Source: Bacteroidales bacterium (GTDB lineage: Bacteria; Bacteroidota; Bacteroidia; Bacteroidales; JAHJDW01). From it: a stretch of DNA of 39,831 nt. Below the pieces are notes generated by a model. The model saw nothing but the letters and a program-made list of their open reading frames with translations, was not told the DNA's origin and ran no database searches. Position 1 is the stretch's first letter. The number at the start of each line of letters is the position of its first letter. Position numbers and translations under genes: made by a program. Where the stretch lies: the NCBI GenBank assembly GCA_029004185.1, contig JAQUPB010000008.1:1-39831 (forward strand), written 5' to 3'. This document shows, one piece after another, positions 1 through 39,831 of this stretch.

Positions 1-439
1 TTGTTTTTGAAACACTGATTTTATTGTCATTTAAAAATGCTCCACCGCCTTCAAATGCATAAAAACATTCATTCAGATTTATTTCATAAATAACTCCAAG
101 AATAGTTTTGTCGTTTTTTGTAAGTGCTATACTTATTGCAAATAAAGGAACCGAGTGAATATAATTTGTTGTTCCGTCCAAAGGGTCAATAATCCATGTG
201 TATTCTTTTCCTTTAATATCGGTTGTTTTTTCTTCAACAATAAATCCCGAATCGGGGAGGAGCTTGCCAAGTGCGTTGGTAAGAAGTTGTTCCGATGTTT
301 TATCAACATAAGTGACAAAATTATTGTACCCTTTAAGTTCAATATTTTCGGCTTTAATGTTTGAAATTTCATTTTTCAGAAATATTCCCACATCTTTTAT
401 TATTCCTCGTGCTTCAGTGCATATGCTTTCCAGGTTCAT
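1..439 (-). CDS. suhB: Inositol monophosphatase family protein (3' end missing)
   Basis: Reads from an ATG at 437-439 to the window edge, so the C-terminal part (about half of the usual 260 residues) is outside. It shows the inositol monophosphatase metal-binding signature DPLDGTTNY around residues 84-92, preceded by a VEEKT segment matching the family's first acidic motif (usually GEE). The family uses Mg2+ to hydrolyse inositol-1-phosphate and related sugar phosphates in the cytoplasm. The start overlaps the end of the upstream lipoprotein gene by 26 bp on the same strand, suggesting coupled translation. The family is clear; the exact substrate (myo-inositol phosphate, NADP or fructose-1,6-bisphosphate) is not resolvable from the fragment, and the symbol is tentative. 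Confidence 0.85.
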   Translation of the reverse strand, partial: MNLESICTEARGIIKDVGIFLKNEISNIKAENIELKGYNNFVTYVDKTSEQLLTNALGKLLPDSGFIVEEKTTDIKGKEYTWIIDPLDGTTNYIHSVPLFAISIALTKNDKTILGVIYEINLNECFYAFEGGGAFLNDNKISVSKT

Positions 440-1841
440 TTTTTACTTTTATTTTTGAGATTATTTCTGCGAATTTTTCCATGCCTCTTATCTTATGAAA
501 ATCTGTATTATTATGAATTTTCTGAATATCATTAAAGCCAAATTCAACGGCTTTTTCAAGTGACGATAGTGCTTTTTCTTTTTCATTAAGTTTGGCATAA
601 TAGCATGCGGTGAAATAATGGCAATCGGGATTCTCGGGGTCAACCATTGCATATATTTTTAAAAATTTATCTGCCTGTTCCGGTTGATTTGAATTTAATA
701 TTGCGTTTGAATTTGAATATGCCGAAATACTCAGAAAAGCAAGCAATCGCTTATTCATCAACTGCGTTTCCCTGTCGGTATTGTTTTTCGTTTTCGAGAT
801 TATCGTATTTATTTCTTTCATCCACCAGTTGATATCTTTTGAATTCAGATTGTTGCTGTACTGCTGGCATTTTGTAAATTCTTCTTTTAAAAGCATTTCA
901 TTTTTTGCAAGTATTTTTTTGAGTTCGGGAGTTGCTTCAACTTTTGCGAGTTCCGATTTGTAGTTATTTACATCGGTAAGCCCTCCGAGAAAAGAAATCA
1001 TTTTTTTGTAAGCCGTATAAATTTCATATGTTGAATTTTTACTTTTTAATTCTGCAATTTTACTTTCATTTGATTTTATGAAGTTATTAATAAGCGTATC
1101 GTTACGTGGAGTAAGATTGTTTTTCATGGAATTGAACTCAAGCCATATAAAGCCGTCTTCCATGCATTCTTTTGTCGGCCATTCGTGCTTCCCATCGAAA
1201 ACAACAAGCTGGTGTATGATGTTATTTTTTTCAAGAACTTTGTCGAATGCTACCATCTCGAGATAATTGAAATCGGTATTTCCCGCAAAACCAATAAATG
1301 AGAATTTTTTATCTGAAGGAAAATTCCCGACAGGAAATCCGGCGGAACATCCTATGACTCCGGATACATCGTTTCTGTTTATTGCAACGGAAATGGCAGA
1401 ACGGGAGCCGCCAGAAAATCCTGCGGTAAAAATTTTTTTCCTGTCAAATACCACTTTTGTAAAAACGTCTTCGAACATTTTATTTGCATCTTCATTTATT
1501 TCTTCAAAGCTCATTCCGTTTTTTGAATTATTGGAACCAACAAGAATATACCCGAATTTTACGGCTAAATCTTTGTATTTTGAAACCGGAAGATCTCCTT
1601 TGCCCTGAGGGTCGAAAAGAAATAATACGGGCGCAGGTAAAGATCTGTCAATGTTAGGAGGTACAAAAAGAGAATAAGTGATTGAATTATTTTCATAGGC
1701 AATCTGATTTGTTATTTTTCCAATACATGATTTATAATCAAATGTATTTTGTGATTTGTTTTTATCTTTTCCTGTGCTGTCATCGCATGAATAAAGAATA
1801 AAAATCAATATGAAAGTAAAAAAAGTGAAATGCTTTTTCAT
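414..1841 (-). CDS. Lipoprotein with alpha/beta-hydrolase (esterase/PHB depolymerase-like) domain and C-terminal TPR
   Basis: 475 residues. The N-terminus is a lipoprotein signal with a lipobox ending at Cys19 (LYSC) and acidic residues directly after it. Residues ~55-235 look like an esterase/polyhydroxybutyrate-depolymerase-type alpha/beta hydrolase: nucleophile elbow GFSGG with Ser143, candidate acid Asp190 and His219 in a KHEWP segment. The C-terminal ~90 residues resemble a TPR (PENPDCHYFTACYYAKL followed by an amphipathic helix). Inferred role: membrane-anchored hydrolase facing the periplasm or the surface. Substrate unknown. It lies 43 bp downstream of lgt, the enzyme that lipidates such proteins, on the same strand. 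Confidence 0.75.
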   Translation of the reverse strand: MKKHFTFFTFILIFILYSCDDSTGKDKNKSQNTFDYKSCIGKITNQIAYENNSITYSLFVPPNIDRSLPAPVLFLFDPQGKGDLPVSKYKDLAVKFGYILVGSNNSKNGMSFEEINEDANKMFEDVFTKVVFDRKKIFTAGFSGGSRSAISVAINRNDVSGVIGCSAGFPVGNFPSDKKFSFIGFAGNTDFNYLEMVAFDKVLEKNNIIHQLVVFDGKHEWPTKECMEDGFIWLEFNSMKNNLTPRNDTLINNFIKSNESKIAELKSKNSTYEIYTAYKKMISFLGGLTDVNNYKSELAKVEATPELKKILAKNEMLLKEEFTKCQQYSNNLNSKDINWWMKEINTIISKTKNNTDRETQLMNKRLLAFLSISAYSNSNAILNSNQPEQADKFLKIYAMVDPENPDCHYFTACYYAKLNEKEKALSSLEKAVEFGFNDIQKIHNNTDFHKIRGMEKFAEIISKIKVKNEPGKHMH

Positions 1842-1873
1842 GTATTTATTTTAGTTAAGTATTCTACGTTTTT

Positions 1874-1909
1874 TGCCTTATGCCTTATGCCTTATGCCTT
1901 TTGCCTTTT
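1874..1909. repeat. 7-bp tandem repeat (TGCCTTA)n overlapping the lgt 3' end
   Basis: About five units of TGCCTTA/TGCCTTT in tandem. The array runs across the lgt stop codon (1885-1887), so the last residues of Lgt are written by the repeat. Similar AAGGCATAAGG strings occur near 23690 and 34670. Confidence 0.8.
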
Positions 1910-3039
1910 CTAAAATATATAATCCCGAAAATACCAGTCAGAATTAATAAAAATGAAATTATTTCTGCCTGGGTTATTCCTTTTCCGAAAATATTATAAG
2001 GCGGATTAATTCTTATTTTTTCAATAAAGAAACGTTCCGCTCCGTTAAGAATAAGATAAACAGAAAACATTACGCCGGGAGTTAAAAACCTTTTTCGTAT
2101 TGACCAAAGTATAAAAAACATTAAAACCCCTAAAACTGCTTCATAAAATGGAGTAGGAAAAACAGGCTGGTCAAGCATATAACAATGTTTTGAAAAACAA
2201 CCGGATATTTTTATGCCTTCATCAATTACATTATGCGGATAATTGAAAGCCCACATCCAGTCGGGAAGAAAGCCCAGCCAGTGTGGTTTGGCTAGAGTGT
2301 TTACGATTCCCCAGTCACCGTCGCCGGCAAGCTGACAGCCGATTCTGCCAATGCCATAGGCGAGAATTAATCCGGGAGCAAATGAATCAATTAAATGTAA
2401 GATATCAACTTTATTTTTTCCGGCATATATAATTATTGCAATGGTGGCAAATATCAACCCGCCGTAAAAAGTTAATCCGCTGAATGAAATCAATGCATAA
2501 ACAGGGTCGTATTTGAATTCTTCGATATTTTCAAGATTATGAAAAATTTTTGCTCCGATTATTCCGAATACTGCTGCAAGAAAAATCATGTTTCCGACCA
2601 GATCGTGTGGATACACTGTTTGTTCAACTTCCACAGGTTCTTTTAGTTTTTCTTTTTGTTTCGTCCTGTATTTGCTGTACGCAAGAAAACCGCCGAAAAT
2701 CAATCCTCCTATAAAACTTCCTTCACCCGATAAAATATAATGCTGGGGATTGTTTACGAAAGTTTGATATTGCAAAATAAGACCTATTAATTTAAAACCA
2801 AGGGCAAACCCCAAAACACCGTTAAGCAGAAGTTCAGTTGAAGTTGCAGGTTTCCCTTTTATTACCTTTATGTTATGCGGAAGTAAAGCGCCTGATTTTT
2901 CTTTTCGCTTAAATTCAAGAAGTAAAGTCCATGCTCCCAATAAAAATGCAAGAGCCATGAAAAACCCGAATGTTTGTATCGGCAACGGAACATCTATTCC
3001 GAATAAATCTTTTAATAAATCAGTTAAAGTAGGATACAT
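1885..3039 (-). CDS. lgt: Prolipoprotein diacylglyceryl transferase
   Basis: 384 residues, polytopic. Transfers diacylglycerol from phosphatidylglycerol to the lipobox cysteine of prelipoproteins in the inner membrane. The signature appears as GRIGCQLAGDGDWG rather than the proteobacterial GRIGNF form; from family knowledge the GDGDWG form is normal for Bacteroidota. SGLTFYGGLIFA matches the conserved glycine-rich segment. The hydrophilic insert after the third membrane segment (a stretch rich in Lys and Glu) makes it longer than E. coli Lgt (~290). ATG start at 3037-3039 with a good -7 box upstream on the same strand. The C-terminus is basic and partly repeat-encoded. Confidence 0.93.
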   Translation of the reverse strand: MYPTLTDLLKDLFGIDVPLPIQTFGFFMALAFLLGAWTLLLEFKRKEKSGALLPHNIKVIKGKPATSTELLLNGVLGFALGFKLIGLILQYQTFVNNPQHYILSGEGSFIGGLIFGGFLAYSKYRTKQKEKLKEPVEVEQTVYPHDLVGNMIFLAAVFGIIGAKIFHNLENIEEFKYDPVYALISFSGLTFYGGLIFATIAIIIYAGKNKVDILHLIDSFAPGLILAYGIGRIGCQLAGDGDWGIVNTLAKPHWLGFLPDWMWAFNYPHNVIDEGIKISGCFSKHCYMLDQPVFPTPFYEAVLGVLMFFILWSIRKRFLTPGVMFSVYLILNGAERFFIEKIRINPPYNIFGKGITQAEIISFLLILTGIFGIIYFRKGKRHKA

Positions 3040-3070
3040 GAAATTAGTTTAAGGTTTAAAGTTTAAAGTT

Positions 3071-3078
3071 CAAAGTTA
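3071..3078 (-). promoter_or_regulatory. Bacteroidota -7 box for lgt
   Basis: The minus strand reads TAACTTTG, an exact TAnnTTTG, 32 bp upstream of the lgt ATG. It sits in a run of AAAGTT-type octamers (3050-3080), so part of the match may come from the repeat. Confidence 0.5.
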
Positions 3079-3149
3079 AAAAGATTTTCATTATTAATAA
3101 ATCAGGAAATATTATGTTCAAAAATCCGTTAATTTATTAAAACTTATTT

Positions 3150-3157
3150 TAACTTTG
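3150..3157 (+). promoter_or_regulatory. Bacteroidota -7 box for the epimerase-CBS operon
   Basis: TAACTTTG, exact TAnnTTTG, 26 bp before the ATG at 3184. No convincing TTTG -33 element lies at 19 bp. Transcription would be divergent from lgt. Confidence 0.6.
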
Positions 3158-3183
3158 CAGATAATTAGGACAATGCAAACCAG

Positions 3184-4191
3184 ATGAAGATATCGGCTTC
3201 AATATATTCAAACAAGGAAAAAGATTTCACGGAACTTATTAAAGAGCTTGATGCTCACAGGATAGATTATTTTCATATCGACTGCAACGACGAACCCGGA
3301 GTTTTTGAAGATATTGAAAATATCAGAAAAGTCAGCAGTACAAAGATTGATTTGCATCTGATAACGCCGACTCCCGAAAAATATTTAGACCTGATTTCAA
3401 AATACAAAATCGAGAATGTTACTTTTCAATATGAAAACTTAAAAAATAAAATTGACGTTTCTGCTAACGATGGTTCAAAATTCGGATTGGCAATAGTTTC
3501 GGAAACCAACATAAATGTTTTTGATGAATATAAAAATGTTTTTTCCCATATTTTATTTATGTCAACAACTCCGGGAGTTAGCGGCGGTAAGTTCAACAGG
3601 GATAATTTCAGCAAAATAAGAGTATTCAAAAATAATTATCCCGACAAGAAAATTTTTGTTGACGGCGGCGTAAATGAAGAATTGTCGTTTATTTTCAGGA
3701 ACATGGGGGTTTATGCTTCTGTTATCGGCTCGTATCTTTTTAAAAACGATTACATCGGTTCTGCTTTGCTGAACCTCAAAAGCGATAATATCGAATCGCA
3801 TTATCTTGCGGGAGATTTTATGCTCGGACTCGATGAAACTCCTGTTTTAAAAATAAATGAATTCGGTTTTTATGATGTTCTTTTGTCAATTGAAAAATAT
3901 CAGCATGGACTGACAATCGTGGAAAACGGAAAAGGTGAGCTTGAAGGACTGATTACAAATGCAGATGTGAGGAAAGGACTGATAAAAAATTTCAATGACA
4001 TGAATAACATTGATGTAAATACTATTATTAACCTTAATCCGGCGTACATTTGTGAAAACAATACTGTAACGGAAATCCTGAATTATATAAAATCGTTGAA
4101 TTTTCCGATATTATATTTGCCCGTTGTTGATGAAAAGAAGCGGGTAACAGGCATTTTGAAATTTAATAACCTTATTAAAGGCGAGCTATGA
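3184..4191 (+). CDS. Ribulose-phosphate 3-epimerase-like TIM barrel fused to a CBS domain pair
   Basis: 335 residues. Residues 1-~200 match the ribulose-phosphate 3-epimerase family: SASIYS at the N-terminus (family APSILS), metal ligands His31 and Asp33 in HID, His58 in LHLIT, Asp160 in VDGGV, the MSTTPGVSGGKF loop (family MTVNPGFGGQ) and a VIGSYLF phosphate-binding turn. All four expected metal ligands are present. Residues ~210-335 are two CBS motifs. GLITNADVRKGL and LPVVDEKKRVTGI resemble the CBS pair of arabinose-5-phosphate isomerase KdsD (SIS-CBS-CBS), so an epimerase barrel stands where the SIS domain normally is. The stop overlaps the next start (ATGA). Predicted cytosolic pentulose-phosphate epimerase or isomerase feeding the downstream PEP-condensing enzyme. 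An ordinary Rpe lacks CBS domains and is ~220 residues. Family assignment is firm, the reaction is inferred. Confidence 0.8.
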   Translation: MKISASIYSNKEKDFTELIKELDAHRIDYFHIDCNDEPGVFEDIENIRKVSSTKIDLHLITPTPEKYLDLISKYKIENVTFQYENLKNKIDVSANDGSKFGLAIVSETNINVFDEYKNVFSHILFMSTTPGVSGGKFNRDNFSKIRVFKNNYPDKKIFVDGGVNEELSFIFRNMGVYASVIGSYLFKNDYIGSALLNLKSDNIESHYLAGDFMLGLDETPVLKINEFGFYDVLLSIEKYQHGLTIVENGKGELEGLITNADVRKGLIKNFNDMNNIDVNTIINLNPAYICENNTVTEILNYIKSLNFPILYLPVVDEKKRVTGILKFNNLIKGEL

Positions 4192-5186
4192 TTTTACACT
4201 TGAATTTAAATACTGCTTCTGATGTTGTCATGGAAATGGCTTCTTTTTACGAAGCGGTTGCATTGAAAGATGAAAACAACATAATTCTGGTTACTTCGTC
4301 GGATGTTAAAAATGTTAATGAGAAACACAAAAAACTCATAAAAGAAGTTTTTGTTTTTGACAGCGACATACAGCTTGCAAGCAGGAAATACCGCAAAAAT
4401 ACATGGCAGGTAAAAATTGGAAATAAAACAATCGGCGGAAATACAAATAATACCGCAGTAATTATTGGGCCCTGCTCAATAGAATCGGAAAAACAAATTG
4501 AGAAAACCTCCGTGTTGCTGAAGAAACACAATCTTACAATGCTGAGAGCAGGATGTTTCAAACCACGCACATCACCTTATAATTTTCAGGGAATGGGAAT
4601 TGAGGGGTTGAAGATACTTGCAAAAATGAGAGAGAAATATGGTTTCAGCATTTTTAGTGAGGTAAGGGATGCAAGTCATATTGATGATGTTATTGAATAT
4701 GCAGATGTCATTCAGATTGGGGCAAAGTCAATGTACGACCACGGAATTCTGCGAAAATGCGGAAAATCGAAAAAACCGATATTGCTGAAACGTGGATTCG
4801 GCACTACATTACAAGAGTTCGTCCAGGCTTCGGAATTTATTCTTTCCGGTGGCAACAGCAATGTTATCCTTTGCGAAAGAGGAATAAGAACTTTTGAAAC
4901 CAAAACGCGATTTACTTTGGACTTGTGCGGTGTAGCTTATTTAAAGGAAAGCATAAATCTTCCCATAGTTCTCGACCCGAGTCATGCAATGGGATATTCC
5001 TATGGCGTTCCTAATCTTGCAAGAGCATGCATGGCAATGGGTGTTGACGGACTTTTAATCGAGGTTCATCCTAATCCTGCAGAAGCCAGGTCAGATGCGT
5101 CACAGCAGCTGAATAACGAGGAATTTTCGGCTTTGTTTGAAACGCTGAAACCGATTGCGAAAGCTGTAAACAGAAATATTATTTAA
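4188..5186 (+). CDS. DAHP/KDO8P synthase family enzyme (type I-beta DAHP synthase-like)
   Basis: 332 residues. Residues ~88-332 are a PEP-dependent aldolase barrel of the DAHP synthase I-beta/KDO8P synthase group. GPCSIES carries the metal Cys96; KPRTS (125-129) is the DAHP-synthase tetrose-phosphate motif rather than the KDO8P-synthase KANRSS. LLKRG and CERGIRTFE follow; His266, Glu292 and Asp303 complete the metal site. The N-terminal ~85 residues look like a divergent ferredoxin-like domain, as in the Thermotoga enzyme. After the metal His, the usual GGRRDLV loop is replaced by MGYSYGV, and GARNAQN by GAKSMYD, near the active-site face. No chorismate mutase is fused. It starts inside the upstream gene and lies 50 bp before a KdsC-like phosphatase. 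Known family reaction: PEP plus an aldose phosphate to a 3-deoxy-2-ulosonate phosphate. Whether the acceptor is erythrose-4-P (aromatic pathway) or a pentose-P is open. Confidence 0.82.
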   Translation: MILHLNLNTASDVVMEMASFYEAVALKDENNIILVTSSDVKNVNEKHKKLIKEVFVFDSDIQLASRKYRKNTWQVKIGNKTIGGNTNNTAVIIGPCSIESEKQIEKTSVLLKKHNLTMLRAGCFKPRTSPYNFQGMGIEGLKILAKMREKYGFSIFSEVRDASHIDDVIEYADVIQIGAKSMYDHGILRKCGKSKKPILLKRGFGTTLQEFVQASEFILSGGNSNVILCERGIRTFETKTRFTLDLCGVAYLKESINLPIVLDPSHAMGYSYGVPNLARACMAMGVDGLLIEVHPNPAEARSDASQQLNNEEFSALFETLKPIAKAVNRNII

Positions 5187-5236
5187 GGATAATAGTCGTA
5201 AGTCATAAGTAAAAAAATAACTTTAAAATTAAATAT

Positions 5237-5932
5237 ATGTACTTCCCACGAAACATTAAGTATCTGAGAGAAAAATTGAATATCTCTGTTGAATTGATTT
5301 CAAAAAAAATAAATATTCCTTCAGGAAAAATAATTGAATTTGAAAAAGGAGATTCGGAGCCTAAACTGGTTCAATTGCTCACTGTTTCTGAGTTTTTCAA
5401 TTATCCGATAGAAAGATTGATTAAGGAAGACTTAACGAAAACCGAAGAACTGCTTAAAAATTTCAATTTCAAAATGCTTGTTCTCGATGTTGATGGAGTA
5501 CTCACAGATGGAGGAATGTATTATACGCAAGGTTGCGATGAGTTTAAAAGGTACGATACAAAAGACGGGATGGCATTGAAAAAACTAACAAACGCAGGTT
5601 ATAAGGTGGGGTTTATAAGTTCGGGCATAAATGAAGTGATAATACGCAAAAGAGCCGAATGGCTAGGTGTGCAGATGATTTATGTGGGAACATGGGATAA
5701 ACTGGGCGTTGTTGAAAAATGGGGCAAAGAACTTGATATGGGTTTGGAAAGCATGGCATACATCGGCGATGATGTTAATGATCTGGAAATAATGCTGAAA
5801 GTGGGGTTGAGTGCCTGTCCTTCTGATGCTGTGGGAAAAATAAAAGAAATTTCAAAAGTTATCCTCTCTAAAAAAGGCGGCGAAGGCTGTGTGCGCGAGT
5901 TTGTTGATAATTATGTGATGAAGATTGAATGA
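5237..5932 (+). CDS. XRE-type HTH domain fused to KdsC-like HAD phosphatase
   Basis: 231 residues. Residues 1-~65 form an XRE/HTH_3 DNA-binding domain (IKYLREKLNISVELISKKI, then a recognition-helix-like SGKIIEFEKGDSEP). Residues ~78-231 are a HAD-IIIA phosphatase like KDO-8-phosphate phosphatase: DVDGVLTDGG with nucleophile Asp84 and acid Asp86, ISSG around 127-130, and GDDVNDLE with Asp178/Asp179. A standard KdsC is 170-190 residues with no DNA-binding domain. The gene follows the DAHP-synthase-like gene, and the pair matches synthase plus phosphatase logic for making a free ulosonic acid. The HTH may autoregulate the operon or be structural. The KdsC family call is strong; the exact substrate is inferred. 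Confidence 0.82.
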   Translation: MYFPRNIKYLREKLNISVELISKKINIPSGKIIEFEKGDSEPKLVQLLTVSEFFNYPIERLIKEDLTKTEELLKNFNFKMLVLDVDGVLTDGGMYYTQGCDEFKRYDTKDGMALKKLTNAGYKVGFISSGINEVIIRKRAEWLGVQMIYVGTWDKLGVVEKWGKELDMGLESMAYIGDDVNDLEIMLKVGLSACPSDAVGKIKEISKVILSKKGGEGCVREFVDNYVMKIE

Positions 5933-6080
5933 AGTTTAAAGGTTCAGCGAATTGTCCGAATTGCTAAACAGCAATAAGCTTGTGGTTTTTAGCAAAACAA
6001 TAAGTGCAGCATACGAGCATAATCTAATTTAAAAGCAGTTGCTAAAACTCATTCCATTTACAAACATTTTTTTAAATTAC
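5933..6080. other. Intergenic spacer with an 8-bp inverted repeat
   Basis: No gene seen. TTGCTAAA (5961-5968) and TTTAGCAA (5988-5995) form a perfect inverted repeat that could end the upstream operon, but no T-run follows, so a terminator call is weak. Confidence 0.4.
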
Positions 6081-6111
6081 TTGCTTTTCAGATAAATAGT
6101 TTATATGTTTG
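6081..6111 (+). promoter_or_regulatory. Promoter of the exported-protein cluster
   Basis: TATGTTTG (6104-6111) is an exact -7 box; CTTG ending at 6083 could serve as a weak -33 at 20 bp. The ATG follows 16 bp downstream. Confidence 0.5.
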
Positions 6112-6127
6112 TTTAAAGCATAAGTTT

Positions 6128-7375
6128 ATGCAGAAGATAATACCCTTTTTGGTTCTGTTTATTCTTCTATTTTCATTTAAGTTATATTCTCAGGACTTTT
6201 CTTATTCCAATGTAAGTATTACGAGTGTTTCATTTAGCGGAGGAAATAAAACAATCCGTAAAGACGATGGTACCGGAAGCTATACTGCCCCGCAATGGTT
6301 GTCAGGCAGTACAACAAAAAGCCCGGTTGCATATGTTAGCGGAGTTGCTCCCGTTGTGAGTGCTGTACTGACAATAACTTGCGATAGTGTTCCTGATTCC
6401 GTTCTGGTTCGCGGACAAGCGTCTGATTTAATTCAGTTTCCCTCTGTTCGTGTTGCTGTGGCAAGTTCCGCGACTACAACGCATGATATTATTTATCCTG
6501 CAACTTCAGGTTCTCATGTTTTCACTGCCGGTATTGTTAGATTTTTCAAGCCATTTAGTGTTATTTGGGAAATTAGTTTTGACAATGGAATTACATGGAG
6601 AACTGTTGGAACTACTGAGAACACCCTGTATGTTACCCGCTCTGCGCCGCAAACGGAAACAAGCGAATTCAAATGGTTTCATACTGTTTATGATTTGAGT
6701 TGCAGAAATGCCGAAAATAAAAATCTTGATGCTGATATTGTCAGCAGTGTTTGGTCTGAGTTTACCGACCATGTTGTATTGAATTATAATGGCGACAGCT
6801 TGTTTTATTATAAAATAATGAATTCTCCTAATGTTACATTGTCAACACTTTTGAAATATAAAGATGCAGAATGCTACACATTTGCTCAATTGTTTTTAGC
6901 TGCTATAAAAATTCAGGGTGTTGTTCGGACAAACAATTATGTTTACATTACACCTGTCGGAAATACCGTTTGCGGATATACAGTAAATCGTTTTCTGGTA
7001 AAAACCTGGACATTCGGTACACCTTCGGCTGCTGCAACATGTACGGATTTTCCTTATAAAAATACATACACGACTTTGTTTAATGCGCAATATAATGCCT
7101 ATAATTTTATAACGGCAGATGTTACGGATTCTGTGGGTATTCCGGGCTCATGCACAGCTAACCCTTCATCTTATTTCAATAATCATCAGATTGCAAAAAT
7201 TGACGGTGTTTATTATGATGCTTGTTACGGTGTTACTTTTCCTGCGCTGAGCGCCATTAAAGCATCGGCAATAAGCGGATGGAGTTTTAGATTTCTTAAC
7301 GGGGGCACATATTCATGTTATTTTTCACCCGATATTTCCAAGTCGGATTTTTCAGAATCGATAAGTACTTATTAA
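6128..7375 (+). CDS. Exported transglutaminase-like protein
   Basis: 415 residues. A signal peptide ends near residue 22 (LYSQ). The N-terminal ~190 residues look beta-rich. Residues ~245-370 carry a transglutaminase/cysteine-protease-like arrangement: Cys249 in AECYTFAQLFLAAIKIQGV, which fits the family's 'C..fa.l..a.lr..Gv' pattern, His353 in NNHQIAKIDGVYYDACYG, and Asp364. Putative triad Cys-His-Asp. Role inferred: extracellular amide- or peptide-bond chemistry on a surface protein. The gene opens a three-gene run of secreted proteins (8 and 4 bp gaps) ending in a type IX secretion substrate. The assignment is by motif only. Confidence 0.62.
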   Translation: MQKIIPFLVLFILLFSFKLYSQDFSYSNVSITSVSFSGGNKTIRKDDGTGSYTAPQWLSGSTTKSPVAYVSGVAPVVSAVLTITCDSVPDSVLVRGQASDLIQFPSVRVAVASSATTTHDIIYPATSGSHVFTAGIVRFFKPFSVIWEISFDNGITWRTVGTTENTLYVTRSAPQTETSEFKWFHTVYDLSCRNAENKNLDADIVSSVWSEFTDHVVLNYNGDSLFYYKIMNSPNVTLSTLLKYKDAECYTFAQLFLAAIKIQGVVRTNNYVYITPVGNTVCGYTVNRFLVKTWTFGTPSAAATCTDFPYKNTYTTLFNAQYNAYNFITADVTDSVGIPGSCTANPSSYFNNHQIAKIDGVYYDACYGVTFPALSAIKASAISGWSFRFLNGGTYSCYFSPDISKSDFSESISTY

Positions 7376-7382
7376 TTTTATT

Positions 7383-8213
7383 ATGAGATATTTTATATAC
7401 ATATTCGTTTTTCTGATCACTGCTGTGGTTACAGTAGCGCAAAATATAGAGCGGAAAATTGTTATTGAAAACAATCAATTCTATTATACAAGTATTGATG
7501 AGGAATTTCAAATCGCAACATTGCATACCGGAAAAATATCCGAATCATTAAAATCGGCCAGGTTATTGGCTTTACCTGCCGGAAGAAATTATGCCGAGCC
7601 GGTTAATCCTTTTTCATGGGATTTGCATAACGATAATTTTTATTGTGTTAATTTTATATTGCACCCTCTTAACGACAGGAACGAAGCGCTCAAACGCTTT
7701 CCTGTTTCTACGCTTAAAACATGGAGTAATGAAGTAAATGTAATGGATATGCTGATGAAAAGCGTTGACCGGAATATGTTTGCACCAAATAATCCTTATC
7801 AATATATTGTTTCAAAATCGAATATATTTAATTGTTTTTTTTATGACGGCATTGCTCTGAATGATTCTTCATATTTCGTTGCAATTTGCAACAATAACCT
7901 GATCAGCATCTGGAATTACAATGGTAAAAAATGGGAGCATGGCAGCGATATGGAATTTCCTTATTGTAATTATTTCTCTCTTTTCATTCACAACGAAAAC
8001 CTGTATCTGATTTCGGGCGAAGGAAATATTTTTTCCGTGAAAGATTATAGTATGGCATTGGTAAATGATAAATCTGTTGGTGATGCTCTTTCAGATTGTG
8101 TGATTATTGAAAACAGAGACGATAACAGTATTTCTGTTATGAAAAATAATAATATTGATTTTAACCGGGCTTTAGATGAACAAATTATTAATAAAGCAAT
8201 TAAAATATTTTAA
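7383..8213 (+). CDS. Exported protein of unknown function
   Basis: 276 residues with a clear signal peptide (hydrophobic 3-18, cleavage near VAQN). No recognised domain. The C-terminal half alternates short beta-like segments with aromatics (SIWNYNGKKWEHGSDM), which could be a small propeller or beta-sandwich. It sits between the transglutaminase-like and T9SS-substrate genes with gaps of 7 and 3 bp, so it is almost certainly co-transcribed and probably works in the same extracytoplasmic complex or pathway. Confidence 0.6.
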   Translation: MRYFIYIFVFLITAVVTVAQNIERKIVIENNQFYYTSIDEEFQIATLHTGKISESLKSARLLALPAGRNYAEPVNPFSWDLHNDNFYCVNFILHPLNDRNEALKRFPVSTLKTWSNEVNVMDMLMKSVDRNMFAPNNPYQYIVSKSNIFNCFFYDGIALNDSSYFVAICNNNLISIWNYNGKKWEHGSDMEFPYCNYFSLFIHNENLYLISGEGNIFSVKDYSMALVNDKSVGDALSDCVIIENRDDNSISVMKNNNIDFNRALDEQIINKAIKIF

Positions 8214-8216
8214 TAA

Positions 8217-8768
8217 ATGAGAAAATCAATCTTCTCTTTAGCATTGTTTTTTATGAGTTGTTTTGCTTTTGCAAGCGACCTGAATTTTGTTGTAGTTGAC
8301 GAAACTTCAGGTTTAAGTAATGGATCTATTGATTTAACTGTTACCGGCGGTGTACCCTCATATGAATATAGCTGGTCCGGCCCATCGGGGTTTACAGCTA
8401 ATACAGAAGATATAAGCGGATTGAAAACCGGAAGCTATACTGTTACCGTTACCGACAAATATTGCGGAATGGCTACATATACTGTTTTTGTTGACAATGT
8501 TACCGGAGTGAATGAAAAAAACAATATTCTTTCTATTAATGTTTTTCCAAATCCAAATAATGGAAAAGTCACTTTGAGTTCTGCAATTGATTTTAAACAA
8601 GCCAATATGAGATTAGTAGACTTTACAGGTAAAACTCTTGCTGAAAAAAATAATTTGTCCGGAAAAACTTTTGTTTTTGATTTTTCTGAGCAATCAGCCG
8701 GAATATATTTTTTGGAAATATATAACAACATTGTTTTTTATAGAACCCTTTTTATTAAAAATAAATAG
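8217..8768 (+). CDS. T9SS substrate with SprB-like repeat and C-terminal sorting domain
   Basis: 183 residues. After a signal peptide (to about residue 20), residues ~28-95 match one SprB-type repeat ([20 protein letters not shown], then [13 protein letters not shown]). Residues ~105-183 are a type IX secretion C-terminal domain: [13 protein letters not shown], then [10 protein letters not shown] and a terminal FIKNK. Such proteins cross the outer membrane through the Por/T9SS system and lose or anchor the domain at the surface. It is the last gene of a three-gene operon and is followed by a strong terminator. Short for the family; probably an adhesin-like or accessory surface protein. Confidence 0.85.
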
Positions 8769-8836
8769 GGTGGCTCGCCGGAATTAAAATATCAATATTA
8801 GCTATCATTACAGAAAATCTTTCAATATTAAATTAA

Positions 8837-8875
8837 CCCGAATTTGAATAAAAACAATCAAATTCGGGGTTTTTA
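8837..8875 (+). terminator. Rho-independent terminator
   Basis: Perfect 11-bp stem CCCGAATTTGA (8837-8847) / TCAAATTCGGG (8858-8868), 10-nt loop, then GTTTTTATTT. Ends the exported-protein operon. Confidence 0.9.
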
Positions 8876-9210
8876 TTTATTATTGTTTTAAAGTTTAAAT
8901 ACGTGTCGCCGCCTACGGGGCTTAAATATTTTTCTATTTTATTTTCTACCAATATCCCGTCCCGTACGGGACGAAATGTCTGTAGAATAAGGCAATCAGG
9001 GTTATTTAAAGTTCCGTAGGAACGATACTAATAATTAATCGGACAATAGCTGTTAATAATTAATTTTACGGAAGATTCTTTTGGCGAATTGCCCTAATTA
9101 GATGTTTATTCCATAACTACAAACAACAAACCACGAACAACAAACCGATTATAAAGTATTTCGGGCTTTGAAATAATTTAAGGGTTGATTGCTTATGGGA
9201 AATAAAAGCA
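8876..9210. repeat. Intergenic region with REP-like palindromes
   Basis: No gene seen. It contains CGCCGCCTACGGGG (8907-8920), the perfect 16-bp palindrome CGTCCCGTACGGGACG (8958-8973) and GTTCCGTAGGAAC (9011-9023, 5-bp stem). Three GC-rich palindromic modules in an AT-rich spacer resemble dispersed REP-like elements of Bacteroidota. An ACAAACAACAAACC-type array (9117-9147) lies at the right end. Confidence 0.65.
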
Positions 9211-11067
9211 CTAATAATTTATATACTCCTGAAAAAGCACCTGCAGGTAGGATTTTCCTTCTTTGAGCAAACTGTCTTTGTTGGAATTTTTGATTGAAAT
9301 TTCGTAAAAAGTATTTGTATTCTGAGCCCACACAAAATAATTGTCGGGGCGAATCCAGCCCATGCCGCCGTCTTCAACGGCAAAATAAGCATATTCGGGA
9401 CAATAAGGATTTAACAGGTTTTTACTCCATTTAAAAATTTTATTATCATAACCGAATTGAGGCAGTAATGTTGCCGGAATATCGCATTGCGAGCCGGTTT
9501 TTGAAATTTGCTTTCCGCGGCATTCTTCTTTAATTACATTGCCGAACAAGAGAAGCGGGATTTTATGATACTGTGGTGAATAGAAATTCCAGCTTTTATA
9601 AGTATCGTGTCCGTGATCGGAAACAAAGATGAACAAAGTGTTTTTGTACCATTTTTGTTTTTTTGCTTCGTTTATAAAATCCCAAATGCACCTGTCGGCA
9701 TAGTGTATGGATTTAATATAATCTTCGCCCTGTTTTTTCCAGGTAAAATTTTCTTTAGAAGGAATGTCATAAGGGCAATGTGAACTGAGAGTGAAAACAG
9801 AATACAGAAAAGGTTGTGATTCTGATTTTAAATCAGAAAGCATTTTATCAAATACGAATTCGTCGTGAATTCCGAGTTTGCCTTTTGGAGTATTTTCAGG
9901 AAAATCGGATTCTTCGGTGATTTTTTCAAACTGATTGAATAAAATATAACCTTTTATGTTTCCGTAAATTAATTGTCCCCCGAAATAAAATGATGTTTTA
10001 TATCCGTCGTCATGCAGCATTTTGCTGAAGCTTGGAAGTTTCACAAACATGCTCGGCTGATTAGTTATTGCAGAATAAGGAGTGGAAGGAAAGCCGCCGA
10101 ATATTGCAGCCATGCCCTGTTCTGAACGTGCGCCGCTTGCATAAAAATCAGTAAAAAGTATTCCTTCTTTTTCCATTTCACTGAAATGAGGCGTAATTCC
10201 TGTGTCACCGCCGAGTGATTCAATAACGTCAGCTGACCATCCTTCAAGAATGAATAAAATTATATTCGGCTTTTTTGTTTTGAGAATAAATAAAGTTGTG
10301 TCTTTAGGAGTTGTTTTAATCCTGTTAACGATTTTATTTGCTTCAGCTGATGAAAAATAAATAAAAGGATTTTTGTTAATGTATTTTTTATTTTCAAGAA
10401 TGCTTTGTGCAATATTCCATCCCGAATTTACTGCTGCCATATTTAAAATCATGTTTTTAGAAAAATACGATTCGCTTTGATTTATGGGTATTTGTCTTGT
10501 GCCGCCTCGAAGTCCTATGAATAAAAGAACAGGGGTTACAATTAAAAAAAATGCCGAAAACAAAAGATTCCTTTTTGAATAATTAATGCAGGTGGAAAAA
10601 TATTTTCTGTAAAAATAAAATCCTGCAATGAACTGAAATAAAAACAATGCAATTAAAACAACTGATTGCATTGACGAAACCGAAGAAACAACTTCTCCGG
10701 GATGTTTCAGATATAAAAGAGCTTTATAATTAAGTTTTGTTTTCCATTCTTCATATAAGCCGAGTTCTGCAGAAGAAATCAATGAGTAAATGAAAATGAC
10801 AATTGAATAATATGTTTTACTTATGAGATTTATCCATTTTGGATTGAATAATGATTGAACGAAAAGAAGAAATGAAGGAAAAATCAGAATATAGCAGGCG
10901 GTTGACAAATCAAGCTTAAGCGAGTGAACAAAAACAGCGGAGATTGAAATAAAATCAATTCCTTTCAACTCAATACAATAATAAATCAGAAAAATCAATC
11001 TTGCGAATGCAAAAAATAATAAAAGGAAAACAAGTTGTTTTATTAATGAGATAATTATTTGTTTCAT
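9211..11067 (-). CDS. LTA synthase-like membrane sulfatase-fold enzyme
   Basis: 618 residues. About five transmembrane helices fill residues 1-190, followed by an extracytoplasmic alkaline phosphatase/sulfatase-fold domain. Metal ligand candidate Glu275 is in LFILEGWSAD; the nucleophile position falls in SGARSEQG with Ser315 (LtaS uses Thr); SDHGHD in the C-terminal part supplies the metal Asp/His. Family members move phosphoglycerol or phosphoethanolamine onto glycans or lipids in the periplasm, or hydrolyse. A Bacteroidota cell has no lipoteichoic acid, so modification of LPS, capsule or periplasmic glycan is more likely, and that fits the polysaccharide genes upstream on this strand. Exact donor unknown. 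Confidence 0.82.
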   Translation of the reverse strand: MKQIIISLIKQLVFLLLFFAFARLIFLIYYCIELKGIDFISISAVFVHSLKLDLSTACYILIFPSFLLFVQSLFNPKWINLISKTYYSIVIFIYSLISSAELGLYEEWKTKLNYKALLYLKHPGEVVSSVSSMQSVVLIALFLFQFIAGFYFYRKYFSTCINYSKRNLLFSAFFLIVTPVLLFIGLRGGTRQIPINQSESYFSKNMILNMAAVNSGWNIAQSILENKKYINKNPFIYFSSAEANKIVNRIKTTPKDTTLFILKTKKPNIILFILEGWSADVIESLGGDTGITPHFSEMEKEGILFTDFYASGARSEQGMAAIFGGFPSTPYSAITNQPSMFVKLPSFSKMLHDDGYKTSFYFGGQLIYGNIKGYILFNQFEKITEESDFPENTPKGKLGIHDEFVFDKMLSDLKSESQPFLYSVFTLSSHCPYDIPSKENFTWKKQGEDYIKSIHYADRCIWDFINEAKKQKWYKNTLFIFVSDHGHDTYKSWNFYSPQYHKIPLLLFGNVIKEECRGKQISKTGSQCDIPATLLPQFGYDNKIFKWSKNLLNPYCPEYAYFAVEDGGMGWIRPDNYFVWAQNTNTFYEISIKNSNKDSLLKEGKSYLQVLFQEYINY

Positions 11068-11087
11068 TAATCAATTACAAAATAAAT

Positions 11088-11684
11088 TTATTCTACTTCA
11101 AAAAAATCCAGTTCGGCGTTCATTATTATTTTTGTCTGCTGAACAAGTATTGTGCACTTTTTGATTTTTGCGGCTATTTTTTTTATTGTATTATCGGGCA
11201 TTGAAAAAGGCATTTCCGATTGGTATGCAAGAGGACCGTCGAATTCAAGAGGGTCTTTATAAAAATCGGCAAGGTCAATTCTCTTAACAACAATTTTCTG
11301 ACCGAGAACTTTTGTGTAAATTTCAAATATTGCAGTTTCGAGTTTTAGTTCAAGTTTATTTTTTTGCTGGTTGTATGATACTTTAATTTCACCTTCAACT
11401 TCATCTGTGTAACTGAATGTTCCTACTTCCACTTTTATGTTGGAAGTGAAACGTGCTTTATTTTCAAGTAAGGTTACTTTTGCATCAGTGGCAGTCCATT
11501 TGTATTTTCCGCTTTTAAAAAAAGTTTTATACTCGTTTTCACCGCTGAACGAACCTATTGCCTTGAGAACCTTGTTGACAGAGGATTCATAAAGCACTAC
11601 TGACAAGTCGCTGTTTTGAGAAAACAGATTTTGCTTTGTTATCGTAAATAATGCAATGGTTAAAAAAAACAAATATTTTCTCAT
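11088..11684 (-). CDS. Exported protein of unknown function
   Basis: 198 residues with a signal peptide (hydrophobic 3-17, cleavage near FSQN). The mature part is beta-rich with a repeated lysine-rich pattern (EGEIKVSYNQQKNKLELKLE). No catalytic motif is evident. It lies 20 bp upstream of the LTA-synthase-like gene on the same strand, so the two may be co-transcribed. Periplasmic lipid- or glycan-binding is a guess only. Confidence 0.6.
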   Translation of the reverse strand: MRKYLFFLTIALFTITKQNLFSQNSDLSVVLYESSVNKVLKAIGSFSGENEYKTFFKSGKYKWTATDAKVTLLENKARFTSNIKVEVGTFSYTDEVEGEIKVSYNQQKNKLELKLETAIFEIYTKVLGQKIVVKRIDLADFYKDPLEFDGPLAYQSEMPFSMPDNTIKKIAAKIKKCTILVQQTKIIMNAELDFFEVE

Positions 11685-11711
11685 AAAGTTGTAACTGCAT
11701 TTATATTAATG

Positions 11712-11719
11712 CAAAATTA
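11712..11719 (-). promoter_or_regulatory. -7 box upstream of the exported-protein gene
   Basis: The minus strand reads TAATTTTG, exact TAnnTTTG, 28 bp before the ATG at 11684. No -33 element recognised. Confidence 0.5.
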
Positions 11720-11741
11720 TCAAATAAAATAAGATAATTTA

Positions 11742-13184
11742 CTAATTATCAGAAGTCGTATTTTTTTCTGTTTTTTGTTGGATGTCGAGAACGACAAAAA
11801 TAGCAAGGAATGCCCAGAACGGAACGGAGGCTTTATCTGTATCAAGAAAATTATTCATTATGCCGTGAGTGAAATATGTAACCAATCCAAGTATTAACGC
11901 AAGGACAATGAGTTTAACTTCTTTGTCAATAGCTCTTTTATACACTTTGATTCCCGTAAAAAGAGAGAAAAAAGTAATGAGGATGACAGTCAGGCTGCCA
12001 AGTATTCCTGATTCGGTAAGTGGTCCGATGTATTCGCTGTGTGCATTTCCATTATCACCGAAATTTGTGCTTATTATTGTTTTATCTTTTGAAAGTTGGT
12101 AAGGAGCATATTCAAACTGATATGTGCCCGGACCCCATCCGAAAACCGGTTTTTCCTTGAACATTCTCATTGCTGAATTCCATCTGTTTATGCGTTCAAG
12201 GTTTGATGCATCTGAAGATACATTTGATATGGATTGAATATGTTTTTGTATGTCGGTAGATGAATCCTGTTTGTTTTTCTCGATATCAAAAAATAATTCG
12301 TTTTTAAATGAAAAGAATAAGCAGACGAAAATTCCGAATATCAGAATTACATATCGTGTTTTGATTTTTAAGAGAAATATCATTAATACCAATACTGCAG
12401 GCACCAGACTTACCCATGTCGCTCTTGCGTATGACAAAACTGTTCCGGTGCAAAAAAGAGCAAATAAAATAAAGCTTATCAAACGCAGGTTAAAAGAATA
12501 TTTTTTATTGAAAACAAAACTCCCAATGACGGGTAAAAACATTGCCAAAGCGGCTCCGTATGCTGTATGGTAGTTGTAAAAAGGAGTCATAACCCAATTT
12601 GCAGATTTTTGGGTAAGACCGTTTGTTATATGATTTACTGTAGTATATACTATAACTCCTGCAAAAGGAATAATGTAAAGCCATAAAAATGCTTTTACAT
12701 TTTTGAAATTTTTGAACATTTCAGTTCCGATAAAATAAAATACTATAACAAACCACAATCTGGAAATGAAATATTTTATTGAAACAATAATGTCGGTACT
12801 GGTAAATGATGTAAGTGCCATCCATATCAGATTGGCAATAATGGCAATGGTTAAGGGGTGTTTAAGTATTTTTTTGCTGGGAGTTTCTTTGAGTAAAATT
12901 TTAAAGAAAAATAAAAGCATAATGCAGAATAGCAATGGTTCGGTGGGTATTGATGCTCCTATGTCGTAACTGAATGTTTTGTCATCCAGCTTTATTGAAA
13001 GAGGTGTGAGGAAAACAATAAGCAGAACAAGCTTATCGAGTGAGAAAACAAACATCATCGCAATGATAACCAGAAAAGGAATTGCATAAATCCAGTAATC
13101 TTCAAAGGCAACAAACAAAGTGGTAAATGCGATATAAATCACACTTAAAATATACACCCATTTTATTTTGTGTTGTTCTATCAA
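11742..13184 (-). CDS. O-antigen ligase/polymerase family membrane protein
   Basis: 480 residues, about 11-12 transmembrane helices. The long periplasmic loop holds FGWGPGTYQFEYAPYQ followed by NAHSEYIGPLTESGILG, the hallmark of the Wzy_C/WaaL O-antigen ligase family, with the loop His considered important. Known role: polymerising or transferring undecaprenyl-linked glycan to lipid A-core or another acceptor on the periplasmic face. Its neighbours are two Wzz-like chain-length regulators and a Wzx-like flippase, so it is either the Wzy polymerase or the ligase of the same Wzy-dependent pathway. Sequence alone cannot separate these. Confidence 0.85.
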   Translation of the reverse strand: MIEQHKIKWVYILSVIYIAFTTLFVAFEDYWIYAIPFLVIIAMMFVFSLDKLVLLIVFLTPLSIKLDDKTFSYDIGASIPTEPLLFCIMLLFFFKILLKETPSKKILKHPLTIAIIANLIWMALTSFTSTDIIVSIKYFISRLWFVIVFYFIGTEMFKNFKNVKAFLWLYIIPFAGVIVYTTVNHITNGLTQKSANWVMTPFYNYHTAYGAALAMFLPVIGSFVFNKKYSFNLRLISFILFALFCTGTVLSYARATWVSLVPAVLVLMIFLLKIKTRYVILIFGIFVCLFFSFKNELFFDIEKNKQDSSTDIQKHIQSISNVSSDASNLERINRWNSAMRMFKEKPVFGWGPGTYQFEYAPYQLSKDKTIISTNFGDNGNAHSEYIGPLTESGILGSLTVILITFFSLFTGIKVYKRAIDKEVKLIVLALILGLVTYFTHGIMNNFLDTDKASVPFWAFLAIFVVLDIQQKTEKNTTSDN

Positions 13185-13193
13185 GAGAAAATA

Positions 13194-14171
13194 TTATTGG
13201 GTTTTTTGTATTTCGCTTTTTACGTAATCCGTGAAGGTTTTGTACTTCTCGATGATATTAACGATAAGTATCATCATAATAAAAGTTCCTGCAGCTGTGC
13301 ATAAAACTATCAGCCATCTTATGGGATAGGATTTTTTATCGGCAGGGAAGGGGCTTGTCACAACAGTGCAGTATGATAATTCTTTTTCGTAATCGTTAAC
13401 GGTATTTTCATAAGTGGTTTTAAGATCATTATAACTGCCCCGTATTCTCCATAAATGTTCATTTGTTGATGCATAAAGACCTCCTTTGTGTTCGAGGTTT
13501 TTTATGAGAGTATCAATTTTAGGAGATGATTTTCCCGATTGGGATATTTTTTTTAATTGTGCTTTTGTGGCTTCTCTTGCCTGAGCCGGATAGTCAAGTA
13601 TTTCATAGTTTATTCTTAATTGCTGTAATACATTTTCCATGGAGTCCATCTGGCCTTTCTTCTCCATAAGACGGTCTTTATTTATTTTAATGATTTCGTT
13701 TACTTTTATTCGGAATGATGTTGTGATTTTTCTGTTCACGAAATCAATGAATGATTGTGCGATCATTGATGCTGTATCAGGGTCGGTATCGTAAACAACA
13801 ATTCTTACGGATTCATATTCTGTTTTCTTGATTGAAATATTTGATCTGAATTCTTTGAGGAGTTTGCTGTAGTATGATTTTGTTTTGCTTTTAATATCAT
13901 AGTGTCTTCCCAGATTGAATTTTTTTATGATATCATTTGTTACATCAATTGCATCGAACATCTGAATCAATTGTTCGGTGGGAGTTTCCTCGGAATATGG
14001 CGAAATGTTTATGGGATATACAATTGCTTCTGATTTAAATTTCGGTTTGATAAAAAAAGGTTCGGAAAAAACCACTGATAAAACTACCGAAATGCTGATA
14101 ACAATTATAAAATGTTTTCGCCATTTATATATTGTCGCAATAAGCGGAATACTGCTGAATTTATTTTCCAT
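13194..14171 (-). CDS. Wzz-type chain-length determinant protein (paralogue 2)
   Basis: 325 residues. Two transmembrane helices (about 17-40 and 288-312) bracket a long periplasmic region with coiled-coil segments. IYKWRKHFIIV before TM1 and the KSYPIRWLIVL segment entering TM2 are typical of Wzz/polysaccharide co-polymerase proteins; the cytoplasmic BY-kinase domain is absent. It sets the modal length of Wzy-made glycan. It lies 9 bp upstream of the ligase/polymerase gene and 15 bp downstream of a paralogue with the same architecture. Confidence 0.85.
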   Translation of the reverse strand: MENKFSSIPLIATIYKWRKHFIIVISISVVLSVVFSEPFFIKPKFKSEAIVYPINISPYSEETPTEQLIQMFDAIDVTNDIIKKFNLGRHYDIKSKTKSYYSKLLKEFRSNISIKKTEYESVRIVVYDTDPDTASMIAQSFIDFVNRKITTSFRIKVNEIIKINKDRLMEKKGQMDSMENVLQQLRINYEILDYPAQAREATKAQLKKISQSGKSSPKIDTLIKNLEHKGGLYASTNEHLWRIRGSYNDLKTTYENTVNDYEKELSYCTVVTSPFPADKKSYPIRWLIVLCTAAGTFIMMILIVNIIEKYKTFTDYVKSEIQKTQ

Positions 14172-14186
14172 GATGATTTTTGATGT

Positions 14187-15185
14187 TTATGATTTTTGTT
14201 TCTCGAAAATGACAATTATTGTAAGGCTGACTAATAAAGTACATAATGTGGTAAGTATAGTTATCAGCCATCTTATGGGATAGGAAGCTTTTTCCGGTTT
14301 CGTGGCTTTTTCAATTACAAATTTTTGAGGGATGTTTCGCTCTGCATCCATTCTTGCTTCTTGATATTTAAGCTTTAAATCGCTTAATTTTTCTTTGTCA
14401 TAAATGATTTCATCTCTTATGGAAACATATTTTCCTCCGTATTTTGCAAGTACCTGCAATTTTTCTTCAAGAATTTTTGCGCCGGCGTTATTGTTTTTTG
14501 CTGTTGCAGCGCTCATCTGGTCTGTTATTACTTCGGCCTGTTTTTCATATTCAAGTACTCCCATTCCCCTTAATATATTCAGCGAATCTTCCAGATCTTT
14601 AATGTGCTTATCGAAATTGTTGTATTCATTTTCAACAATATTAAATCCGATTTTTGCTCTTTCTTTTTGCGTTTTATTTATGACTGTATCAAAAGAATTT
14701 GTGATTTCGTTTGCAATGTCGGCTGCAGTCTGAGGGTCGCAATCCAGCACTTCTATTTCAACAGCCATGTATTCATTTTTTCTGAAAGTAATGAGTTTTT
14801 TATATTTATTGAAAAGTTTAGTATACGGATAGCTTGAATTGGGATCAATGTCGTAATGCTCCATAAGGTTGAATTTTTGAATAATTCTGTCCCTTACTTC
14901 ACTTGAACTAAGTATTTGCAGCATTTGTTCCACTTTCTCATCGCTGCCGAATTCCATGATATCTTCTTTGCCTGCAGGATTCAGGCTTATCAATGCCTTG
15001 GAAATTGAGTTTGTTGAGCAGGGCAGGAGCACAACATTTGCTTCATATTTTGGTTTTATAAGATATGTGCCGAAATACGAAATGATTAAAGTTGCAATTG
15101 CTAATATCAACATTACCTTTCGCCACTTATAAATTATTTTAGTGAGATTTTCGGAATCAAAGTAATTCATTGTTTGTTCATTCAT
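14187..15185 (-). CDS. Wzz-type chain-length determinant protein (paralogue 1)
   Basis: 332 residues, same build as the neighbour: TM1 near residues 24-46 after IIYKWRKVMLIL, periplasmic coiled-coil region, and ASYPIRWLITIL entering TM2 near 300-325. HYDIDPNSSYPYTKLFNKYK aligns with the neighbour's HYDIKSKTKSYYSKLLKEF, pointing to tandem duplication. No kinase domain. Two Wzz proteins side by side could form a hetero-oligomer or give two chain lengths. Confidence 0.85.
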   Translation of the reverse strand: MNEQTMNYFDSENLTKIIYKWRKVMLILAIATLIISYFGTYLIKPKYEANVVLLPCSTNSISKALISLNPAGKEDIMEFGSDEKVEQMLQILSSSEVRDRIIQKFNLMEHYDIDPNSSYPYTKLFNKYKKLITFRKNEYMAVEIEVLDCDPQTAADIANEITNSFDTVINKTQKERAKIGFNIVENEYNNFDKHIKDLEDSLNILRGMGVLEYEKQAEVITDQMSAATAKNNNAGAKILEEKLQVLAKYGGKYVSIRDEIIYDKEKLSDLKLKYQEARMDAERNIPQKFVIEKATKPEKASYPIRWLITILTTLCTLLVSLTIIVIFEKQKS

Positions 15186-15204
15186 CGTTTTTGAAAAATT
15201 TTCG

Positions 15205-15212
15205 CAAAGTTA
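15205..15212 (-). promoter_or_regulatory. -7 box for the Wzz/ligase operon
   Basis: The minus strand reads TAACTTTG, exact TAnnTTTG, 20 bp before the ATG at 15185. It likely drives wzz1-wzz2-ligase. Confidence 0.6.
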
Positions 15213-15272
15213 GAAAAATATTTAAAAAATAAAATTATATATTGACATAAAAATATTATAAGGTATTTAATA

Positions 15273-16751
15273 TCAGCCGTATTTAAGAATATTATATATC
15301 GCCCTTATGCTGATTATTCTTATTGCAAACGCCCAGATAACGGAGGAAATAACCATAATGAGGAAATTGACAACCCACTTGAAATGCAAATAATTTTTCG
15401 AAATGTAATTGATGTATAATATTCCTGCAATAAATAAGAGCAACAAGCCAAGAAGTTTATAGTTTACTTTAAATTTGAATATTTTCTGCACATAGAAAAC
15501 CTGCGTTGCGGCAACCAGAAATTGGGTTGTTATGCTTGCAAATGCCGAACCTATTGCCTGATAACGCGGAATAAGATATATGTTTAGTGCTATGTTTACT
15601 ACCATTCCGCACCCTGCAATAATGTTAAGTTGTTTTAAATTTTTATTTGCCGTAAGAAGCGTGCTGAAAATATACATTGTTGAAATGCATACAAAACAAC
15701 CCATCAGGAGGGAAAATATCACCGCCGACTGATGAATCCGGATATTATATATTTCCGTTAATTCGAATTTCTGTTTGGGATACAAAAGTATCATGATTTC
15801 GTTATTATAAAAAAAGGAACCTATGGCGATAATCAACGCGGGAACAATAAGCAAAGTATAAGACAGTTTTACCATGTCTTCGACGTTATCTTTAAATTTC
15901 AGCATTCTCGCATAAATAGGCAGTAACATGCCTGCAAACAAAAATGCAATCATGTTCGTTCCGTCAAGTAAACGGTATGCAGAGGCATAAACTCCCGACT
16001 GTTCCGCTCCGTTGGGCAGCATTCTTTCGAGCATAACCGTATCAATTCTGTTGTAGAAAGTCATCAGTAACACAAGAATTGCAAAGGGAAAACTGTGCCT
16101 TATTATCATTAGCGAAAACGGAAAATTCCATTTCAGCTTCATGAATTTTGACTTTGCTTTTTTAAAAACAATAATCATTGCAATGACTGCTGTTACCAGA
16201 TATCCGAAAGTAATTATTGCGGCGTATATCCCGATTGTGAACTTAATGGGAAGGTTTCCCCATAAAAATACGGCACAAACAGGTATCATAATCAACCTGT
16301 CGAGAACGGAAATAAAACTGTCGATTTTGAACAAATGCAGTCCCGAAAGATTTGAACGGAGATACATTATGAATGAAATCAGGAACTGCTGGAATGCAAG
16401 TAAAACAAGGAAAAGCAAATGGTCAAATGAATATTTTATGAAAATTGCGCAGATGAAAGTTATTATAAGGTAAATTATGCCTAAAATGAATTTCAATACA
16501 ATTATGCTTGACAGGTGCTTGCGGAGCAAATGATTGTTCTGCGCAATGTTTATGTTGTTGAAATTAATTATTCCGAAATCGAGGAGAATATTGAAAAGAA
16601 ATGAAAAATTCAATACAGCAAAATAAAAACCATAGTCGGAAACTCCCACCTGATTCTGCACTACCCTGTCAAACCAAAAAATCCAAATTGGTTTTATCAG
16701 AAGGTTGAGAAATAAAATTAAACTTATGTTCTTTAGAAATTTTTTATGCAT
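15273..16751 (-). CDS. Wzx-type oligosaccharide flippase (MATE/MVF-like)
   Basis: 492 residues with ~14 predicted membrane helices and almost no soluble parts; polysaccharide-biosynthesis flippase family. LPNGAEQSGVYASAYRLLDG resembles the family pattern 'G.Y..A..l' and the C-terminal half has the PolySacc_synt_C layout. Known role: flipping undecaprenyl-diphosphate-linked repeat units across the inner membrane. It completes a Wzx/Wzy/Wzz set with the three genes downstream on the same strand. Confidence 0.85.
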   Translation of the reverse strand: MHKKFLKNISLILFLNLLIKPIWIFWFDRVVQNQVGVSDYGFYFAVLNFSFLFNILLDFGIINFNNINIAQNNHLLRKHLSSIIVLKFILGIIYLIITFICAIFIKYSFDHLLFLVLLAFQQFLISFIMYLRSNLSGLHLFKIDSFISVLDRLIMIPVCAVFLWGNLPIKFTIGIYAAIITFGYLVTAVIAMIIVFKKAKSKFMKLKWNFPFSLMIIRHSFPFAILVLLMTFYNRIDTVMLERMLPNGAEQSGVYASAYRLLDGTNMIAFLFAGMLLPIYARMLKFKDNVEDMVKLSYTLLIVPALIIAIGSFFYNNEIMILLYPKQKFELTEIYNIRIHQSAVIFSLLMGCFVCISTMYIFSTLLTANKNLKQLNIIAGCGMVVNIALNIYLIPRYQAIGSAFASITTQFLVAATQVFYVQKIFKFKVNYKLLGLLLLFIAGILYINYISKNYLHFKWVVNFLIMVISSVIWAFAIRIISIRAIYNILKYG

Positions 16752-16853
16752 AAAATCAGGAGCATAAATTTACCGTTTTGTTACTAAAAAAACATAATGC
16801 GTACCGCCAACTTGCCTGTTGACGGACTGCATTTCACTGACTTCAGAACAAAA

Positions 16854-16884
16854 TTTGTTAGTATATAACAATATTATAACTTTG
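16854..16884 (+). promoter_or_regulatory. Full Bacteroidota promoter (-33 and -7) for the glycosyltransferase
   Basis: TTTG (16854-16857) and TAACTTTG (16877-16884) with exactly 19 bp between them, matching the consensus spacing. The 5' UTR would be ~60 nt. Confidence 0.75.
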
Positions 16885-16954
16885 TTGCTTATTGATAAAT
16901 ATATTCAGTTAAACTTTAAAATTATTTTTTTATTGTAATTGTTAAAAAAAATAA

Positions 16955-18085
16955 ATGAGAATTGCTGTAAATACCAGACTTCTGATAAAAAATAAGCTTG
17001 ATGGCATAGGCTGGTTTTCGTATGAAACGCTGAAAAGAATTACGCAGCAGCATCCGGAGCATGAATTTTATTTCATTTTTGACCGTCAGTACAGCAGTGA
17101 ATTTATTTTTTCGGAAAACATAAAGCCGGTTATCATAGGACCTCCTGCGCGCCATCCTTTCCTTTATCTCATATGGTTTGAATATTCAATTAACAGGGTA
17201 TTAAAAAAAATAAAACCCGATATTTTCCTTTCTCCTGATGGATTTGTTTCGCTGTCATCCATGGTGAAAACGGTGAGCGTGATACATGATATTAATTTTG
17301 AACACCTGCCCGAACATCTGCCTTTTTATACAAGAACTTATTACAGATTTTTCTTTCGCAGGTTTGCCCGCAAATCAAAACGCATAGCAACGGTTTCCGA
17401 ATTTTCAAAAAAAGATATTGCTGATTGCTATAAAATAAATCCTGATAAAATTGATGTCGTTTATAATGGTTCAAATGAAATTTATATTCCTCTTTTTGAA
17501 GTTGAAAAAAAGGCTGTACGTGAGAAATATACTGATAATTCACCGTATTTTATTTTTATAAGTTCAATACAGCCGAGAAAAAATCTTATAAATCTTTTCA
17601 GGGCATTTGAGATTTTCAAGGAAGAATACAGCTCGGATATAAAACTCTTGATAATCGGCGAAAAGAGATGGTGGACGAAAGAAATGAACAGTGTTTTTGA
17701 TGAAATGAAGCACAAAAATGATGTTATATTTTGCGGATGGCTTTTGCCCAACGAATTGAAGAATGTACTCGGCGCCGCGCTTGCCCTTACTTATGTTTCT
17801 TATTTCGAGGGATTCGGAATTCCCATAGTTGAGGCAATGTACTGCGATACTCCGGTAATAACTTCAAACTGCACATCAATGCCCGAAATTGCCGGCGATG
17901 CTGCACTTATTGTCGACCCCTTTTCCCCGGAATCTATTTGCTCGGCAATGCTGAAAATTGCTAAAGATAAAAACGTAAGCGCTGATTTAATAAAAAAAGG
18001 ACAAATCCGCCGTCAGGAGTTTTCTTGGCAGAAATCTGCCGATTTGCTGTGGAACTGCGTTATGAAAGCAGCCAGTAGTCGGTAG
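16955..18085 (+). CDS. GT4-family glycosyltransferase
   Basis: 376 residues, GT-B fold. The donor-binding half shows SSIQPRKNLINLFRAF, FCGWLLPNELKN and the E-x7-E motif in FEGFGIPIVEA followed by SNCTSMPEIAGDAALIVDP. These are diagnostic of GT4 retaining transferases (mannosyl-, glucosyl- or N-acetylhexosaminyl-type). It acts on the cytoplasmic face, building the lipid-linked unit that the neighbouring Wzx would flip. It is transcribed divergently from that flippase with its own promoter. The sugar is not resolvable. The last codons merge into the 7-bp repeat array at 18073. Confidence 0.9.
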   Translation: MRIAVNTRLLIKNKLDGIGWFSYETLKRITQQHPEHEFYFIFDRQYSSEFIFSENIKPVIIGPPARHPFLYLIWFEYSINRVLKKIKPDIFLSPDGFVSLSSMVKTVSVIHDINFEHLPEHLPFYTRTYYRFFFRRFARKSKRIATVSEFSKKDIADCYKINPDKIDVVYNGSNEIYIPLFEVEKKAVREKYTDNSPYFIFISSIQPRKNLINLFRAFEIFKEEYSSDIKLLIIGEKRWWTKEMNSVFDEMKHKNDVIFCGWLLPNELKNVLGAALALTYVSYFEGFGIPIVEAMYCDTPVITSNCTSMPEIAGDAALIVDPFSPESICSAMLKIAKDKNVSADLIKKGQIRRQEFSWQKSADLLWNCVMKAASSR

Positions 18086-18119
18086 TCGGTAGTCGGTAGT
18101 CAGTAGTCAGTAGTCAGTA
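18073..18119. repeat. 7-bp tandem array (CGGTAGT/CAGTAGT)
   Basis: About 6.7 units: CAGTAGT, three CGGTAGT, two CAGTAGT and a partial unit. It starts inside the last codons of the GT4 gene. Related arrays lie at 23583, 25948 and 39228. Confidence 0.85.
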
Positions 18120-18223
18120 TTTCTTACCAAGAACTCTATAAAATATAAATTTTGAATTATAAATTTTAAATCCAAAATCTAAAATCGTAAATCCTAAATC
18201 CTAAATTCATTCGATTGTTCTCT

Positions 18224-19129
18224 TTAGATTTTCCCCGTAATTTCTTTCACCGAATTTATTTTATGTTTTTTTAAATAATCATTAATACCTTTTACCACTT
18301 TAACGGCTGTTTGCGGGTCGATGAAATTTGCGGTGCCGATTTGAATTGCAGTTGCTCCTGCAAGAAAGAATTCAATTGCATCGGTGGCATTCATTATTCC
18401 TCCTAATCCTATTATCGGAATTTTTACCGCTTTATATGTTTGCCATACCATTCGAAGTGCAACCGGCTTAATGCACGGACCCGATAATCCTCCTGTTACT
18501 GTTGATAATACCGGCTTTCGTGTTTCGGCGTTTATTGCCATGCCAAGCAATGTGTTTATCAGTGAAACCGCATCGGCTCCTTCTGCTTCTGCTGCACGCG
18601 CTATTTCGGTTATGTCAGTTACATTCGGAGAAAGCTTTACAATAAGAACTTTTTTATATGCTTTGCGGATTGCTCTGGTGACTTCTGCCGCCGACTTACA
18701 GCTTGTTCCGAAAGCCATTCCTCCCTGCTTTACATTAGGACATGAAATATTTAATTCAATTGCCGGAATTTTTTCGAGTGTATTTAACTTCTCAGCTACT
18801 GCAACGTAATCTTCAATTGTAGAGCCCGAAACATTAACGATAATATTTGTATCAAGTTTTTTTATTTTCGGATAAGTGGTTTTTATGAAATAATCAATGC
18901 CTTTGTTCTGAAGTCCCACCGCATTCAGCATTCCCGATGCCGTTTCGTGCATCCGCGGGTATGCATTTCCTTCGCGGCTTTTCAGTGTCGTTCCTTTTGT
19001 TATAAAACCACCTAATTTATTCAGGGCAATAAAATCCTCAAATTCTTCGCCGTATCCGAATGTGCCCGATGCAGTGAGAACAGGATTCTTGAATAATAAA
19101 TTTTTAATTTTTACTTTTAAATCTGCCAT
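18224..19129 (-). CDS. pyrD: Dihydroorotate dehydrogenase, class 1B catalytic subunit
   Basis: 301 residues. FMN-dependent oxidation of dihydroorotate to orotate in pyrimidine synthesis. Class 1 features: SGTFGYG near residues 21-27 and catalytic-base Cys130 in [13 protein letters not shown], then [14 protein letters not shown] and [10 protein letters not shown] at the FMN phosphate site. Its start overlaps pyrK by 13 bp, the usual arrangement of the NAD-dependent class 1B heterotetramer. Confidence 0.95.
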
Positions 19130-19881
19130 ATTAAATCTTTTATGTTAAAAACAGTACCTTCGGTGCAAACACATTGATTGCCTTTTGTTGTTTCAACCAC
19201 ACAGCATAAACATACTCCTATTCCGCAAGCCATGGTGTTTTCAAGCGAAACTTCACATTCTGTATTTTTTTGTTTTGCTATTTTTGCAACTTCTTTAAGC
19301 ATAGGCATCGGACCGCAACTGTATATTTTGTCGAATTTATTTTTTAAAACCGGATTTTGTGTAACCAATCCCTTCTCGCATAAAGAGCCATTTTCGGTTG
19401 AAATATAAACCTTTCCGGATTTTTTAAACTTTTCAGTTTCCAATATGTCTTCTTTGCTTCTTCCTCCGAGTAAAATATGAATGTCGTTTTTATTTTCATT
19501 CAGGCATTTTGCAAGATACAGCAATGGTGCTATCCCACAGCCGCCACCAATCAACAGAACTTTTTTATTTTTTGTTAAATTAAATCCTTTGCCAAGCGGA
19601 AAAATTAAATTTACTTTTTCTCCGGTTTTATATTTTGAGAGTGCCGTAGTTCCTTCGCCGACTTTCTTAACAAATAAACTTATTGTATTTTTTGATGTAT
19701 TAACATCATGTATCGAGAAAGGACGTCTTAAAAAAGTTTTTTTAGATTTACTTATCAGTACTTCTGCGAATTGTCCGGGAAACATTTGCGGCAGCTTTTC
19801 TTTCAGTTGTAATTCAAGTATAAAAGTATCGCCCGAAACAGCAGTGTTTTTTAATATTTTGAAATCTTTTATGAACTTCAT
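19117..19881 (-). CDS. pyrK: Dihydroorotate dehydrogenase electron-transfer subunit
   Basis: 254 residues from the ATG at 19879-19881; a TTG eight codons upstream is possible but would place the -7 box at the start. Ferredoxin-NADP reductase-type FAD and NAD domains: RRPFSIHDV (FAD), [13 protein letters not shown] (NAD). C-terminal [2Fe-2S] motif with Cys219, Cys224, Cys227 and Cys237 or Cys239. It passes electrons from PyrD FMN to NAD+. Translationally coupled to pyrD. Confidence 0.94.
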
Positions 19882-19902
19882 TATGAATATCTGAATTAAA
19901 TA

Positions 19903-19910
19903 CAAAAGTA
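19903..19910 (-). promoter_or_regulatory. -7 box for pyrKD
   Basis: The minus strand reads TACTTTTG, exact TAnnTTTG, 21 bp before the preferred pyrK ATG. It supports the downstream ATG over the TTG at 19905. Confidence 0.55.
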
Positions 19911-20216
19911 GTAAATATTTTCAGCTTCAATATGGTTTTCCAAATAGATTTTTTTTCAGGCTTTAATCAGTGAATCTTTGGCTTTAAAAAATATTGCCAC
20001 AAGGACACAAGGACTCAAAGTTTCACTAAGTTTCTCTTTGTGATACTTCCTGTCTTTGTGTCTTAGTGGCATTTTTATTTATAAATAAACAAAATAACTT
20101 TTGAACATTATTTCGCTGTTTCACAATCCTTCAATCTTTTTTATTTCTTAAATTTTTAATCTGTGAATCTGTGGCTTTTTTATTGAAATAAATGTAATAA
20201 AATCAAAAATTATGTT
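19911..20216. repeat. Intergenic region with long imperfect inverted repeat
   Basis: No gene seen between divergent pyrK and apt. Arms at 19995-20013 and 20053-20071 are complementary over 19 bp with 3 mismatches (TGCCAC...ACACAA.GA against its complement), enclosing a related CTCAAAG/CTCTTTG interior. The motif family (CACTAAGACACAAAG) recurs at 24148-24242 and 31700-31737. MITE-like or hairpin-forming filler. Confidence 0.65.
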
Positions 20217-20224
20217 TATATTTG
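20217..20224 (+). promoter_or_regulatory. -7 box for apt
   Basis: TATATTTG, exact TAnnTTTG, with a 51-bp gap to the apt ATG. Confidence 0.55.
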
Positions 20225-20275
20225 CACTAGATTTATCAAACCAAACGTGGCTTAGCACAACAAATATTTAAAAAT

Positions 20276-20800
20276 ATGAAAAGACTAAAAGACAAAATCC
20301 GTTCAATTCCAAATTTTCCGATTGAAAACGTTACTTTCAGAGATATTACCACCCTGATGCAGGATGCAGAAGCATTCCGCGAAGCATGCGACCATTTCTA
20401 TAACCGCTATAAAGATAAAAAAATTGATAAGGTGATAGGCATTGATGCACGCGGTTTTGTTTTTGGCGCTGTTCTGGCGTATAAGTTAAACGTTGGTTTT
20501 GTGCCAATCCGCAAAAAAGGAAAACTCCCATACAAAACAATAAGTCAGAAATATGATCTCGAATATGGCTCTGCCGAAATGGAAATTCACGAAGATGCAA
20601 TTAAAAGAAATGAAAGAGTTGTTGTGATTGACGACCTCATAGCTACAGGCGGAACTGTTGCCGCTGCGGTGAAACTTATTGAAAAGTTGGGCGGTGTTAT
20701 TGTTGAATGTGCATTCATAGTTGAGCTTCCCGACCTCAAAGGCAGGGAAATGATTAAATCCCAAAATATATTTACGATGGTTTCTTTCGAAGGAGAGTGA
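20276..20800 (+). CDS. apt: Adenine phosphoribosyltransferase
   Basis: 174 residues, normal for Apt. Converts adenine and PRPP to AMP (purine salvage, cytosol). FRDITTLMQDAEAFREACD matches the N-terminal hood/PF.D.T..l motif, IDARGFVFG is the conserved segment after it, and VVVIDDLIATGGT (around 116-128) is the PRPP-binding loop. Single-gene unit; the next gene is convergent. Confidence 0.96.
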   Translation: MKRLKDKIRSIPNFPIENVTFRDITTLMQDAEAFREACDHFYNRYKDKKIDKVIGIDARGFVFGAVLAYKLNVGFVPIRKKGKLPYKTISQKYDLEYGSAEMEIHEDAIKRNERVVVIDDLIATGGTVAAAVKLIEKLGGVIVECAFIVELPDLKGREMIKSQNIFTMVSFEGE

Positions 20801-20907
20801 AAATAAATTAATAGTTAATAGTGAATAATTAATAATTTCTGTTTTTTCTCGCAGCTTGCAGCTGTATTTCTAAAGAACTTTATGAATAGATGATATTAAA
20901 TAAATAC

Positions 20908-21606
20908 CTATTGATTTAATAAATTAATTGTGTGGCAGGCAACCAAAGCAGCTGTTTCGGTTCTTAATCTCGATTTACCCAAACTTACCGGAATAAAATT
21001 ATTACTTAAAGCAAGTTTGATTTCTTCGTCGGAAAAATCACCTTCGGGACCGATAAAAATTAAAACATTGTTTTTTTGCTGATATTGTTCTTTTAAAGCA
21101 AGTGCATGCTCTTTGCAATGTGCTATAAACTTCTGTCCTTCGAAATTAATATTTATGAGTTCTTTGAAATTTACCGGTTTGTTTAATTTTGGTAAATAAA
21201 ATTTCAGCGATTGTTTTACAGCAGATAAAATTACTTTTTCCAACCTCTGTGTTTTTAAAACTTTTCTTTCCGAGAACTCACAAAACACTGGCGTTATCTC
21301 GTCAATGCCTACTTCTGTTAGCTTTTCAACAAGCCATTCAAAACGTTCAGTGTTTTTTGTGGGTGCAACGGCTAAATGGATTTTGTATTTATTTTCCTTT
21401 TCGTTTTTTATACTTTCTTTAATTTTAAAAGTACATTTTTTTGAAGAAGCATCAATTATTTCGACAGTGTAAAATCCGCCATTACCATCAATAAGATTTA
21501 TAATATCGTTTTGTTTATTTCTTAACACATTTACGCAATGGTGCGATTCTTTTTCATTGAGAAAAAAATCACCACTATTTATGTTCGGAGCATAAAATAA
21601 CTGCAT
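20908..21606 (-). CDS. rsmE: 16S rRNA (uracil1498-N3)-methyltransferase
   Basis: 232 residues from the ATG at 21604-21606; a TTG seven codons earlier is less likely because MQLFYAP is the typical start. SPOUT-fold methyltransferase: early SHHCVNVLR (PUA-like domain), KNTERFEWLVEKLTEVGID, and the knot IGPEGDFSDEEI followed by LGKSRLRTETAALVA. Methylates U1498 of 16S rRNA using SAM. Confidence 0.95.
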   Translation of the reverse strand: MQLFYAPNINSGDFFLNEKESHHCVNVLRNKQNDIINLIDGNGGFYTVEIIDASSKKCTFKIKESIKNEKENKYKIHLAVAPTKNTERFEWLVEKLTEVGIDEITPVFCEFSERKVLKTQRLEKVILSAVKQSLKFYLPKLNKPVNFKELININFEGQKFIAHCKEHALALKEQYQQKNNVLIFIGPEGDFSDEEIKLALSNNFIPVSLGKSRLRTETAALVACHTINLLNQ

Positions 21607-21673
21607 ATATATATATTCAGATTGCAAAGTAAATTAATATTTTCAAAAAACTTTTATAGAACGTAAATTTTCT

Positions 21674-21681
21674 TAATTTTG
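21674..21681 (+). promoter_or_regulatory. -7 box for tRNA-Lys
   Basis: TAATTTTG, exact TAnnTTTG, 15 bp before the tRNA 5' end. Confidence 0.6.
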
Positions 21682-21696
21682 CTAACCTGATTTTTT

Positions 21697-21769
21697 CTCT
21701 TCGTAGCTCAGTTGGTAGAGCAATTGACTCTTAATCAATGGGTCGTGGGTTCGAGTCCCTCCGAGGAGA
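21697..21769 (+). tRNA. tRNA-Lys (CTT)
   Basis: 73 nt cloverleaf. The acceptor arm CTCTTCG pairs with CGAGGAG (one G-U); anticodon stem ATTGA/TCAAT with loop CTCTTAA gives anticodon CTT; T loop TTCGAGT. No encoded CCA. Confidence 0.95.
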
Positions 21770-21795
21770 CAATAGGCTTTCAGAGTAAAAATCAC

Positions 21796-21803
21796 TAACT
21801 TTG
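21796..21803 (+). promoter_or_regulatory. -7 box for tRNA-Ser
   Basis: TAACTTTG, exact TAnnTTTG, 10 bp before the tRNA-Ser 5' end. The tRNAs therefore appear to have individual promoters. Confidence 0.6.
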
Positions 21804-21813
21804 TACATCTTCA

Positions 21814-21902
21814 GGAGAGGTGGGTGAGTGGCTTAAACCAGCAGTTTGCTAAACTGTCGTACCGGTCAAACGGTACCGGGGGTTCAAATCCCCCCCTCTC
21901 CG
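21814..21902 (+). tRNA. tRNA-Ser (GCT)
   Basis: 89 nt with the long variable arm of a class II tRNA (TACCGG...CCGGTA type stem). Acceptor GGAGAGG/CCTCTCC; anticodon loop TTGCTAA gives GCT. Discriminator G, as expected for serine. Confidence 0.95.
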
Positions 21903-21929
21903 CAAAGTTTGAAATGGTAAAAAATAAAT

Positions 21930-21937
21930 TACCTTTG
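21930..21937 (+). promoter_or_regulatory. -7 box for tRNA-Pro
   Basis: TACCTTTG, exact TAnnTTTG, 22 bp before the tRNA-Pro 5' end. Confidence 0.55.
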
Positions 21938-21959
21938 TTCTTTAAAAGTATTATTATTT

Positions 21960-22034
21960 CGGGGTGTAGCGTAGCCCGGTTATCGCGCCTGCTTTGGGAG
22001 CAGGAGGTCGCAGGTTCAACTCCTGCCACCCCGA
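21960..22034 (+). tRNA. tRNA-Pro (TGG)
   Basis: 75 nt. Acceptor CGGGGTG/CACCCCG; anticodon stem CCTGC/GCAGG with loop TTTGGGA gives TGG. The C1-G72 pair with discriminator A is typical of tRNA-Pro. Confidence 0.95.
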
Positions 22035-22137
22035 CAAGATTAAACAAGAGGTTTCAAAGTTTTGCGTTTTGAACCTTTTTTTATTTGCACAAAATTTGCA
22101 TAAAAACAATTGTTATAAATTCAAATATAATAAAACG

Positions 22138-22167
22138 AAAAAGCCCCGATTTTCAGGGCTTTTGTTT
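22138..22167 (+). terminator. Bidirectional-type terminator hairpin
   Basis: AAAAAGCCC (22138-22146) / GGGCTTTT (22156-22163) with a 9-nt loop; T-rich on one side and A-rich on the other, so it could stop transcription from both directions. It follows the tRNA cluster and also faces the relic reading frame at 22192. Confidence 0.75.
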
Positions 22168-22191
22168 TATGGTAAAAGTGTTGTAATAATG

Positions 22192-22343
22192 TTAATGCCG
22201 CATCACCACCCTTTGCACAATACATTCTTTATCGTTTTGCAATGATAAAAAGTAAATGCCATCAACAAAATCTGTTATATCCACTATGTATTGTTTTTTT
22301 TCGTATCTTTGAAGTATTAATAACAAACGTAAACAATTTTATT
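22192..22343 (-). pseudogene. Relic of a T9SS C-terminal sorting domain
   Basis: An open frame of about 48 codons on the minus strand ends in TAA (22192-22194) and has no start codon of its own. The peptide contains QYIVDITDFVDGIYFLSLQ followed by IVQRVVMRH, which matches the end of type IX secretion sorting domains (vdls.l..GiYfl.......kk.v). Nothing upstream continues it; a stop lies in frame just before. It looks like the remaining tail of a deleted secreted-protein gene. The plus-strand promoter of the next gene lies inside it. Confidence 0.65.
22304..22311 (+). promoter_or_regulatory. -7 box for the small basic protein
   Basis: TATCTTTG, exact TAnnTTTG, 52 bp before the ATG at 22364. 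It lies within the relic T9SS domain sequence on the other strand. Confidence 0.5.
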
Positions 22344-22363
22344 TAACTTAAACCCCTTAAATT

Positions 22364-22561
22364 ATGGCACTGACAGCGTATAACATGAAAACAAAGAAAA
22401 AGAATGTTCCTTTTTCCGGCACACCTGAAATTATGAAAACCAAAAATAAACGTTATTTGGTACAGGGTAAAGATAAAGACGGCAACAAAATGGCTTCTGC
22501 AATTTCAGAAGCTAATGCACTTGCAGCTATAAAGAATAAAGAAGCCAAAAAAGGCTGGTAA
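22364..22561 (+). CDS. Small basic protein of unknown function
   Basis: 65 residues, strongly basic (many Lys, few acids), no signal peptide or membrane segment. NKRYLVQGKDKDGNKMAS reads like a short beta-hairpin, and AISEANALAAIKNKEAKK like an amphipathic helix. It has its own -7 box and a strong terminator, so it is probably a real, separately expressed gene. Nucleic-acid or ribosome binding would suit the charge, but that is only inference. Confidence 0.65.
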   Translation: MALTAYNMKTKKKNVPFSGTPEIMKTKNKRYLVQGKDKDGNKMASAISEANALAAIKNKEAKKGW

Positions 22562-22595
22562 AATAATTCTTTGTAATTTGTGAATTAAATATGCG

Positions 22596-22627
22596 AAAGA
22601 AGTAAGAGAAATCTTGCTTCTTTTTTT
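22596..22627 (+). terminator. Terminator with GAAA tetraloop
   Basis: Stem AAAGAAGTAAGA (22596-22607) / TCTTGCTTCTTT (22612-22623) with one T-G pair, GAAA loop, then T-run. A near-identical copy ends the region after tmRNA at 26579. Confidence 0.88.
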
Positions 22628-22688
22628 GTATTTACCCCAGATGGCTCTTGTTTTTAACTTGTGTTCCGTAATTTCCCCAAAAATCTTT

Positions 22689-22718
22689 TTTGCAAACCCA
22701 AAAAAAATATTAGCTTTG
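22689..22718 (+). promoter_or_regulatory. Full promoter of the HipB-like gene
   Basis: TTTG (22689-22692) and TAGCTTTG (22711-22718) with an 18-bp spacer. The -7 box ends inside the first operator palindrome, so repressor binding would block initiation directly. Confidence 0.7.
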
Positions 22719-22755
22719 TATGAAATATCATACAAAATGTATTAAAAATCATACA
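22717..22755 (+). promoter_or_regulatory. Twin operator palindromes of the HipB-like regulator
   Basis: Site 1: TGTATGA (22717-22723), 4 bp, TCATACA (22728-22734), a perfect inverted repeat. Site 2: TGTATTA (22738-22744), 4 bp, TCATACA (22749-22755), one mismatch. The sites repeat every 21 bp, two helical turns, and end 2 bp before the ATG. Classic layout for cooperative autorepression by an XRE dimer. Confidence 0.75.
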
Positions 22756-22757
22756 AA

Positions 22758-23006
22758 ATGACTGAAATGTCGGACATTAAGCATTTAAAGGCAAGTGATA
22801 AAGCAATAATGAAATCCATAGGGGAGTTCATTAAACTTCAGCGCACAAAGCAAAATAAAACACAGGAACAGCTGGCAAAAAAAGCCGGCATTGCCCGTTC
22901 CACCCTTTGCTTACTGGAAGACGGGGGGAATGTGGGTATGGTTGTGTTCATACGGATATTAAGAGCGTTGAAGCTTTTGGGTTTGTTAAATGAGTTTAAA
23001 AGTTAA
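22758..23006 (+). CDS. HipB-like XRE-family transcriptional regulator, no HipA partner
   Basis: 82 residues, one XRE HTH. IGEFIKLQRTKQNKTQEQLA then KKAGIARSTLCLLEDGGNVG, ending in ILRALKLLGLLNEF, closely follows the HipB/antitoxin pattern. In type II hipBA modules the toxin kinase HipA follows directly; here the next gene on this strand is far away and the sequence after 23006 holds a convergent gene instead. The twin palindromes over its promoter suggest autoregulation. It is either an orphan antitoxin left after toxin loss or a stand-alone regulator. Confidence 0.82.
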   Translation: MTEMSDIKHLKASDKAIMKSIGEFIKLQRTKQNKTQEQLAKKAGIARSTLCLLEDGGNVGMVVFIRILRALKLLGLLNEFKS

Positions 23007-23031
23007 AGGCTTAAACTTTATTTACAAGGAT

Positions 23032-23463
23032 TCATTTGTTCTCAACAGAAATACCTTCGTGTGCGATTTCGATTTCTTCCATGGCTATTTCGCTGCAATC
23101 TGAATACAAAGCAGGTCCTGAATAACGTATGGGAAAAGCATTTTTCACTTTCCATGTTGTAACGGGTTCATGCTTCGAGTTGAGTAAAGAAATAACAATA
23201 TCGCGTCGTTCAACTTCATTTAATTTCAATGTGTTTATCCAGTTGTAAAATTCATTATCGCCTTTTTTTATATGACGTCTGAAGATAATGTTTGAATAAT
23301 GTATCATGCCCGGCATTTTCATTGGAGAATGGACAGGACTGGCGCTGTCGTGATTCTGAACTACATCAGCTATGATGTTTAAGCCGGAAACTTCATTTAA
23401 ACTAACATTTGTGCCGCCCCATTCTACAAGGTAATGGCAAACTGAATGACCATATTTATCCAT
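23032..23463 (-). CDS. Phage-tail-tube / eCIS-type tail protein (gp19 family), orphan
   Basis: 143 residues from the ATG at 23461-23463. The family begins with a short lead into 'YhFlVEWGG'; here CHYLVEWGG falls at residues 9-17, which decides the start over upstream codons. Other family marks: EVSGLNIIADVV, SPMKMPGMIHYSNIIFRRHI, GDNEFYNWI, KVKNAFPIRYSGP, and AMEEIEIAHEGISV at the C-terminus. Such proteins stack as hexameric rings to form the inner tube of contractile tails (phage, Afp/PVC/MAC-type injection systems). No sheath, baseplate, spike or ATPase gene lies nearby, so it is a solitary member. Convergent with the HipB-like gene (25 bp apart). Confidence 0.8.
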   Translation of the reverse strand: MDKYGHSVCHYLVEWGGTNVSLNEVSGLNIIADVVQNHDSASPVHSPMKMPGMIHYSNIIFRRHIKKGDNEFYNWINTLKLNEVERRDIVISLLNSKHEPVTTWKVKNAFPIRYSGPALYSDCSEIAMEEIEIAHEGISVENK

Positions 23464-23529
23464 ACAAAAAAGTTTTTTAAAAAAATTAATATTTTTTTTT
23501 CGCTTATGCATTGAATTGAATTTATTTTG

Positions 23530-23537
23530 CAAAACTA
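23530..23537 (-). promoter_or_regulatory. -7 box for the tail-tube gene
   Basis: The minus strand reads TAGTTTTG, exact TAnnTTTG, giving a ~60 nt 5' UTR to the preferred ATG at 23463. A closer ATG at 23511 would add 16 residues. Confidence 0.5.
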
Positions 23538-23582
23538 AAAAAATATTTGTAAAACAGTTAATCGTTAATAGTTAATTGTTAA

Positions 23583-23665
23583 TCGGTAGTCAGAAGACAG
23601 AAGTTGGGGGGAATCGGTAATCGGTAATCAGTAATCAGTAATCAATAACCAGTAATCAGTATCAG
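23583..23665. repeat. Degenerate 7-bp array (AATCGGT/AATCAGT)
   Basis: Runs of AATCGGT and AATCAGT, with a short G-run (23604-23611) in the left part. Same family as the arrays at 18073, 25948 and 39228. It lies between the divergent tail-tube and arfB genes. Confidence 0.8.
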
Positions 23666-23725
23666 TTATTGCGGGAAGTAGCACAAAGGCATAAGGAGGC
23701 AGGCTTCTATAATAAAAAAAAAGCT

Positions 23726-23733
23726 TAATTTTG
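23726..23733 (+). promoter_or_regulatory. -7 box directly before arfB
   Basis: TAATTTTG, exact TAnnTTTG, only 5 bp before the ATG at 23739. Initiation at the usual distance would fall on or next to the start codon, predicting a leaderless mRNA. Confidence 0.5.
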
Positions 23734-23738
23734 TTTTG

Positions 23739-24143
23739 ATGAACATAAAAGGAATACGGTTCGATACGGAGTTTCGTTTTAAGACCTCGCGAAGCAGCGG
23801 CGCAGGAGGGCAAAACGTAAATAAAGTTTCAACAAAAGTGGAACTTGATTTTGATGTTGTGAGCTCTGCTTTGCTGACTGCGGAGCAAAAAGAAATTATT
23901 CTTCAAAAACTAAAAAACAGGATTTCGAAAGAAGGCATACTGCAGGTTATTTCTCAAACCGAAAGGAGTCAGTTGGGAAATAAGGAAATTGCAATAAAAA
24001 AGTTTTATGAATTAATGAACAAATGTTTTATTACACGCAAAAAGCGAAAACCCACAAAACCTTCAAGAGTTTCAAAAGAAAGACGCCTCGAATCGAAGAA
24101 ACGAAAGTCGGAAATTAAAAAATTAAGAAAAAAAGATTGGTAA
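23739..24143 (+). CDS. arfB: Alternative ribosome-rescue factor ArfB (YaeJ/ICT1-like peptidyl-tRNA hydrolase)
   Basis: 134 residues. The release-factor catalytic motif GGQ is at residues 23-25 within SRSSGAGGQNVNKVSTKVEL; no codon-recognition domain. The C-terminus is a lysine/arginine-rich tail (KKRKPTKPSRVSKERRLESK) that in ArfB enters the empty mRNA channel of stalled ribosomes. It hydrolyses peptidyl-tRNA on non-stop complexes, backing up the tmRNA gene ~2 kb downstream. The ATG is preferred over a TTG one codon earlier. Confidence 0.94.
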   Translation: MNIKGIRFDTEFRFKTSRSSGAGGQNVNKVSTKVELDFDVVSSALLTAEQKEIILQKLKNRISKEGILQVISQTERSQLGNKEIAIKKFYELMNKCFITRKKRKPTKPSRVSKERRLESKKRKSEIKKLRKKDW

Positions 24144-24147
24144 TTTT

Positions 24148-24242
24148 TTACTTCGTGTGTCTTTGAGTTTTACTTTGAGTGCCTTCGTGGTGTTTTTTTT
24201 AACAACAAAGGCGCACTAAGTAGTTCACGAAGTCGCACAAAG
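24148..24242. repeat. Intergenic TTCGTG/CACTAAG-type inverted repeats
   Basis: CTTCGTGTGTCTTTGAG and GTGCCTTCGTGGTG on one side, CACTAAGTAGTTCACGAAG with GCACAAAG on the other: imperfect inverted copies of a CACxAAG motif shared with 19995-20071 and 31700-31737. No gene seen. Confidence 0.55.
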
Positions 24243-24270
24243 TATTTTTAAGATATTTGATTTTTTTTAA

Positions 24271-24278
24271 TACTTTTG
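24271..24278 (+). promoter_or_regulatory. -7 box for tRNA-Arg
   Basis: TACTTTTG, exact TAnnTTTG, 47 bp before the tRNA. Confidence 0.45.
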
Positions 24279-24325
24279 TAAAGCTTTTTATTTTGTAAAA
24301 GATAAAACAGCAGATATTTCCAACT

Positions 24326-24399
24326 GGTCCCGTAGCTCAGCTGGATAGAGCAACAGCCTTCTAAGCTGTGGGTCGTGGGTTCGAATCCCGCCGGGATCA
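24326..24399 (+). tRNA. tRNA-Arg (TCT)
   Basis: 74 nt. Acceptor GGTCCCG/CGGGATC; anticodon stem ACAGC/GCTGT with loop CTTCTAA gives TCT. Discriminator A. Confidence 0.95.
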
Positions 24400-24405
24400 C
24401 AAAAA

Positions 24406-24447
24406 AATAAGACAATCGGAAATAAGTGGGTTGTCTTATTGATTTTT
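24406..24447 (+). terminator. Terminator-like hairpin after tRNA-Arg
   Basis: Perfect 10-bp arms AATAAGACAA (24406-24415) / TTGTCTTATT (24431-24440), 15-nt loop, then GATTTTTC. It lies just before the DUF4159 gene, so that gene may depend on read-through or on a promoter not recognised here. Confidence 0.7.
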
Positions 24448-24465
24448 CACTTCAGTTTTTTTTGG

Positions 24466-25119
24466 ATGAGAAAAATAGTTTTAATAATATTTGTTTGTTT
24501 ATACTTTTTTGGTTTTTCGCAACAACCAACAATACAAATTGCATTATTGAAATACAACGGGGGAGGAGACTGGTACGCAAACCCCACATCACTGCCCAAC
24601 TTAATAAAATTCTGCAATCAGAATACAGGAACAAATATAAATCCTGACAATGCTGTAGTTGAGGTTGGAAGCGCCGATATTTTTAATTATCCTTTTGTGC
24701 ACATGACCGGTCATGGCAATGTTATTTTTTCGGCGGTGGAAGCTCAAAATCTGAGGAATTATCTTATTGGCGGTGGATTTTTGCATATTGACGATAATTA
24801 TGGGATAAATCAATATGTCAGAAGAGAAATGAAAAAAGTTTTCCCTGAACTTGATTTCATAGAGCTCTCTCCGAATCATCCTATATATCATCAGAAGTTC
24901 GATTTCCCGAAAGGTATTCCGAAAATTCATGAACATGACGGAAAGTTGGCGCAGGGTTTCGGGATAATTTATAAAAACCGTCTTGTTTGTTATTATTCTT
25001 ACGAAAGCGATTTGGGTGATGGATGGGAAGACCCCGATGTTCATCATGATTCGGAACCCGTAAGACAAAAAGCATTGAAAATGGGCGCTGATATTATTCA
25101 GTACGTTTTTACACAATAA
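24466..25119 (+). CDS. Exported DUF4159 domain protein
   Basis: 217 residues from the ATG at 24466, chosen because it gives a clean signal peptide (MRKIVLIIFVCLYFFGFSQ). The mature protein is one DUF4159 domain: IALLKYNGGGDWYANPTSLP at the start, FVHMTGHGNVIFS, then RNYLIGGGFLHIDDNYGINQ, and IHEHDGKLAQGFGIIYKNRL towards the end. The fold resembles class I glutamine-amidotransferase-like (ThuA-like) domains; function unknown. In other bacteria DUF4159 genes often occur with MoxR/VWA aerotolerance genes; none is seen here. Confidence 0.85.
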   Translation: MRKIVLIIFVCLYFFGFSQQPTIQIALLKYNGGGDWYANPTSLPNLIKFCNQNTGTNINPDNAVVEVGSADIFNYPFVHMTGHGNVIFSAVEAQNLRNYLIGGGFLHIDDNYGINQYVRREMKKVFPELDFIELSPNHPIYHQKFDFPKGIPKIHEHDGKLAQGFGIIYKNRLVCYYSYESDLGDGWEDPDVHHDSEPVRQKALKMGADIIQYVFTQ

Positions 25120-25186
25120 AAAAAGTTGAAAAATGTTTGTTGTTTGTAGTTTAAAAAATTATTAGTTTTACACAAAAAAATAAGCG

Positions 25187-25939
25187 TTGAAGGAAAACAA
25201 GAAAATATATTTTGCATCCGACTTTCATCTGGGTGTACCTGATTACGAAAGCAGCCTGGAACGTGAGAAATTAATCGTAAAATGGCTTGATGAAATTAAA
25301 CAGGATGCTGAAGAGTTGTTTTTACTTGGCGATGTTTTTGATTTCTGGTTTGAATATAAATCGGTGGTTCCGCGCGGGTTTGTGCGTTTGCTGGGAAAAA
25401 TCGCCGAATTAAGCGACAGCGGAATTAAAATACATTATTTTACGGGCAATCACGATATATGGATTTATGATTATCTCCCGAAAGAACTGAATGCAGAATT
25501 ATATCATCATCCCATTATCAGGGAAATAAACGGCAAGAAATTCTACATTGCCCATGGCGATGGTCTCGGTCCAAGCGATTACAAGTTTAAACTGATGAAA
25601 AAAGGTTTTAGGAGTTCTGTATTGCAATGGATATTTTCTGCTTTATTGCATCCTAATTTTGCTTTTAAAATCGCAAAGTTTTTTTCGCTTAAAAGCCGTT
25701 TTGCAAATGACAACAATTTTGAAAAGAGCAAATTTCTCGGCGAAAAAGAATGGCTTATCATAAATTCACGTAAAATTCTGGAAAAAGAACATATCGACTT
25801 TTTTATATATGGCCACAGGCATTTTCCTGTTGAATTACAACTTTCCGATAAATCAAAATATATCAACCTGGGCGAATGGGTGAACTACAAACCTTATGCT
25901 GTTTTCGATGGGAACAACACTGTCCTGAAGCAGTTTTGA
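25187..25939 (+). CDS. lpxH: UDP-2,3-diacylglucosamine hydrolase-like metallophosphoesterase, TTG start
   Basis: 250 residues. Calcineurin-like metallophosphoesterase with all LpxH motifs: SDFHLG near the N-terminus, GDVFDFWFEY, GNHDIW, AHGDGLG and GHRHFP. Known reaction: UDP-2,3-diacyl-GlcN to lipid X plus UMP in lipid A synthesis, at the inner membrane. No ATG occurs until deep inside the domain, so translation starts at TTG (25187), which gives KKIYFASDFHLG at the normal distance. The name follows the Bacteroidota LpxH group; a related UDP-sugar hydrolase is the alternative. Confidence 0.86.
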   Translation: MKENKKIYFASDFHLGVPDYESSLEREKLIVKWLDEIKQDAEELFLLGDVFDFWFEYKSVVPRGFVRLLGKIAELSDSGIKIHYFTGNHDIWIYDYLPKELNAELYHHPIIREINGKKFYIAHGDGLGPSDYKFKLMKKGFRSSVLQWIFSALLHPNFAFKIAKFFSLKSRFANDNNFEKSKFLGEKEWLIINSRKILEKEHIDFFIYGHRHFPVELQLSDKSKYINLGEWVNYKPYAVFDGNNTVLKQF

Positions 25940-25947
25940 GTTTCAGG

Positions 25948-26022
25948 GTAGTCGGTAATCAGTGATCGGTAACCTCAAACATTAAACATTAAACATCAAA
26001 CTTTAGACATTAGACTTTGAAC
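25948..26022. repeat. 7-bp and 8-bp degenerate arrays after lpxH
   Basis: GTAGTCGGTAATCAGTGATC (25948-25967) of the AATCAGT family is followed by AAACATTA octamers drifting into AGACTTTGAAC (25978-26022). Confidence 0.75.
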
Positions 26023-26103
26023 TTTTTTAATATTTGCCCTCTGCTCTCACCTTTTAACTCGTGAATACTTGTAAATACTTTTTCCATTCCAACTAATTTT
26101 CAC

Positions 26104-26111
26104 TATCTTTG
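26104..26111 (+). promoter_or_regulatory. -7 box for tmRNA
   Basis: TATCTTTG, exact TAnnTTTG, 25 bp before the mature tmRNA 5' end, consistent with a short 5' leader removed by RNase P. Confidence 0.6.
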
Positions 26112-26136
26112 TAATTAACTTGTTCATTGAAATCAT

Positions 26137-26505
26137 GGGGCTGACCGGTTTTGACAGCGAGGATAGTGGTGATGTAAGCATGTCGAGCGTTGTGAATATG
26201 GCTCGTAAAAATCAACTCTCACGCCTATTAAACGGCAACGATTATAATTACGCTATTGCTGCTTAATTCTAGGAATTAACAGTTAGCTGTTTCCCGGGGA
26301 GCTTTGCTCAACTGCGCCCCGACGAAGCATCGCAAATGTTGAGATAGTTCAGTTATTGTCTCGGTAATTGGATGAAAATTTTGGGGCTAAGGATTTTGTG
26401 GGTCCGTTTTGAACCAGCAATTTCTCTAAAACCAATCAAATACTACACATGTAGAAAACCTTTCTGCTACTTGTTTGGACGAGGGTTCGAATCCCTCCAG
26501 CTCCA
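26137..26505 (+). ncRNA. ssrA: Transfer-messenger RNA
   Basis: About 369 nt. The tRNA-like ends GGGGCTG (26137) and CAGCTCC (26498-26504) pair to form the acceptor stem, with discriminator A at 26505; the T arm is GAGGGTTCGAATCCCTC. The tag frame begins at GGC 26234 and reads GNDYNYAIAA then TAA (26264-26266), ending in the expected hydrophobic Ala-Ala. It rescues stalled ribosomes with SmpB. The 3' end doubles as the left attachment site of the downstream island. Confidence 0.95.
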
Positions 26506-26506
26506 C
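26492..26506 (+). repeat. Putative attL in the tmRNA 3' end
   Basis: TCCCTCCAGCTCCAC; the copy at 30939-30953 differs at one base and has the same orientation. tmRNA 3' ends are a common integration target. Confidence 0.65.
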
Positions 26507-26578
26507 TTTTTTTATAAATATTTTGAAGCTGTATGTTGGCAGTCGGAAATCAGTCTGAATTTTTGAATTGAATCTGCT

Positions 26579-26609
26579 AAAGAAGTAAGAGAAATCTTGC
26601 TTTTTTTTT
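26579..26609 (+). terminator. Terminator with GAAA tetraloop (second copy)
   Basis: GAAGTAAGA (26582-26590), GAAA loop, TCTTGCTT then nine T. The hairpin and ~20 bp of upstream flank match the copy at 22576-22627 closely. It could end tmRNA transcription. Confidence 0.85.
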
Positions 26610-26642
26610 ATTTTAATTACAGTGAGAAATAAAGAAAAACAT

Positions 26643-26650
26643 TATATTTG
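26643..26650 (+). promoter_or_regulatory. -7 box for the MazG/helicase operon
   Basis: TATATTTG, exact TAnnTTTG. Start codons before it (GTG 26622) are excluded; ATGs at 26667 or 26688 remain. Confidence 0.5.
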
Positions 26651-26687
26651 TTTGATGCAAAATAAAATGGTTATAAAAACAAATAAC

Positions 26688-27017
26688 ATGAATGATATCA
26701 AAGAAATTATCATGGAATTAATAAAATTCAGGAATGAAAGAAACTGGGAGCAGTTTCACAATCCTAAAGATTTAGCGATTGCGATTTCTATTGAAGCAAA
26801 CGAATTACTGGAATTGTTTTTGTGGAAAAATTCTGATGATGCAAAAATTGATAAAGTGAAAGAAGAACTTGCAGATGTATTTGCATTTGCTTTTCTGATG
26901 GCAGACAAATATAATCTTGATGTAAAACAAATTGTTTTAGAAAAAATAAAACGAAACGGAGAAAAATATCCTGTTGAAAAAGCAAAAGGAACAGCAAAGA
27001 AATATGACGAGTTATGA
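26688..27017 (+). CDS. MazG-like nucleotide pyrophosphohydrolase
   Basis: 109 residues from the ATG at 26688, the normal start for this family (MNDIKEIIMELIKFRNERNW); the ATG at 26667 would add seven residues. All-alpha NTP-PPase (MazG/RS21-C6 type) with metal motifs ExxE at Glu36/Glu39 (EANELLELF) and ExxD at Glu59/Asp62 (EELADVF). The family hydrolyses (d)NTPs to NMP plus pyrophosphate, in housecleaning or in nucleotide depletion. The stop overlaps the start of the helicase fusion (ATGA), so the two products are probably made together. First gene of the island. Confidence 0.88.
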   Translation: MNDIKEIIMELIKFRNERNWEQFHNPKDLAIAISIEANELLELFLWKNSDDAKIDKVKEELADVFAFAFLMADKYNLDVKQIVLEKIKRNGEKYPVEKAKGTAKKYDEL

Positions 27018-29224
27018 GTTTATCTTTTGATTTATCTATTGAGGTTTCAGAACAATATGATTTCAAAAAGGAATCTTTAAACAAGATTGAGCAAAATCCT
27101 TGGGTAAAAAATCAATGGCCTTTAGTATATTTTATCCAAAACAACAATCAAAAAATTGCATATGTTGGAGAATCAACTAATGCCTTAAGTAGAATAAAAA
27201 ACCATCTTGGGAATCCGGAAAGATGTAAATTGAATAAAATTTCAATAATTGGCTCTGATAAGTTTAATAAATCTGCTACTTTAGATATTGAATCTAATTT
27301 AATTCAATATATTACAGCAGAAGGAACTTACAGTCTTCAAAATGGAAATTACGGATTAACAAATCACAACTATTATCAGCAAGATCTCTATAAAAATCTT
27401 TTTAAAGAAGTCTGGAATAAATTAATCGAAAAAAAGATTGTGACAAAATCCCTTGCTGAGATTGAAAATTCAGAATTATTTAAGTTTTCACCATTTAAAT
27501 CACTAAACGAAGACCAGTACAAATCGGTAATTGAAATACTTGAAGGACTAATTACAAAAGAATCAAATAGAATATTTATTAAAGGAAGTGCGGGTACTGG
27601 CAAGACAATACTTGCAACTTATTTGATGAAGTTACTTTATTCAAATGTAACGGATGATTATGAAGGCTACAATGACGATGAATTACGAGAAATTAAATAC
27701 ATAAAAGCATTTAGGGCAAAATACCCAAGTTTAAAAATAGGATTGGTTATAGCAATGACATCATTAAGAGAGTCACTGGAAAATGTTTTTAAAAAGATAC
27801 CCGGGTTAAAAGCTTCAATGATTATAAATCCATCAGATACTTTTAAGATAAAAGAAAAATATGATTTATTAATTGTAGACGAAGCCCATAGATTAAGACA
27901 ATATAAAAATATCAGTTGGATGGGGGCTTTTAGAAAAAATAATCAAAAGTTAAATCTAGATGATAATGGAAATGAATTAGACTGGGTAATAGCTAATAGC
28001 AAAAATCAAATTTTCTTTTATGATTCTGACCAATCAATAAAACCTTCGGATGTGGATAAAAATAATTTTGTAAAATTGTTAGATGACAAAAATACATTGA
28101 ATCTTGAACTAAAGTCTCAAATGAGAGTCCAGGGAGGAGGTAACAACTATATAAAATTTGTTGACGATTTACTTCATAACAAAAGGAATTGTTCTGCTAA
28201 ATACACAACTAATGATTATGATATATATATATTTGATTCATTAAAAGACCTTTATTCGGAGCTTAGAAAAAAGGAAGAACAATTCGGTTTATGTAGATTG
28301 ATTGCAGGTTACTCATGGCCTTGGTTGTCTGATCCCAAAAAGAAACCTAAACCGTTTTCAGATGTTACAGACATTGAAATAGATGGTTTGAAATTTAAAT
28401 GGAATTCAACAGATAAAGATTGGATAAATTCTCCAAACGCATTTAATGAGATTGGCTGCATTCACACAACTCAAGGTTATGATTTAAATTACACGGGAGT
28501 GATTTTTGGCAAGGAAATTAATTACAACGAAGCAAAAAAATGTATTGAAATTGACCCGAATAATTACTATGATATTAACGGTAAAAAGGGTATTTTGGAT
28601 TTAGATGATTTAAAATCATACATAATAAACATATACAAAACTATTATGTATAGGGGAATAAAGGGAACATTTGTTTATGCGTGTAATAAGGAATTAAATG
28701 AATACTTAAAAAAACATATTGACACATTCAAGAATGACATCCCTTTTAGAATATTGCGTTTTGAGGAAGTAAAACCATATATCAATGCTGTTCCGTTAGT
28801 CGATATTTCTGTTGCTGCTGGTAACTTTAGTGATTTGCAAATTCATTCTAATTACGAATGGATAGAACTTCCATTCAATATAACAGCAAAACAAGGTTAT
28901 TTTGTTTGTAAAGTTATTGGGGAATCTATGAATAAAAAAATACCTAATGGTTCATATTGCCTTTTTAAACAAGATGAGGGAGGGAGCAGAAATGGGAAAA
29001 TAGTCTTAGTCCAAAGTACCAGTGTACATGATTCGGAATTTGGTTCAGGATACACAGTGAAAGAATATCATAGTGAAAAGATTTTCAGTGCTGAAGAATG
29101 GAGACACCAATCAATAACATTGAAACCATTATCAAATCATTCTGATTATACTGAAATAAAACTTTCAGATGATGAATTAAATGATTTTAAAGTAGTCGGT
29201 ATATTTGAAACAGTGCTAATATAA
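27014..29224 (+). CDS. GIY-YIG nuclease / DUF2075 (Schlafen-type SF1) helicase / LexA-like S24 peptidase fusion
   Basis: 736 residues, three modules. (1) Residues ~35-120, GIY-YIG-like: VYFIQ (38-42), AYVGES (49-54), Arg60, His64 and candidate catalytic Glu93. (2) Residues ~160-590, DUF2075/SLFN-group-3 P-loop helicase: Walker A GSAGTGKT (191-198), Walker B LLIVDEAHRL (Asp289, Glu290), then QMRVQGGG and IHTTQGYDLNYTGVIFG as later helicase motifs. (3) Residues ~592-736, LexA/UmuD-type S24 protease: PLVDISVAAG with an Ala602-Gly603 cleavage-site pair, GESM with Ser638, and YTVKEY with Lys682. All catalytic residues appear intact. Coupled by a 4-bp overlap to the MazG gene. Nuclease plus helicase plus self-cleaving protease suggests a DNA-damage- or phage-triggered effector; that role is inferred. 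Confidence 0.85.
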   Translation: MSLSFDLSIEVSEQYDFKKESLNKIEQNPWVKNQWPLVYFIQNNNQKIAYVGESTNALSRIKNHLGNPERCKLNKISIIGSDKFNKSATLDIESNLIQYITAEGTYSLQNGNYGLTNHNYYQQDLYKNLFKEVWNKLIEKKIVTKSLAEIENSELFKFSPFKSLNEDQYKSVIEILEGLITKESNRIFIKGSAGTGKTILATYLMKLLYSNVTDDYEGYNDDELREIKYIKAFRAKYPSLKIGLVIAMTSLRESLENVFKKIPGLKASMIINPSDTFKIKEKYDLLIVDEAHRLRQYKNISWMGAFRKNNQKLNLDDNGNELDWVIANSKNQIFFYDSDQSIKPSDVDKNNFVKLLDDKNTLNLELKSQMRVQGGGNNYIKFVDDLLHNKRNCSAKYTTNDYDIYIFDSLKDLYSELRKKEEQFGLCRLIAGYSWPWLSDPKKKPKPFSDVTDIEIDGLKFKWNSTDKDWINSPNAFNEIGCIHTTQGYDLNYTGVIFGKEINYNEAKKCIEIDPNNYYDINGKKGILDLDDLKSYIINIYKTIMYRGIKGTFVYACNKELNEYLKKHIDTFKNDIPFRILRFEEVKPYINAVPLVDISVAAGNFSDLQIHSNYEWIELPFNITAKQGYFVCKVIGESMNKKIPNGSYCLFKQDEGGSRNGKIVLVQSTSVHDSEFGSGYTVKEYHSEKIFSAEEWRHQSITLKPLSNHSDYTEIKLSDDELNDFKVVGIFETVLI

Positions 29225-29247
29225 ATAACCAATTGACCCTCCCACCT

Positions 29248-29278
29248 CGCGCGGATTTATCGAAACGTAATCCGTGCG
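29248..29278. repeat. GC-rich hairpin (REP-like)
   Basis: CGCGCGGATT (29248-29257) / AATCCGTGCG (29269-29278), 10-bp stem with one G-T pair, 11-nt loop. No T-run follows on the plus strand, so it is more likely a REP-like element than a terminator. Confidence 0.6.
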
Positions 29279-29352
29279 AAATAATAGTAAACTCTATTTA
29301 TTTTCCCTGATTGTTCGGAATTAGTGAAAAAAATTACAGAATTATTTGCAAT

Positions 29353-29396
29353 TTACTAAAAATAATTAGTAATTTTACTCAGCATAACTAGTAAAA
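29353..29396 (+). promoter_or_regulatory. Operator-like palindromes upstream of the DUF4143 ATPase
   Basis: TTACTA (29353-29358) / TAGTAA (29367-29372) and TTTTACT (29373-29379) / AGTAAAA (29390-29396). The half-sites abut each other and the last one touches the ATG. This suggests autoregulation or a second regulator; no DNA-binding domain is evident in the gene itself. Confidence 0.5.
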
Positions 29397-30589
29397 TGTA
29401 TATGACATTCGAAAGACAACAAATTAAAACACTTGAAAAACGGCTTAAAGAAAAAAGACGTTATATTCAGGTAATCATGGGTCCGCGCCAGGTTGGCAAG
29501 ACAACAATGGTTACACAATTACAGAAGAAAATCAAAAGTCCGCAGTATTTTGTTTCAGCTGATGGAGCAATTGCATCCGCCGGATTTTGGATTGAACAGC
29601 ATTGGCATATAGCAAGGAATAAGTTCAAACAATCGGGGGCAGCAAATTTTGTATTTGTCATGGATGAAATACAAAAGATTGAAAACTGGAGTGAAACAGT
29701 AAAGTTGCTTTGGGATGAAGATACACGTAATAACCGGCAGATAAAAGTTATTCTTTTGGGTTCATCACGGTTGCTTCTTCAAAAAGGATTGACTGAATCG
29801 CTTGCCGGACGTTTTGAAACAACATATCTTGGTCACTGGTCATTCAGTGAAATGCACAAAGCATTCGGATGGGATGAAAACAAATTTGTATGGTTTGGCG
29901 GCTATCCTGGCTCGGCTGCTCTTATTAAAGATGAATCGCGCTGGAAGCATTATGTTTCACAATCGCTTGTTGAAACAAGCATCTCAAAAGATATTCTGAT
30001 GCTGACACGTGTTGACAAGCCCGCATTGATGAAACGCCTTTTTGAACTCGGATGCCTTTATTCTGGTCAGATACTTTCCTTTACAAAAATTCTGGGACAA
30101 CTGCAGGATTCAGGAAACACGGTTACATTATCGCATTATCTCGATTTGCTCGACACAGCAGGTTTGCTTGCAGGAATTGAAAAATATGCTTCTGATAAAA
30201 TCAGGCAGCGGGCATCAAGTCCGAAATTCCTTGTACACAATACGGCATTAATCAGTTCGCAAAATGCTGAAACTTACAAAGAGGTGCACACAAAACCGGA
30301 ACAATGGGGCAGAATGGTTGAATCGGCTGTAGGTGCACATCTGTTAAATCACTCGCATACGGATGACTACCGTATTTTTTACTGGCGGCACAGAGATAAC
30401 GAAATTGATTTTGTGTTAAAGAAAGGAAATAAAATTATCGGGCTTGAAGTTAAAAGTGGTGCCACGCAAAAATTATCAGGAATGAATGCTTTTAAAAAAC
30501 AATTTAAGCCAAATAAAACTTTTTTGATTGGAACAACAGGACTTTCATGGCGGGAATTTTTAAAAATGAATCCTGCTGAACTTTTTTAA
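29396..30589 (+). CDS. AAA ATPase with C-terminal DUF4143 (nuclease-like) domain
   Basis: 397 residues. AAA_14-type P-loop: Walker A GPRQVGKT (29-36), Walker B FVFVMDEIQ (Asp90, Glu91), LLGSSRLLLQKGLTESLAGR as the sensor region. The C-terminal DUF4143 part includes EIDFVLKKGNKIIGLEVKSG, in which Asp338 and Glu351-Val-Lys353 form the PD-(D/E)xK nuclease-fold signature. This family is abundant and mobile in Bacteroidota and archaea; function unknown. Separated from the helicase gene by 171 bp with its own operator-like sites, so it is expressed on its own. Confidence 0.88.
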   Translation: MYMTFERQQIKTLEKRLKEKRRYIQVIMGPRQVGKTTMVTQLQKKIKSPQYFVSADGAIASAGFWIEQHWHIARNKFKQSGAANFVFVMDEIQKIENWSETVKLLWDEDTRNNRQIKVILLGSSRLLLQKGLTESLAGRFETTYLGHWSFSEMHKAFGWDENKFVWFGGYPGSAALIKDESRWKHYVSQSLVETSISKDILMLTRVDKPALMKRLFELGCLYSGQILSFTKILGQLQDSGNTVTLSHYLDLLDTAGLLAGIEKYASDKIRQRASSPKFLVHNTALISSQNAETYKEVHTKPEQWGRMVESAVGAHLLNHSHTDDYRIFYWRHRDNEIDFVLKKGNKIIGLEVKSGATQKLSGMNAFKKQFKPNKTFLIGTTGLSWREFLKMNPAELF

Positions 30590-30729
30590 TTCAGATTCCA
30601 CCTGCATTCGCATCATGATAATTGCAGATTATTAAAATTTATCAATTCGTAAAACAATTTTTATCAATAAAATCAACGAATGGAGTTGATTATATATAAT
30701 TAAATCAATGCGTTCTTTTTTCAATCATT

Positions 30730-30957
30730 TTAATGCTCATCAGTATGCGTGTGGACTCCAGATGAGTACCCTTTGCCTAATAAGAATTGTTTGTGTTTCG
30801 TATCTTTCATCAGTTCCTGCAGAATTCTGAAATTAATATGCAGGAGTTTATCGCGAAATGCTTTTTGTTTTCTTGCTTTGTATGCATTATTGTTGTGGAA
30901 CCTTATTCTATTGGCAGCGCATGAAAATAACTGGTTGCTCCTTCCAGCTCCACAAAG
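30730..30957 (-). pseudogene. 5'-truncated reading frame at the right island junction
   Basis: 76 open codons on the minus strand ending in TAA (30730-30732), with no usable start; an in-frame stop lies at 30958-30960. The peptide includes RSNQLFSCAANRIRFHNN and KQFLLGKGYSSGVHTH, with charged, protein-like composition. I do not recognise the family. The frame is cut exactly where the tmRNA-like repeat (30939-30953) lies, so the rest was probably lost at integration or excision. Confidence 0.5.
30939..30953 (+). repeat. Putative attR, copy of the tmRNA 3' end
   Basis: TCCTTCCAGCTCCAC, 14/15 identical to 26492-26506 and in the same orientation. Confidence 0.62.
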
Positions 30958-30987
30958 TTATTTTCGAGTTTCGGATTTTGAGTTGAT

Positions 30988-31626
30988 TTACTCTTTTATT
31001 TCTTTTTCAAAGGTTGCATTAAAGCTTCCGAAATCCTGTTTTTTGTAAGCATCTTCGCCAAAGAATTTTATTATGGGTTCAAAAGTTATTGGGTCTTTAT
31101 AACCTGGAAGTGCCTGAATGACGTTCATTGAATCGTCCATGATAACAAAATTCGGATATGATAACTGTCCTTTTACCAGAGCAACTGCAAGCTGATGTGG
31201 TGAACGCGAAACTGTGGGGTTTGCATTGACAAATGTTGTTCCTTTAAAAACAATTGTATCTTTTCGTTCTGCATTGAACTTTACACAGTAATAATGTTCA
31301 TTCATATATTTGGCAATTACTTTATTTGAGAAAGTAACGGCATCCATTCTTTTACACCATCCGCACCAGTCGGTATATAAATCAATGAATACTTTTTTGG
31401 GATTTTTTTTGTTCAGTTCCATGGCTTGCTGAAAAGTATACCATTTTATCACCGTGTCGGGTTCTGCTACTTTGACTTCGGCTTTGCCTTTTGTTGCTTT
31501 TACTGTTTTTGGCGCTTGTTTTGGCTTTTGAGTGGTCGTTTTTTTTGGAGTGGTAGTCTGTTTAACTTGACTAAAGCCTATTACCGGAAGTAATGATATG
31601 ATTAAAATAAAAATTTTCTTTTTCAT
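30988..31626 (-). CDS. Exported thioredoxin-like protein
   Basis: 212 residues. A signal peptide (cleavage near GFSQ) is followed by a Lys/Thr/Pro-rich linker (residues 21-55) and a thioredoxin fold with CGWC at residues 88-91 (TDWCGWCKRMDAVTF), then a PTVSRSPHQLA insertion and a YPNFVIMDD beta strand with the cis-Pro position. Related to DUF255/thioredoxin_7 proteins that reduce or isomerise disulfides in the periplasm. The linker suggests tethering to the envelope or another protein. It is convergent with the island. Confidence 0.85.
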   Translation of the reverse strand: MKKKIFILIISLLPVIGFSQVKQTTTPKKTTTQKPKQAPKTVKATKGKAEVKVAEPDTVIKWYTFQQAMELNKKNPKKVFIDLYTDWCGWCKRMDAVTFSNKVIAKYMNEHYYCVKFNAERKDTIVFKGTTFVNANPTVSRSPHQLAVALVKGQLSYPNFVIMDDSMNVIQALPGYKDPITFEPIIKFFGEDAYKKQDFGSFNATFEKEIKE

Positions 31627-31864
31627 TTTGGTTTTTAGTTGATTAGTAAATTAGTTATTAATCGTTATTAAGTGTTCATTGTTTATTGGTAAAAGATATT
31701 TGTGAAACTTTGCGTCTTAGTGTCTTTGTGGCATATTTTTTTAATTCCTTCGTTACCTCTAACCCCTAAAGGGGCATGCAAACGCACATTATTATATTTT
31801 TCTTCACAACTTCACTCTTCACAAATTCACAACTTTATTAAACAGTCCAAATGCCATGCCAATT
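31627..31864. repeat. Intergenic region with CTTAGTGTCTTTGTGGC motif
   Basis: ACTTTGCGTCTTAGTGTCTT (31705-31724) running into TGTGGCATATTTTT matches the right arm of the inverted repeat at 19995-20071. CCCCTAAAGGGG at 31769-31780 is a small palindrome. No gene seen. Confidence 0.5.
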
Positions 31865-32476
31865 TCAGAGCACCCTGTAAATTAATATAACCCCGAATAT
31901 AATCAACAGTATTCCGCTTATTCTGTGTACCCATGATAAAAGTTTTTCGGTCAGAAAAATTTTAATTTTATTGGCAATAAATGCTTTTAATATATCGGTT
32001 GAAACAGCGGTAAACAGGGTTGCTGAAAATAAAACTAAAATTTCCATTGCTGAATCATATTCATTATGAAAAAATGCTGATGCAGCAAGCCAGAATAATA
32101 TGACAAAAGGGTTGATAGTGTTAAGTACGAATGCTTTTAAAATATAGATTATTTTTTTCGGTGAATTGTTTTCAACGCCAATATCTTCTTTGATTTTGTT
32201 TTTATAAAAAAATTCATAAATGCCGAAAATTATCATAATAATTCCGCCTGTTACACCTATTCCTGTTTTATAATTTGGCTCATAAATAAATTGAGATAGT
32301 CCAAGGTTTGAAAGTAGTATGCATGCTAAATCGCTGAGGAAAATCCCGAAAGCAAAAGCAATTCCCGAAGCGAATCCGCGTTTTATGCTTGTATGAATTA
32401 ATGCAAAAAAAACAGGACCAATAAGAATTGATAATCCCAATCCGAATAATACTCCTTTTAATATAATGCTTGTCAT
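31865..32476 (-). CDS. LysE/RhtB family exporter
   Basis: 203 residues, six hydrophobic helices. GLGLSILIGPVFFALIHTSIKRGFA is the family N-terminal signature (split here: GLSILIGPVFFALI, then KRGFA). Exports amino acids or derivatives from the cytoplasm by proton exchange. Substrate unknown. No operon partner; the upstream gene starts ~100 bp away across a repeat array. Confidence 0.88.
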   Translation of the reverse strand: MTSIILKGVLFGLGLSILIGPVFFALIHTSIKRGFASGIAFAFGIFLSDLACILLSNLGLSQFIYEPNYKTGIGVTGGIIMIIFGIYEFFYKNKIKEDIGVENNSPKKIIYILKAFVLNTINPFVILFWLAASAFFHNEYDSAMEILVLFSATLFTAVSTDILKAFIANKIKIFLTEKLLSWVHRISGILLIIFGVILIYRVL

Positions 32477-32532
32477 TATATTTCCTTATTAGTAATTTTT
32501 AAAACAAGAACTCTGTATACTGAATTTTAAAA

Positions 32533-33047
32533 ACAATCGAACAAACGAACATTTGAACATTCGAACAATCGAATTATTATGCATATGTTTTTGTTTTGTT
32601 ATTGTTTCTTGCTGTTTCAATACTTTTTACAAAAATAGAAATTAACTCATTGCACTCTGCCAAACCTTTGTCAACAAGTTCCTGATTTTTTGATAAAGAA
32701 GTTTGTCGTATGATTTTTAAAGCAATAAATGTTTCTCTTAATTCTTTCAAAACTACTTTTACTTTATGGATGAAATCATTTCTTGATTCAGCATCTTTCA
32801 CTTCGCCATAATGAAGTGAAGAAGAAAAACCGGACCTGATAAATTGGCCGGAAATAAGTTTGGCAGCAATAGAACCATTTAAACTTTCAGTTATTTTGAT
32901 AATAAGAACAGCAAAATCAATAAGCCGTTGTTCTAAATCAAAATTCCTTCTTTCCTGCTTCCCTTCTTCTTTCACAATTCTTTTATTTTTTTTGTTCGAA
33001 TGTTCGTTTGTTCGAATGTTCAAATGTTCGATTGTTCTTTTGTTCTT
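32533..33047. mobile_element. Candidate cassette: four-helix-bundle gene between inverted repeat arrays
   Basis: CGAACATTTGAACATTCGAA at 32546-32565 is found again as its exact reverse complement at 33011-33030 (20/20). Each copy lies in a wider array of GAACATTC/GAACAATC units (32533-32573 and 32993-33047), and the only gene inside is the four-helix-bundle protein. The right array also provides the last codons and stop of the GH3 gene. Confidence 0.55.
32577..32975 (-). CDS. Four-helix-bundle protein (23S rRNA intervening-sequence protein family)
   Basis: 132 residues from a GTG at 32973-32975. A TTG at 33023 is in frame, but its 16 extra codons are simply translated repeat. Family marks: NFDLEQRLIDFAVLIIKITES, QFIRSGFSSSLHYGEVKDAES (family 'ql.rs..sv..N..Ea'), FIHKVKVVLKELRETF and LLDKGLAECNELISIF-like end (here VDKGLAECNELISIF). 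These small proteins are encoded in 23S rRNA insertions and as scattered intergenic cassettes; a relative (Avd) works with retroelement reverse transcriptases. No rRNA or reverse transcriptase is nearby. The gene is bracketed by inverted repeats. Confidence 0.85.
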   Translation of the reverse strand: MKEEGKQERRNFDLEQRLIDFAVLIIKITESLNGSIAAKLISGQFIRSGFSSSLHYGEVKDAESRNDFIHKVKVVLKELRETFIALKIIRQTSLSKNQELVDKGLAECNELISIFVKSIETARNNNKTKTYA

Positions 33048-34576
33048 TTATTTTGCTTAATATATTCTTCCCAATCCAATAGTTTGGCATTTTTCAGAAC
33101 TCTCGGAAACTTATTTTGTCCTCCTTCTTTTCCGTGCATTTTCATCCAGTCGTAAAACATCTGTGAAGGCAATATTTCAACAAAAACATCTTTTATGGCT
33201 TCAATTCTTTCAACACGGTAGTCGTCGTTTAATATTTTGAGATTCTGGTCAATAATTTTGCTTAATTGCTTTGGGTCAACGTTGGAATTGTCAATGCCCA
33301 CAAACCACTTGTGAGCAAACAAATTTCCGTATTTTATGCCTGCAACGCTGAATTCCCGTATTTCCATGTTCATCTGTTCTTCTGCCATTTGAATTGCCCT
33401 GTTCATGTTATCCTGCGATAAATGTTCACCGCAGATGCTAAGGAAATGTTTTGTTCTGCCGGTTATTATTATTTCGCATTTACTTTTTGAAGTGAACTTA
33501 ATTGTGTCGCCTATAATATAGCGGTATGCTCCGGCGCATGTTGTAAGAAGCAATGCGTATTCTTTGTCTTCTTCAATCTGGTCAATTGTGAGGGTTTCCG
33601 GGTTTTCAATAAGATTTCCGTCGTTATCAAAATTTATTTCGTTGAACGGAATAAATTCGTAAAATAATCCGTTGTTCAGAACCATCTGCATTGAATTTGT
33701 ATTCGGGCGGCTTTGGTAAGCTATAAATCCTTCGGATGCAAGGTATGTTTCAATATATGTCAGTGGTTTTGCAAGCAGTTTTTCGAAACCCTTGATGTAT
33801 GGAGCAAATGAAACACCGCCATGAACATAAATAGATAAATTAGGCCAGATATCGTGAATGGTTTTAAGGTTATGATGGCTTATTATTTTTTCGAGTAAAA
33901 TTTGTATCCATGCCGGAACACCCGCAATAACACCAATATCCCAGTCTTTTGAATTTTTTACTATTTCATCGAGTTTTGTAGGCCAGTTGCGTTCTTTGGC
34001 AATTCTCCTGCCGGGCTTGTAAAAATGCTGAAACCAGAAAGGAATGTTTCCTGCTGTAATCCCTGATAAATCACCTTCGTAATAAGTCCCGTTGTAGCTT
34101 AAATGAGTGCTGCCGCCAAGCATTAAAATCCCTTTTTCGTAAAACTCTTTCGGAAAATCATAGTATGCCAGTGAAAATATCTGACGTATGCTTGTTTTCT
34201 TGATTGCTCTCAGCATATCATTTGTAACCGGTATCTGTTTACTTGAAGCTTCTGAAGTTCCCGAACTCAATGCAAAATATTTTACGTTTCCGGGCCAGCA
34301 AACATATGGTTCTCCGTTTAAAGAACGGTACCACCATTTTCTGAAAATCATGTTATAGTCAAATATCGGAACATTCTTCTGATAAGCTCCTACGATATTT
34401 TTTTCTTTTAAAATTTCCTGGAAGTTATATCTTTCGCCAAAAGCCGTAATGCTGCCTCTCTTTAGCAATTTCCTGAGGGTTTTCTTCTGCAGTTTATAGC
34501 CATTTGTTTTTTCGGAAGCAGGTAGTTTTTTCCTTAAGTCAATCGCACTTTTAATAATCGAACCTAATATTGGCAT
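33020..34576 (-). CDS. GH3 (auxin-responsive promoter) family acyl-adenylating protein
   Basis: 518 residues, usual for bacterial GH3. ANL-superfamily-like fold: FALSSGTSEASSKQIPVT is the ATP-binding P-loop motif, YLASEGFIAYQS and AYRYIIGDTIKFTSK fit the later adenylation motifs, and ITGRTKHFLSICGEHLS the hinge. Plant members conjugate amino acids to acyl acids; bacterial roles are mostly unknown. The last ~12 residues (KQNKRTKEQSNI) come from the repeat array, so the native C-terminus may have been replaced. Confidence 0.88.
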   Translation of the reverse strand: MPILGSIIKSAIDLRKKLPASEKTNGYKLQKKTLRKLLKRGSITAFGERYNFQEILKEKNIVGAYQKNVPIFDYNMIFRKWWYRSLNGEPYVCWPGNVKYFALSSGTSEASSKQIPVTNDMLRAIKKTSIRQIFSLAYYDFPKEFYEKGILMLGGSTHLSYNGTYYEGDLSGITAGNIPFWFQHFYKPGRRIAKERNWPTKLDEIVKNSKDWDIGVIAGVPAWIQILLEKIISHHNLKTIHDIWPNLSIYVHGGVSFAPYIKGFEKLLAKPLTYIETYLASEGFIAYQSRPNTNSMQMVLNNGLFYEFIPFNEINFDNDGNLIENPETLTIDQIEEDKEYALLLTTCAGAYRYIIGDTIKFTSKSKCEIIITGRTKHFLSICGEHLSQDNMNRAIQMAEEQMNMEIREFSVAGIKYGNLFAHKWFVGIDNSNVDPKQLSKIIDQNLKILNDDYRVERIEAIKDVFVEILPSQMFYDWMKMHGKEGGQNKFPRVLKNAKLLDWEEYIKQNKRTKEQSNI

Positions 34577-34787
34577 CTTTTGTGTTTTCAGATTTGAAAG
34601 GGTAAAAATAATAAAATTTAATTTAACGTGTAATATTTAATTGGAATTATAAAAAAAAGCACAAAGCACAAGGCATAAGGTGTGGAGCAAAGGGCAGGGG
34701 GCGTAGAGCAGAGAGCATAGGGCAGAGAGTATGGAGCGTAGAGCAAAGAGCATGGGGCTCTTTCTACTGAATACCGAGTACTGACTG
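34577..34787. repeat. Degenerate GGAGCAAAGAGCA-type array
   Basis: 34657-34762: units such as AGCACAAAGCACAAGGCATA, then GGAGCAAAGGGCAG, TAGAGCAGAGAGCATAGG and so on, 7-15 bp spacing, G/A-rich. It lies between lon and the GH3 gene. No gene seen. Confidence 0.7.
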
Positions 34788-37214
34788 CTATTTTTTCAGG
34801 GCTATATCAATAACATCAATCATATCATTAATATAATGAAACTTCACGCCTTTGCGGTATTTTTCATTTATGTCGTTGATGTTTATTTTGTTTTCTGATG
34901 AGAGGACAATGTCGGTTATGCCTGCTCTTTTGGCGGCAAGAATTTTTTCTTTAATTCCGCCCACAGGAAGAACTTTTCCGCGGAGTGTTATTTCGCCTGT
35001 CATTGCGAGTTTTGCCTTGACTTTTCTTTTTGTAAAAGCAGAAGCCAGTGAAGCGAACATTGTAATTCCTGCAGATGGTCCGTCTTTTGGTGTTGCACCT
35101 TCGGGAACGTGAATGTGAACATTCCATTTTTCAAAACTCTCGTCCGGAATATTTAATTTTTTTGCGTGCGCTTTCAGATATTCGTAAGCAATAGTTGCTG
35201 ATTCTTTCATTACGTCTCCAAGATTACCGGTGAGCGTGAGATTGCCTTTTCCCTTGCTCAGACTTGTTTCCACAAAAAGTATTTCGCCTCCGAATACTGT
35301 CCAAGCCAACCCTGTAACAACTCCGGCAACTTCGCTTTTAATGAATTTATCTTTCTGGAAAACCGGAATTCCGAGAAGTTTCTGCAGGTGTTCTGCTTCA
35401 ATTGTAGTGTTCGATCTTTTCCCTGATGCAATATCTTTTGCTTTCTTTCTTAATATGGCGGCAACTTTCTTTTCCAGTTCGCGAACTCCCGATTCTCTTG
35501 TGTAGTCCTCGATTATTTTTATTATCGCTTTATCATGGAATTTTATTTTTTCTTTTTCCAAACCATGTTCAACAATTTGTTTCGGAATAAGATGTCGTTT
35601 TGCAATCTGAAGTTTTTCTTCAATTATGTATCCGTTTATTTCTATTATTTCCATCCTGTCCTTCAATGCAGGCAATACAGTATTTATGTTATTTGCAGTG
35701 GCAATAAACAAAACATTTGACAAGTCATAATCTGCTTCAAGATAATTGTCGTAAAAAGAATTATTCTGTTCGGGGTCGAGGACTTCGAGCAGGGCAGAAG
35801 ACGGGTCGCCATGAAAAGGATTGTTTCCTACTTTATCAATTTCGTCGAGAACAAATACGGGATTCGATGATTTTGCTTTTTTTATGTTCTGTATAATTCT
35901 TCCGGGCATTGCACCAATGTATGTTTTTCTGTGTCCGCGGATTTCGGCTTCATCTCTCAAGCCGCCAAGTGACATCCTGACATAGTTTCTTCCAAGGGCT
36001 GACGCTATTGATTTTCCGAGTGATGTTTTTCCAACTCCCGGCGGTCCGTACAGGCATAGTATCGGCGATTTCATGTTTTTCTTGAGCTTGAGAACTGCCA
36101 GATGTTCAATAATTCTTTCTTTTACTTTTTCCAATCCGTAGTGGTCTTTATCGAGAACTTTCTGTGCTGTTTTCAAATCAAAATTATCGGTTGTGAATTC
36201 ATTCCACGGCAGGTCAAGCAGGGTTTCCACATAATTTATCTGTATGGAATATTCTGCGGCGGCAGGGTGCATTCGCTGAAGTTTGTTTATTTCGCGCTTG
36301 AAAGCTTCGTCTATTTGCTTGCTCCATTTTTTTGTTTTTGCTTTTTCAAGCATTTCGCCTATTTGCTGTTCATGCGGATTTCCGCCCAATTCCTCCTGAA
36401 TGGTTTTCAACTGCTGACCAAGCAGAAAGTCTCTTTGCTGTTTATCTAAATCTACTTTTACTTTCGACTGAATCTGGCTTTTAAGCTCGAGCATCTGGAG
36501 TTCTTTCGAAAGAAAACCAAGAAGGAGGTTTGCTCTTTCTTTTAAATCAAGGGTTTCCAGAAGTTTTTGCTTGTCGTTTACATTTGTATTCAGGTTTGAA
36601 GAAACGAAATTTATGAGGAACGTGGAGCTTTCTATATTTTTAATTGCAAAACCTGCTTCCGTTGGTATGTGAGGCGATAGCTTTATTATCTGAAGGGCAA
36701 GGTCTTTAATGGAATCAATAAGCGCCGTAAAACTTTCATCTTTTTCGGGGATATTACCTGCTATAATCTGCTTTACTTTTGCTTTCCAGTATGGTTCGGT
36801 TTGGGTGAGCTCAATTATTTCAAACCTGGTTTTGCCCTGAATTATTGCAGTTGAGCTTCCATCGGGCATTTGCAGAACTTTGACGATGTGTGCAATTGTA
36901 CCTGTTTTATTTATGTCATCAAGTTTCGGGTCGTCAATAGATTCATCTTTCTGCGAAACAACACCTATGGTTTTGTCTGTTTTGTATGCGTCTTTAATTA
37001 GATTTATTGATTTGTCTCGTCCAACTGTTATGGGAACAAGTATTCCGGGAAAGAGAACTGTATTCTTAAGAGGCAGAATAGGCAATAGCTCAGGGAATTT
37101 TGTAGGCTCAATAATTTCTTCTTCTTCCGAAGTTATTATGGGAACAAATTCAGCTTCATCGCTCAATACGGCAAATTCCAATCTATCCAGATCTATGTCT
37201 TTATTTTTTCTCAT
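34788..37214 (-). CDS. lon: ATP-dependent Lon protease
   Basis: 808 residues, full length. The N-terminal LonN domain starts near residue 43 (LPILPLKNTVLFPG) after an acidic extension. AAA+ module: Walker A GPPGVGKT (390-397), Walker B VFVLDEID (453-460). Protease dyad Ser714 in DGPSAG and Lys755 in GGIKEK. Degrades misfolded and regulatory proteins in the cytosol. Single-gene unit; no HAIR/CIRCE-type heat-shock operator recognised upstream. Confidence 0.97.
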   Translation of the reverse strand: MRKNKDIDLDRLEFAVLSDEAEFVPIITSEEEEIIEPTKFPELLPILPLKNTVLFPGILVPITVGRDKSINLIKDAYKTDKTIGVVSQKDESIDDPKLDDINKTGTIAHIVKVLQMPDGSSTAIIQGKTRFEIIELTQTEPYWKAKVKQIIAGNIPEKDESFTALIDSIKDLALQIIKLSPHIPTEAGFAIKNIESSTFLINFVSSNLNTNVNDKQKLLETLDLKERANLLLGFLSKELQMLELKSQIQSKVKVDLDKQQRDFLLGQQLKTIQEELGGNPHEQQIGEMLEKAKTKKWSKQIDEAFKREINKLQRMHPAAAEYSIQINYVETLLDLPWNEFTTDNFDLKTAQKVLDKDHYGLEKVKERIIEHLAVLKLKKNMKSPILCLYGPPGVGKTSLGKSIASALGRNYVRMSLGGLRDEAEIRGHRKTYIGAMPGRIIQNIKKAKSSNPVFVLDEIDKVGNNPFHGDPSSALLEVLDPEQNNSFYDNYLEADYDLSNVLFIATANNINTVLPALKDRMEIIEINGYIIEEKLQIAKRHLIPKQIVEHGLEKEKIKFHDKAIIKIIEDYTRESGVRELEKKVAAILRKKAKDIASGKRSNTTIEAEHLQKLLGIPVFQKDKFIKSEVAGVVTGLAWTVFGGEILFVETSLSKGKGNLTLTGNLGDVMKESATIAYEYLKAHAKKLNIPDESFEKWNVHIHVPEGATPKDGPSAGITMFASLASAFTKRKVKAKLAMTGEITLRGKVLPVGGIKEKILAAKRAGITDIVLSSENKININDINEKYRKGVKFHYINDMIDVIDIALKK

Positions 37215-37532
37215 CTTTTAATGTCAAACTGTCAGAAATTTTCTAATTAATATATAAAGTATGTCGCCAATGAGTATTGTCAATTTCTGTACCAAAAAAA
37301 TTTAAACAATATTCTTGTACGGATTTGGCAGTGTATTGTTACACTTCATTATTTATATGTGATTACAATAATTATTTTGAAACTTTGCGGAACCCTTTGC
37401 GGACTTTGCGGGAAACAAATTATTTATTTAACGAAGAATACGCTAAGATATCGCTGAGAACGCAAAGGTTATAGTGAAAATATTGTTTGTTGAACCAATG
37501 AGTGGTGGTATTCTGTATTTTGTTGTAGAACT
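37215..37532. other. Intergenic region upstream of lon
   Basis: No gene seen. Contains a CTTTGCGGA triplet array (37383-37411) and a CGCTAAGATATCGCTGAGAA stretch (37441-37460), related to the CACTAAG repeat family. No exact -7 box for lon found on the minus strand. Confidence 0.4.
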
Positions 37533-38141
37533 TTAAAATTTATTTCCCAGACTCAAAGATAAATAAGGTTTGATGCCCAGTCCGGTGTAACTTGGATCAC
37601 TGTTGATATCATAGTTTTTCACTTGTATTCCGAGTCCGGTATAAAAATCCATAACGAAATTGTGCTCTTTTATTATCTGATATCCGATAAAGCAGGAAAG
37701 ATGCCCTTCTATTACATTTGTTTTAGCTGATTTGTCTTCCCACGGACTTGTGCTGTAATACGACAAATCAACAAAAGGTGAGATGTATAATCCTGTTAAT
37801 GGCTTATCGCTTTTGCTTAAATAATGTTTAATTCCGGAGCTGGCGGTTAATCCCCTGAGGAAGTCTGTTCTGATGTCATCGAAGTTGGAGTTTCTGCTGC
37901 CTAAAACTATTGAAAAGGGGCCGTCGAAGGAAAGTCCGATATAGTATGATTTCTTTTCTTTGATTTGTTTTTCCATGATTAAACCAAAGAGGGTGTGGTA
38001 GCAAAAATATGTTTCTGAGTTTGAGTGTTCAGATAACACAGGTAAAAAATTTGCCTTGAATATTGTTATATTCTTTGTTTCCTGTGCATTTGTAAGTAAC
38101 GGTAACATAAAAAACAAGACAATGAAAATTTGTTTTCTCAT
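37533..38141 (-). CDS. Exported outer-membrane beta-barrel-like protein
   Basis: 202 residues. Signal peptide (MRKQIFIVLFFMLPLLTNAQ), then alternating beta strands with aromatic ends (KKSYYIGLSFDGPFSIVLGS, LYISPFVDLSYYSTSPW, GLGIQVKNYDI), ending in LSLSLGNKF with a terminal Phe as in outer-membrane proteins. Function unknown. It lies 6 bp downstream of the GH114-like lipoprotein gene; likely one operon. Confidence 0.7.
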   Translation of the reverse strand: MRKQIFIVLFFMLPLLTNAQETKNITIFKANFLPVLSEHSNSETYFCYHTLFGLIMEKQIKEKKSYYIGLSFDGPFSIVLGSRNSNFDDIRTDFLRGLTASSGIKHYLSKSDKPLTGLYISPFVDLSYYSTSPWEDKSAKTNVIEGHLSCFIGYQIIKEHNFVMDFYTGLGIQVKNYDINSDPSYTGLGIKPYLSLSLGNKF

Positions 38142-38147
38142 ATTTTT

Positions 38148-39158
38148 TTATTTTATATATTTGGTTTCGTAATATTCGTATGCGTCAATAATGTCGAGGT
38201 AAACGCCATCAAATCCGGCATCAATTATTTTGTTGAGATAGGAGTCGGTGTAACCGTAAATAACGTTTTTCCATTCCCTGAACCAGTATTTTACTTTGTA
38301 GTTTCCCTGCCATAAAGGATTTTGTGCATCGAGCCATTCGGGTGCAGTGCGCACTACTCTTCCTGTTGGCGTTGTCCACGATGAACTCCAGTACCATCTG
38401 TAATTTTCAGCTTCGCCAATGCTCATGTAAGCAATTACAAGTCGTTTGCCTCCATTTTCCTTGTTTTTGAGCAAGGCAATATCTGTGCTGTTAAATATAT
38501 TTTCTTCGCAATAAATATCCATTATTATTATATCATAATTTGTGAATTTTACGGCATTAATAAAACTTTCTTTTGTGGGATAATTAGATGAATTTATGAT
38601 ATAAAGAAAATTCTTTGCATCTGATAATTTATTTATGTCGTTGGCATTTTCATTATAGACAGAATAGGATGGAATGACATTCAGGTCGCGTTCAGTTGCA
38701 GCAAATGAAATGAACCCGTAATTTGAATTTGAAAGAAACGAATTATTTGTTTTATCTGCATCCCGGCAATAATCGGTAACGAGAACTGTTTTTCCGTTGT
38801 TTTTTAATATGTTTAGAAAAGGAAGCATTTCATTTGTGTTGTCTCCTGAAGTAGCTACATTGTCTCCGTCATATCCATATAAAAGGTCTTCTCTTCCTAT
38901 TCCGTCAATTGCATTCAGGTAATCTGTGTCGACAGCGCCTGTGGCTTTCTTGTCTTTTGTAACAATAGGTTCCCCGTTTTGCGGAATTATTATAAAACCG
39001 GAGTGTTTTGCACGTGCATAAGCCGAAATTTCTCCGACAAAAGTGCGCATTTCCTGAGCGAAATCAATATTTTTATAAGGATTGTTTTTTTTGCATGAAA
39101 AAAAACAAGAGGCAACAATCAGTAAAATAAATCCTTTTATGGGTATGCGGAGTTTCAT
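38148..39158 (-). CDS. Lipoprotein with GH114-like (TM1410/endo-alpha-1,4-polygalactosaminidase) TIM barrel
   Basis: 336 residues. Lipoprotein signal with lipobox VASC (Cys18; Cys22 is a weaker option). Barrel marks of the GH114/TM1410 family: KNFLYIINSSNYPT, IIIMDIYCEEN, RLVIAYMSIGEAENYRWYW, WREW-like segment (KYWFREWKNVIYGY) and DAGFDGVYLDIIDAYEYY at the C-terminus, whose Asp residues are candidate catalytic acids. Likely an envelope-anchored glycosidase acting on amino-sugar polysaccharide; substrate inferred from family only. Confidence 0.82.
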   Translation of the reverse strand: MKLRIPIKGFILLIVASCFFSCKKNNPYKNIDFAQEMRTFVGEISAYARAKHSGFIIIPQNGEPIVTKDKKATGAVDTDYLNAIDGIGREDLLYGYDGDNVATSGDNTNEMLPFLNILKNNGKTVLVTDYCRDADKTNNSFLSNSNYGFISFAATERDLNVIPSYSVYNENANDINKLSDAKNFLYIINSSNYPTKESFINAVKFTNYDIIIMDIYCEENIFNSTDIALLKNKENGGKRLVIAYMSIGEAENYRWYWSSSWTTPTGRVVRTAPEWLDAQNPLWQGNYKVKYWFREWKNVIYGYTDSYLNKIIDAGFDGVYLDIIDAYEYYETKYIK

Positions 39159-39196
39159 AAAGTATGATTGTTTTTTTTTTGTTAATCATAATTATA

Positions 39197-39228
39197 CAAA
39201 AATAAATAAAATATTTGTTCGCAACAAA
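39197..39228 (-). promoter_or_regulatory. Promoter of the GH114-like lipoprotein operon
   Basis: On the minus strand, TTTG (39225-39228) and TATTTTTG (39197-39204) with a 20-bp spacer, 38 bp before the ATG. Confidence 0.65.
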
Positions 39229-39276
39229 TCGGTGTTCAGTAATCAGTAATCGGTAATCAGTGGTCAGTAGCCAGTA
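39228..39276. repeat. 7-bp array (AATCAGT/AATCGGT)
   Basis: Units TCGGTGT, TCAGTAA, TCAGTAA, TCGGTAA, TCAGTGG, TCAGTAG, CCAGTAA. Same family as 18073, 23583 and 25948. Its left edge touches the -33 of the GH114 promoter. Confidence 0.82.
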
Positions 39277-39374
39277 AAAAAGGGCATAACTGTAGTCTTT
39301 AAATTTTATTTTTTTTAAAATTCATAATTTTCTTACTTTTATAAAAAATTAAACATAATAAAACAAACCTAAAA

Positions 39375-39380
39375 AGGAGG
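39375..39380 (+). promoter_or_regulatory. Shine-Dalgarno AGGAGG before the band-7 gene
   Basis: A perfect AGGAGG 4 bp before the ATG at 39385. Unusual here: the other genes in the window show no such site, as expected for Bacteroidota. Confidence 0.65.
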
Positions 39381-39384
39381 AAAA

Positions 39385-39831
39385 ATGAATTCTAATGCAA
39401 TTACATCAATTTTAATTCCCGTAATAATAATTTTTTTCTGGGGAATAAGAATAGTACGTCCTACCCACAGGGCATTAATAGAACGACTTGGAAAATACAA
39501 CCGTTTTGCAAATCCCGGCTTTCACTGGATCATTCCTATTATAGAAAGAATGTTTACCGTTAATACAACAGAACAAATGGTAGATGCCGAACCGCAGGAA
39601 ATAATTACAAACGACAATCTGAATGCAAGAGTTGATGCGCAGGTTTATTTTAAGGTAAAAGATGACGAAACGAGTGTTAAGAGTTCGCAATATATGTTAA
39701 CAGATATCAGTGGCAGATAGTGAATCTTGCACGTACAACGCTTAGAAATATCATAGGTACCCTCACGTTAAAATCGGCAAACAGCGAAAGAGGAAAAATA
39801 AATGCGGAACTGCATAAAACACTTTGTGAAG
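39385..39831 (+). pseudogene. SPFH/band-7 (stomatin/HflK-like) protein, frameshifted and cut by the window end
   Basis: Frame 1 encodes an N-terminal membrane helix (ILIPVIIIFFWGIRIV), then VRPTHRALIERLGKYNRFAN, PGFHWIIPIIERM and DNLNARVDAQVYFKV, typical of the stomatin-like band-7 domain, until SSQY. It then reads off into a stop at 39718-39720. In another frame from ~39696 the family continues perfectly: VNRYQWQIVNLARTTLRNII, GTLTLKSANSERGKINAEL. Restoring one base near 39693-39695 (TATAT to TATAAT) gives SQYNVNRYQW, so a single-base deletion is the simplest cause. It may be a real mutation or an assembly error. Intact relatives are membrane scaffold proteins. Confidence 0.85.

Follow-up and report, generated by a model that had tools for sequence, protein, structure and literature searches.

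A three-gene operon of Bacteroidota and some Gammaproteobacteria as a possible alternative route to KDO

The sugar KDO anchors lipopolysaccharide in the outer membrane of Gram-negative bacteria. It is usually made by KdsD (a SIS-CBS-CBS protein), KdsA and KdsC, and its synthesis is regarded as invariant and close to essential in Gram-negative organisms, with KdsD and KdsA as drug targets. The window, by which we mean the whole 39,831-nt stretch analysed here (Bacteroidales bacterium, assembly GCA_029004185.1, contig JAQUPB010000008.1), contains three consecutive genes that have in common with the canonical KdsD-KdsA-KdsC-KdsB pathway the order of steps, a CBS pair on the first enzyme and a KdsC-type phosphatase. 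KdsB and KdtA/WaaA are kept alongside them, and in Gammaproteobacteria the position at the lpt locus is shared as well. The trio differs from the canonical pathway in having an Rpe-type barrel instead of the SIS fold of KdsD and a DAHPS-type synthase instead of KdsA (Table 1).

Table 1. Coordinates of the trio and of other loci mentioned in the text.
Feature	Location	Strand	Description
Gene 1	window, 3184..4191	+	Rpe-type metal-dependent TIM barrel (residues 1-204) and KdsD-like CBS pair (about 205-335)
Gene 2	window, 4188..5186	+	type I-beta DAHPS-fold synthase with N-terminal regulatory-type domain
Gene 3	window, 5237..5932	+	HTH domain (about 6-63) fused to KdsC-type HAD phosphatase (77-227)
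FSA-CBS	L137:2500-4346		FSA/TalC-type aldolase and KdsD-like CBS pair
FSA-CBS	L138:3005-5579		FSA/TalC-type aldolase and KdsD-like CBS pair
FSA-CBS	L139:3948-6467		FSA/TalC-type aldolase and KdsD-like CBS pair
FSA-CBS	L140:3964-5696		FSA/TalC-type aldolase and KdsD-like CBS pair
FSA-CBS	L141:216-1948		FSA/TalC-type aldolase and KdsD-like CBS pair
Two-gene locus of G071	L187:4904-6581		trio-type synthase and HTH-KdsC-like phosphatase, no Rpe-CBS
Single gene of G086	L186:5331-6431		lone trio-type synthase
MazG-like locus	window, 26622-29224		MazG-like protein, then 736-aa protein

A preliminary description of this DNA had proposed that the three genes form an operon making a 3-deoxy-2-ulosonic acid by a variant route. 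On re-reading, their coordinates and spacing agree, with a 4-bp overlap between genes 1 and 2 and a 50-bp gap between genes 2 and 3. Its assignments were borne out too: gene 1 as an Rpe-type barrel with KdsD-like CBS motifs by Pfam and NCBIfam matches, gene 2 as a DAHPS-type synthase with KPRTS and an altered loop after the metal His by Pfam and residue alignment, and gene 3 as an HTH joined to a KdsC-type HAD by matches to HTH_3/HTH_19 and TIGR01670. That they form an operon is supported by the tight spacing and by the recurrence of gene order and spacing in dozens of genomes at 47–71% identity, which makes the trio more than a chance arrangement. A profile search (151 candidates confirmed) found the Rpe-CBS gene at at least 80 loci of the genome collection. 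Co-occurrence, a question the preliminary description had raised, is found: among the 80 loci listed, the synthase adjoins Rpe-CBS in 79, and in about 68 the next gene in the same orientation encodes a KdsC-type phosphatase, its absence from the others being mostly due to the end of a contig; the 4-bp overlap is kept in 59 of the synthase-bearing loci listed. At L118 the Rpe-CBS gene stands by itself, with the synthase-phosphatase pair elsewhere.

The Bacteroidota hosts include Crocinitomicaceae, Saprospiraceae, Cyclobacteriaceae and others, Brumimicrobium isolates among them, and the gammaproteobacterial hosts are a Thiohalophilus isolate and MAGs of Chromatiales and Ectothiorhodospiraceae. 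Many of the genomes surveyed are MAGs, whose bins may carry wrong labels; two trio loci, L094 and L130, are probably on misbinned Bacteroidota contigs, their MAGs bearing the names Thalassobius and Planktophila. In Gammaproteobacteria the trio lies beside kdsB, kdsC, lptC, lptA, lptB and a CaCA antiporter gene. At L090 the order is CaCA antiporter, Rpe-CBS, synthase, (KdsC'), KdsB, KdsC, LptC, LptA, LptB, and in Thiohalophilus the trio is followed by a heptosyltransferase gene and kdsB. In E. coli this neighbourhood contains kdsD, so that kdsD would be expected where the trio lies. The supposition that the trio serves the surface glycans encoded nearby was not upheld, as KdsB, KdtA/WaaA and the lpt synteny favour a general KDO/lipid A pathway; the glycan genes of the window were also rejected as its purpose because the neighbours vary between loci, except for lineage-specific blocks and KdsB/lpt. 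Elsewhere in the window, a MazG-like gene precedes one for a 736-aa protein whose beginning, judged by eye, resembles GIY-YIG, its middle a P-loop helicase and its end LexA/S24; this is possibly a defence or repair module.

Searches for KdsD, KdsA, KdsB and KdtA/WaaA, whose built-in controls were positive in E. coli, covered 38 whole genomes that carry the trio and found in none of them a KdsD over the cut-off or a KdsA (top match 133 bits, cut-off 314). KdsB was present in 36 of these genomes and a KdtA/WaaA-type N domain in 35. Such an absence of KdsD and KdsA from genomes that retain KdsB matches what a variant 3-deoxy-ulosonate route predicts, so this part of the preliminary description is supported, its substrates being inferred. 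Its question of whether kdsD, kdsA and kdsC are missing is answered with yes for the first two only, since canonical KdsC is retained in most trio genomes, at full score in Gammaproteobacteria. A need for two KdsC phosphatases can be ruled out, as the trio's own is the sole KdsC-type enzyme in 9 of the 38 genomes. Two trio genomes (G047 and G104) lack a KdsB over the cut-off and have a KdtA/WaaA-type match; either their assemblies may be incomplete or another enzyme may carry out the activation.

As a control we used 99 genomes of the window's order, 5 with and 94 without the trio. KdsA was found in 87 of the trio-less genomes (86 over the cut-off and one at 310 bits) versus none of the 5 (Fisher p 1e-5), and KdsD in 82 (52 full-length and 30 SIS-only forms) versus none (Fisher p 9e-5). 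These p-values take no account of phylogeny; the genomes come from different genera. The window genome itself (G000) has a KdsB (246 bits, cut-off 155; 176–181 bits to solved KdsB chains) and a second KdsC besides the trio phosphatase. Its three PF00793 proteins are the trio synthase, an aromatic one adjacent to trp genes and a DAHPS-chorismate mutase adjacent to pheA, and there is therefore no KdsA. The trio synthase is not the only DAHP synthase of its genome, a possibility that the preliminary description had named as counting against its reading, as there are two others.

The barrel of gene 1 (Pfam Ribul_P_3_epim, 8e-23, residues 2-186; CBS, 3e-7, 281-332) has the fold of Rpe (Z 25-26 against Rpe structures for an AlphaFold model of mean pLDDT 90), its phosphate-site glycines and its four metal/acid-base residues. 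The latter, equated through alignment to human Rpe, are H31, D33, H58 and D160, invariant in 67 of 67 Rpe-CBS barrels. Unlike Rpe, the protein carries a C-terminal CBS pair and lacks both Rpe signatures: these patterns, which we take to be those of PROSITE, hit none of the 67 trio barrels, compared with 25 and 22 of 26 canonical loci as positive control. It does not meet the Rpe equivalog TIGR01163 (81, cut-off 212.6), and a separate canonical Rpe is encoded elsewhere in the genome. With the metal and acid-base residues kept and the signatures lost, it is likely, as far as sequence can tell, that Rpe-CBS performs proton transfer of the Rpe type on a changed substrate. A reaction shifted by one carbon would make it a ribose-5-phosphate 2-epimerase yielding arabinose-5-phosphate, which is inferred here.

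For the CBS half, kpsF/KdsD are the top family matches; only this part matches the KdsD model TIGR00393 (33 bits, cut-off 203.7), and the SIS domain of KdsD is not met by gene 1 in the family-model test. Among CBS pairs in the PDB, the top fold match is that of Methylococcus KdsD (4o9k), with that of Klebsiella KdsD (3k2v) second. The 4o9k pair, which was co-crystallised with CMP-Kdo, is also the top PDB sequence match, across the whole pair including the leader. An origin of the pair from IMPDH was considered and rejected: the profile score to IMPDH is lower (hhalign, 80 versus 113 for KdsD), and IMPDH does not match the leader segment DFM....E.PVL that the pair has in common with KdsD. In five relatives lacking KdsD, an FSA-type aldolase is fused with a CBS pair of this type; its gene adjoins kdsA where the contig shows it (directly 3' of canonical kdsA in L137-L139) and is mostly followed by one for a divergent KdsC-like HAD. 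As FSA is reported to make arabinose-5-phosphate from glycolaldehyde and glyceraldehyde-3-phosphate (PMC6298115), the KdsD-type CBS pair appears to mark an enzyme that supplies arabinose-5-phosphate, and FSA-CBS looks like a second alternative supply. It is plausible that arabinose-5-phosphate is the common product of the three unrelated catalytic domains bearing this pair.

The synthase (Pfam DAHP_synth_1, 8e-65) has in common with type I-beta DAHPS of the Thermotoga/Pyrococcus type the fold including the N-terminal domain, KPRTS and the catalytic Cys/Lys/Arg/His/Glu/Asp. Its AlphaFold model (pLDDT 92) matches DAH7PS 4grs, 1vr6 and 1rzm best, over the full length and N-terminal domain, the metal ligands are C96, H266, E292 and D303, and the catalytic residues are invariant across trio synthases. 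It exceeds the cut-offs of DAHPS models (NF006421, 362 versus 335; TIGR01361, 317 versus 268) and not that of the KdsA equivalog (TIGR01362, 116 versus 314), and KANRSS and the extended loop of KdsA are missing. In contrast to the aromatic type I-beta enzymes, the loop after H266 reads HAMGYSYGV (HG.G... in the neighbouring aromatic enzymes), and the trio-invariant K180, Y183, D184, F204, G205, F242, N257, A267 and G273 (Y272 at 97%) differ from the aromatic neighbours, whose own invariants, for example R180, N184, N242 and H257, are replaced by residues invariant in the trio (here K, D, F and N). Y183 corresponds in the alignment to the Arg of the KdsA motif CRQTD, and the aromatic enzymes have Gln or His at this position. 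These changes indicate a substrate pocket distinct from both types; judged from the alignment, the sugar-phosphate pocket of this synthase has been rebuilt and resembles neither that of DAHPS nor that of KdsA. We propose that it is a synthase of the KDO8P type or one for a related ulosonate phosphate.

In a quick tree the trio synthases cluster separately from both KdsA and the aromatic I-beta enzymes; the non-monophyly in this tree is caused by the ARO-labelled L167 and L168, which are trio-type synthases. The gammaproteobacterial synthases are nested among those of Bacteroidota, which suggests, from this quick tree only, that the trio may have been transferred between the two groups. In G071, KdsA and a SIS-only KdsD are present beside the synthase-phosphatase pair, whose synthase has KSRSS instead of KPRTS, and the lone synthase of G086 occurs with canonical KdsA and the FSA-CBS variant. 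Thus, a trio-type synthase can exist without replacing KdsA.

Gene 3 resembles KdsC and KDN-9-phosphate phosphatase in its HAD motifs (D84/D86, S128, K155 and G177-D178-D179, invariant in 25 homologues) and in exceeding the YrbI/KdsC subfamily cut-off of TIGR01670 (126.5 bits versus 107). Its family differs from them in an optional HTH fusion (HTH_3/HTH_19, residues 6-63), which 42 of 68 phosphatases could accommodate by their length (at least 210 aa), and in falling below both equivalog cut-offs (for KdsC NF007019, 113 versus 208). We propose that it is a ulosonate-phosphate phosphatase.

With a probability of roughly 0.6, we favor that the trio stands in, as a non-homologous set of enzymes, for KdsD, KdsA and (optionally at least) KdsC and forms an alternative route to KDO, its substrates and product being inferred. 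The barrel, with its metal site and both acid/base aspartates kept, would make arabinose-5-phosphate by acting either on ribose-5-phosphate as a 2-epimerase (Rpe chemistry, one carbon over) or on ribulose-5-phosphate as an isomerase, and its KdsD-derived CBS pair may sense CMP-Kdo for feedback control. The synthase would join arabinose-5-phosphate and PEP to KDO-8-phosphate, the phosphatase would free KDO, and the retained KdsB and KdtA/WaaA-type transferase would then place it onto lipid A. Observed directly are the conservation of the operon, genomes that keep KdsB and have neither KdsD nor KdsA, the resemblance of the CBS pair to that of KdsD and the altered pocket of the synthase; that KDO is the product has only the indirect support of the retained KdsB and KdtA and the CMP-Kdo type of CBS pair. 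Several observations speak against the KDO route: the synthase has the E4P-type KPRTS, lacks KANRSS and the extended loop and scores above DAHPS cut-offs, canonical KdsC is retained in most trio genomes despite the trio's own phosphatase, trio-type synthases occur beside KdsA in G071 and G086, and many genomes are MAGs.

Because KPRTS is kept and KANRSS missing, a C4 substrate is still possible, and hence these bacteria might make no KDO but a C7 analogue, which KdsB would activate and which would serve as the anchor sugar of lipid A. The barrel would then 2-epimerise erythrose-4-phosphate to D-threose-4-phosphate, the synthase would form 3-deoxy-D-lyxo-heptulosonate-7-phosphate, with the ring configuration of KDO and a side chain one carbon shorter, and the phosphatase would free the heptulosonate for KdsB and KdtA to use instead of KDO. 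The reacting carbon would lie two carbons from the phosphate as for normal Rpe, which fits the retained phosphate-site glycines and metal site, and the trio carries a phosphatase of its own also in genomes that retain KdsC. We nevertheless consider this unlikely, as KdsB belongs to the ordinary family by the scores given above, full-score KdsC persists in Gammaproteobacteria and the nearest CBS pair is one solved with CMP-Kdo. We know of no lipopolysaccharide with such a C7 analogue of KDO.

The synthase and phosphatase could also make KDO while Rpe-CBS is merely a regulated ribulose/xylulose-phosphate epimerase. GlmS/GFAT can show arabinose-5-phosphate isomerase activity (PMC11301363), so arabinose-5-phosphate could have another source; a GlmS-sized SIS protein is present, and the Rpe catalytic ligands are intact. 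The separate canonical Rpe and the loss from every trio barrel of signatures usual in canonical loci make this quite doubtful, and it leaves the KdsD-type CBS pair without a clear purpose. That the synthase is an ordinary DAHPS for aromatics or a secondary metabolite, with the loss of KdsA and KdsD a coincidence or due to MAG incompleteness, would account for its KPRTS and its DAHPS scores. We give this very little credence: KdsD and KdsA are absent from 38 of 38 genomes while KdsB is kept, and we reject an ordinary aromatic enzyme on account of the lpt synteny, the exchange throughout of aromatic-invariant pocket residues and the two further DAHP synthases in G000.

The trio, which dozens of Bacteroidota and a number of Gammaproteobacteria carry, seems to be a second, undescribed form of the core KDO pathway. 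No description of it or of the FSA-CBS variant was found in the open-access literature, subscription papers and preprints being outside our reach, and none of the three prokaryotic D-arabinose routes in a 2024 paper is of the trio type (PMC11301363). If our reading is true, an Rpe-fold enzyme would join the known routes to arabinose-5-phosphate, proteins currently named DAHP synthase by family models would be corrected, and a second set of KDO enzymes would account for the presence of kdsB in genomes without kdsA and kdsD.
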